NCBI GenBank assembly: GCA_902581045.1
Contig: CACHMU010000008.1
Location: 1 to 42,449, forward strand
Direction: 5' to 3'
Source: an uncultured Fidelibacterota bacterium
GTDB taxonomy: Bacteria > Fidelibacterota > Marinisomatia > Marinisomatales > TCS55
DNA: 42,449 bases
Shown: positions 1 through 42,449 of the stretch, one piece after another
Layout: every line of letters starts with the position of its first letter
Numbering within the stretch: the stretch's first letter is position 1
The notes under the pieces: model-generated
Told to the model about the DNA's origin: nothing
The model's input: the letters and a program-made list of their open reading frames with translations, nothing else
Database searches by the model: none
Translations under genes and position numbers: made by a program

Positions 1-836
1 TTGATTTTACAAAAAAACAAGGTGGCCTAAGTTTGTATGTTCACCCATTTAGTGGGATTGATCCTTTTTCTGAAGTAGGGATGAGACGTATACCAAGAGA
101 ATTAATAGCTGATGCGATTCTAGATAAATTTGATTTATTAGAGATTGTGTGTCTTTGGAGTAACTCAAGAGGAACAAGTAAACTATGGTATGAATTTTTA
201 AATATTGGGTCAACTATTGCTCCATCAGGTGGTACGGATGTAATGAATAATTTTTACAGGACAATGGCAATAGGGACTACCCGCGTATATGCTCAAACTA
301 AAGGTGCCAATGATTGGAATTCCTATACAACTGCACTAAAAAATGGAAAGTCTTTTGTAACAAATGGGCCAATGCTAGACTTTAAAGTAGAAAAATCATT
401 ACCAGGAGAGGTGGTTGAAGCATCACGCCAAGTCAAATGGAACTTAGATTTATATAGTTCTGTTAATGTAGATAGCGTTGAAATTATTGTTAATGGCAAA
501 GTAGTTTGGGCCAGTGAAGGGTTAGATAAACCAGGACGTATTTCATATAAGGGCTCAATTGATTTACCTTCAGGTGGCTGGATTGCCTCTAGAGCTTTTG
601 GTGGTAAAATTGTGTGGCCTGTAATGGATAGCTATATATTTGCTCATACTGCCCCCATATGGATAGGTTCAATTGGAAGTACAGATTCTGAAACAAAAAA
701 ACTCTCGGCAAATAGATTGCTAAAATTGTTAGATGTATCTGAGCAAAGAATGATTGAAGGGTATAAAGATAATCCAATTCCAAATTTAAAAGCTCACTTC
801 AAAAATGCACGCGAACATTTAAATAATATTAAGTAA
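1..836 (+). CDS. CehA/McbA-like metallohydrolase, 3' part (5' end outside window)
   Basis: The reading frame is open from base 3 with no stop upstream, so the gene starts before the window and the TTG at 33 is not its start. The visible part is about 278 residues. It has the C-terminal layout of CehA/McbA-type PHP-fold metallohydrolases: YVHPF near the start supplies a late metal-site His, followed by a SGGTD segment, GTTRVYA, and the hallmark ALKNGKSFVTNGP, after which comes a small beta domain (PGEVV, VEIIVNGKVVW). Family members hydrolyse phosphoester or carbamate-type bonds, but this substrate is unknown. Its stop overlaps the next start by one base (TAATG), so it is translationally coupled to the superoxide dismutase. 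Family call is good; function is open. Confidence 0.8.
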   Translation, partial: DFTKKQGGLSLYVHPFSGIDPFSEVGMRRIPRELIADAILDKFDLLEIVCLWSNSRGTSKLWYEFLNIGSTIAPSGGTDVMNNFYRTMAIGTTRVYAQTKGANDWNSYTTALKNGKSFVTNGPMLDFKVEKSLPGEVVEASRQVKWNLDLYSSVNVDSVEIIVNGKVVWASEGLDKPGRISYKGSIDLPSGGWIASRAFGGKIVWPVMDSYIFAHTAPIWIGSIGSTDSETKKLSANRLLKLLDVSEQRMIEGYKDNPIPNLKAHFKNAREHLNNIK

Positions 837-1558
837 TGGATCGAAAAAAATTCTTAAAAACGAGTGCTATCCTAGCAGGTACAACAATTTTACCTTCAAA
901 TTCAATTTTTGCTAATAACATCAATAAGAATGGTATTGAAAAGATAACTGATGATAAGGGTAATTTTATTCAACAGTCTTTACCTTACAATATAGACCAT
1001 CTTGAGCCATTTATGGATTCTGAAACTTTAGATTTACATCATTCTTTTCATCATGGTGGTGCTGTTAAAGGTGCAAATAAAGATATAGAAATGATAAAGC
1101 GCTCAATTAAACAAAATGATTTTAATATGGTTGATTATTGGACAAAGAAGCTTTCATTTCATCTGTCTAGCCATATTTTGCACAGTATTTTTTGGACAAA
1201 CTTAACAAAAAGAAGCTCTACTCCATCTGGCGCATTATTAAAAAAGATCGAGAAAGATTTTGGTTCATTAGATAAAATGCAGGGATTGCTTTCTAAATTA
1301 TCTAAATCAATTGAAGGTAGTGGTTGGGGAGTTTTAGCCTATCAACCACAATCAGATACGTTAGTTATTCTACAATGTGAAAATCATCATAAGCTAACAA
1401 TATGGGGAGCAGTTCCATTATTAGTCATCGATGTATGGGAGCATGCATATTATTTAAAGTATAAAAATAGACGGGGAGATTTTGTTGATGCTCTGATGAA
1501 TATAATTAATTGGGATAATATTGCTGAAAGGTATGAGATAGCTAAAAAGCTAAATTAA
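836..1558 (+). CDS. Exported Fe/Mn superoxide dismutase, archaeal-type (His outer sphere)
   Basis: A 240-residue SodFM-family superoxide dismutase (superoxide to O2 plus H2O2). Residues 1-26 form a signal peptide with an RKKFLK motif that resembles a Tat signal with one Arg replaced, so export is likely but the route is uncertain. Metal ligands are visible: His68 (ETLDLHH), His116 (SSHILHSIFW), Asp199 and His203 (DVWEHAYY). The second-sphere residue, usually Gln, is His184 in CENHHK. That feature and the SSHILH segment resemble Sulfolobus-type enzymes rather than E. coli SodA or SodB. Metal preference (Fe, Mn or either) cannot be read from this. It overlaps the preceding gene by 1 bp and the convergent next gene by 4 bp. 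Confidence 0.93.
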   Translation: MDRKKFLKTSAILAGTTILPSNSIFANNINKNGIEKITDDKGNFIQQSLPYNIDHLEPFMDSETLDLHHSFHHGGAVKGANKDIEMIKRSIKQNDFNMVDYWTKKLSFHLSSHILHSIFWTNLTKRSSTPSGALLKKIEKDFGSLDKMQGLLSKLSKSIEGSGWGVLAYQPQSDTLVILQCENHHKLTIWGAVPLLVIDVWEHAYYLKYKNRRGDFVDALMNIINWDNIAERYEIAKKLN

Positions 1559-2412
1559 TTTTCTTCTACTACAATAGCTACTTTATCCTTTTTGGGACTA
1601 ACGGCAATTCTACTAATTTTGTTTAATCCATATTTTGAAAGGTCAGCTATTTCTGTCCAACTTGAATTTTTAGATAATTCATACTGATATAATTTATTTT
1701 CTTTTCCCATAATAATTGTTTTAGAAGTTATCCAGTTTAAATCTTCAGATCTTGATAATGTATTCGTTAATATTTGAGTTTCGCGTGACTTTTTATTAAC
1801 TGTATTGATTGTCCAATCTTTATTCTGTTTGCTGATATAACTAACAAAGTTATTTTTATTATTATCATGAATTGATCTACCGATTTGATCATCAATATAT
1901 ATTTTGTCTTTTGTCTTTAGATCAAATATTTCAAATGTTGGAGGATTCCCCAAGATAAAACAATAAATTTGATTTTTGTTTGCCCAGGCGTAATAACCAA
2001 CTTTCAATTTAGGAATTAACACACTTGATTTATTTGAATACATACTATATTTATATAGTAATTGAGTTCCATCTTTATCTAAACGAATAGCAGAAAATGT
2101 TTTACTATTTCCAATTTGTTGTGGAGAGTATTCACTACCATCAGTATCAGTAAGCCAAGTCTTTTTACCATTACGAACATTATAACTTACAATATCAGTT
2201 TGACCGTTTCGTGTAGATGAAAATAATATTGATCTACCATTTTTCATAAAAGACGGCTGATTATCATATCCGTCGTTATTTGAAATATTGATAGGATTTT
2301 TAATAGAATAATTATTTGCATTTGAGATTAGATCAAATAAGTAAACTTCTGTATCTCCTTGAGCAATTAGAACGTTACATAAAAAAAATAGTTTAATTGT
2401 TGATTTTAGCAT
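1555..2412 (-). CDS. Secreted TolB/PD40-like beta-propeller protein
   Basis: A 285-residue protein with a short Sec signal peptide (residues 1-18, LFFLCNVLIAQG). It is followed by WD40-like/PD40 blades: a clear one is DNQPSFMKNGRSILFSST with NGQTDIVSYNV, and SPKKDKVAIVVE near the end looks like the last. The architecture fits a periplasmic or surface propeller used for binding rather than catalysis. I see no catalytic domain. It stands alone on the minus strand, convergent with the superoxide dismutase (4 bp overlap). Its 165-bp upstream region is shared with the plus-strand ridA remnant. Partner and ligand are unknown. Confidence 0.7.
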   Translation of the reverse strand: MLKSTIKLFFLCNVLIAQGDTEVYLFDLISNANNYSIKNPINISNNDGYDNQPSFMKNGRSILFSSTRNGQTDIVSYNVRNGKKTWLTDTDGSEYSPQQIGNSKTFSAIRLDKDGTQLLYKYSMYSNKSSVLIPKLKVGYYAWANKNQIYCFILGNPPTFEIFDLKTKDKIYIDDQIGRSIHDNNKNNFVSYISKQNKDWTINTVNKKSRETQILTNTLSRSEDLNWITSKTIIMGKENKLYQYELSKNSSWTEIADLSKYGLNKISRIAVSPKKDKVAIVVEEN

Positions 2413-2577
2413 TTAAGAACTCATTTTATAAAGTAAGATTCAAGGATTGATGGTTTGTAGATTTTCATACCTACTAATATAAGATAAATTTTATTTATAA
2501 TTTTAATAGTAGAAAATCAAAACTGATTAAATGGAATTAATCATTCTAAATCTAAATGATTTATAAATAGTTCAAAA

Positions 2578-2754
2578 ATGAGTGATATAATCAAATGTAC
2601 ATGTATGTTAGCTGATATATCGGAATGGGCAGCGATGAGCGAAGAATATGTAAAATTTTTTCCTGATAACAGACCCGCTAGGAGTGCTTTTGCAGGTACA
2701 GGTTTAGCTAGAGGTGCAAGAGTTGAAATTGAATGCATTGCAAAACTAAATTGA
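2578..2754 (+). pseudogene. ridA/YjgF C-terminal remnant (58 codons)
   Basis: This short frame encodes the second half of a RidA-family enamine/imine deaminase. It reads DIIKCTCMLADISEWAAM, then EYVKFFPDNRPARSAF and ARGARVEIECIAKL, which covers the conserved Arg of the PAR motif and the Glu of VEIE. A full RidA has about 125-130 residues, so the N-terminal ~65 are missing. An in-frame TGA lies at 2557-2559, and the 165 bases up to the divergent gene hold no RidA-like N-terminus in any frame. Similarity seems to begin just before the ATG (INSSK before MSDII). It is most likely a deletion remnant, though a short expressed protein cannot be excluded. It lies 51 bp upstream of the prolyl oligopeptidase. 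Confidence 0.72.
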
Positions 2755-2805
2755 TGATACAAATTTTGTTTATTTAATTACATATTATTAATTGAGGAGG
2801 ATAAT

Positions 2806-4914
2806 ATGAAACGATTAATAACACTTATAACCATTGTTTTTATAGTTGGCTGCCAAAACAATAGTTATGAATTAAACTATCCGCAAACTAGAGAATCTGA
2901 TCATGTTGATACCTACCATGGTGTTTCAGTCTCTGACCCATATCGTTGGCTAGAAGATGATATGTCAGATGAAACAGCCGAATGGGTAAAAGCTCAAAAT
3001 AAGATTACATTTAATTATCTAGACAAAATTAGGTTTCGAAAAAAATTAAAGAAGCGAATTAAAACTTTAAATGATTATGAAAAAATTGGTGCGCCATTTA
3101 AAGAAGGTAATTATGAATATTTTTATAGAAATGATGGGTTGCAAAATCACTCCGTAGTCTATCGTAAGGTCTTTGGTTCAGATGAGAGCCCAGAAGTATT
3201 TTTAGATCCCAATACATTTTCTAATGATGGAACTGTAGCGTTAAGAGGTTTATTTTTTAGTAAGGATGCATCTATTGGTGCATATATGATTACTGAAGGT
3301 GGATCAGATTGGAGAAAAATTATTGTTATAGATACTGAGACCAAAGAGATTTTGGAAGATACTTTAAAGGATGTAAAATTTAGTGGAGTCTCATGGAGAG
3401 GAAATGATGGATTTTATTACAGCAGTTATGATAAACCTAAAGATAATAGTGCCCTATCAGGTAAAACTCAGCTGCACAAGCTCTATTATCATAAACTAGG
3501 TACTTCACAATCATCTGATAAATTGATTTTTGGTGGTGAGAATCAACCAAATCGTTATATATCTGGTTCTGTTACTGAAGATCAAAACTATTTAGTTATT
3601 TCTGCCGCAAAAAATACTGCTGGTAATCAGATTTATGTAACTGATCTAAGAAATAATAAGAGTCAATTTATTCAATTACAAAATGATTATTTTGCACCAT
3701 GTAACTTTGTTTATAATGAAGGTTCAACATTTTATTTATATACAAATATCGGAGCTCCCAATTTTCGTTTAGTATCGGTAAATCTATCAAATCCCAAAAG
3801 TTGGAAGGACGTTATTAAGGAAAAAGAAAATGTTTTAAACGTCAGTGTAGGTGGGGGATACTTTTTTGCTAATTATTTAGTGGATGCGAAATCTAAAATT
3901 GAACAATATAACACTAAAGGGAAATTTGTAAGGGAAGTTAAACTTCCGGCTCTTGGATCTGCTGGTGGCTTTTACGCAAAAAAAGATGATGAAGAACTAT
4001 ATTATTCTTTTTCATCCTATGTTTATCCAAATACTATTTATAAATATAATATTGGATCAGGTGAATCAATCTTATATGAAAAACCAGAAATTGATTTTCA
4101 ATCGGAGGATTATGTATCGAAACAAGTTTTTTATGAGAGTAAAGACGGTACAACTGTTCCAATGTTTATAACATATAATAAAAATATTGAAATGAATGGT
4201 AAAAACCCAACTATTCTATACGGATATGGAGGATTTAATATCAGTATAACCCCAAGGTTTAATTCAACAAATATTGCTTGGATGGAGAATGGCGGAATTT
4301 ATGCAGTCCCAAATTTGAGAGGCGGAGGTGAATATGGTGAGAAATGGCATAATGCTGGAATAAAGATGAATAAACAAAATGTTTTTGATGATTTTATTGC
4401 AGCTGCTGAATATTTAATAAATGAAAACTATACATCTAGTGATTATCTTGCCATAAGAGGTGGGTCGAATGGCGGACTACTTGTTGGTGCATCTATGACC
4501 CAAAGACCAGATCTTTTTAAAGTTGCAATTCCAGCAGTAGGCGTTCTAGATATGTTACGATATCATCAATTTACAGCAGGTGCCGGCTGGTCATATGATT
4601 ATGGTACTGCACAAGATTCCAAAGAAATGTTTGAATATTTATATCGATATTCACCTGTGCATGCTGTTAGGAATAGCAAGTCTTATCCAGCTACTTTAGT
4701 TACAACTTCTGACCATGACGATCGTGTTGTTCCTGCACATTCGTTTAAGTTTATTTCAGGATTACAAAAATACCATGTTGGATCAGATCCTGTATTAATT
4801 AGAATTCAAACTAATGCCGGACATGGTAGTGTATCTCTTGATCAACGAATTGAGCTTTCAGCAGATGTGTTTGGGTTTATTTGGAAAAATATGGGGATTA
4901 CTCCAAAATTATAG
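2806..4914 (+). CDS. Prolyl oligopeptidase, S9A family, lipoprotein
   Basis: A 702-residue serine peptidase that cleaves after proline in short peptides. The N-terminus is a lipoprotein signal (lipobox FIVGC, Cys16), so the enzyme should be anchored in the periplasm or on the surface. The mature start YPQTRESDHVDTYHGVSVSDPYRWLED is the classic S9A N-terminal helix region, shown here in pieces: DPYRWLED is diagnostic. A seven-bladed propeller follows, then the alpha/beta-hydrolase domain with Ser554 (GGSNGG), Asp638 (HDDRVVP) and His673 (AGHGS). Length is normal for the family. A strong GAGGAGG ribosome site precedes the ATG. It overlaps the convergent metallo-hydrolase by 6 bp. Confidence 0.95.
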   Translation: MKRLITLITIVFIVGCQNNSYELNYPQTRESDHVDTYHGVSVSDPYRWLEDDMSDETAEWVKAQNKITFNYLDKIRFRKKLKKRIKTLNDYEKIGAPFKEGNYEYFYRNDGLQNHSVVYRKVFGSDESPEVFLDPNTFSNDGTVALRGLFFSKDASIGAYMITEGGSDWRKIIVIDTETKEILEDTLKDVKFSGVSWRGNDGFYYSSYDKPKDNSALSGKTQLHKLYYHKLGTSQSSDKLIFGGENQPNRYISGSVTEDQNYLVISAAKNTAGNQIYVTDLRNNKSQFIQLQNDYFAPCNFVYNEGSTFYLYTNIGAPNFRLVSVNLSNPKSWKDVIKEKENVLNVSVGGGYFFANYLVDAKSKIEQYNTKGKFVREVKLPALGSAGGFYAKKDDEELYYSFSSYVYPNTIYKYNIGSGESILYEKPEIDFQSEDYVSKQVFYESKDGTTVPMFITYNKNIEMNGKNPTILYGYGGFNISITPRFNSTNIAWMENGGIYAVPNLRGGGEYGEKWHNAGIKMNKQNVFDDFIAAAEYLINENYTSSDYLAIRGGSNGGLLVGASMTQRPDLFKVAIPAVGVLDMLRYHQFTAGAGWSYDYGTAQDSKEMFEYLYRYSPVHAVRNSKSYPATLVTTSDHDDRVVPAHSFKFISGLQKYHVGSDPVLIRIQTNAGHGSVSLDQRIELSADVFGFIWKNMGITPKL

Positions 4915-5877
4915 ATCATTAATTTGAATTTGTTTCAAATGAACTGGTAAGAATGTTTTTGATTTAGGTGAAAGGATTTTTACCTCTTCTATAAATGGAA
5001 AGGCTTTTGATTCAGCTGCGTTTTCTTGTGATGCGCCATATGGTACTCTAAAATCATCCCAGTGAGTAGGTATAATAATTGATGGATAATTTGTTAATGA
5101 TAACAATCTTTCTGTGTAATTATATATTTCTTTTCTTGAATTGGCAGACCCAGCTAAAAGGATATTAGGATTTAGTCCTTTAATTTCATTTTCAAGAAAA
5201 TTCATTGAACCCATTGTTAAAATTTTGTCGTTATTAAACCTGAAATAAAACATCAAAGAATTTCCTTCAACGAATTCCTTGATTTGCATAGGGGTTTTAA
5301 CATTCTTAGGAATTATGTCAGAACTAAAATATTGTTTTTTTCTAAGTGCTGAATGTAAAGATGGGAGAACTTTAACAGAAAAATTATCAAATGAATAATC
5401 TTCGCCACCCTTTACAGTTATAATTTGTTCATTTGGTAATCCATGAGCTCTTAATAAATTGGCTAAACTTTCTGTGCCAATGACTGTCGCCCCAGTGATT
5501 TTAGCAATGTAAGGCACATCTGCTGCATGATCAAAGTGGGTATGATGAACAAAAATATAATCAGCATTCTTAATATAACTATTAATTACTGATGTGTCTG
5601 GTTCAAAGTAATCATCTCTAAAATATTTTGGTCTTTTATCATCTCCCCAGTCCCTATTAAGCGCTGATGTTGCAATTGTTTTTGTAGTACTATTCCCTAC
5701 AAGCTTAATTCTTGATAAATAGGGATCAATTAGTACTGTTGTTTTTTGATCAGTTATTTCCCATCCTGCAGCACCTAAGTATTTCAACTTTAAATTAGAT
5801 TTTTGATTATTAGATGAATTAGAGCATGAAATGAATAGTGAGCATATAATTGCTATTAAACAAAATTTGATTTTCAT
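4909..5877 (-). CDS. Metallo-beta-lactamase-fold lipoprotein
   Basis: A 322-residue MBL-fold hydrolase with a lipoprotein signal (LFISC, Cys18). The fold is shown by YLGAAGWEI, LIDPYLSR and the metal motif HTHFDHA (His112, His114, Asp116, His117). A later His in SLHSAL and His in IPTHWDDF complete a likely two-metal site. The pattern resembles UlaG/NAPE-PLD-like proteins that act on phosphodiester or lactone substrates, but I cannot name the substrate. A GAGGA ribosome site precedes the ATG. It is last in a minus-strand group with GtrA and the GT39 protein, 23 bp after the latter, which may hint at an envelope role. Confidence 0.82.
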   Translation of the reverse strand: MKIKFCLIAIICSLFISCSNSSNNQKSNLKLKYLGAAGWEITDQKTTVLIDPYLSRIKLVGNSTTKTIATSALNRDWGDDKRPKYFRDDYFEPDTSVINSYIKNADYIFVHHTHFDHAADVPYIAKITGATVIGTESLANLLRAHGLPNEQIITVKGGEDYSFDNFSVKVLPSLHSALRKKQYFSSDIIPKNVKTPMQIKEFVEGNSLMFYFRFNNDKILTMGSMNFLENEIKGLNPNILLAGSANSRKEIYNYTERLLSLTNYPSIIIPTHWDDFRVPYGASQENAAESKAFPFIEEVKILSPKSKTFLPVHLKQIQINDL

Positions 5878-5900
5878 AATTGGTTCCTCATTTAAAAATT

Positions 5901-7334
5901 TTATTTTTCACCAGTGTAATTTTTAACGTACCAGAGAGAAAAATTAGATAGGTTCTGATCGCCACGGTTAATTTTGAATTTTTTTAATGCTGATATCTTA
6001 TCAAAATAATCAAATAAGAATTCTGGCTCGCCCATACCATGTTTAATAAAAATAAAATCATTGCCCTTTAATGTATAGTTTGGATAAAGGAATAAATATA
6101 GTGTTTCCTGATAGCCAATTGAAAAACAAGTGGCCTCAGGAGATGGGTTCAAATAGAAATTGATCATAGAGGGTATCTGAAAATTATTCGCAGCAATTCG
6201 TACATTCTGAAGTTCAGGGTTTTCATCAATATATGTTTTTAATGAATCAGTAAATCCTTCATACATATAATAGCGATTTGTTACATCAGCGTCACCCTTT
6301 ATGGGTAGAATAGGTTTAAAGGTCTGTATTGTTATAATCATAATTAATAATAGAGAATATATAATTTGAAAATAGTATAGCTTAAAGGATGATTTATTTT
6401 TCTGTAATCCAAGTAAAAACAAACCACTTATGAAGGCTGGGGCTGGCCAGTTCAATTCAAATTTTGAAAAGAGTGAGTGACCCAAAAAATAAAATAGTGG
6501 TACAACAGTTACTATAGTGAAGTACTTTACAGACTCTGAAATATTTTTCCATTCTTTTAGATTAGCAAATGGACGAATAACTGAAAAATAAAAAAACAGA
6601 GGTCCACTTACAATTGCCAATCCTAACCAAAGCTTCAGAAATTCGGGAATACCTCCACCACGATAAATATGACTTCCTTGATTGCGAACAAATGCTAGAT
6701 CATTTTGAAGGTTCCAAATAATAAATGGTAAGAATATTAATAAGGCAACAACAAAGGATCCATAGAAATGAATATTTTTAAACCAATGTCGCTTGTTTTT
6801 TATTAATAAAGGATAAAGCGCAATACCCAATGCTGGAAACAGAGCAGATATTTTTGATAATACTGCAAGTCCTAACATTATTCCACCAATATAAATATAT
6901 TTTTTATCAACGCAATAGGCTAAGTAATAATACATGATTGCAAGTATGGAAAAAAATGTCATTGGAACATCAGGCGTAATAACAATTGCATTTGTATGAA
7001 ATAGCATATTCGCTGTCATACTTAATGATAAGAGTATACCAACTTGTCTATTGAAATAAACTTTCCCAAAAAAATATAGAATAACTGTAATAATTGTCAT
7101 CAAGGTTGTAGCGCCTAAACGTACAGTAAAGCTGTTTTCCCAAATTAAAGTAAAAAATTTGATTAGATATGCTACAACTGGGCCATGGTCGACATAACCC
7201 CACGCTAAGTGACGTGCATAGATTGCATAATACGCTTCATCATTAATTAATACTGTATTAGAAATAAATATTAAACGAAGAATAATAAGAAATAAACTTA
7301 AAGGTATAAAAATTCGATCAATCAATTTATTCAT
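5901..7334 (-). CDS. GT39/ArnT-like membrane glycosyltransferase
   Basis: A 477-residue polytopic protein of the dolichyl-phosphate-mannose mannosyltransferase/ArnT class (GT-C fold). The first periplasmic loop has the catalytic-type acidic pair in INDEAYY (Asp32, Glu33), followed by GYVDHGP. Numerous hydrophobic helices follow, then a soluble C-terminal tail rich in charged residues. Such enzymes move a sugar from a polyprenyl-phosphate donor to lipid or protein on the outer face of the inner membrane. Its ATG directly abuts the GtrA stop with no spacer, and GtrA-type proteins are commonly linked to polyprenyl-phosphate sugar flipping, so the pair probably works together. The acceptor is unknown. 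Confidence 0.88.
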   Translation of the reverse strand: MNKLIDRIFIPLSLFLIILRLIFISNTVLINDEAYYAIYARHLAWGYVDHGPVVAYLIKFFTLIWENSFTVRLGATTLMTIITVILYFFGKVYFNRQVGILLSLSMTANMLFHTNAIVITPDVPMTFFSILAIMYYYLAYCVDKKYIYIGGIMLGLAVLSKISALFPALGIALYPLLIKNKRHWFKNIHFYGSFVVALLIFLPFIIWNLQNDLAFVRNQGSHIYRGGGIPEFLKLWLGLAIVSGPLFFYFSVIRPFANLKEWKNISESVKYFTIVTVVPLFYFLGHSLFSKFELNWPAPAFISGLFLLGLQKNKSSFKLYYFQIIYSLLLIMIITIQTFKPILPIKGDADVTNRYYMYEGFTDSLKTYIDENPELQNVRIAANNFQIPSMINFYLNPSPEATCFSIGYQETLYLFLYPNYTLKGNDFIFIKHGMGEPEFLFDYFDKISALKKFKINRGDQNLSNFSLWYVKNYTGEK

Positions 7335-7712
7335 TTATTTAAAAACCCAATATTTTGAACCCAAAAAATTAATTGTTGTACCACCAGCAATACCAATAGC
7401 TTGTGCCACAACTTTTATTGATGGGTCAAATGTATTTATATACCACCATAGGATTAACAAGTTAATAGTAAGACCAATTAGTGAAACGCTAAGAAATCTA
7501 AAATAATTCGCAATTTGAGGAGGATTTTCATCTATTTTTTTCTTGAAAGTCCAGAAGTGATTCAGTAGATAATTTTGTATACTAGCAAAAAGGAAGGTTA
7601 AAACTGAAATTATAATAGGAGGATAAAATAGTATATCTACAAAAATATAGAATAGAACAAGATTTGTCATTGTTCCTAATAATCCTACAATAAGAAACTG
7701 CGGTAATTTCAT
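7335..7712 (-). CDS. GtrA family membrane protein
   Basis: A 125-residue protein with four predicted membrane segments in the GtrA pattern: FLIVGLLGTMTNLVLFY at the N-terminus, a second helix ending in NYLLNHFWTF, a third with FLSVSLIGLTINLLIL, and a C-terminal helix ending INFLGSKYWVFK. The NHFWTF and KYWVF motifs are typical. GtrA-like proteins are thought to help flip polyprenyl-phosphate-linked sugars for glycosylation of cell-surface polymers. It is immediately followed by the GT39-type transferase, supporting a lipid-linked sugar module. The start lies 42 bp from the divergent selU start, so the two transcripts share a very short promoter region. No strong ribosome site is visible. Confidence 0.88.
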   Translation of the reverse strand: MKLPQFLIVGLLGTMTNLVLFYIFVDILFYPPIIISVLTFLFASIQNYLLNHFWTFKKKIDENPPQIANYFRFLSVSLIGLTINLLILWWYINTFDPSIKVVAQAIGIAGGTTINFLGSKYWVFK

Positions 7713-7754
7713 AAGGTATAAAGTATGATTGAATGATTTATCGAGTTTAAATTA

Positions 7755-8828
7755 ATGACCAACATACCAAGTTTGAAATATGCATTTAAAAAAATGTTAA
7801 TACCATTAATTAAAAATAAAACTCCTCTTATTGATTTAAGAGCGCCCATAGAATTTTCATCAGGGACAGTTCCAACAAGTATAAATCTTCCAATACTTTT
7901 TGATGAAGAAAGAAGTATTGTTGGCAAAACATATAATGATCAAGGTCAACAGGCTGCAAAAGATACTGGCTATAATCTTGTTAGTGGAAAATTAAAGGAA
8001 CAAAGAGTTGCTGCCTGGAAAGAATTTTTGGATGACAATCCAAATTCTAAACTATATTGTGCAAGAGGTGGGGAGAGGTCAAAGATTGCACAAAATTGGC
8101 TGAAGGAAGTTGGCATTAATATTGAAAGGGTAGATGGTGGTTTTAAAGCACTTCGAAATACTTGTATGGATATATTGGAAACCGCTTCGAATGATCAAAA
8201 GGAATGGATCATTATTGCTGGAAAAACAGGATCTGCAAAAACTAAAATAATCAATAAATTTAAAAACGGTATTGATTTAGAATCATTGGCAAATCATAGA
8301 GGATCTGCTTTTGGAGGCTATGATACACCACAACCGACACCAATCAATTTTGAAAATAATTTAGCATTCAAGTATTTAGATGTTTTATCAAATTATATCT
8401 TTTTTGAAGATGAATCAAGGACGATTGGAAGGTTAGTAATCCCTGAAAATTTTTATCATAAAATGAGTTTATCTAACTTCGTTTTAATTGAAGAGCCAAT
8501 TGAAAAGCGGATTGAGAATATTTATAATGAGTATGTTGTAAGGAATCTTAAGAAGAAGAATACTGTGGAATTATCAATTTATTTACGTAAAAAACTTGCA
8601 AAAATATCAAATAGGCTTGGAGGCGTTAAATATAGTCAAGTTGATAAATTAATTCAGAATGCATTTGAAAATAGTGATGAAGAAAACCATTATAAATGGA
8701 TTGAAATATTATTAATCAGTTATTATGATAAAATGTATGAATACCAATTAGAACAAAAAAAGGATAGATGTATTCATATTGGTAGTTGGCTTGAAATTTT
8801 TGAGTATTTATCAAATTATAAATCATGA
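7755..8828 (+). CDS. selU: tRNA 2-selenouridine synthase
   Basis: A 357-residue SelU/MnmH protein that replaces sulfur by selenium in 2-thiouridine at the tRNA wobble position, via a geranylated intermediate. The N-terminal rhodanese domain begins LIDLRAPIEF and carries the catalytic Cys102 in CARGGERS (E. coli has CWRGG). The C-terminal P-loop domain has GKTGSAKT at 156-163. The RAPIEF and DEERSIVGKTY blocks are diagnostic. The name selU is used, with mnmH as the synonym. SelD, which would make selenophosphate, is not in this window, so it must be elsewhere or the enzyme may act mainly in geranylation. It overlaps the next gene by 4 bp. Confidence 0.93.
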   Translation: MTNIPSLKYAFKKMLIPLIKNKTPLIDLRAPIEFSSGTVPTSINLPILFDEERSIVGKTYNDQGQQAAKDTGYNLVSGKLKEQRVAAWKEFLDDNPNSKLYCARGGERSKIAQNWLKEVGINIERVDGGFKALRNTCMDILETASNDQKEWIIIAGKTGSAKTKIINKFKNGIDLESLANHRGSAFGGYDTPQPTPINFENNLAFKYLDVLSNYIFFEDESRTIGRLVIPENFYHKMSLSNFVLIEEPIEKRIENIYNEYVVRNLKKKNTVELSIYLRKKLAKISNRLGGVKYSQVDKLIQNAFENSDEENHYKWIEILLISYYDKMYEYQLEQKKDRCIHIGSWLEIFEYLSNYKS

Positions 8829-9433
8829 GGTGTTTTTTGTTAAATCATTTAATTAAAATAATTGTATTACCATTCTTATTTATTTTAAATCTTAATGCGC
8901 AAGACGAATTAAATATTCAAAATGAAGAATTCATGCCCTTACATACTAGGATATTGTGGGGTGAAAAGGGATTAATTAGGAAAATGAATTTAGCACCTGA
9001 AACTAGGAGAGCCGAACTTAAGCTTCGAACAAAAATGCTTCAAAATCACCAAAAACTCGCTATGGTTAGTTTGGGGCTCTTAGCTTACCAATATTCTTTA
9101 GGCCAACAAGTTATTGATAGTGGTTTTGCACCAAAATATACTTCAGCTCATAGGAAATATAGTACGGTGACGTGGGGATTATATATGACATCAGCTTCGT
9201 TAAGTTATTTTGCCCCACCTGCGTTAGTATATGAAAAAAGAGTAAGCTCAATGAAAATACACCGTTGGCTTTCCTATATACATTTTGCTGGAATGATTGC
9301 ATTGCCTGTTTTAGGAAAAAATATTTCTAAGTCAGGTTATGAACTATCTGCGACAAATCTACATCAAGATGTTGCAACAGTTACTTTTGTGAGTATGATC
9401 TTATCTGGGTTATTAACAATATTACCATATTAA
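8825..9433 (+). CDS. Four-helix His-bearing membrane protein, possible b-type cytochrome
   Basis: A 202-residue protein with a signal-like N-terminus (residues 1-25, ending LNAQDE) and four predicted membrane helices in the second part. A His sits at or near the start of each helix: His75 (HQKLAMVSLG), His109 (HRKYSTVTW), His146 with His153 (IHRWLSYIHF) and His180 (LHQDVATVTF). This is the layout expected for paired axial heme ligands, as in cytochrome b561-like proteins, but I do not recognise a named family. It overlaps selU by 4 bp and the YceI gene by 1 bp. In E. coli yceI follows the b561 gene yceJ, so the pairing supports the reading. Heme binding is inferred. Confidence 0.6.
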   Translation: MRCFLLNHLIKIIVLPFLFILNLNAQDELNIQNEEFMPLHTRILWGEKGLIRKMNLAPETRRAELKLRTKMLQNHQKLAMVSLGLLAYQYSLGQQVIDSGFAPKYTSAHRKYSTVTWGLYMTSASLSYFAPPALVYEKRVSSMKIHRWLSYIHFAGMIALPVLGKNISKSGYELSATNLHQDVATVTFVSMILSGLLTILPY

Positions 9434-9933
9434 TGATTATTATATTAATATTATTACTATCAACATTAAGTGCTCAGGATTTTGAAATAAATGGTGCGCG
9501 ATTAAATTATCATGGAAGTCATATACTACATGATTGGGTAGGTACTTCTAATGATTTAAAAGGGAGAGTATTCATTGATAATGATAAGTCAGAATATTTT
9601 GTTGAACTAAACGTTTCTTTAAGATCTTTTAGTAGTAAAAATTCTAATAGAGATTCAAATATGTTATTTGCAACTGAGGCACTTGATTATCCAACTATTA
9701 CATTTAAATCAACATCTATTAATATTTTTAAGGATTCAGTAAAAGTTGTCGGAAATCTTTCATTTCATGGAGTATCAAAAAAAATTGAGAGTACAGCAAA
9801 ATTTCAATTATCCAATGATTTTTCAGCCAAAGGATCTTTTAAAATGAATCTTTCAGATTATGATATTGAACGGCCAACTTTGATGTTTATAAAAATAGAT
9901 GATGAAATAAAAATAGAATATTTTATTAAATAA
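9433..9933 (+). CDS. YceI family periplasmic lipocalin-like protein
   Basis: A 166-residue protein with a short Sec signal peptide (IIILILLLSTLSAQD) and a YceI domain. Family features are NGARLNYHGSHILHDWVGTS, written here as NGARLNYHGSH then HDWVG, the central RDSNMLFATEALDYPTITF block (RDSNM and YPTITFKS), and a late SFHGVSKKI strand. YceI proteins are small beta-barrels that bind isoprenoid-type lipids, often linked to quinone chemistry or stress. The start overlaps the stop of the His-rich membrane protein (TAATG), so both are translated together. That coupling to a putative cytochrome is the best clue to its job. Confidence 0.9.
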   Translation: MIIILILLLSTLSAQDFEINGARLNYHGSHILHDWVGTSNDLKGRVFIDNDKSEYFVELNVSLRSFSSKNSNRDSNMLFATEALDYPTITFKSTSINIFKDSVKVVGNLSFHGVSKKIESTAKFQLSNDFSAKGSFKMNLSDYDIERPTLMFIKIDDEIKIEYFIK

Positions 9934-9954
9934 TAATTAAAGCGAACCTTTCAA

Positions 9955-11790
9955 ATGCAACCAAGAAAAAATAAATTTAGAAATATTGCAATAATTGCAC
10001 ATGTTGATCACGGTAAAACAACTCTTGTAAACTCAATGTTAAAACAGAGCGGAACTTTCAAAGCGCATCAAGATGTTGAAGATAGAGTCATGGATTCACT
10101 TGACCTTGAAAAAGAGCGTGGTATAACTATTACTGCAAAAAATACTGCAATATATTTCAATGATATTAAAATAAATATTCTTGATACACCTGGTCACGCG
10201 GATTTTGGAGGTGAGGTAGAAAGGAGTTTAAATCTTGTTGATGGTGCTCTTCTACTTGTTGACGCGAGTGAAGGGCCGTTGCCACAAACTCGATTTGTTT
10301 TAAAAAAAGCGTTAGATAAAAATTTACCTGTGATTGTAGTTATAAATAAGATTGATAGAGATGACGCTAGAATAGATACTGTTATTAATGAGATATATGA
10401 TTTGTTTATTGATCTTGATGCATCAGATAAGCAAATAGAATTCCCGATTATATATACAAATGCAAAACTTGGGGTTGCTCATAATGAACTTGATAGCAAA
10501 TCAAATAACATAATTCCTCTCTTTGAATCGATTATTGAAAATATTGAAGGTCCACTTGCTTTAGATGATCACAAAACTCAATTTTTAATCACAAGCCTTG
10601 ATTATGATTCGTATGTGGGTCAGATCGCTGTTGGTAGAGTTAACAATGGTAGACTATCTATGAATGAAAAATATTCATTATGTACACATGATGAAAACAT
10701 ATCTGATCAAAAGTTTTCAGCACTTTATACTTTTCAAGGTCTTAAAAAAATTCAAGTTAATGAAGTTGAAGCAGGTGATATAATAGCATTAGCAGGGGTA
10801 GATAATATTTCTATTGGAGATACTATTTCAGATAATGAAGATCCACTTCCTTTACCAAGAATAACTGTAGATGAGCCAACAGTGTCGATGCTTTTTTATG
10901 TTAATAATAGCCCATTTGCCGGAAAGGATGGAAAGTTTCTAACTACTCGTCATTTGTCAGAAAGGTTAGATAAGGAGACTCTTAGCAATGTTTCCTTACA
11001 AGTAATTTCTACAAATAGAGCTGATGTTTTTGAAGTGCGTGGACGAGGAGAGCTTCAAATGGCTATTTTAATTGAGACGATGAGACGAGAAGGCTATGAG
11101 TTTATGGTCTCAAAACCTCAAGTGATAACTAAGGAAGAAAATGGTAAGATAGTTGAGCCAATGGAAAAAGTATTTTTGGATATCCCTGAAGATAAGGTTG
11201 GAGTGCTAACAGAAAAACTTTCTAAACGAAAGGGCAGAATGATAAATCTTCAGAATCATGGCTCAGGTCGAGTTAATCTTGAATTTTCAATTCCATCAAG
11301 AGGTCTTATAGGTTTCAGATCTCAGTTTATGACAGATACTCAGGGTGCGGGTATAATGAATAAACTTTTTGATGGACATGCGCCATGGTTTGGACCAATT
11401 CCACAAAGAAACTCAGGTGCATTAGTTGCAGATCGTAATGGAAAAGTTACTACATATGCTTGTGTTGGGATGGTTGATCGTGGAGAATTATTTTTAGATG
11501 TTGGTACTGAAGTATATGATGGTATGATTATTGGAGAACGTAATAGAGATGGTGATCTAAATATTAATATTACTAGAGAAAAAAAGCTTACTAACATGCG
11601 AGCTGCAGGATCTGATAATACAATAACGCTACGTCCACCAAAGCAACTTTCACTTGACCAATGTATTGAGTTTATAGCAGAAGATGAGCTAGTAGAAGTC
11701 ACTCCATTAAATATTAGATTAAGGAAAATGGAACTTGATCAAAATAAACGTGTATCAATGAAGAGGAAAGAAAAATATAATTCTAATTAA
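9955..11790 (+). CDS. typA: Ribosome-associated GTPase TypA/BipA
   Basis: A 611-residue translational GTPase that binds the ribosome and acts in 50S assembly and stress or cold adaptation. The G domain has G1 AHVDHGKT (15-22), G2 in ERGITIT (54-60), G3 DTPGH (77-81) and G4 NKID (131-134). Domains II, III and V follow as in EF-G, then the BipA-specific C-terminal region (SLDQCIEFIAEDELVEVTP, shown by CIEFI and ELVEVTP). Length is normal for the family. It sits 21 bp after yceI and 3 bp before the TonB receptor, an unusual housekeeping neighbour for an outer-membrane gene. The latter probably shares its transcript. Confidence 0.97.
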   Translation: MQPRKNKFRNIAIIAHVDHGKTTLVNSMLKQSGTFKAHQDVEDRVMDSLDLEKERGITITAKNTAIYFNDIKINILDTPGHADFGGEVERSLNLVDGALLLVDASEGPLPQTRFVLKKALDKNLPVIVVINKIDRDDARIDTVINEIYDLFIDLDASDKQIEFPIIYTNAKLGVAHNELDSKSNNIIPLFESIIENIEGPLALDDHKTQFLITSLDYDSYVGQIAVGRVNNGRLSMNEKYSLCTHDENISDQKFSALYTFQGLKKIQVNEVEAGDIIALAGVDNISIGDTISDNEDPLPLPRITVDEPTVSMLFYVNNSPFAGKDGKFLTTRHLSERLDKETLSNVSLQVISTNRADVFEVRGRGELQMAILIETMRREGYEFMVSKPQVITKEENGKIVEPMEKVFLDIPEDKVGVLTEKLSKRKGRMINLQNHGSGRVNLEFSIPSRGLIGFRSQFMTDTQGAGIMNKLFDGHAPWFGPIPQRNSGALVADRNGKVTTYACVGMVDRGELFLDVGTEVYDGMIIGERNRDGDLNINITREKKLTNMRAAGSDNTITLRPPKQLSLDQCIEFIAEDELVEVTPLNIRLRKMELDQNKRVSMKRKEKYNSN

Positions 11791-11793
11791 TTT

Positions 11794-14193
11794 ATGTTGA
11801 AAAATATACTAATAACTCTCATCCTTACATCAATAATGCTTGGTCAGGGCAGATTTACAATTAGCGGAAAGATTATAGATAAAGCATCCGGTCAAGTTTT
11901 ATCTGGTGCTAATGTATTTGAGACAATTACTGAGGAAGGTACATCAAGCAATGCAGAGGGAGAATATTTATTGCTTCTCCCCGAAGGGAATTACAACTTT
12001 AAAATAAGTTATATTGGATATAATTCAATTGAACGTGAAGTATACCTAAATAAAAATATTACTATTGATTTTAAACTTGAACCTGATCCAATAGCAATGC
12101 GAAGTATTGATGTTTCAGGAATTGCACCCGATCACAATATTAAATCAACCGAGATTAGCGTTGAAAGGCTAAGTATTCGTCAGGTTGAACAAATACCTGT
12201 AGTTATGGGTGAAACAGATATAATGAAAACTATACAGCTTTTACCTGGGATAACTAGTATTGCTGAAGGACGTAGTGGATATATTGTTCGTGGAAGCGGG
12301 ATTGATCAAAATTTAATTTTGATGGATGGAATGCCAATTTATTATTCATCTCATATGCAAGGATTGTACTCAGTATTTAATTCTGATGCAGTGAAGGGAT
12401 TAACTGTTTATAAAGGTGGTGTGCCAGCTCGATTTGGAGGTCGTGGTGCATCTGTATTAGATGTTCAAATGAGGGATGGAGATATAGACCAATATAGATC
12501 TAGCATAAGCGCTGGTCTTATTACATCAAAATTTTCAATTGAGGCCCCCCTTATTAAAAATAAGTTATCCTTATTCTTAGCAGGTAGATCTACTCGTTTA
12601 AGTGGTGGTAGTTTATATGACAAAATAAATGACGGTACTCAAACAGGTGGTCGATTAAATAGTGATAAAGGAGGTGGGGGAAAAGGTAATGATAGTAAAG
12701 GTGCTAGTGGTGGCGCTGATGATTTTCGTTTTTTTGCACCAAATGAAAGTTGGTATGACATTAATGGCAAAGTGATATATAATATTAATGAAAAGCAGAA
12801 TTTAAATTTATCTTTTTATATAGGAAGAGATAGTGCCTATACTGTTGGCTTTACAGAATGGGGTAACCGTGCAGCGTTGCTACGTTGGGAAAACCGCTTC
12901 GCAAATAAATGGCTATCAAATACTTCAATTGTATATAGTAAATATTATACAGCTAATATTTCAGGTATTTATTATTTTAACTCTGGAGTAAGTACTCAAA
13001 GTATCAAACAAGAATTTTCTTTTTTCCCAAATATAAATAATGAGGTAAGGTTTGGGATTACATCAGAATATCAAGACTTTAATCATGGCTCATTAGAAGA
13101 TGCGACACTAGATGACGGAGGAAAATTCATGCCTGGAATGCAAGGACTTGAAAGTGCGTTATATGCTGAGAATGATCATAAAATAAATGAAAGAGTTTCT
13201 ATAAACTATGGAATAAGGAATTCATTTTACCATCAATTAGGTCCAGGGGATCGATTCACTTATGATGAAGTGTCTAATGAACCGATTCAAGCAGAATTCT
13301 TTTCTGAAAAATCAGATGTAATGTCTTCTTATAGTAATTTAGAGCCAAGGATAGCATTAACATATCTTCTGTCAGAGCAGAACTCTTTTAAACTTTCTTA
13401 TAATCGCAATGCTCAATATTTGAGATTAATGTCTTTAGGTGCGGAAGTTGAATGGTATGATATCTGGATGCCAACAACAAAAAATATTAAGCCCATGTTA
13501 ACGGATCAATTTGCCGTGGGATATTTTCACAATTTTAATAATAATGAAATAAAAGTTTCTGCTGAAACGTACTATAAAATACTAAATGGGGCTGCTGACT
13601 TTGAAGATGGTTTGCATAATTATTTAGTTGATAACCTTGAAGCATATGTTGCAACTGGAGAAGGGTTAGCATATGGTTTCGAAACATCTATTGAAAAACC
13701 AACTGGAAAGTTTACCGGTAGGTTAAGCTACAATTATGGCAAGAGTGATTATAAAATTGATGTGATTAATCAAGGAAGATGGTATCCGTATCGTTTTGAT
13801 AAAACACATAGTCTTACCATGCTTTCAAATTTTCAGCTTACTAGCAATTTTTCAGTATCGAGCACTTTTTTATATTCAACAGGTCGACCTGTAACTCTTC
13901 CAGAAGGTTATTATTATATTAGTGGTCTTCCATTTCCCTATTGGGAGGGAAGGAATAAGTATCGTTTACCGGATTATCATCGATTAGATATAGGCATTAA
14001 ATATTCACCAACTTTCCTAAAAAAATGGACAGGTAGTATTAAGACAACAATTGATGTGGCTTTATATAATGTGTATGATCGCCGAAATATTCATACAATT
14101 AATTATGTTCAAGGTGAAAATAGTTTATTTGAGCAAGTTGGACAAAGCACCTATGGTTTTATGCCCAGTATTAATATTAACATTGAGTTTTAG
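11794..14193 (+). CDS. TonB-dependent outer-membrane receptor, carboxypeptidase-regulatory-domain type
   Basis: A 799-residue receptor. A signal peptide (residues 1-18, ending MLGQG) is followed by a CarboxypepD_reg-like domain (about 20-105, with SGKIIDKASGQVLSGANV in pieces: SGANVF and YIGYNS). The plug domain (about 115-235) has PGITSIAEGRSGYIVRG, i.e. GRSGYIVRGSG then NLILMDGMPIYY and KGGVPARFGGR. The rest is a beta-barrel ending in the aromatic strand NIEF. A Gly/Lys/Asp-rich insertion at about 283-311 probably forms a flexible outer loop. Substrate is unknown. The DUF4249 lipoprotein starts 3 bp later, the usual partner for this receptor class. Confidence 0.93.
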   Translation: MLKNILITLILTSIMLGQGRFTISGKIIDKASGQVLSGANVFETITEEGTSSNAEGEYLLLLPEGNYNFKISYIGYNSIEREVYLNKNITIDFKLEPDPIAMRSIDVSGIAPDHNIKSTEISVERLSIRQVEQIPVVMGETDIMKTIQLLPGITSIAEGRSGYIVRGSGIDQNLILMDGMPIYYSSHMQGLYSVFNSDAVKGLTVYKGGVPARFGGRGASVLDVQMRDGDIDQYRSSISAGLITSKFSIEAPLIKNKLSLFLAGRSTRLSGGSLYDKINDGTQTGGRLNSDKGGGGKGNDSKGASGGADDFRFFAPNESWYDINGKVIYNINEKQNLNLSFYIGRDSAYTVGFTEWGNRAALLRWENRFANKWLSNTSIVYSKYYTANISGIYYFNSGVSTQSIKQEFSFFPNINNEVRFGITSEYQDFNHGSLEDATLDDGGKFMPGMQGLESALYAENDHKINERVSINYGIRNSFYHQLGPGDRFTYDEVSNEPIQAEFFSEKSDVMSSYSNLEPRIALTYLLSEQNSFKLSYNRNAQYLRLMSLGAEVEWYDIWMPTTKNIKPMLTDQFAVGYFHNFNNNEIKVSAETYYKILNGAADFEDGLHNYLVDNLEAYVATGEGLAYGFETSIEKPTGKFTGRLSYNYGKSDYKIDVINQGRWYPYRFDKTHSLTMLSNFQLTSNFSVSSTFLYSTGRPVTLPEGYYYISGLPFPYWEGRNKYRLPDYHRLDIGIKYSPTFLKKWTGSIKTTIDVALYNVYDRRNIHTINYVQGENSLFEQVGQSTYGFMPSININIEF

Positions 14194-14196
14194 GCA

Positions 14197-15636
14197 ATGA
14201 GAATTGATCGCATTTTATTTTTTATCTTATTTGGTTTTATCATTTCCTGTGATGGATTCCATGAAGAAACAGTCCCTATTAATATAGATGTGGAAGATGT
14301 TGAAACCATTTTAGTTATTAATGGTGAGATAGAGGAGGGACAAATAGCTTGGGTTCAAATTAGTTATTCTGAGGATATTAATGCATCTTTGAATACACCT
14401 ATTAATTATGAGAAGAGTGCGAACGTATCAATAAGTACTAAGAGTGGTTCATCTGAAAAGATGATTCATATATGGAATGGAATTTATATCGGGAGCAAAA
14501 TTAAAGGTATTATTGATGAGACATATACAATGACTGTTACAATAGGATCAAAAACCTATACTGCAAATTCAACAATGCTTAAACCTCGAGGTTACCAGGG
14601 GGCCTGGGTATATCAACTAGCTTCAAATGATGATGGAAAAGATTCCAGCGGTAAAGAAGGTTCTAGTAAATATTCTGATGAGTGGATTATTAATGATCCT
14701 TCTGATACTCGCAATCGTTATCTATTTGAATGGTGGGTAAATGGGGTTCATTATATTAGGCAAGACTGGGCAATAGATGATAATCGTGTTGTAAATGCAA
14801 ATGAAGGACTAAAGTTATTTACAGTTACATTGGATCCATTACCAAATCAGCATATTCAACATCGTACTGCAGAAATTGACAAGATCACATACGACTATTA
14901 CAATATGTATGAAAAAATTGTTAGGGGACTTGTCAGCGTGACCTCTCAAACACCATATAATCCTGTTTCTAATTTTGGGCAAAATACAATTGGTAATTTT
15001 CGTGCGGTTGCATTTTCTTCCGCAATCTTATTGACGCCACCTGATATTTTTGTAATTGCGCAGAACAAACAAAATGTATTGGCATTTGAACCAAACTCTT
15101 TTTTCAAAAAATATAATTTATTTTGGAGTAATTCTTCTGGTGTAAATGAAAATTCAAATGTTGTATCTGATTTTAGATTAGGAATGACAAGCGACAATAT
15201 TAATTTTCATGTTGATGACAAACTTAATAATGGTTCAACTTACTATTACCGCTTACAGGTTGAAGATGGTAAAGGAAATGTTTCAATATTATCACCTGAG
15301 GTAAGTGCTGTTCCAAATGCAAATGTCACAGCAGATACAACATCAATAACATTGGGAAATTTGCCCACTAATATTGTTGCAACTGCGGGTAATGGCCAGA
15401 TTACAATTTCATGGAAACCTGCTGCGGCTGGCAGTAAGTTAGTTTATGGTCTTTATTGGAGTAACCAAAAAGGAATTACTTTGAATAATACATCAAAGGG
15501 TAACGCATTTTGGAATATTGAATCACCCTATATACATAAAGGGTTAGATAGTGCAAAAACTTACTACTATAGAGTTGCTGTATGGGACGGTGTTGAAATT
15601 CGTTTGTCTAAAGAAGTTAGTGCAAAACCTAACTAA
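14197..15636 (+). CDS. DUF4249-like lipoprotein with fibronectin type III-like C-terminus
   Basis: A 479-residue lipoprotein (lipobox FIISC, Cys18). The N-terminal 130 residues look like DUF4249: ETILVINGEIEEG, WVQISYSEDIN, NVSISTKSG and ETYTMTVTIGSKTYTA. The C-terminal part contains two fibronectin-type-III-like modules, about 295-375 and 393-479, each ending in the same pattern (YYYRLQVEDG then SPEVSAVPN; YYYRVAVWDG then SKEVSAKPN). Their similarity suggests an internal duplication. It directly follows the TonB receptor, so the two likely form a surface uptake complex in which the lipoprotein is the substrate-binding or capping part. What is bound is not shown by the sequence. Confidence 0.75.
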   Translation: MRIDRILFFILFGFIISCDGFHEETVPINIDVEDVETILVINGEIEEGQIAWVQISYSEDINASLNTPINYEKSANVSISTKSGSSEKMIHIWNGIYIGSKIKGIIDETYTMTVTIGSKTYTANSTMLKPRGYQGAWVYQLASNDDGKDSSGKEGSSKYSDEWIINDPSDTRNRYLFEWWVNGVHYIRQDWAIDDNRVVNANEGLKLFTVTLDPLPNQHIQHRTAEIDKITYDYYNMYEKIVRGLVSVTSQTPYNPVSNFGQNTIGNFRAVAFSSAILLTPPDIFVIAQNKQNVLAFEPNSFFKKYNLFWSNSSGVNENSNVVSDFRLGMTSDNINFHVDDKLNNGSTYYYRLQVEDGKGNVSILSPEVSAVPNANVTADTTSITLGNLPTNIVATAGNGQITISWKPAAAGSKLVYGLYWSNQKGITLNNTSKGNAFWNIESPYIHKGLDSAKTYYYRVAVWDGVEIRLSKEVSAKPN

Positions 15637-15637
15637 A

Positions 15638-16468
15638 TTAGTTTTTATATATAAAAAGTCGATAGGATTTAAACTTAATAAAACTTTCACCAGTAAGTTC
15701 TCCAGATAGCCATACATTTTTAATTTTATTCAGTCTTCTTTGATATTTCCATTTAATTATTTTTGTTAATCTAGGATATTTATATTCTAAATAATTGTTG
15801 GACATTTCAGATATAGGAATTGCTACTTCATTTAATAATTGATTCAAAAAATCCCAAGTAGGTGCTGTTTCTTTTGTAATGTCAATATCAAGTTCTTTTG
15901 TTAATGAACTTTTGGAAATTTCATCATCAAAAATATCTAAACGATGTCCGCCCCTCATAGGACTCACTCCAGCCACATTTTTATGAAAGACATCACATAT
16001 CAATAAATATCCATCCTTATTTAATACTGATATAATTTTATCGATGGACTCTTTTAATCTTACATATTGAAAACTCTCACTGAATAAAATCAAATCATAC
16101 TGTTTTGATATATCTAAATCTTCAAATTTGTTGACATATATATTTGATGAGCTATCCAGTTTTGCTTTGATTTTGTCAGCTAAAAATTCACTTGGTATTA
16201 CACAGTCAACCTCATAACCCAGTTTAATCAATTTTTTTGCTAAGCTGCCCGATCCACTACCGACATCTAAAATTCGTTTAACATTATTAGGTATATTATT
16301 AATAATTAATTGAGAATGACGATTTTGTGCCTCAGAAAAGTTTTGCGCTGTCGCTTTTTTATTTTCAGGCCAGTAACCATAATGTAGTTCTTCTGTATCC
16401 ATAAAGAACTTTCCTATCAGAAGTCCAACATCTAGACCGACAACTTTTGAGTTAAATTTATTTGTCAT
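15638..16468 (-). CDS. Class I SAM-dependent methyltransferase
   Basis: A 276-residue Rossmann-fold methyltransferase. Motif I is RILDVGSGSGSL (SAM glycine-rich loop), followed by YEVDCVIPSE as motif II. LILFSESFQYV is the motif IV region and YLLICDVFHK the motif V/VI region. The N-terminal block ELHYGYWPENK is shared with small-molecule methyltransferases acting on quinones, sterols or natural products. The substrate cannot be predicted. It lies 13 bp after the cupin gene on the same strand and is probably co-transcribed. It ends one base from the convergent DUF4249 gene with no room for a separate terminator. Confidence 0.85.
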   Translation of the reverse strand: MTNKFNSKVVGLDVGLLIGKFFMDTEELHYGYWPENKKATAQNFSEAQNRHSQLIINNIPNNVKRILDVGSGSGSLAKKLIKLGYEVDCVIPSEFLADKIKAKLDSSSNIYVNKFEDLDISKQYDLILFSESFQYVRLKESIDKIISVLNKDGYLLICDVFHKNVAGVSPMRGGHRLDIFDDEISKSSLTKELDIDITKETAPTWDFLNQLLNEVAIPISEMSNNYLEYKYPRLTKIIKWKYQRRLNKIKNVWLSGELTGESFIKFKSYRLFIYKN

Positions 16469-16481
16469 TTTATCAAATCCA

Positions 16482-16841
16482 CTATTTTTTTAGATAGTCA
16501 TCAGAACCATCTATCCAATCTGCTCTTGGAGGTGAGAATGTATCCACTTCTACTACATCACCAATCATTAGTGCCTCATGAGGTAAATTACTTGGAATAA
16601 TTAATGATTCGCCAGGACCAATATCAATTACTTCTGATTTATCTTTCCCTAGCCAGAATCTTATAGTACCTGATATTACCTGAGTAATTTGTTCATTGTC
16701 ATGGTGGTGTTGTGGTACCAAACATTTATCTTTTAATTCCATCCTTGCCACCATCACTTTTTCTCCCCAGATCATTTTACGTTTTATTAAAGGATTTAGT
16801 TGTTCTTCTTCTACTGAATCCCAGTTGATCTTTTCTAACAT
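16482..16841 (-). CDS. Small cupin protein, KdgF-like
   Basis: A 119-residue single-domain cupin. The metal-binding motif is PQHHHDNEQ (His45, His47, Glu50/Gln51) with a second-motif His88 in NLPHEA. The C-terminal DTFSPPRADWIDG strongly resembles the FSPPRxDW tail of KdgF-type cupins, which help open unsaturated uronate sugars in pectin and alginate breakdown. That role is not supported by the neighbours: the next gene is a methyltransferase, not a sugar enzyme. A general metal-cupin call is safe and KdgF-like is tentative. Its leader lies between a terminator at 16897-16927 and the start codon, leaving only about 55 bp for its own promoter. Confidence 0.82.
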   Translation of the reverse strand: MLEKINWDSVEEEQLNPLIKRKMIWGEKVMVARMELKDKCLVPQHHHDNEQITQVISGTIRFWLGKDKSEVIDIGPGESLIIPSNLPHEALMIGDVVEVDTFSPPRADWIDGSDDYLKK

Positions 16842-16896
16842 ATTTTTCCTTATTTATATATTTTCAATTAAATAAAGTTAGTAATCACTGAAGTAT

Positions 16897-16927
16897 AAAA
16901 AAAAAGCCTCTTTGAAGAGGCTTTTTT
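16897..16927 (-). terminator. Rho-independent terminator of the barrel gene
   Basis: A GC stem GCCTCTT/AAGAGGC with a tight loop is flanked by nine A on one side and six T on the other, so it can work on both strands. On the minus strand it ends in a nine-U tract. It lies 20 bp past the stop of the outer-membrane barrel gene, fitting termination of that transcript. It insulates the downstream cupin gene, which must therefore use its own promoter. Confidence 0.88.
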
Positions 16928-16947
16928 AATTAATCATTATAGATTGA

Positions 16948-17463
16948 TTAGAATGTCCAACCAAATGACAATCCACCCCAAGGAAGCATTGTTGTTTCTT
17001 CAGTAATAAGATCTTTAATGAAAAAAGCATACCCAGAAAAACTCATGTAAAGGCCTCCTGTCCCTCTTTGATATCTATATCCTGCAGTAGCATAAGGGAA
17101 ATTAGCGTCTAGTGAAAGACTTCCGAGTTCATATTCCATAGTTGTATTAACCATAGTCATTCCTCCACCAACCGTCAATTTATTGTTACCACTTCCTATT
17201 AAATAATTTGCTCCAATAGGAATAAAAGTAATCTTGCCATCACCTTCATCTCCGTGACTGTGACCTTCATGTCCCTCTTCCTCGGCAGATGCACTTCCGT
17301 AGCCAACACGCACAGAAATATTGTCAGTTAACATACGTTCATAGTTCAAGCTAAATAAAAGTCCAGCACCACCACCTTCTGCATAAACAGAATTAAATTG
17401 ACTAAAACCTATTGATGAGAGCAATATTGTTGAAGTAATAATTAATAATAGTTTTTTAAACAT
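16948..17463 (-). CDS. Small outer-membrane beta-barrel protein with His/Glu-rich loop
   Basis: A 171-residue protein with a Sec signal peptide (1-21, ending IGFSQ). Alternating-residue strands follow, and the protein ends in the aromatic LSFGWTF, a typical BAM recognition strand. About eight strands are visible (for example FSLNYERML, ISVRVGYGSA, NKLTVGGGMT, GGLYMSFSGY). Between strands, residues about 60-77 form an acidic His-rich loop with EEEGHEGHSHGDEGDG, a plausible divalent-metal-binding surface. Function is unknown. A good ribosome site (AGAGG) precedes the ATG. It is divergent from the next gene with 108 bp between and is followed by a clear terminator, so it is a single-gene unit. 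Confidence 0.72.
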   Translation of the reverse strand: MFKKLLLIITSTILLSSIGFSQFNSVYAEGGGAGLLFSLNYERMLTDNISVRVGYGSASAEEEGHEGHSHGDEGDGKITFIPIGANYLIGSGNNKLTVGGGMTMVNTTMEYELGSLSLDANFPYATAGYRYQRGTGGLYMSFSGYAFFIKDLITEETTMLPWGGLSFGWTF

Positions 17464-17571
17464 TTAATAACCTCTTTACATTAATTACAAAATTTAATAT
17501 CAATGATTTATTTATGATACTTTTTTAAGGCAAATGATTTCTTTTTATATGTTACTCTGCTAAATTAATGC

Positions 17572-18117
17572 ATGATGAAAAATAAAATATTTTCTATCAC
17601 TGTTATTTCAATTGTTTTTGGGTGTTCATCAAATGCTCCAACATATACAGCTGAGGATTTTCGTTGCTACCCCGATGTTGTTTATCTGATTCGTCATGCT
17701 GAAAAGCAAATAATTAAAGGTGAAAAAAACCCTGAGCTTACAAAACTTGGTTTTTCTAGAGCTGAAGCATTAGCTGATTCCTTAGCTCCATTAATTGAAG
17801 GTATTGTTTATTCCAGTGAGTTTACTAGAAGTCAACAGACCGTTATTCCATTAGCAAAAAAATGGAATACAGATGTGCAGATTCATCGAGCTGGTGATCC
17901 AGAGGGTCAAGTGGCGAAAGCATTATCACACTGTGGGAGAACAGTAATCATTGCGGGACATTCAAATACTGTACCTGGATTAATCAAATTATTTGGAATA
18001 AAAGATGAAGTAATAATTGACGATAGTCAGTATGGTGACCTATATATGATTCGTTGGGAAAATAAAGCTCCTGTCTTATCAATAACGTATGTTGGAGATA
18101 AAAACAGTGACGAATAA
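17572..18117 (+). CDS. Histidine-phosphatase-superfamily lipoprotein (SixA/phosphoglycerate mutase-like)
   Basis: A 181-residue lipoprotein (lipobox IVFGC, Cys18; starts MMKN, either Met possible). The branch-1 histidine phosphatase fold is shown by LIRHAEK (catalytic His42, Arg41), YSSEFTRSQQT (second Arg) and IIAGHSNTVP (His130). The length and simple core are like SixA-type phosphatases, but the lipid anchor places it outside the cytoplasm, so its substrate is more likely a periplasmic phosphoester than phosphohistidine. It overlaps the DUF5107-TPR gene by 11 bp, indicating coupled translation. No strong Shine-Dalgarno sequence is seen before the start. Confidence 0.85.
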   Translation: MMKNKIFSITVISIVFGCSSNAPTYTAEDFRCYPDVVYLIRHAEKQIIKGEKNPELTKLGFSRAEALADSLAPLIEGIVYSSEFTRSQQTVIPLAKKWNTDVQIHRAGDPEGQVAKALSHCGRTVIIAGHSNTVPGLIKLFGIKDEVIIDDSQYGDLYMIRWENKAPVLSITYVGDKNSDE

Positions 18118-21043
18118 AAAAAATATTTTACCAATTTTATTATTTGTTGTTTTTGGTTGCTCGGATTCAGGGGTTAGTATTTCAGAAGAAATGCGAGAAC
18201 TAACGACTTACCCTTTCTCTGAACCGAATCCAATACCAATTCTAACTCAAGATAAGAGATTATATCCTTATCATAAGTTTGTTGGATATAGTCATGATGG
18301 CATTCCAAAAAAGTGGAAAGTCATCAAAATGGAAAATGAGCATATCAAAGTTTATGTGTTGCCTGAAGTTGGGGGTAAGGTTTGGGGTGCGATAGATAAG
18401 TCAAATGGAGAAGAATTTATTTATAGAAATGAGGTAATGAAATTTAGAAATATTTCATTGAGAGGTCCTTGGACATCAGGTGGGATTGAATTCAATTTTG
18501 GAGTTATTGGCCACACACCAGCAACAGCCACTCCTGTAGATTATGTGACAAAAAGAAATAATGATGGTAGCGTTTCAACATTTGTAGGAGGTATGGACCT
18601 ACCTAGCCGAACACAGTGGAGAGTTGAAATTAAAGTTGAAAAGGGAAGATCTAACTTTGAGACAAAAGCCATGTGGTATAACCCAACTCCAATGGTGCAA
18701 CCATATTATAATTGGATGACAGCAGCAGCATTTGCCCAGGATGATTTAGAACTTGTATTCCCTGGTAATAAATATTTAAAGCATAGTGGTGAGGTTAAAG
18801 CTTGGCCGACAGATGGAGAAGGTAGAAATTTATCTTTATATGATAATAATCGTTTTGAGGGTCATAAATCATATCATGTTGTTGGCGAATGGAAAAACTT
18901 TTTTGGAGGATATTATCATGATGATGGATATGGCTTTGGTCATTGGTCTAATCACGATGAAATGCCTGGACAAAAACTTTGGCTTTGGGCACTTTCAAGG
19001 CAAGGTGGAATATGGGAGGATCATCTCACTGATACAGATGGACAATACATAGAGTTTCAGGCAGGAAGACAATTGGTACAATATTCACCAGGAGATCATA
19101 ATAATCCAATACGTAAGGCAGAATTTGATCCATACGGGACTGATCTTTGGACAGAATATTGGTTCCCTGTTAAAGATATAGGTGGTATCAAGGAAGCTTC
19201 TAAAAATGGGGCAATGAATATTGAAAGAGAAGGAAATGATATTCTAATTAATCTCCATTCTTTCATTAAATCAAAAGGTAAAATAAAAGTTAGTTCTAAT
19301 GAAAAAATTATTATTGATCAAGAAGCTTTATTTGAACCAATGATTCAGCACTCCTTTCAGTTGATTCATCCTCAAAATGATCATTTTGAAATAACTGTTG
19401 AAGGACTTGACCTATACTATAATTCTGATCCATTGAAGATTCGTGTTGACCGTCCCTATATCTTAGATCAAACTATCGTGTCTGATATGTCAGAAGAGGA
19501 TCAAAAATTTAATGCAGGTTATGAATTCTTAAAAGAAAGAGAATACCAAAAGGCACAAGAACTGTTTGAACAAGTATTAAAAAAATCCCCTAATCATTTA
19601 GATGCAAATAAAGGCATGGCAGATCTTTACTTTAGGAGCGGACGGTACGAAAAGGGAATTCAATCGATTAAAAAAAATCTTCAGATGAATACTTATGATC
19701 CAAAAGCGAATTTTATTGCAGGGAATCTATTTCGTGCACTTGGTGAAAATACTAGCGCAAGAGAAGCCTTTGGATGGTCTGCAAGATCAATGGGATACAG
19801 ATCATCCTCATATACCCAAATATCTGAATTATATTTAATAGATCAAAATTGGGACCTAGCGATAGATTATGCTAATAAAGCATTAGATTTCAATCGTTTC
19901 AACATAGATGCTTATCAGATTCTAACAAGTGCAACTAGAAAACTTGGAAGGATTACAGAATCAAAAAAATATAATAAAGCATTATTATCAATAGATCCTC
20001 TAAATCATTTTGCGCATCTTGAATCATATTTTTTAAATCCTATTAATTCGATTTGGGAAAAATATGTTTCTAGTATAAACAATGAGTTTCCTGATCAAAT
20101 TCACTTAGAGTTAGCGATTTCATATTTTAATCGTGGTTTTAATAAAGATGCATTGGAACTATTAGAAAAAATATCAGAGAAAAATAACAATCCAATTATC
20201 CAATTATGGGTATCATATTTAAAGCAGGATACTTCTGGATTAGAATTCATTTCAAATACGAAACCTTATTTTGTTTTTCCTTATAGAAGAGAAACAATAA
20301 AAGTGCTTAATTGGGCTCAAAGTAACAGTAATCATTGGGAATGGTCATACTTATTAGCATTAAATCTTTGGGCAAAAGATCGAGAAGAAGAGGCTTTAGA
20401 TATAATGGATGAGCTTAAGGGGCTTCCTAATCATGGACCATTTTATGCAGCTAGAGCTTCTTTAAGAAATAAATATAATCAGATTGGAGTTGAAGAAGAT
20501 TTAGATCGATCAATAGTTTATACCAAAGATTCATGGCCAATACAACTTCATGCTGTAAAATATTATCAAGAAAATGATCTCTGGACTAAGTCACTTAATC
20601 TTTCATCCAAAGCTAATGAACAGTTTCCTAGAAATTTTAATATAGAAATCATGCATGCTAAATCATTATTGTACATGAAAAAATATGATGAATGTTTAGA
20701 ACTATTAAAAACCACTAAAGTTCTTCCGTCAGAAATGGCAAATGAAAGTCGACAGTTATTTGAATGGGTAAATTTGGCTAAATCAATTGATCATATTAAA
20801 AATAATAAGATTCTTGCAGCGCGGTCCGCTATTAAATCTAGTCGTGAATGGCCGAAAAATTTAGGTATTGGAAAGCCGTATCAACCTGATGAAAGTATTC
20901 AAAATATTCTTATTACTTATTTAGATGATCCTAATTCCGTTACAAAGTTAAAAATGGAATTAGAAGACCTTCGTAAAAGAAAAAACAGTTATTCCATTAT
21001 ATTAATTGAAGAAATAATAAAAATGATGAATACTAATGAGTAA
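18107..21043 (+). CDS. DUF5107-TPR lipoprotein
   Basis: A 978-residue protein from GTG 18107, or 984 from ATG 18089. I prefer the GTG because a GGAG lies 10 bp upstream and it gives a clean lipoprotein signal (TNKKNILPILLFVVFGC). The N-terminal ~370 residues are a DUF5107 domain, whose beta-sandwich resembles galactose-mutarotase-like folds: YVLPEVGGKVWGAIDK (VLPEVGGKVWG), GGIEFNFGVIGHTP and the Trp-rich WLWALSRQGGIW. The second half consists of TPR helices starting near 470 (AGYEFLKEREYQKAQELFEQ, e.g. YQKAQELFEQVLK). Such proteins occur with carbohydrate-use genes and may bind or process glycans. The exact reaction is unknown. It overlaps both neighbours. Confidence 0.85.
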   Translation: MTNKKNILPILLFVVFGCSDSGVSISEEMRELTTYPFSEPNPIPILTQDKRLYPYHKFVGYSHDGIPKKWKVIKMENEHIKVYVLPEVGGKVWGAIDKSNGEEFIYRNEVMKFRNISLRGPWTSGGIEFNFGVIGHTPATATPVDYVTKRNNDGSVSTFVGGMDLPSRTQWRVEIKVEKGRSNFETKAMWYNPTPMVQPYYNWMTAAAFAQDDLELVFPGNKYLKHSGEVKAWPTDGEGRNLSLYDNNRFEGHKSYHVVGEWKNFFGGYYHDDGYGFGHWSNHDEMPGQKLWLWALSRQGGIWEDHLTDTDGQYIEFQAGRQLVQYSPGDHNNPIRKAEFDPYGTDLWTEYWFPVKDIGGIKEASKNGAMNIEREGNDILINLHSFIKSKGKIKVSSNEKIIIDQEALFEPMIQHSFQLIHPQNDHFEITVEGLDLYYNSDPLKIRVDRPYILDQTIVSDMSEEDQKFNAGYEFLKEREYQKAQELFEQVLKKSPNHLDANKGMADLYFRSGRYEKGIQSIKKNLQMNTYDPKANFIAGNLFRALGENTSAREAFGWSARSMGYRSSSYTQISELYLIDQNWDLAIDYANKALDFNRFNIDAYQILTSATRKLGRITESKKYNKALLSIDPLNHFAHLESYFLNPINSIWEKYVSSINNEFPDQIHLELAISYFNRGFNKDALELLEKISEKNNNPIIQLWVSYLKQDTSGLEFISNTKPYFVFPYRRETIKVLNWAQSNSNHWEWSYLLALNLWAKDREEEALDIMDELKGLPNHGPFYAARASLRNKYNQIGVEEDLDRSIVYTKDSWPIQLHAVKYYQENDLWTKSLNLSSKANEQFPRNFNIEIMHAKSLLYMKKYDECLELLKTTKVLPSEMANESRQLFEWVNLAKSIDHIKNNKILAARSAIKSSREWPKNLGIGKPYQPDESIQNILITYLDDPNSVTKLKMELEDLRKRKNSYSIILIEEIIKMMNTNE

Positions 21044-21173
21044 GAAAAATCAAAAAAATAATGACAAATGGAAAAAAATGGGATTTGCAGGACTGATCCT
21101 TTCAGCGCTAAATAATGCAGGAAAAAAGAAAAATAAAAAGAAGAAAGAAATAATTAAAAAAGAATATTGGTAG
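21036..21173 (+). CDS. Small basic protein, 45 residues
   Basis: A 45-codon frame that starts inside the end of the DUF5107-TPR gene (8 bp overlap) and stops 5 bp before the convergent isomerase. The product is strongly basic, with a Lys/Asn-rich start, a short hydrophobic core MGFAGLILSALNNAG, then a poly-Lys stretch and the end KEYW. The core is too short for a confident membrane helix but could be a peripheral amphipathic anchor. There is no separate ribosome site, so expression would rely on coupling. I recognise no family. The sharp change from core to basic ends argues that it is more than random AT-rich sequence, but conservation is untested. Confidence 0.5.
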   Translation: MSKKNQKNNDKWKKMGFAGLILSALNNAGKKKNKKKKEIIKKEYW

Positions 21174-21178
21174 TGGAT

Positions 21179-22084
21179 TTAAGAGTTTCTTACTTTGATA
21201 AGTAAGTCTCTTGTTAGACGAATACCATCCATCTCACTGTGCTTGTTACCTTCATATTCGATACCCACGTATCCATGATAATTTGATTTGAAGACGATTC
21301 CCATCATTTTATAATAATCTGAATGTATTTCATTTCCATTATCATCAAACTCATGGCTTTTTGCACTAACTGCTTTAGCATATGGCATAAGCTCTTCCAT
21401 CCCTTGGTAGCGGTCATACCATTCATCACCCTCAATTCTAAAGTTTCCAAAATCTGGTAGAGTACCAACTCTAGGATGATCAACTTTTTTCATTACAGCT
21501 GCGAGCCATTTACCATTAGATGACAGACCTCCATGATTTTCAACGATCGTATTGATTCCTAAAGAGTCACCAAATTCTGTTAATCTTCTAAGTCCATCTG
21601 CAGCTAATTCAATTTGGTCATCATATGAGCCTTCGCTTCTTGCGTTTACTCGAATAGAATGACAACCCAAAAATTTTGCAGCTTCAGCCCATTTATAATG
21701 ATTTTCTATAGATTGAGTTCTTTTGTTTTGATCGGGATCACCCAAATTTCCTTCGTTATCACACATGATCAATAGACTTTTCACACCTAAGTCACTTGCC
21801 CTTGTCTTCATTTCATTAAGATAAGATTGATTTTTTGCCTTATCAAAAAAGAAGGAATTGACATATTCAACAGCTGATATGTTAAATTCATTTTTAGCAA
21901 CAGAGTAGAAGTCAAGATGATCCATTTTCCCACTTCTAAGTGAGCGGTGTAAAGACCACTCAGCCAATGATATTTTAAATGATTTAGAATTTGAACAACT
22001 TGAAAATATTGACGTACTAATCCCAGAAAATGCAATCGCACCTGTGGCAGTTGCAGACTTTTTGATAAAATCTCTACGTTTCAA
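21179..22084 (-). CDS. Tat-exported sugar isomerase/epimerase-like TIM-barrel protein
   Basis: A 301-residue protein starting with TTG at 22084, needed to include the twin-arginine signal [10 protein letters not shown] Cys at 30 (FSSC) could add a lipid anchor. The AP-endonuclease-2/xylose-isomerase-like barrel shows its metal ligands: Glu in AVEYVNS, Glu in IVENHGG, Asp in LPDFGNF, His in AKSHEF and Glu in VGIEYEG. Members isomerise or epimerise sugars, and in 3-keto-glycoside gene sets act on keto-sugar intermediates. It is the last gene of the six-gene minus-strand set, 2 bp after the DUF1080 gene. Its location with a lipoprotein lyase suggests extracytoplasmic sugar processing. Confidence 0.85.
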
Positions 22085-22086
22085 TA

Positions 22087-22743
22087 TTATAATTTCCTGA
22101 TTCTTATATTTCGGTACCAGACTTCACCGTGATCACCCTGAATACCAATATGCCCTTCAGATGCTTTACCAAAAAGCGGCATGGTGCTAAACTTACTTTT
22201 TGCTACTAGTTCCCACATTTCCTTACTTCCATAAACATATTCTAGAATTTTTGTTTCATTAAGCCAATGTTCAATTACATTATTTTTTGATACTATTTTA
22301 ACTTTATTGAATTCACCTACTGGTTTTACAACAATCTTTGAAGGGGCGATCATTGCATATAGAGCACCAGCTGATGTAAGTGTATTTTTCCCATCAGTAT
22401 GTACATCATTATCGAGCACTTGCATTTCAGGAGCAGATTGCCAAATATAATTTCCTTCTTCAGTTGCAAAATAAAAAATACCACTATTGCCACCAGTTGT
22501 CACTTTCCACTCAAGCTCTAATTCAAAATCTTTATAAACATTTTCACTAATAAGGTCAACTCCATGGCCTGGAATAGTTTTTAGAGTTCCATCCACAATA
22601 GTCCAATCATTTGATGGAAATCCAGATTGTCGATATCCTCTTAAACCATTTACTTTTTCTCCATCAAATAGGACTTCCCACTTATTTGTATTTGTACAGC
22701 TAAATAATATTAATGATGATAAAATAATTATTATGTTTTTCAT
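22087..22743 (-). CDS. DUF1080 lipoprotein (3-keto-disaccharide hydrolase family)
   Basis: A 218-residue lipoprotein (lipobox LILFSC, Cys16) with a concanavalin-like DUF1080 domain. Typical blocks are [16 protein letters not shown] ([13 protein letters not shown]), [31 protein letters not shown] (GGNSGIFYF), PEMQVLDN and [18 protein letters not shown]. Family members cleave glycosides already oxidised at C3 (3-keto-glycosides). Here it sits between two dehydrogenase or isomerase-type genes, 2 bp gaps on both sides, which strongly supports that pathway. The natural glycoside is not visible. The anchor places it in the periplasm or at the surface, alongside the exported oxidoreductase in the same cluster. 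Confidence 0.9.
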
Positions 22744-22745
22744 GC

Positions 22746-23996
22746 TTAACCTTTAGGGTTCCATTTTCCTTCAGCTACAGCTGGGATAAATGTTTCAATA
22801 TTATCATTTGGTAGTTTAATGGTTTTTTCTTGTTCTGCACTCATATAGGCTGCCATTAGAAGTCGTGTAACCTCTAGTCCATCATCGAAGTTTTCATCTG
22901 GTCTTTTACCTTTTAGGAAAGAATCTACCATGTGTCGATTCTCAGCAGTATAGCCATATGCTTCAGCTTCATTACTTACAACAGGCATACCACCAGATTC
23001 AGCATTTTGTTTTTCAACTAGATCTTCTCCTTCACTACCTGAAACTTTTCGGCTGAAAAATACTTTTAGATCAGGATCTAATGTATTGACAAACATAGAA
23101 TATTCGGGGCCAAATAGCTCCATACTTAATCTTAATCCTTCACCAACAAAACACCATGATGTAGTTGTTTCTACAATAAGTTTATTATCATCTTCATCAA
23201 GATATTCAATTAATGATCTAGCAAAATCTTCTGAGGGTCTTTTTAAATAATCAGTTTCTCCATTGCTATTGTCTGATAATATTTTTGCATATTCAGGCCG
23301 CTGCCATTTTAGACAGTCAGTATGGGCATTAATACTGATAGGTCTAATTGAATTTCTGGGTTTTCCAGGTTCAGTTAACATAAATCTTGCTTCTTCTACT
23401 GAGTGGCACATCATGTCATTCAATACCCCACCACCTTGTAAAGCACCTTCCCAAAACCAGGGCATATGCGGTCCACTGTGCTCTTCAGCTGCCCTTGCTA
23501 AATATGGTCTTCCTGTTGTAGCTGCACCTCTTTGCCAAACAATTTCTTTACCCCGAGTAATAGAAGGTGAGAACACTTGATTTTCTAGATATCCATCCAG
23601 CAACCCAACGCTTTTGGTCAATTCAAGAACTTTTTTTGCTTCATTAACATTTCTTCCAAGTGGCTTTTCGCAAGTAACGCCAATTAATTCTCCTTTACCG
23701 GTAGAGATAGCATTGGCAATCTCCTCAAAGGTTTCTATCCTAGCAAAGTTAGGTGAGCAAACCCAAAGAGCATCAATATTTGGATCCGCAATCATTTCAG
23801 TTATTGAGTCATAAGCTTTAGCATTTACGCCGACACCTATATTATTAGCAATGGCTGCAGATTCCTCAGCTGAGGTTTTTGTTTTAGATACGACTCCAAA
23901 AACATCAACATTTCTAACTGCTATTAAAGATTGGATATGAAAGCGTGTAATAAAGCCACCACCGATAAAACCTATTCCAATTCGATTATTTTTCAC
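22746..23996 (-). CDS. Gfo/Idh/MocA oxidoreductase, cytoplasmic
   Basis: A 416-residue NAD(P)-dependent sugar oxidoreductase without a signal peptide. The Rossmann fold begins GIGFIGGGFITRFHI, the substrate-site Lys lies in TCEKPLGRNV, and GGGVLNDMMCHSVEEA carries the Asp and His typical of the catalytic helix. It starts with GTG, overlapping the MFS stop by one base (TAGTG). In the 3-keto-glycoside scheme a cytoplasmic enzyme of this family would reduce or oxidise the sugar after import, complementing the exported paralog at 25280-26914. Direction and cofactor are not determined. The C-terminal part (GYTAENRHMVDSFLKG) is normal for the family. Confidence 0.9.
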   Translation of the reverse strand: MKNNRIGIGFIGGGFITRFHIQSLIAVRNVDVFGVVSKTKTSAEESAAIANNIGVGVNAKAYDSITEMIADPNIDALWVCSPNFARIETFEEIANAISTGKGELIGVTCEKPLGRNVNEAKKVLELTKSVGLLDGYLENQVFSPSITRGKEIVWQRGAATTGRPYLARAAEEHSGPHMPWFWEGALQGGGVLNDMMCHSVEEARFMLTEPGKPRNSIRPISINAHTDCLKWQRPEYAKILSDNSNGETDYLKRPSEDFARSLIEYLDEDDNKLIVETTTSWCFVGEGLRLSMELFGPEYSMFVNTLDPDLKVFFSRKVSGSEGEDLVEKQNAESGGMPVVSNEAEAYGYTAENRHMVDSFLKGKRPDENFDDGLEVTRLLMAAYMSAEQEKTIKLPNDNIETFIPAVAEGKWNPKG

Positions 23997-25258
23997 TAAG
24001 CTGTTTCCTTAGATATCATATTATTAAAAGAGTAATAGAATAGAAGCGTTACTACGAGTCCTATCCCAGCAAGTGTATACCAAAAATTTGAATAATTAAA
24101 AACTCCATTTAATGTAAACATATTTTGCAAATATCCAGATAACCATCCGCCTACTACTGGACCTCCACCAAAAATAATAATTCCAAATACCGTTTGTACA
24201 GAATGACGAATATCATCATCAGCTAATTTATCGACATAAATAAATCCTGCCGCAAAAAAGAATGCAAAACAGAATCCGTGAAAAGCTTGACTAAGAACCA
24301 TAATCCATGGAGGAAGAAAGGTCATTCCAAAAATCATATATCTTGCAAAGTAAGCAAATATTCCAATTGTAATAACTTTTTTGAACCCAAGTCGTTTCAA
24401 AAAGAATCCTAAGTAAGCCATTGTTATAATTTCTGCAAATTGTCCAATTGTCATTGCAGGCCCAATCGAACTATCCTTTATACCAATAAATGAAAGAAAT
24501 GGACCTGTTTGTAAAAAGTAAATTTGATGAATAATACTTACACCTAAGCTAGCTAAGACTAAAACTAAGAATGACTTATTATTAAACAGATTAAAAGCTT
24601 TTTTAAAAGCTAGTTTTTCCACAGCATCTGCTTTTGGTGGCGTATTAGGTAATAGGAAACAAAAGGCACCATAGGCCATCGAAATAATACCCGAAAATTT
24701 AAGTGCGTCAGCTAATCTAGCCGTTACATTTGGAACTTCATCGCCAGATAAAAATGGTGGCATAAGTTGAAATGACAAGTTTTGTTGAAGCCAAATCATT
24801 GGGAATGCCCAACTTGCAGCTATCCAGCCTATAGTACCCCAAACTCTGATCTTTGGAAAAGTATTTTCAGCATCATCAATATGAGAAAATGCTACAGAAT
24901 TTGATAGAGCTAAAGTAGGCATATATAGTACGCTATAAAGAATAGACAACCAAAGCCATGATTCATAATCTGTTCTTGTTGCAGTATACCATTTTACTAT
25001 TCCACCAGTAATAACTAAAAAAGACAATATTCGTTCAGTACTAAAATATCGATCAGCAAATTGTCCAGCAATAAAAGGAGATACAATTGCACCAATTGAT
25101 CCTGCTAAACCCAATATCATTCCAATCTCTGATCCAGAGAACCCAAGCCCTCCTTCAGCAATACTAGCTGAAAGATAACGCGCAGTTAAAGGAAGCCAAG
25201 CACCCCAAATAGCAAACTGTAGGAACATCATAGTTCCTAGACGAGTATTCTTGTTCAT
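23996..25258 (-). CDS. MFS transporter, nucleoside/sugar:H+ symporter-like
   Basis: A 420-residue transporter with twelve likely membrane helices. It begins LGTMMFLQFAIWGAWLPLTARYL (seen as FLQFAIWGAWLP), the signature of the NupG-like nucleoside:H+ symporter group, and has IRVWGTIGWIAASW after helix four. A soluble loop near 195-210 (PPKADAVEKLAF) divides the two halves. In sugar clusters this group often carries products of glycan processing rather than nucleosides, so a sugar or keto-sugar substrate is the better guess. It overlaps the downstream oxidoreductase by one base and follows the Tat-exported oxidoreductase by 21 bp. Confidence 0.87.
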   Translation of the reverse strand: MNKNTRLGTMMFLQFAIWGAWLPLTARYLSASIAEGGLGFSGSEIGMILGLAGSIGAIVSPFIAGQFADRYFSTERILSFLVITGGIVKWYTATRTDYESWLWLSILYSVLYMPTLALSNSVAFSHIDDAENTFPKIRVWGTIGWIAASWAFPMIWLQQNLSFQLMPPFLSGDEVPNVTARLADALKFSGIISMAYGAFCFLLPNTPPKADAVEKLAFKKAFNLFNNKSFLVLVLASLGVSIIHQIYFLQTGPFLSFIGIKDSSIGPAMTIGQFAEIITMAYLGFFLKRLGFKKVITIGIFAYFARYMIFGMTFLPPWIMVLSQAFHGFCFAFFFAAGFIYVDKLADDDIRHSVQTVFGIIIFGGGPVVGGWLSGYLQNMFTLNGVFNYSNFWYTLAGIGLVVTLLFYYSFNNMISKETA

Positions 25259-25279
25259 ATTACTAATGGTAACTTTCTC

Positions 25280-26914
25280 TTAGATCAATTTTCTGTTAAC
25301 TGGATCCCATTCTATTCTACGTCCTTTTAAATAGGATTCTGTTGCCATTGCACATGCAACAGCTTCATGGAATCCAACATCGATATTACATCTTGGCTGA
25401 GAACCCTCTCGGATTGAATCAAGCCAATCTTTTACGTGTAAGTGTGTTGGATCTACTCGTTTACCTTCACGATATGTGTAAAGCAAACCTTTTTGAGCAA
25501 AATAACGTGAGGTTGCTGATGTAACTCCATCAATTTGTTTTGAACCTGGCGAATAAGTATAAATTGGATAATTTGGATTTATTATACCACTATCAAGTCG
25601 ATCTTTATATTGAGTTGAAAGCTCATCTGCTGTGACAACAAATCCATGAATTGATCCACCACCACTTTGACCACCCATTTGCATTGTAGCATCATGGCCC
25701 ATAATTCGATTACCTCTGGGATTACTACTTGATAAACTTGCACTATATAAAAGGGTTAGATCTCTTTCAGGATATTCAAAGGTAGCATTCCAAACATCTG
25801 GAACATCTCTATCATAGCCAATTATATCTGGATAATTCTTTTTCGTATAATGGTAGATTCCTCCGGAAGATGTGACATATTTTGGAATTCCAATATCCAT
25901 AATTTGATTTATTGTATCAAAATCATGTGAAAGCAAGTCTCCTGAAAGACCAGTTCCATAGTCAAACCAACATCTCCATCTAAAGAATCTTTCTAAAGCT
26001 TCTTTGCCATTGCCCCAAGGAAGTTTATTTGGAGAAGGTTGTTGAAATCTTTCCCAGTCAATAGTTTTATTGTTGCCATCAGGATGTATTCCCCAATACC
26101 AAGCTCCCCATGGAGAGTTGCGATTTGTGGTTAGCTCAACAAGATTTACTGGTCCTAAAAGACCTTGCTCATAAATTTGCCTAGCTTTTTCATTTGCCTC
26201 CACTTGTCTGTTTTGATGGCCAAGTTGAAAGGTTATTCCAGTTTCTTTTACGGCGTCATATACTTTAATAGCTTCATCAAATGTTCTGGTCATTCCTTTT
26301 TCACAATAAACATGTTTTCCTGCTTTTGCAGCATCAATGGTAATTTGGGCATGCCAATGATCTGGGGTAGCAATGATGACAGCATCAATGTTATCATTTG
26401 CTAATAGTTCTTCATGTGTGCGATATCTAGTTGCAGTATTTTTTGGCATTCCACCAGGACGTATTTCATTTTGAGAAGCATTAATACCTAGTTCAGCATT
26501 ATTATCAAAAAGATCACAAACTCCTATTAATGAACAATTCAAATCTTCCTGAGACATAAATGTATCAAACTGTTTATCTAATTTATTTTTTTGCGCATTT
26601 TTGTAAACTGTGTCTGTCCAACCTTTAGTTGCGAAACCTGCTCCACGAACAAGGTGTCCACCTCTACCACCATATCCAATGATCCCAATATTTAAGTGAC
26701 GACTATTTGATAATGATCGAACAACATTCGGCGCAGATTTTTCTTGAACTAGGTCTGACAATAAGTTTGCTTTTTTTGTTGCGTCTCTTTTCATTTTACG
26801 CCACAAATTCACTAAGAAGACACCTGCTACAGGTACAGTTGCGAGTCCTTTTATTAAATCTCTGCGTTCTAAATTTGTATTTTTTGAAGATTTAGTTGTT
26901 TTTTTCTTACTCAT
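25280..26914 (-). CDS. Tat-exported Gfo/Idh/MocA oxidoreductase
   Basis: A 544-residue oxidoreductase with an extended N-terminal region: a basic Lys/Thr-rich leader, then ERRDLIKGLATVPVAGVFLV, whose RRDLIK is the twin-arginine motif. The Rossmann domain starts at about 74 (NIGIIGYGGRGGH), with IATPDHWH and the motif CEKGMTRT, where the usual Pro after Lys is Gly. The long loops and SHDFDTINQIMD motif match the large Tat-exported oxidoreductases (glycoside hydrolase 109-like architecture). Such proteins oxidise glycosides at C3 with a tightly held cofactor. A strong AGGAG ribosome site precedes the ATG. It follows DoxX by 17 bp. Confidence 0.9.
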   Translation of the reverse strand: MSKKKTTKSSKNTNLERRDLIKGLATVPVAGVFLVNLWRKMKRDATKKANLLSDLVQEKSAPNVVRSLSNSRHLNIGIIGYGGRGGHLVRGAGFATKGWTDTVYKNAQKNKLDKQFDTFMSQEDLNCSLIGVCDLFDNNAELGINASQNEIRPGGMPKNTATRYRTHEELLANDNIDAVIIATPDHWHAQITIDAAKAGKHVYCEKGMTRTFDEAIKVYDAVKETGITFQLGHQNRQVEANEKARQIYEQGLLGPVNLVELTTNRNSPWGAWYWGIHPDGNNKTIDWERFQQPSPNKLPWGNGKEALERFFRWRCWFDYGTGLSGDLLSHDFDTINQIMDIGIPKYVTSSGGIYHYTKKNYPDIIGYDRDVPDVWNATFEYPERDLTLLYSASLSSSNPRGNRIMGHDATMQMGGQSGGGSIHGFVVTADELSTQYKDRLDSGIINPNYPIYTYSPGSKQIDGVTSATSRYFAQKGLLYTYREGKRVDPTHLHVKDWLDSIREGSQPRCNIDVGFHEAVACAMATESYLKGRRIEWDPVNRKLI

Positions 26915-26931
26915 AATTATTTCTCCTTTGA

Positions 26932-27420
26932 TTATTTCGAATCTTTAAAGAAACGATCTAGACCAATGATTTGACTCGTTGGAAAACAATATAGAACCCA
27001 AAGAGCACAAGCTTCGATTAAATTTTTATTAACAATTAAATAACTACCTTCACCTGGCCGGCCATATTCTAATCCTAATAATGGCGGTGCAAATAAATAG
27101 TATAAGCAAACAAATGTCATCCCAGCGAGTGATCCATATTTTGAGAATAGCCCAAGCAATAAAGAAGCGCCAACTAGGGTGAGTCCCCACATATTAACAT
27201 TATCGGAAATGGTAAGGAGTGTTGGGTTTGAAACGATTGTTTTTGCTAATCCTGAAAAAATCCATTTCGAGTCTAAAAGATATGCTGCAGATGACCAGTA
27301 TGGATTGATTAATTTGGATACCCCTTCATATAAAAAATGCCATCCAATTAAAACTCTTAAGACGACTAATCCATAAAACTGAAAATCATTTTCCTTGATG
27401 GATGAATGTAAACTTGCCAT
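26932..27420 (-). CDS. DoxX family membrane protein
   Basis: A 162-residue protein with four predicted membrane helices. The first reads VVLRVLIGWHFLYEGVSKL, with GWHFLYEG as the DoxX hallmark. Later helices contain LTLVGASLLLGLFS and LIEACALWVLYC. DoxX-type proteins are small inner-membrane proteins, some linked to quinone or thiol redox. As first gene of the cluster it may pass electrons from the exported sugar oxidoreductase to the quinone pool, which is inference. A perfect AGGAGG ribosome site lies 9 bp before the ATG. It is divergent from the S9D peptidase, with a 180-bp region between. Confidence 0.85.
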   Translation of the reverse strand: MASLHSSIKENDFQFYGLVVLRVLIGWHFLYEGVSKLINPYWSSAAYLLDSKWIFSGLAKTIVSNPTLLTISDNVNMWGLTLVGASLLLGLFSKYGSLAGMTFVCLYYLFAPPLLGLEYGRPGEGSYLIVNKNLIEACALWVLYCFPTSQIIGLDRFFKDSK

Positions 27421-27600
27421 TAAAGCCTCCTAACTAAATGGATATCATGCAAATTTGAAGGACTAATGATAAGGGTGATTTATTCTATAATACAAGGCTG
27501 AATATTTATTTATAAGTCGACCATTGTTTAAGGATAAAAAATAAAGTTATTTTCTTATAATAAAATGAAATAATATATATGATCCTTGAGGAGGGATATT
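27421..27600. promoter_or_regulatory. Divergent promoter region between sugar cluster and peptidase operon
   Basis: This 180-bp region separates two large opposite transcription units. On the plus strand, two TATAAT boxes match the sigma-70 -10 consensus, at 27486-27491 and 27556-27561. Neither has a good -35 at the right spacing, and AT-rich sequence yields such boxes often, so they are only candidates. A strong GAGGAGGG ribosome site occupies 27588-27595. I see no operator-like inverted repeat, and no regulator gene is adjacent. Confidence 0.35.
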
Positions 27601-30027
27601 ATGAGAAGAACATTCACCTTTTACATACTTATTTTTTTGATATTCAATGTATTTATTTTTGGGAGCAATGATTACAAAATGCCGCCAAAAGCAATTGCAG
27701 ATATTGTAGATGCGCCAGCAACACCTGGTGTAAGTATTTCACCAGATAAAAAACAAATATTAATAATGGAGAGATCAACTTTGACTTCAATAGAAGAATT
27801 GTCTCAGCCTGAGTTAAGATTGGCAGGCTTACGTATGAATCCAGCTACAAATGGAAGAAGTCGAAGCAGTTACTATACAGGTTTAGTTATTCAAAATATT
27901 CAAACCGGTAAAAAAAGGAAAGTTAAAGGCTTGCCTAGTGATGGTAGAATTTCAAATATAACATGGTCTCCGAATGGAAAACATATAGCCTTATCTGTAA
28001 CAAAAGGAACCCAGATAAATCTATATGTTGTTAATGTAAAAAATGGAAAGGGTAAATTATTATTAAAATCTGCTTTGAATGCTATTTGGGGATCCCCATT
28101 CTATTGGATATCAAATAGCAAAGAATTAATAGTAAAAACAGTTATAGATAATAGAGGAAATGCTCCACAAGCTTCAAGAGTACCTGGCGCACCTGTGATT
28201 CAAGAAAATCTAGGAAAAGTTGCACCTGCTCGTACATATCAAGATTTACTCACTAATCCATATGATGAAAAGCTTTTTGAGTACTATATGACTTCTCAGC
28301 TTGTTAAGGTAAATATGAAGGGTAAAGCAAAAAAAATTGGGAAACCAGGCATTATCCGTAGATCTGAACCATCGCCAGATGGTCAATATATTTTAATGGA
28401 AACCATTCATCGTCCGTTCTCGTATTTAGTTCCTTTAAGCAGGTTTCCATTTCTTGTAGAAATTCTTACTAATGAGGGTAAGCTTATACATACACTTCGT
28501 GATGTCCCTCTTGCGGAAAATGTCCCTATCGGTAGAGATGGCGTAATTACTGGCCCAAGATCTTTTGGATGGCGCTCGGATGAAGGTTCAACAATATATT
28601 ATGTTGAGGCGCTTGATGATGGTAACCCTCGAAAAAATGTGCCGTTTAGGGATAAGGTTTTTACTATTAATAAACCATTTAACAGCAGTCCCAAAGAGTT
28701 AATAAAGCTTGAATTAAGATATTCAAGTATTTACTGGGGAGATGCAGAAACGGCTTTGGTGTCGGCGAGAAAATGGGCAGAGCGCAGAACAACTACATGG
28801 CATGTTAATCCATCTAAAGGAGAAAATAGAAAAATAATTGATCGCTCATATGAAGATAGATACAATGATCCAGGATTCCCAATGAGAGAATTGAATAATT
28901 TTGGGAGATCTGTATTAATATTATTAGATGAAGGTGGTAGAAAGATTTTTATGTCTGGAAATGGAGCTTCCCCAGAAGGTGATATGCCATTTTTTGATGA
29001 ATTTGATCTACAAACTAAAAAATCAAAGCGGTTATGGAGATCTGAAGCTCCATATTATGAAAGTGCTATTGCGCTTATGGATAAAAAAGAACGTACAATT
29101 ATTACTAGGCGTGAATCAAAAGATGAACCGGCAAATTATTATATTAGAAGAACAAAGAATAATTCATTGAAGGAAATCACATCTTTTAAACATCCGTATC
29201 CACAAATGAAAGGTCTCTATAAGGAAATGATAACTTATAAGAGAGACGACGGAATTGATTTGTCTGCAACACTCTATCTACCGCCAGGAAGAAAACCAGA
29301 GGATGGACCGCTGCCACTGCTCGTATGGGCTTATCCTAGAGAATTTAAAACATCTAAAGCTGCTTCACAGGTTGTTGGTTCACCTTATCGGTTTTCAACA
29401 ATTAATCCAGCATCTTCATCTTCTTCAGCAATGTTGATGCTTTCATATGGGTATGCAGTTTTAATGGGAGCAACGATGCCAATTATTGGTGAAGGAAATC
29501 AAGAGCCAAATGATAATTTTGTTAAGCAGTTAGTAGCAAGTGCTCAAGCTGCAGCAGATATTATGGTAGAAAAAAATATTACGACTAGAGATCAGATCGC
29601 AATTGGTGGGCATTCATATGGTGCATTTATGACTGCTAATCTATTAACCCATTCTGATATTTTTCAGGCCGGGATTGCAAGAAGTGGTGCTTATAATCGA
29701 AGCTTAACTCCATTTGGGTTTCAATCTGAACAAAGAACATTTTGGCAAGCTCCAGAAATTTATTTTGGAATGTCTCCATTTATGCACGCACATAAAGTAA
29801 ATGAGCCTATTCTATTAATTCATGGTGAAGCAGATAATAACTCTGGAACTTTCCCCGTTCAAAGTAAGCGATATTATCATGCATTAAAGGGACATGGAGC
29901 TACTGCAAAATTAGTTATGCTTCCTCACGAGAGTCATGGATATAGAGCAAGGGAATCAGTTATGCATGTTTTATGGGAAACGGCGAATTGGCTAGATAAA
30001 TATGTTAAAAAAGAAGGAAAAGATTAA
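27601..30027 (+). CDS. Glutamyl endopeptidase-like S9D peptidase, secreted
   Basis: An 808-residue serine peptidase. I place the start at ATG 27601 because the upstream in-frame TTG at 27586 lies within the GAGGAGGG ribosome site. A signal peptide spans residues 1-21 (FLIFNVFIFG). The first mature block YKMPPKAIADIVDAPATPGVSISP (KMPPKAIADIVDAP) and LSQPELRLAGLR are hallmarks of S9D glutamyl endopeptidases, known from chloroplast enzymes. A propeller is followed by the hydrolase domain with Ser672 (GGHSYGA), Asp745 (GEADNNSGT) and His779 (ESHGYRAR). The expected activity is cleavage after Glu. It heads an eight-gene operon with glutamate-related genes further on. Confidence 0.93.
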   Translation: MRRTFTFYILIFLIFNVFIFGSNDYKMPPKAIADIVDAPATPGVSISPDKKQILIMERSTLTSIEELSQPELRLAGLRMNPATNGRSRSSYYTGLVIQNIQTGKKRKVKGLPSDGRISNITWSPNGKHIALSVTKGTQINLYVVNVKNGKGKLLLKSALNAIWGSPFYWISNSKELIVKTVIDNRGNAPQASRVPGAPVIQENLGKVAPARTYQDLLTNPYDEKLFEYYMTSQLVKVNMKGKAKKIGKPGIIRRSEPSPDGQYILMETIHRPFSYLVPLSRFPFLVEILTNEGKLIHTLRDVPLAENVPIGRDGVITGPRSFGWRSDEGSTIYYVEALDDGNPRKNVPFRDKVFTINKPFNSSPKELIKLELRYSSIYWGDAETALVSARKWAERRTTTWHVNPSKGENRKIIDRSYEDRYNDPGFPMRELNNFGRSVLILLDEGGRKIFMSGNGASPEGDMPFFDEFDLQTKKSKRLWRSEAPYYESAIALMDKKERTIITRRESKDEPANYYIRRTKNNSLKEITSFKHPYPQMKGLYKEMITYKRDDGIDLSATLYLPPGRKPEDGPLPLLVWAYPREFKTSKAASQVVGSPYRFSTINPASSSSSAMLMLSYGYAVLMGATMPIIGEGNQEPNDNFVKQLVASAQAAADIMVEKNITTRDQIAIGGHSYGAFMTANLLTHSDIFQAGIARSGAYNRSLTPFGFQSEQRTFWQAPEIYFGMSPFMHAHKVNEPILLIHGEADNNSGTFPVQSKRYYHALKGHGATAKLVMLPHESHGYRARESVMHVLWETANWLDKYVKKEGKD

Positions 30028-30031
30028 TATC

Positions 30032-31186
30032 ATGAAAAAACAAGATATTTCATTTGATACAAAAATCATACATTCGGGTGAGCCAGACCCCCGAATCGAA
30101 GGTGCTGCAAATGTCCCGATTTTTCAGAGTTCAACTTTTGAGTATTCAGGTCAAAAAAGTTATGATGATCTAAAATATATTAGATTAAATAATACACCCA
30201 ATCATATTGTATTACATGAGAAGTTAGCAATCCTTGAAGGAGGAGACCGTGCGCTAGTTACTTCATCAGGAATGAGTGCAATTACAACATCGCTATTAAC
30301 ATTTTTAAAATCAGGTGATCATCTATTGGCTCATAAGACATTATATGGAGGAACAGCTGATTATGTAAAGCATGACCTACCAAAATATGGCATTGAATTT
30401 GACTTTATAGATGCTATGGATCCATCAGATTGGAAAAACAAATTGAGACCAAACACTAAAGTTATATATGTAGAAACAATTACAAATCCATTGATCGAAG
30501 TAGCACCTTTAGATAAAGTTGTAAGCTTTGCAAAAGAACACAATTTAATTTCTATGATAGATAATACATTTGCTAGCCCAGCATTATTTTGTCCAATTCA
30601 ATTAGGGTTTGATATATCACTTCATTCTGCAACTAAATTTTTAAATGGTCATACAGATATTGTTGCTGGGGCAATAATTGGTAATGAGCCACATATGTCA
30701 GAAATCAATTCAAAATTAAATCATCTTGGCGGATGCCTAGATCCAAATGCATGCTTTTTACTACATCGTGGAATGAAAACTTTATCATTAAGAATAAAAA
30801 GGCAGTGCAGTAATGCAATGAAGATTGCTACTTTTTTAAACGACCATTCAATGGTTTCACAAGTCAATTATCCTGGTTTAGAATCAAACCCAAGCCACCA
30901 AAGAGCTAAGGAATTATTATGCGGTTTTGGCGGCATGCTAAGCTTTATAGTAGATGGTGGAGTTGAGAAGGCTGATCAGGTAATGAACAAATTAGAAATT
31001 CCTATGTGTACTGCAAGTATGGGTGGCGTTGAGTCATTGGTTACCAGACCAGTTCAAACATCTCATTCACTACTTAGTGATGAAGAACTAATTGACTCAG
31101 GTATTGATAAATCATTAATTCGTTTAGCTGTAGGAATTGAATCTGCATCTGACTTGATCGATGACCTTGATCAAGCACTAAGTTAA
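30032..31186 (+). CDS. Trans-sulfuration PLP enzyme (cystathionine gamma-lyase/synthase family)
   Basis: A 384-residue fold-type-I PLP enzyme. The frame is open from ATG 30002, but ATG 30032, four bases after the previous stop, fits the family N-terminus (FDTKIIHSGEPDP). The PLP-binding Lys is Lys202 in SATKFLNGH, with Asp in MIDNTFASP and Tyr in TLYGGTADY. In methionine gamma-lyases the residue after YG is often Cys; here it is Gly, favouring a cystathionine lyase- or synthase-type activity, though homologs have broad specificity. With the cysteine dioxygenase at the operon end, it suggests breakdown of sulfur amino acids. Exact reaction is unproven. Confidence 0.9.
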   Translation: MKKQDISFDTKIIHSGEPDPRIEGAANVPIFQSSTFEYSGQKSYDDLKYIRLNNTPNHIVLHEKLAILEGGDRALVTSSGMSAITTSLLTFLKSGDHLLAHKTLYGGTADYVKHDLPKYGIEFDFIDAMDPSDWKNKLRPNTKVIYVETITNPLIEVAPLDKVVSFAKEHNLISMIDNTFASPALFCPIQLGFDISLHSATKFLNGHTDIVAGAIIGNEPHMSEINSKLNHLGGCLDPNACFLLHRGMKTLSLRIKRQCSNAMKIATFLNDHSMVSQVNYPGLESNPSHQRAKELLCGFGGMLSFIVDGGVEKADQVMNKLEIPMCTASMGGVESLVTRPVQTSHSLLSDEELIDSGIDKSLIRLAVGIESASDLIDDLDQALS

Positions 31187-31205
31187 AAAAATATTAGGAG
31201 GTTTT

Positions 31206-33236
31206 ATGAAAAATAATTTTACGTCAACTAATGGAAAAATATCTATTTTTATATGCATATTATTTTTTATCAATATAATTAATGCTGAAAATAATAATAT
31301 TCTACAACCAATGGATATTTTTGAGATGGAAGGTGTATCTGATCCTCAAATTTCTCCTGATGGCTCACAGATACTTTATGTTCGTTCTGGTAGTGATGTT
31401 ATGAAAGATAAGCGTTACTCAAATATATGGATTATTAATTTTAATGGTAGCGATAATCGTCCACTTACCAGTGGGCAGAATGGTAATAGTCAACCTCGCT
31501 GGTCTCCAAATGGTAAACAGATAATCTATGTATCTAGTTCTTCCGGTTCTAGCCAGATTCACAAGCGATGGATGGATACAGGTGAAACTACTATATTGAC
31601 AAATGTTCAAACTGGTCCTCATGGTGTAAGTTGGTCTCCAGATGGCAATCATATTGCATTTTTTGGAACCGTTACAAGAGGTGCAGATTTTAAAGTTGAT
31701 CTCCCTACTCCTCCTAAAGGAGCTGAGTGGGCAACTCCAGCTAAAGTAATTGATCGGTTGGTATATAGATTTGATGGCGTTGGGTATTTAAAGGGATATA
31801 AACATTTGTTCATCGTTCCATCAGAAGGAGGAACAGCTCGTCAATTAACTTCTGGTCGATTCAATTTTGCTTCTTATAGAGGTGGACAAACTGTATGGTC
31901 TAGTGATAGTGAACATATTTATGTATCAACTAATTTGAATGATGAATGGGAAGCTCAAGGTTATCGTCAAAGTGATATTTTCCAGATAAGTATTAAAGAT
32001 GGATCCATGGATAAACTTACTAATAGAGATGGCCCAGATGGAAATCCAAGACCATCACCTAATGGGAAATACTTAGCATATACCGGTTATGATAATAAGA
32101 TGATGGCAACTCAAATTTCTCATATCTATATAATGAATTTAAAAACAAAAAAAATTCAGGAGATCAAAACGAAACTTGACCGAGGGGTCTCTAATCTTAG
32201 TTGGTCTGGAGATAATAAAAATATCATATTTACTTACGCTACAGAAGGAAACACAAAGCTAGCAAAAACCACATTAAATGGTAAAACAGATATAATGGCA
32301 TCTAATCTTGGAAGAGGTTATTCTATAGCATCTAATGGAAAATTTGTTATGCTAACTACTCGCCCTGATATTCCTTCCGACCTGGCTGTGGGAAATATAA
32401 AAGGAGGACAACCCAAACTTATTACGACAGTTAATGCGGATTTATTTGCCAATAAAGAGCTTGGGAAAGTTGAGGAGATTTGGTACAAATCTTCACATGA
32501 CGGTTTGGATATACAAGGGTGGATTATGAAGCCACCAGGTTTTGATCCATCAAAAAAATATCCTTTAATTATTAAAATACATGGTGGCCCATTCTCCAAT
32601 TATGGCGATAGATTTTATTTAGAAAAACAAATGATGGCTGCTCATGGATATGTTGTCCTTTATACTAACCCACGTGGAAGTACGAGTTATGGTGAAAAGT
32701 TTGCTCAATTAATTCACCATGATTATCCTGGAGATGACTTTTATGATCTTAACTCTGGAGTGGATGCAGCAATAAAAAAAGGATATATTGATGAGAAGAA
32801 CCTATTTGTTACTGGTGGTAGTGGCGGTGGTGTTTTAACATGTTGGATGATTGGTCGTACAGATCGTTTCAAAGCTGCAGTCACTGTATATCCTGTAATT
32901 AATTGGTATAGTTTTGTTCTTTATTCTGATATTCCATGGACAGCAAACTATTGGTTTCCAGGTATGCCTTGGGATCATGTAGAAAAATATGAAAGCAAAA
33001 ATCTTTTGTCTGTAGTTAAGAACGTTAAAACTCCGACAATGGTATTAACTGGAGAGGCAGACTATCGTACACCTATGCCAGACTCTGAACAGTATTATGC
33101 AGCTTTACAGCTGTTAGGAGTTGAATCTGTTTTAGTACGTGTTCCAGATGAACCACATGGAATTTCTGTACGTCCCAGTCACCATATAAGTAAGCTACAG
33201 CATATAATGGGTTGGATGAATAAATACAATAATTAA
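31206..33236 (+). CDS. S9C-like acyl-aminoacyl/dipeptidyl peptidase, secreted
   Basis: A 676-residue S9-family serine peptidase with a signal peptide (about 1-27, ending NIINAE). The propeller contains recognisable PD40 blades: SDPQISPDGSQILYVRS, QPRWSPNGKQIIYVS and VSWSPDGNHIAFFG. The hydrolase domain has Ser539 (GGSGGG), Asp619 (GEADYRTP) and His651 (EPHGIS). It removes amino-terminal residues or dipeptides from oligopeptides, depending on subfamily. A perfect AGGAGG ribosome site lies before the ATG. It differs from the S9D enzyme two genes earlier, so the operon codes two complementary peptidases. Confidence 0.92.
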   Translation: MKNNFTSTNGKISIFICILFFINIINAENNNILQPMDIFEMEGVSDPQISPDGSQILYVRSGSDVMKDKRYSNIWIINFNGSDNRPLTSGQNGNSQPRWSPNGKQIIYVSSSSGSSQIHKRWMDTGETTILTNVQTGPHGVSWSPDGNHIAFFGTVTRGADFKVDLPTPPKGAEWATPAKVIDRLVYRFDGVGYLKGYKHLFIVPSEGGTARQLTSGRFNFASYRGGQTVWSSDSEHIYVSTNLNDEWEAQGYRQSDIFQISIKDGSMDKLTNRDGPDGNPRPSPNGKYLAYTGYDNKMMATQISHIYIMNLKTKKIQEIKTKLDRGVSNLSWSGDNKNIIFTYATEGNTKLAKTTLNGKTDIMASNLGRGYSIASNGKFVMLTTRPDIPSDLAVGNIKGGQPKLITTVNADLFANKELGKVEEIWYKSSHDGLDIQGWIMKPPGFDPSKKYPLIIKIHGGPFSNYGDRFYLEKQMMAAHGYVVLYTNPRGSTSYGEKFAQLIHHDYPGDDFYDLNSGVDAAIKKGYIDEKNLFVTGGSGGGVLTCWMIGRTDRFKAAVTVYPVINWYSFVLYSDIPWTANYWFPGMPWDHVEKYESKNLLSVVKNVKTPTMVLTGEADYRTPMPDSEQYYAALQLLGVESVLVRVPDEPHGISVRPSHHISKLQHIMGWMNKYNN

Positions 33237-33252
33237 TAGGTAGGGTCGTTAA

Positions 33253-34911
33253 ATGATAACTAAAAAGTTTTTAATTGTTTTTTCATTATTGATTACGATA
33301 GGCTGTGAAAAATATGATGTTGTAATAAGAAATGGTATGGTTTATGATGGAAATGGCTTACCACCTTTTCTTGCTGACGTAGCAATTAAAGATGATAAAA
33401 TTGTTTTGGTGAAAGAAAAAATCGCTGAAAAAGGAAGTAATGAAATTGATGCTAAAGGATTAGCAGTTGCTCCAGGATTTATTAATATGCTTAGTTGGGC
33501 GACAACATCACTAATTCAAGATGGCCGTTCATTAAGTGATATAAAACAAGGTGTTACATTAGAAGTTTATGGTGAAGGTGGCTCTATGGGTCCATTAAAT
33601 GATTCAATGAAAAAAGCAAATCAAGAAAACGCTAAAGGCTATACAATTGATTGGACAACACTTGGAGAATATTTAGAGTCGCTTGAAAGAAGAGGAGTTT
33701 CAACAAATATAGCTTCTTTTTTGGGCGCCACAACATTAAGGATTCATGAGATAGGATTCGAAGATAGAGCACCAACTGAAAATGAATTAAATAATATGCG
33801 TTCACTAGTTCGGCAAGCTATGGAAGAAGGTGCCTTAGGTATTGGTTCTTCATTGATTTATGCCCCGGCGTTTTATTCTACCACTGAAGAATTAATTGAG
33901 CTATGTAAAGTGGCCTCTGAATATGGAGGTATGTATATATCGCATATGAGAAGTGAAAGTAATCAATTGTTAGAAGCTTTAGATGAATTAATTACAATAG
34001 CTGAAAAAGCAAATATTCCTGCAGAAATTTATCACTTGAAAGCAGGTGGTGTAAAAAACCACTATAAAATGGATTTGGTGATAGAAAAGATTGCTGCTGC
34101 AAGAGAAAGAGGATTAGATATTACAGCTGATATGTATACTTATATTGCAGGCGCAACAGGATTGAATGCACACATGCCACCATGGGTTCAAGAAGGTGGC
34201 TATGATAATTGGGTAGAAAGATTAAAAGATCCAAAAATTCGAGCTAAGGTAAAAAAAGAAATGACCTCTGATGCAGCAGACTGGGAGAATCTAGGTTTTT
34301 TAGCAGGTCCTGATGGTGTCCTATTTGCAGGATTTCGTAATCCAGATTTACGAAAATATATTGGTATGACATTGGAAGAAGTAGCCGCGAAAACTGGAAA
34401 ACACTATGCAGATGTGGCGATGGATTTTGTGATTCAAGATGGTAGCCGAGTTGATGTTGTTTATTTTTTAATGTCGGAAGAAAATGTAAAAAAGCAAATT
34501 AAGTTACCTTATATGAGTTTTGGCTCTGATGCAGGATCGATAGCGCCTGAAGGTGATTTTTTAAAATATAACCCTCATCCAAGAGCCTATGGAAACTTTT
34601 CCCGTTTACTTGGAAAGTATGTTCGTGAAGAAAAAGTTATTTCATTAGAAGAAGCAATTTATAAATTGACTAGTTTATCAGCAAAAAAACTTAAAATAAA
34701 AAATAGAGGTTTATTAAAAGAGGGGTATTATGCGGATATAGTAATGTTCGATCCGAATACTATTTCTGATCATGCAACATTTGATAACCCCCATCAATTA
34801 GCTACTGGGATGCATCATGTTTTTGTTAATGGAATTCAGGTCTTAAAAAATGGTGAACATACTGGTGCCATGCCGGGTAGAGTTGTACGAGGACCTGGTT
34901 ATAAAAATTAA
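33253..34911 (+). CDS. N-acyl-D-amino-acid deacylase-like amidohydrolase, lipoprotein
   Basis: A 552-residue lipoprotein (lipobox ITIGC, Cys18) of the D-aminoacylase group of the amidohydrolase superfamily. Framework matches are DVVIRNGMVYDGNG, AVAPGFIN, HMRSES (His231), YHLKAGG (His261), MPPWVQEGG and the Asp in SFGSDAGS. Two metal-site elements are altered: the usual HxH after PGFID is M79-L-S81 (GFINMLSW), and the Cys-containing NCG segment is VYGEGGS. The enzyme may use one metal or a different chemistry. It overlaps dgcA by one base, placing it with D-glutamate genes. A ribosome site AGG lies upstream. Confidence 0.85.
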   Translation: MITKKFLIVFSLLITIGCEKYDVVIRNGMVYDGNGLPPFLADVAIKDDKIVLVKEKIAEKGSNEIDAKGLAVAPGFINMLSWATTSLIQDGRSLSDIKQGVTLEVYGEGGSMGPLNDSMKKANQENAKGYTIDWTTLGEYLESLERRGVSTNIASFLGATTLRIHEIGFEDRAPTENELNNMRSLVRQAMEEGALGIGSSLIYAPAFYSTTEELIELCKVASEYGGMYISHMRSESNQLLEALDELITIAEKANIPAEIYHLKAGGVKNHYKMDLVIEKIAAARERGLDITADMYTYIAGATGLNAHMPPWVQEGGYDNWVERLKDPKIRAKVKKEMTSDAADWENLGFLAGPDGVLFAGFRNPDLRKYIGMTLEEVAAKTGKHYADVAMDFVIQDGSRVDVVYFLMSEENVKKQIKLPYMSFGSDAGSIAPEGDFLKYNPHPRAYGNFSRLLGKYVREEKVISLEEAIYKLTSLSAKKLKIKNRGLLKEGYYADIVMFDPNTISDHATFDNPHQLATGMHHVFVNGIQVLKNGEHTGAMPGRVVRGPGYKN

Positions 34912-35993
34912 TGAAAATAAAAAGTGTTAAAATATGGTCAGAAGACCTTAAGCTATCTCGTCCATATACAATTTCTTACGAAACAATAGATTCTGTTGAA
35001 AATGTATTTGTTCATATTCAATTAGAAGATGGCACATGGGGAATAGGAGCTGGTTCGCCAGCAGAATTTGTGACTGGTGAGAATATTTTATCATGCGTAA
35101 ATGCATTAGAAAATCATTCTGAAGAACTCTTAATAGATAAAAATATTAATTCTATTGATGAAATATGTGAATCAATAAATAATAGATTATCTTCAACTCC
35201 AGCTGCACGTGCTGCTTTAGATATCGCACTTTTTGATGCACATAGTAAATTTCATAATATTTCTTTAATAGATTTTTTTGGTAAATGCCATAATGGTTTA
35301 TTTACATCTGTTACAATGGGAATAAAATCTATTAAAGAATCAGCAGATGAAGCTAAAGAGTATGTGTCAAATGGATTTCGTTTTTTAAAAATCAAAACAG
35401 GTAGTGATGTAGATCATGATATTGAATTAATACATAAAGTAAGGGAAACTGTTGGGAATTCAATTTCAATTAGAGTTGATGCTAATCAAGGCTATAGCAT
35501 TGAAGATCTCAACAAATTTGTTAATAAGACTAAAGAAAAGAATATTGAGCTAATTGAACAACCCTTTCCAAGAGATCATGATTCTAATATGCATAAAATA
35601 CCTGAATCAGTTAGTGACATTTGTGCGGCTGATGAGAGTCTTCACAATCCAGAAGATGCAATTAGATTAACTAACAATAAAAAATTCTTTGGAATCTTTA
35701 ATATTAAGTTGATGAAATGTGGAGGGCTATATCCAGCAAGAAAGATAGCTTATATTGCAAATCAAAATAATATTGATTTAATGTGGGGATGTATGGATGA
35801 AAGTATTGTTAGCATATCAGCTGCTCTACATATTGCATTATCAAGTACTAAAACAAAATATTTAGATTTAGATGGAAGTTTTGATTTAGCAAGGGATATT
35901 GTATCTGGTGGCTTTATGTTAAAAGAAGGGAAATTAATTCCTACGATGGAGCCAGGTCTTGGTGTTAATTATATTGATGGAATGAATATTTAG
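34911..35993 (+). CDS. dgcA: Enolase-superfamily N-acetyl-D-glutamate racemase DgcA-like (or dipeptide epimerase)
   Basis: A 360-residue enolase-superfamily protein of the muconate-lactonizing/dipeptide-epimerase subgroup. Catalytic and metal residues are visible: Lys160/Lys162 (KIKTG), Asp190 (DAN), Glu216 (EQP), Asp241 (ADES) and Lys266 (NIKLMK). The CMDES and DLDGSFDL motifs are typical of Ala-Glu epimerases. Known DgcA proteins racemise N-acetyl-D-glutamate and are encoded next to DgcN, a DUF1611 acetyltransferase, exactly as here. Alone, the family would equally allow L-Ala-D/L-Glu epimerase of murein recycling, so the symbol rests on context. It overlaps the deacylase by 1 bp and precedes dgcN by 1 bp. 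Confidence 0.85.
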   Translation: MKIKSVKIWSEDLKLSRPYTISYETIDSVENVFVHIQLEDGTWGIGAGSPAEFVTGENILSCVNALENHSEELLIDKNINSIDEICESINNRLSSTPAARAALDIALFDAHSKFHNISLIDFFGKCHNGLFTSVTMGIKSIKESADEAKEYVSNGFRFLKIKTGSDVDHDIELIHKVRETVGNSISIRVDANQGYSIEDLNKFVNKTKEKNIELIEQPFPRDHDSNMHKIPESVSDICAADESLHNPEDAIRLTNNKKFFGIFNIKLMKCGGLYPARKIAYIANQNNIDLMWGCMDESIVSISAALHIALSSTKTKYLDLDGSFDLARDIVSGGFMLKEGKLIPTMEPGLGVNYIDGMNI

Positions 35994-35994
35994 T

Positions 35995-37050
35995 ATGAAA
36001 AATGCAATTGTTTTTACGCATAATTTATTAGCAGAAAATTTTGCAAAGACAGCTCACGGTCTTCTCCGTGGAACAGAAAGATTTAAAATTCTAGCAGTTA
36101 TTGATTCACTTAATTATGGGAAAGATGCCGGTGAAGTATTAGATGGAAATAAAGTCGGTATTCCAGTTTATAAATCAATTCAACATTTTATTAAGAATTC
36201 AACTGAAAAAGCTGAAGTTTGTGTGGTTGGTGTTGCATTTCCTGGAGGCGTACTACCAGAAGATTGTAGAAAAGAATTAGCCGAAGCAATAAGGTATAAA
36301 TTATCCATTATTTCTGGACTGCATCATTATCTTAGTGAAGATAATGAGTTTAAAATATTAGCTGATAAAAATAATGTAAAATTAATTGATATAAGAAAAC
36401 CTAGGCCAGTTTCAGATTTACAATTTTGGACTGGTGACATTCTTAATGTCAAAACACCTATAGTTGCAGTCCTTGGAACGGATTGTGCTGTTGGGAAACG
36501 AACTACAGCACGTTTTGTTTTAGAAAACTGTCTTAAAAATAATATTCATGCTGAATTGATTTATACTGGTCAGACTGGATGGATGCAAGGATATAAACAT
36601 GGATTTATTTTTGATGCAACGCCAAATGATTTTGTTAGTGGAGAGCTTGAGAAGGCTATTTTAGAATGTGTAGAGCAATCTGCACCTGATCTAATTTTAT
36701 TAGAAGGTCAATCATCATTGCGGAATCCATCAGGTCCTGGAGGCTCAGAATTCATTTTATCTGGGAACGCGAAACATATTATTCTTGTTCATCCAATTGG
36801 TAGAGAATATTTTGTGGACCTTGAAGAGTTTGAATGTAAGATTCCAAATATAATTGAAGAGGTAAAATTAATTGAATCATTTGGTACTAAAGTTATTGGG
36901 ATAGGATTGAATGAAGAAAACACTTCATTTGATGAGCTGAAAAAATCAAAGAAACAAATTAATGAATTACTTGGGGTTCCGGTTTTTTTACCACTCAGTA
37001 GTGGTGTAGATGAAATTGTAAGATTTATTAAAGATAAAATAATTAAATGA
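35995..37050 (+). CDS. dgcN: DUF1611 P-loop protein, DgcN-like D-glutamate N-acetyltransferase
   Basis: A 351-residue DUF1611 protein. It has an N-terminal Rossmann-like domain (about 1-150, with VGVAFPGGVLPEDCRKEL as VAFPGGVLP) and a P-loop domain with GTDCAVGKRTT at 161-171 (Lys168), then TGQTGWMQGYKHGF, LLEGQSSLRNP and HPIGREYFVD. In marine bacteria DUF1611 proteins termed DgcN acetylate D-glutamate, and the DgcA partner racemises the product toward N-acetyl-L-glutamate. The adjacent dgcA-like gene gives this context, so the assignment is good but not experimental. It overlaps the transporter start by 4 bp (ATGA). Confidence 0.85.
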   Translation: MKNAIVFTHNLLAENFAKTAHGLLRGTERFKILAVIDSLNYGKDAGEVLDGNKVGIPVYKSIQHFIKNSTEKAEVCVVGVAFPGGVLPEDCRKELAEAIRYKLSIISGLHHYLSEDNEFKILADKNNVKLIDIRKPRPVSDLQFWTGDILNVKTPIVAVLGTDCAVGKRTTARFVLENCLKNNIHAELIYTGQTGWMQGYKHGFIFDATPNDFVSGELEKAILECVEQSAPDLILLEGQSSLRNPSGPGGSEFILSGNAKHIILVHPIGREYFVDLEEFECKIPNIIEEVKLIESFGTKVIGIGLNEENTSFDELKKSKKQINELLGVPVFLPLSSGVDEIVRFIKDKIIK

Positions 37051-38120
37051 GTTCTTCATTTTTTAATAAATATTTGCTACCTGGTTTTATTTTTCAAAGT
37101 TTAATAATCGGTGGAGGTTATGGGACAGGTCGTGAGTTAGTAGAATTTTTTCTTTCTGAAGGTCCCGTTTATGGATTGATAAATATGGGAATAGCTACTG
37201 TTATTTGGAGTGTTGTATTAGCTATTTGTTTTGAATTCTCTAGAATCGGAAAACATTATGAATATCGATCATTTCTAAAAGACTTATTAGGTAAGTTATG
37301 GATTGGCTATGAATATCTCTATTTAGTTGGGTTAGTTTTGGTCGTATCAGTTATGGGATCAGCTTCCGGTGAAATTTTCAGTGAAATGTTTCAAGTAAAA
37401 GAAATTGTTGGTGTAGTTATTATGATGCTGTTGGTTGGATTGATTGTTTTTTATGGCACAAGCTTAATCGAAAAGCTATTATCGATATGGTCAATAATTC
37501 TTTATGCTGCATTTATTATAATGTTTATCGCAGTATTTAATATGTTCAGCACAGAAATTTCATCGACTTTTTCTTTGCAGCAAAAGGGAAATAGTTTGGC
37601 AATAGGTGGAATCAAATATGCGGCATATAATATTGGCTTAGCTCCAGCAATCTTGTTTTGCGTTCGTCATCTTGAAACTCGAAAAGAAGCAATACTATCT
37701 GGTGTATTTGCAGGAGTAATTGGTATGGTACCAGCGCTAATAATGTTTTTGGCTATGTTAAGCCAGTACCCATTAATAATCTCTGAGAGTGTACCAGTAA
37801 ATCTTATTTTAGATAAAATTGGTTGGAATTATTTTAAAATTATCTTTCAAGTTGTCTTATTTGGTACCTTTATTGAAACTGGAGTAAGTTTGATACACGG
37901 ATTTAATGAGAGAATCCTTTCAGTAAACCAAAACTTAAAGGATCATTGGAGAGCCTTAATAGGAGTGGCTCTATTAATTGGTTCCATTTTTATTGCAAAT
38001 GCAGTTGGCCTGATTGGTTTGATTGCAAAAGGCTATGGAGCCATAACTTGGGGTTACTGGATTATTTTTGTTATTCCAATTCTAACAATAGGTGCAAAAA
38101 GAATTTTTAAAAATGGATGA
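37047..38120 (+). CDS. YkvI family membrane transporter
   Basis: A 357-residue polytopic protein with about ten membrane helices. It begins YLLPGFIFQSLIIGGGYGTGRELVEFFL (seen as IIGGGYGTGRELVEFF), the signature of YkvI-type proteins of the APC superfamily, with an unwound first helix suited to binding an amino acid or small solute. The second repeat starts near GGIKYAAYNIGLAPAILF. Its position within the D-glutamate genes (4 bp overlap with dgcN) suggests import of D-glutamate, an N-acyl amino acid or a related substrate. No transport data are in the sequence. Confidence 0.85.
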   Translation: MSSSFFNKYLLPGFIFQSLIIGGGYGTGRELVEFFLSEGPVYGLINMGIATVIWSVVLAICFEFSRIGKHYEYRSFLKDLLGKLWIGYEYLYLVGLVLVVSVMGSASGEIFSEMFQVKEIVGVVIMMLLVGLIVFYGTSLIEKLLSIWSIILYAAFIIMFIAVFNMFSTEISSTFSLQQKGNSLAIGGIKYAAYNIGLAPAILFCVRHLETRKEAILSGVFAGVIGMVPALIMFLAMLSQYPLIISESVPVNLILDKIGWNYFKIIFQVVLFGTFIETGVSLIHGFNERILSVNQNLKDHWRALIGVALLIGSIFIANAVGLIGLIAKGYGAITWGYWIIFVIPILTIGAKRIFKNG

Positions 38121-38631
38121 TTTAATTAATCAATTAAAAACTTTCGCTGTCGAAGATTTTCCAATTGGGAAAGTTTCTGAATATTTAAATAATTATTCTA
38201 TATCTAATAAAAATTTAAATGATTATGTACACTTCAAAGATGAAAAGTATTGCCGCAATTTAATTTATAAAGAAGATGATTTTGAAATTCTATTAGTTTG
38301 TTGGAAAGCTGGTCAGGTTGCTCCAATCCATGGACATGAAGGTGAAAAATGTTGGATGCGTGTAGAATCGGGTGCCTTAAGAGTATCTAATTATTTATTA
38401 CAATCTCTTGATCCACTTACTTTAAATATGACAGAACAAATTAAAGGAGAAAGTGGTCATCTAGATGGACCCGCAGAAATTCATTCAGTTGAAAACGTAT
38501 ACTCTGAGGATGCGGTAAGTCTACACGTTTATGCAAAACCATTTTCAAAATGTGATATTTATTGTTTGGAAACGGGTACTGTAGAAAGAGTTAAGCTTGT
38601 TTATGATTCGATTGATAAACAACTATGTTAA
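38113..38631 (+). CDS. Cysteine dioxygenase
   Basis: A 172-residue cupin of the cysteine dioxygenase family, which oxidises cysteine to cysteine sulfinate. I choose ATG 38113; an upstream in-frame GTG at 38092 only adds seven residues within the transporter gene. All key residues are visible: Fe ligands His73 and His75 (HGHEGEKC) and His124 (IHSVEN), Cys80 and Tyr140 of the Cys-Tyr crosslink pair, and substrate-binding Arg48 (CRNL). SLHVYAKPF is the usual late motif. This makes a true cysteine-type dioxygenase more likely than a mercaptopropionate homolog. It ends the operon, overlapping the convergent gene by 9 bp. Confidence 0.9.
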   Translation: MDDLINQLKTFAVEDFPIGKVSEYLNNYSISNKNLNDYVHFKDEKYCRNLIYKEDDFEILLVCWKAGQVAPIHGHEGEKCWMRVESGALRVSNYLLQSLDPLTLNMTEQIKGESGHLDGPAEIHSVENVYSEDAVSLHVYAKPFSKCDIYCLETGTVERVKLVYDSIDKQLC

Positions 38632-39120
38632 TTTATTAGTTTTCTTTTTTTCATATCTTCTATAAATAAATAAAATTATAATTCCAGCTAGATTTGGAAA
38701 CCAAACTTCAGGTCTTGACCAAGGAATCCCATCAAATGAAAAATCAGTAATTGGCCAAAGTAATTTTGTAGGAAAGTATGCTTTACTATGGAAGGGAAAA
38801 TCAAGTAGAATATGGAAAGGCCAAGCCCACATTGCAAATGCAATATTTTTATTAAATCTTCTAACTATTGCGATACAAAGAAATGCACTTACAAAACTAT
38901 GCGATATATCATAATTGATGAATACCCACCATGGAATAGAATTTAATGGTGGAGGTCCGCCCCCAATCACATGCGAATAATCACCAGAAATCAATCTATA
39001 AATTATTAGAATACCAAAAGAAAAAAGGTCGGGCATTGCGCCAAAAAAAAATGAAGGCCATGCAAGCCCTCTATACCCAAATAGTCCTCTTCCCCATAGA
39101 GCATGACTCAAAGTATCCAT
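38623..39120 (-). CDS. YdjM-like (DUF457) membrane-bound hydrolase homolog
   Basis: A 165-residue membrane protein with about four hydrophobic segments. The conserved His/Asp pattern of YdjM/DUF457 proteins is present: His6 (MDTLSHALWG), Asp31 (GAMPDLF), His74 (DISHSF), His103/Asp107 (FHILLDFPFH) and His111. These residues suggest a metal site at the membrane surface. Family members are predicted metal-dependent hydrolases with unknown substrate. Its ATG overlaps the stop of the acetoacetyl-CoA synthetase frame (TAATG), so the two form one transcript. It overlaps the convergent cysteine dioxygenase by 9 bp. Confidence 0.75.
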   Translation of the reverse strand: MDTLSHALWGRGLFGYRGLAWPSFFFGAMPDLFSFGILIIYRLISGDYSHVIGGGPPPLNSIPWWVFINYDISHSFVSAFLCIAIVRRFNKNIAFAMWAWPFHILLDFPFHSKAYFPTKLLWPITDFSFDGIPWSRPEVWFPNLAGIIILFIYRRYEKKKTNKLT

Positions 39121-41071
39121 TACGAAATATCGGGGATGTTTTCATAAAGTTCTAATGATTCAGGATTTGATAATGCATCTCTATTTTTTACTTCGTCACC
39201 TTCAATAATTCTTTTAACTGCAATTTCAACTTTTTTACCATTAATTGTATATGGAATATCTTTTGTTTCTAAGGTAATACTGGGTACGTGTCTTGGTGAG
39301 CAATTAGTTCTAATTGAGGTATTAATTTTATTGATAAGATCATGATTGATTGAATCAGGTTCAATTAATTTTAAAAATAAAATAATTCTTTCATCCCCAT
39401 CCCATGCTTGACCGATTACAAGACTATCTTCTACTTCTTCAAAACTTTCAACTATGCGATAAATTTCTGCAGTACCAATTCTTACACCACCAGGGTTTAA
39501 TGTAGCATCGCTCCTTCCAAAAATTTGAACACCACCATGTTCATTGATTAATATAAAATCACCATGATTCCAAATCCCCGGAAATTTTTTAAAATAAGCA
39601 TTATCATATTTTTCATTATCTTGATCATTCCAGAAATAAATAGGCATAGATGGAAATGGTTTTGTGCACACTAATTCGCCTTTATGATTTAATAATGATT
39701 TTCCATCGTTATCAAAAGATTTAACGGCCATACCTAATCCTCTACATTGTATTTCCCCTCTATGAACAGGTAGTATTGGATTTCCCCCCGCAAAACAAGA
39801 TATGATATCTGTACCACCTGAAATTGATGAGAGCTGAACATCGCGTTTTATTTGTTTATAAACATAATCATAACTTTCCTCAATCAAAGGTGATCCCGTT
39901 GATAATATTATTTTCATTGATTCCAAAGAATGTGAAGATATTGGTGATACATTTTCTAACTTACACGCATCAATAAATTTTGCGCTTGTACCGAAATGTG
40001 TAATTTGAAACTCATCAACCATATCCCACATTGAATTCGGGTCGGGATAGAATGGATTACCATCATAAAGAACAATTGTTGACCCGATTGCTAGATTACT
40101 TAAAAGCCAATTCCACATCATCCAGCCACAAGTAGTAAAATAAAAAACAGTATCATCAATAGATATGTTACTATGAAGTCTTAACTCCTTTAGGTGCTGA
40201 ATTAATGTTCCGCCTGCGCCATGGACAATAGATTTTGGAAGTCCAGTTGTGCCGCTTGAATACATTATATAAAGCGGATGGTCAAATGGAAGTTGCTCAA
40301 AAATAAGTTGAGATGGATTCCCATCAATAAATTCATCCCAGAGTACTCCTTTATTTATTTTTTGACTTATCAAAACTATTATCTACATATGGAGTAATGA
40401 TTACTTTTTCTAGTGATGGTAGTTCCTTAACAATTGCATTTATTTTTTCTATAAGATCATATTCTTTACCATTGTAATAATAAGCATTCGTTACAAATAA
40501 TATTTTCGGATCTATCTGTTTAAATCTATCAAGGACGCCTTGGATTCCAAAGTCTGGTGAAGATGAAGACCATATAGCTCCAATAGAAGAAGTCGCCAGC
40601 ATTGCAATTACAGTTTCAGGAATATTTGGCATAAACCCGGCAATTCGATCTCCAGGTTTTATTCCGTTACTTCGAAGTGAAGAAGAAATTCCTTCAACTG
40701 AATCATAAAGTTCATTATATGAAACAGTTTTAACTAAATTATTTTCATTCTTAAATAGTATAGCAGATTTATTTGTTCTTATTCTTAATAGATTTTCGGC
40801 ATAATTCATTTTTACACCTGAAAACCATTTTGCGCCTTGCATTTTTTTGTCATTATCTATAATAGAAGAATAATTTTTTGAGAATTCAATTGACATAAAC
40901 CCCCAAATTGCTTTCCAAAAATCTGCAATATTATTGATTGACCAATCATATAGATCTGTATAGTCCTTAAGATCTATATCAAACCGTGAATTGACTTGGA
41001 GACGAAAAGCCTCCATTTGAGAGTTTTTTTATTTGATTTTTACTTGGTTTCCAAAGGATTGAATTCATCAT
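39120..41071 (-). pseudogene. Acetoacetyl-CoA synthetase, interrupted by two frameshifts
   Basis: The sequence encodes an ANL-superfamily acetoacetyl-CoA synthetase (acetoacetate + CoA + ATP). It falls in three frames: ATG 41071 (MMNSILWKPSKNQIK), then the main N-terminal part to 40351 (MKMNYAENLL type block, WSSSSPDFG), then the C-terminal part from about 40373 (YIMYSSGTTGLPK as the ATP-binding P-loop, GGTDIISCF, GRSDATLNPGGVRIG). Breaks are at T7 41024-41030 and T6 40358-40363 (A runs on the coding strand). Removing one A from each gives a continuous ~649-residue protein, normal for the family. It is either indel errors or a recent pseudogene. All other motifs are intact. Confidence 0.9.
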
Positions 41072-41087
41072 TTATTTTCAATAATAA

Positions 41088-41120
41088 AAAAGGCCTCTCG
41101 AAATTTACGAGAGGCCTTTT
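41088..41120 (-). terminator. Strong bidirectional hairpin terminator
   Basis: A 13-bp perfect stem (AAAAGGCCTCTCG paired with CGAGAGGCCTTTT) encloses the loop AAATTTA. On the minus strand it begins 22 bp past the reconstructed stop (41142) of the BNR-repeat gene and ends in a U-rich tract, as expected for its terminator. It ends only 16 bp before the acetoacetyl-CoA synthetase ATG at 41071, which leaves no room for a separate promoter between them. Confidence 0.9.
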
Positions 41121-41141
41121 ATTATTTTCTTCGATCAGGTT

Positions 41142-42449
41142 TTATTTTTCGACACTTAATTCTGAAGGAATGATCATTACCGCTGGCACCGCTGCATCAC
41201 TTACCATATTATTAAACCTATACAAATCATCTGTTAGAACCTTGTTTAATTTTTTTTATAATGAACTTGAGCTTGAGATACAAGGTCTTCAAGAACATCA
41301 TAAGATTGTGCTGTTGGCTTAGCATCAACACTTGAAACTACACGAACCAATGCAGCGATTTTATTATCTAACTTAATTGGGTAGTTCAAAGGGTCTTGTC
41401 TTGATTTAGATTTTACTTGAATTAACTCTTCTTCAATTGTTGACAAGGATTTTACTAATTCCTTTCCAGCTTTAGTTAAATTCTCATTTTTAAATCCAGA
41501 TTCTTTCATCAAACTAGTAAGCGTATTAATCTGATCCTTTATGCTCCGAATTGTTAGAATTTTTTCATTTATTTCAGTTGTGCGATTTCTAATATCCATT
41601 AATAGATCAAATTGATCTTGGAAGTCAGATTGAGTTGTGCTAACTCTAGGATCTTTGAGAATATTGAATGTTTGAGTTTGGCTTTTTCCATCAACAGTCA
41701 TTTTAACTTTGTATTGTCCAGGAACTGCTTTAGGTCCAATATGTGTACCACCCCACATAACAGCATTAGGAACTTTTTTTGCATCTGGATATCTCATGTT
41801 CCATACAAAACGATTCATTCCTTTTTTTTGTATCTGCAATTGGAGATGGATTCTTCATATCTTTTTTATTTGTGAATGTTTTTATTACATCTCCATCTGA
41901 TTCCATGAATTCTAATTTAAATTCACTATCTTTATTTAACTCTTCATTCAAATAATAGAATGTCATTATTCCATTTGGTGGATTAGCGCCCCAAGTTGGG
42001 CTAGGTCCACCCCATCCTCCACCAGCATTTAATCGGTAAGTATCTCGTGGTTTATATAGATGTAATTTTGAACCAGCAACTTTATTGTTTAATTGATGAA
42101 GTGGTGTTAGATCATCTAAGATCCAGAAAGAACGACCTTGAGTTGCAACTACAAGATCATTTTCTTTCACCACTAGATCAGTTATTGGAACAATAGGAAG
42201 ATTCAATTGAAAGGATTGCCAATCTCTTCCATCATTGAATGATACATACATACCTGTTTCTGTTCCAGCATATAATAACCCTTTTTTCATTGGATCTTCT
42301 CTGACGACTCTAGTGAATGCATCATTAGGAATTCCTTTTGAAATTAATTTCCAGGATTTTCCATAATTACTAGTTTTGTATAGATAAGGTTTAAAATCAT
42401 CTAACTTATATCGTGTTACTGCCATGTATGCCGTCGCAGGATCATGTGG
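41142..42449 (-). pseudogene. BNR-repeat (sialidase/VPS10-like propeller) protein, 3' part with two frameshifts; 5' end outside window
   Basis: This is the C-terminal part of a large secreted beta-propeller protein. From the window edge it reads PATAYMAVTRYK, two Asp-box type BNR motifs (TSNYGKSWKLI and SFNDGRDWQSF), then ATQGRSFWILDDL, a Gly-rich linker, and a C-terminal helical domain (MNRFVWNMRYPDAK, ending VMIIPSELSVEK). The frame is broken at T8 41822-41829 (one A too many on the coding strand) and at T8 41250-41257 (one A short, or two too many). Repair of both extends the gene to the stop at 41142, 22 bp before a terminator, which confirms the true end. The function is probably glycan or peptide binding. 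Confidence 0.85.

Follow-up and report, generated by a model that had tools for sequence, protein, structure and literature searches.

Does a D-aminoacylase-like protein that has exchanged three classic metal-ligand positions still hold a metal and still hydrolyse amides? The question is raised by an open reading frame at 33253..34911 (forward strand) of the window, i.e. of the whole stretch of 42,449 nucleotides from an uncultured Fidelibacterota bacterium analysed here, which encodes a variant amidohydrolase lipoprotein of 552 aa.

Fold and export of the variant amidohydrolase

The protein matches PF07969 (Amidohydro_3) above the gathering score, which places it in the amidohydrolase superfamily. 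Its best solved relative is the D-aminoacylase of Alcaligenes faecalis (1m7j, E 1e-73), to which it aligns from end to end, the further nearest ones being a Klebsiella D-acylase, the N-acyl-D-glutamate deacylase 3gip and OngB. The AF2 model (pLDDT 93.3, pTM 0.91) shows the TIM-barrel amidohydrolase fold; its top Foldseek match is again 1m7j (E 1.1e-47), and the top structural matches are the same proteins as the sequence relatives, with TM scores of 0.77-0.80 by query length and 0.88-0.92 by target length. On the strength of this model the fold can confidently be assigned as that of D-aminoacylase. As to NagA (subtype IV / CE9), the 25 best NCBIfam matches listed include no profile of it, and the best Foldseek matches listed likewise lack a NagA entry; the sequence does not place the protein in that subtype.

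The N-terminus, MITKKFLIVFSLLITIGC, is a signal peptide with a lipobox cysteine, Cys18 (residues 1-18, 33253..33306, forward strand), characteristic of an exported lipoprotein. Of 80 relatives, 62 show the lipobox pattern and 78 have a hydrophobic run at the N-terminus; signal peptides are general across the variant family. The same genome also holds a canonical paralog (DMHTH, GNCG), and the roles of the two amidohydrolases should therefore differ.

Active-site changes and conserved residues

Residues 78-82 (33484..33498, forward strand, as are all features below unless stated; alignments and codons checked) read NMLSW in place of the DxHxH of D-aminoacylase, by which the alpha-site ligands are lost. 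The loop after beta strand 2, G107-E108-G-G-S-M-G113 (33571..33591), is one residue shorter than the canonical GNCGxx, so that G-E-G-G (107-110) stands against G-N-C-G; owing to the deletion, the pairing of Glu108 with Cys96 or with Asn95 is ambiguous by one position. These two changes had been pointed out in an earlier note on this DNA, along with the retention of His231, His261 and the Asp of GSDA. The alignments bear out both observations and add two further replacements, that of the Asp of DxHxH by Asn78 and that of the histidine of GHxT by Ala159 (GAxT).

The remainder of the site is intact. It comprises the beta-metal ligands His231 (SHMR, 33943..33945; His220 of 1m7j, His222 of OngB) and His261 (YHLK; His250), the latter sharing the stretch 34033..34041 with Lys263 (Lys252), which binds the substrate carboxylate; the substrate-binding Tyr295 (34135..34137; Tyr283 of 1m7j, Tyr285 of OngB); the catalytic base Asp426 (GSDAG, 34528..34530; Asp366); and Arg444 of the HPR motif (34582..34584; Arg377 of 1m7j, Arg379 of OngB), also a substrate carboxylate group. 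With the subtype V enzymes 1m7j and 3gip the protein thus shares the fold, the full-length alignment, the beta-site histidines, the catalytic Asp and the Lys/Tyr/Arg carboxylate clamp, while differing from them in NMLSW, GE-G and GAxT and in being an exported lipoprotein. Of the features that define subtype V, the His/His pair of the beta site and the catalytic Asp are present, whereas the Cys ligand after beta strand 2 (GE-GG for GNCG) and the HxH after beta strand 1 (Leu80, Trp82) are absent. As two defining features are missing, classification under subtype V is not warranted, but in its mode of action the protein most likely still resembles those enzymes.

Distribution and constraint

Relatives were found by the peptide patterns NHYKMD and MPPWVQE, which lie outside the metal motif, and the best 80 of at least 555 encoded relatives were kept. 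In the window protein and these 80 loci, N78, L80, S81, W82, E108, H231, H261, K263, Y295, D426 and R444 are invariant (81/81), and the reading frames of all 80 are free of stops. Record titles of these best 80 name Neomarinimicrobiota, Bacteroidota (many of them cultured isolates), Ignavibacteria, Rhodothermales, Acidobacteria, Verrucomicrobia, Gemmatimonadota, Planctomycetota, Caldithrix and gammaproteobacteria. By a profile threshold, with the motifs read for a subset, the clade occurs in 26 of 245 Neomarinimicrobiota genomes and in 42 of 296 genomes of the phylum of Eudoraea (about one in seven of those sampled); it is found in about 4 of 249 genomes of the phylum of NOR5-3. About 30 positions set the clade apart, being invariant within it and different outside (N78, L80, W82, D90, E108, A159/T160, Y260, W320 and W344-E345 among them), and some of these line the active site. 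Comparison with a homolog of 85% identity gives a dN/dS of about 0.06 (0.088/1.5, dS being near saturation), which, together with the end-to-end alignment to D-aminoacylase, agrees with the view of the earlier note that the rest of the protein is under constraint. The alignment of homologs, which that note had called for, rules out a change unique to one sequence, as 80 further loci share it.

The amidohydrolase variant is thus real, widespread and constrained. In the open-licence literature searched we found neither a description of the motif variant, nor an assayed member of the clade, nor a close homolog with the same motif shown to be a canonical two-metal deacylase; the branch, large and widespread, is apparently unstudied.

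Coupling of the loop residue to the HxH motif

The state of the beta2 loop and of HxH was compared in 90 D-aminoacylase-like homologs drawn from all similarity levels. A loop Cys occurs in 24 of them and a loop Asp in 25, in every case with HxH; a Glu combined with the one-residue deletion occurs in the other large group, of 40 proteins, and never with HxH. The former HxH of these 40 reads LxW in 31, LxQ in 4, QxH in 3 and LxH in 2. In the one remaining protein (L141, G031:C11:45693-47204) HxH is kept and the loop, TTILATLHSGDQPWP, has neither Cys, Asp nor Glu, its unclear condition making a fourth state.

In a tree built without the metal-motif and loop columns, the Glu proteins form a single clade (SH-aLRT 99): the Glu had one origin, and HxH was lost once. 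Since this is one evolutionary event, a Fisher value for the link between Glu and HxH loss is not independent support. The weight lies instead in the pattern inside the Glu clade, where the positions of the former HxH vary, while the beta site and the Glu never do. Cys and Asp appear to have been swapped several times on the same tree, which indicates that a carboxylate is tolerated at the place of the thiolate ligand.

The two LxH proteins (L127, L137) have, besides the His at position 82, a shorter GED loop. This pairing suggests that position 82 touches the loop, and the two changes are possibly a compensating pair. As for the Asp-loop cousins (GPDG, GQDG; L034:1157-2737, L055:890-2473 on the reverse strand, L070:6341-7969, L161 and L157), all have HxH intact and look likewise unannotated as a metal-site variant. 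At least the first two resemble the Glu clade in having a carboxylate for the Cys ligand but differ from it in their intact HxH and in the lack of the deletion.

Proposed metal site and mechanism

Enzymes of the D-aminoacylase type are functionally one-metal, with a beta site of Cys/His/His (PMC12017989). The best point of comparison is PpOngB (GlcNAc1A deacetylase, PDB 9kb1), which functions with one beta-site zinc bound by Cys97, His222 and His252, uses Asp368 as the base and has Lys254, Tyr285 and Arg379 among its ligand-holding groups; its H68A and H70A mutants are nevertheless dead, i.e. HxH is still needed despite the single beta metal (PMC12017989). OngB belongs to the same family as the clade, in which its Lys254, Tyr285, Asp368 and Arg379 are all kept; in contrast to the clade, where both are replaced, it retains Cys97 and the required HxH. 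The NagA proteins of Escherichia coli and Vibrio cholerae, whose family ligands are Glu/His/His, have QxN for HxH, and the former is mononuclear; in mycobacterial NagA, AXA at the place of HxH is inactive and QXN active. The Glu ligand of NagA sits on a different barrel strand. NagA is a distant relative, and its likeness to the clade, a single-metal Glu/His/His site with degenerate HxH, concerns the logic of the site only and would be convergent.

We consider it rather probable that the variant is a lipid-anchored, exported amidohydrolase which has the D-aminoacylase fold, binds a single beta-site metal through Glu108 (for Cys96), His231 and His261, and hydrolyses D-amino-acid amides in the periplasm. 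By analogy with OngB and NagA, there is probably one metal, with Glu108 as a ligand and the alpha site closed. The Cys ligand was probably replaced rather than lost, because Glu108 is invariant in the clade and many HxH-bearing cousins have an Asp at this position. The canonical D-aminoacylases being already functionally one-metal, the loss of HxH alone need not mean the loss of a required metal. The interpretation of the earlier note is thus partly upheld: its subfamily with altered metal content is borne out by one widespread and constrained clade, with the two corrections that the missing HxH does not in itself entail the loss of a required metal (PMC12017989) and that Glu108 probably substitutes for the Cys. 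The new reaction that the note gave as an alternative may or may not apply.

As to the course of the reaction, we infer from the conserved residues that Asp426 would act on the metal-bound water as a general base, and that Lys263, Tyr295 and Arg444 would clamp the carboxylate of the substrate, as they do in D-aminoacylase and OngB; Leu80 and Trp82, in the place of the former histidines, would close the alpha site. The substrate is most likely an amide of a D-amino acid that is either N-acylated or linked through its N-terminus (an N-acyl-D-amino acid or an L-X-D-Y dipeptide) in the periplasm, an activity to which the carboxylate-binding residues and the gene context point. In the operon of the window, the permease would then import the products, and the dipeptide epimerase and the DUF1611/DgcN-like protein described below would convert them. 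Since OngB needs its HxH and the AXA form of mycobacterial NagA is inactive, the clade must compensate for the loss of this motif, and the clade-specific residues N78, S81, D90 and A159/T160 are candidates for this role. Judging from OngB, the loss of both histidines could amount to a loss of hydrolysis unless Glu108, Asn78 or Ser81 compensate.

This brings up the possibility of a pseudoenzyme, i.e. of a non-hydrolytic lipoprotein whose barrel binds a ligand or acts as a scaffold, in the manner of the collapsin response mediator proteins (CRMPs), which are dihydropyrimidinase-like, have no metal site and occur among the distant Foldseek matches. The loss of three classic ligands and of the GHxT histidine and the inactivity of the single-alanine HxH mutants of OngB favour it, but it would leave unexplained why His231, His261, Lys263, Tyr295, Asp426 and Arg444, needless without catalysis, are fully invariant over many phyla, and why the Cys was swapped for a Glu to which the loss of HxH is strictly tied, instead of the site drifting. 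We therefore regard this explanation as unlikely, and the enzyme is probably not dead. Equally improbable, in our opinion, is an enzyme that is active but catalyses another reaction (hydrolysis of another bond, isomerisation or elimination), with a new substrate pocket that would be made up of the Leu/Ser/Trp wall and the closed alpha site. The clade-fixed positions, including those in the wall of the active site, the canonical paralog in the same genome and the varied gene neighbours would be consistent with it, but the protein shares its base Asp and the carboxylate-binding Lys/Tyr/Arg with the deacylases, and OngB demonstrates that the substrate can shift with amide hydrolysis retained (PMC12017989). 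Finally, an ordinary D-aminoacylase made odd by assembly error, frameshift or private mutation is refuted, in spite of a probable frameshift elsewhere on the contig, by the same motif, without in-frame stops, in 80 independent genome records, cultured isolates included.

Returning to the single-metal amidohydrolase, we put forward, more tentatively, that the Glu clade represents a new metal-centre subtype (one metal, bound by two His and by a Glu after beta strand 2; HxH absent), which arose once by replacement of Cys with a carboxylate and performs an undescribed step of periplasmic D-amino-acid-peptide salvage in many phyla. The binding mode with Glu is probably one not described for the D-aminoacylase family. 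Scattered "D-aminoacylase" annotations could thereby be turned into a testable rule, that Cys is swapped for Asp or Glu and the second metal site discarded only with Glu, which is relevant to the way in which a metal is lost from two-metal hydrolases. This also marks a large number of exported enzymes as misannotated, and their gene neighbours point to the turnover of D-amino acids and peptidoglycan peptides in marine and soil bacteria.

Gene context

Upstream in the operon lies a gene for an exported S9 / DPP5-like peptidase (31206..33236, profile search); a PLP enzyme also precedes the amidohydrolase, together with the S9 peptidase. The start of the next gene (34911..35993) overlaps the amidohydrolase stop and encodes a dipeptide epimerase of the enolase superfamily (MR_MLE), close to the dipeptide epimerase 3rit (E 6e-98) and with KxK and DLDG kept; its best NCBIfam match, L-Ala-D/L-Glu epimerase, is below the cut-off. 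It is followed by a gene for a DUF1611 / DgcN-like protein (35995..37050; PF07755, E 2.7e-51) and one for a membrane protein (37047..38120) that is conserved in the operon, has 8 predicted TM-like segments by hydropathy and gives no Pfam or NCBIfam match; it is a putative amino-acid permease, perhaps YkvI-like. The operon ends with a gene for a cysteine-dioxygenase-like protein (PF05995, 38092-38631, forward strand) that overlaps the membrane protein gene. The N-acetyl-D-glutamate pathway proper (DgcN/DgcA) was considered for this operon and is weakened: both genes are far under the curated cut-offs (121 bits against 480 for DgcN, 165 against 400 for DgcA), and the structure nearest to the epimerase is that of a dipeptide epimerase.

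The gene order of the window is common to six genomes of the family (G000, G002, G104, G106, G107 and G108). In five others (G015, G024, G103, G109 and G110), which lack the epimerase, the amidohydrolase is accompanied by a different DUF1611 protein (27-30% identical) and by the same membrane protein. The operon thus has two forms (L101-L106 and L110-L113), a single different DUF1611 gene standing in the second for the epimerase and DUF1611 genes of the first, between the same flanks. The amidohydrolase also has a DUF1611 neighbour in L067 and in the Saprospiraceae loci L038 and L059, such neighbours recurring in Saprospiraceae and other Bacteroidota. In seven flavobacterial loci a PhzF-like gene lies directly downstream, and the opposite strand carries a VanX-type D-Ala-D-Ala dipeptidase in the vicinity. 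S12 beta-lactamase-fold proteins account for 12 of 279 neighbours within two genes on either side and for 1 of 595 beyond (Fisher p 9e-6, related loci being mixed in this count). In the majority of the Bacteroidota loci the gene is isolated or has unrelated neighbours. This context is circumstantial and suggests periplasmic hydrolysis or turnover of D-amino-acid amides or peptides.

Further along the window, on the reverse strand, an acetyl-CoA synthetase-like gene (39120-41016) is split into two ORFs that overlap at 40351-40373, whereas its relatives are single ORFs of 648-651 aa; the split is probably a frameshift, either real or from assembly.
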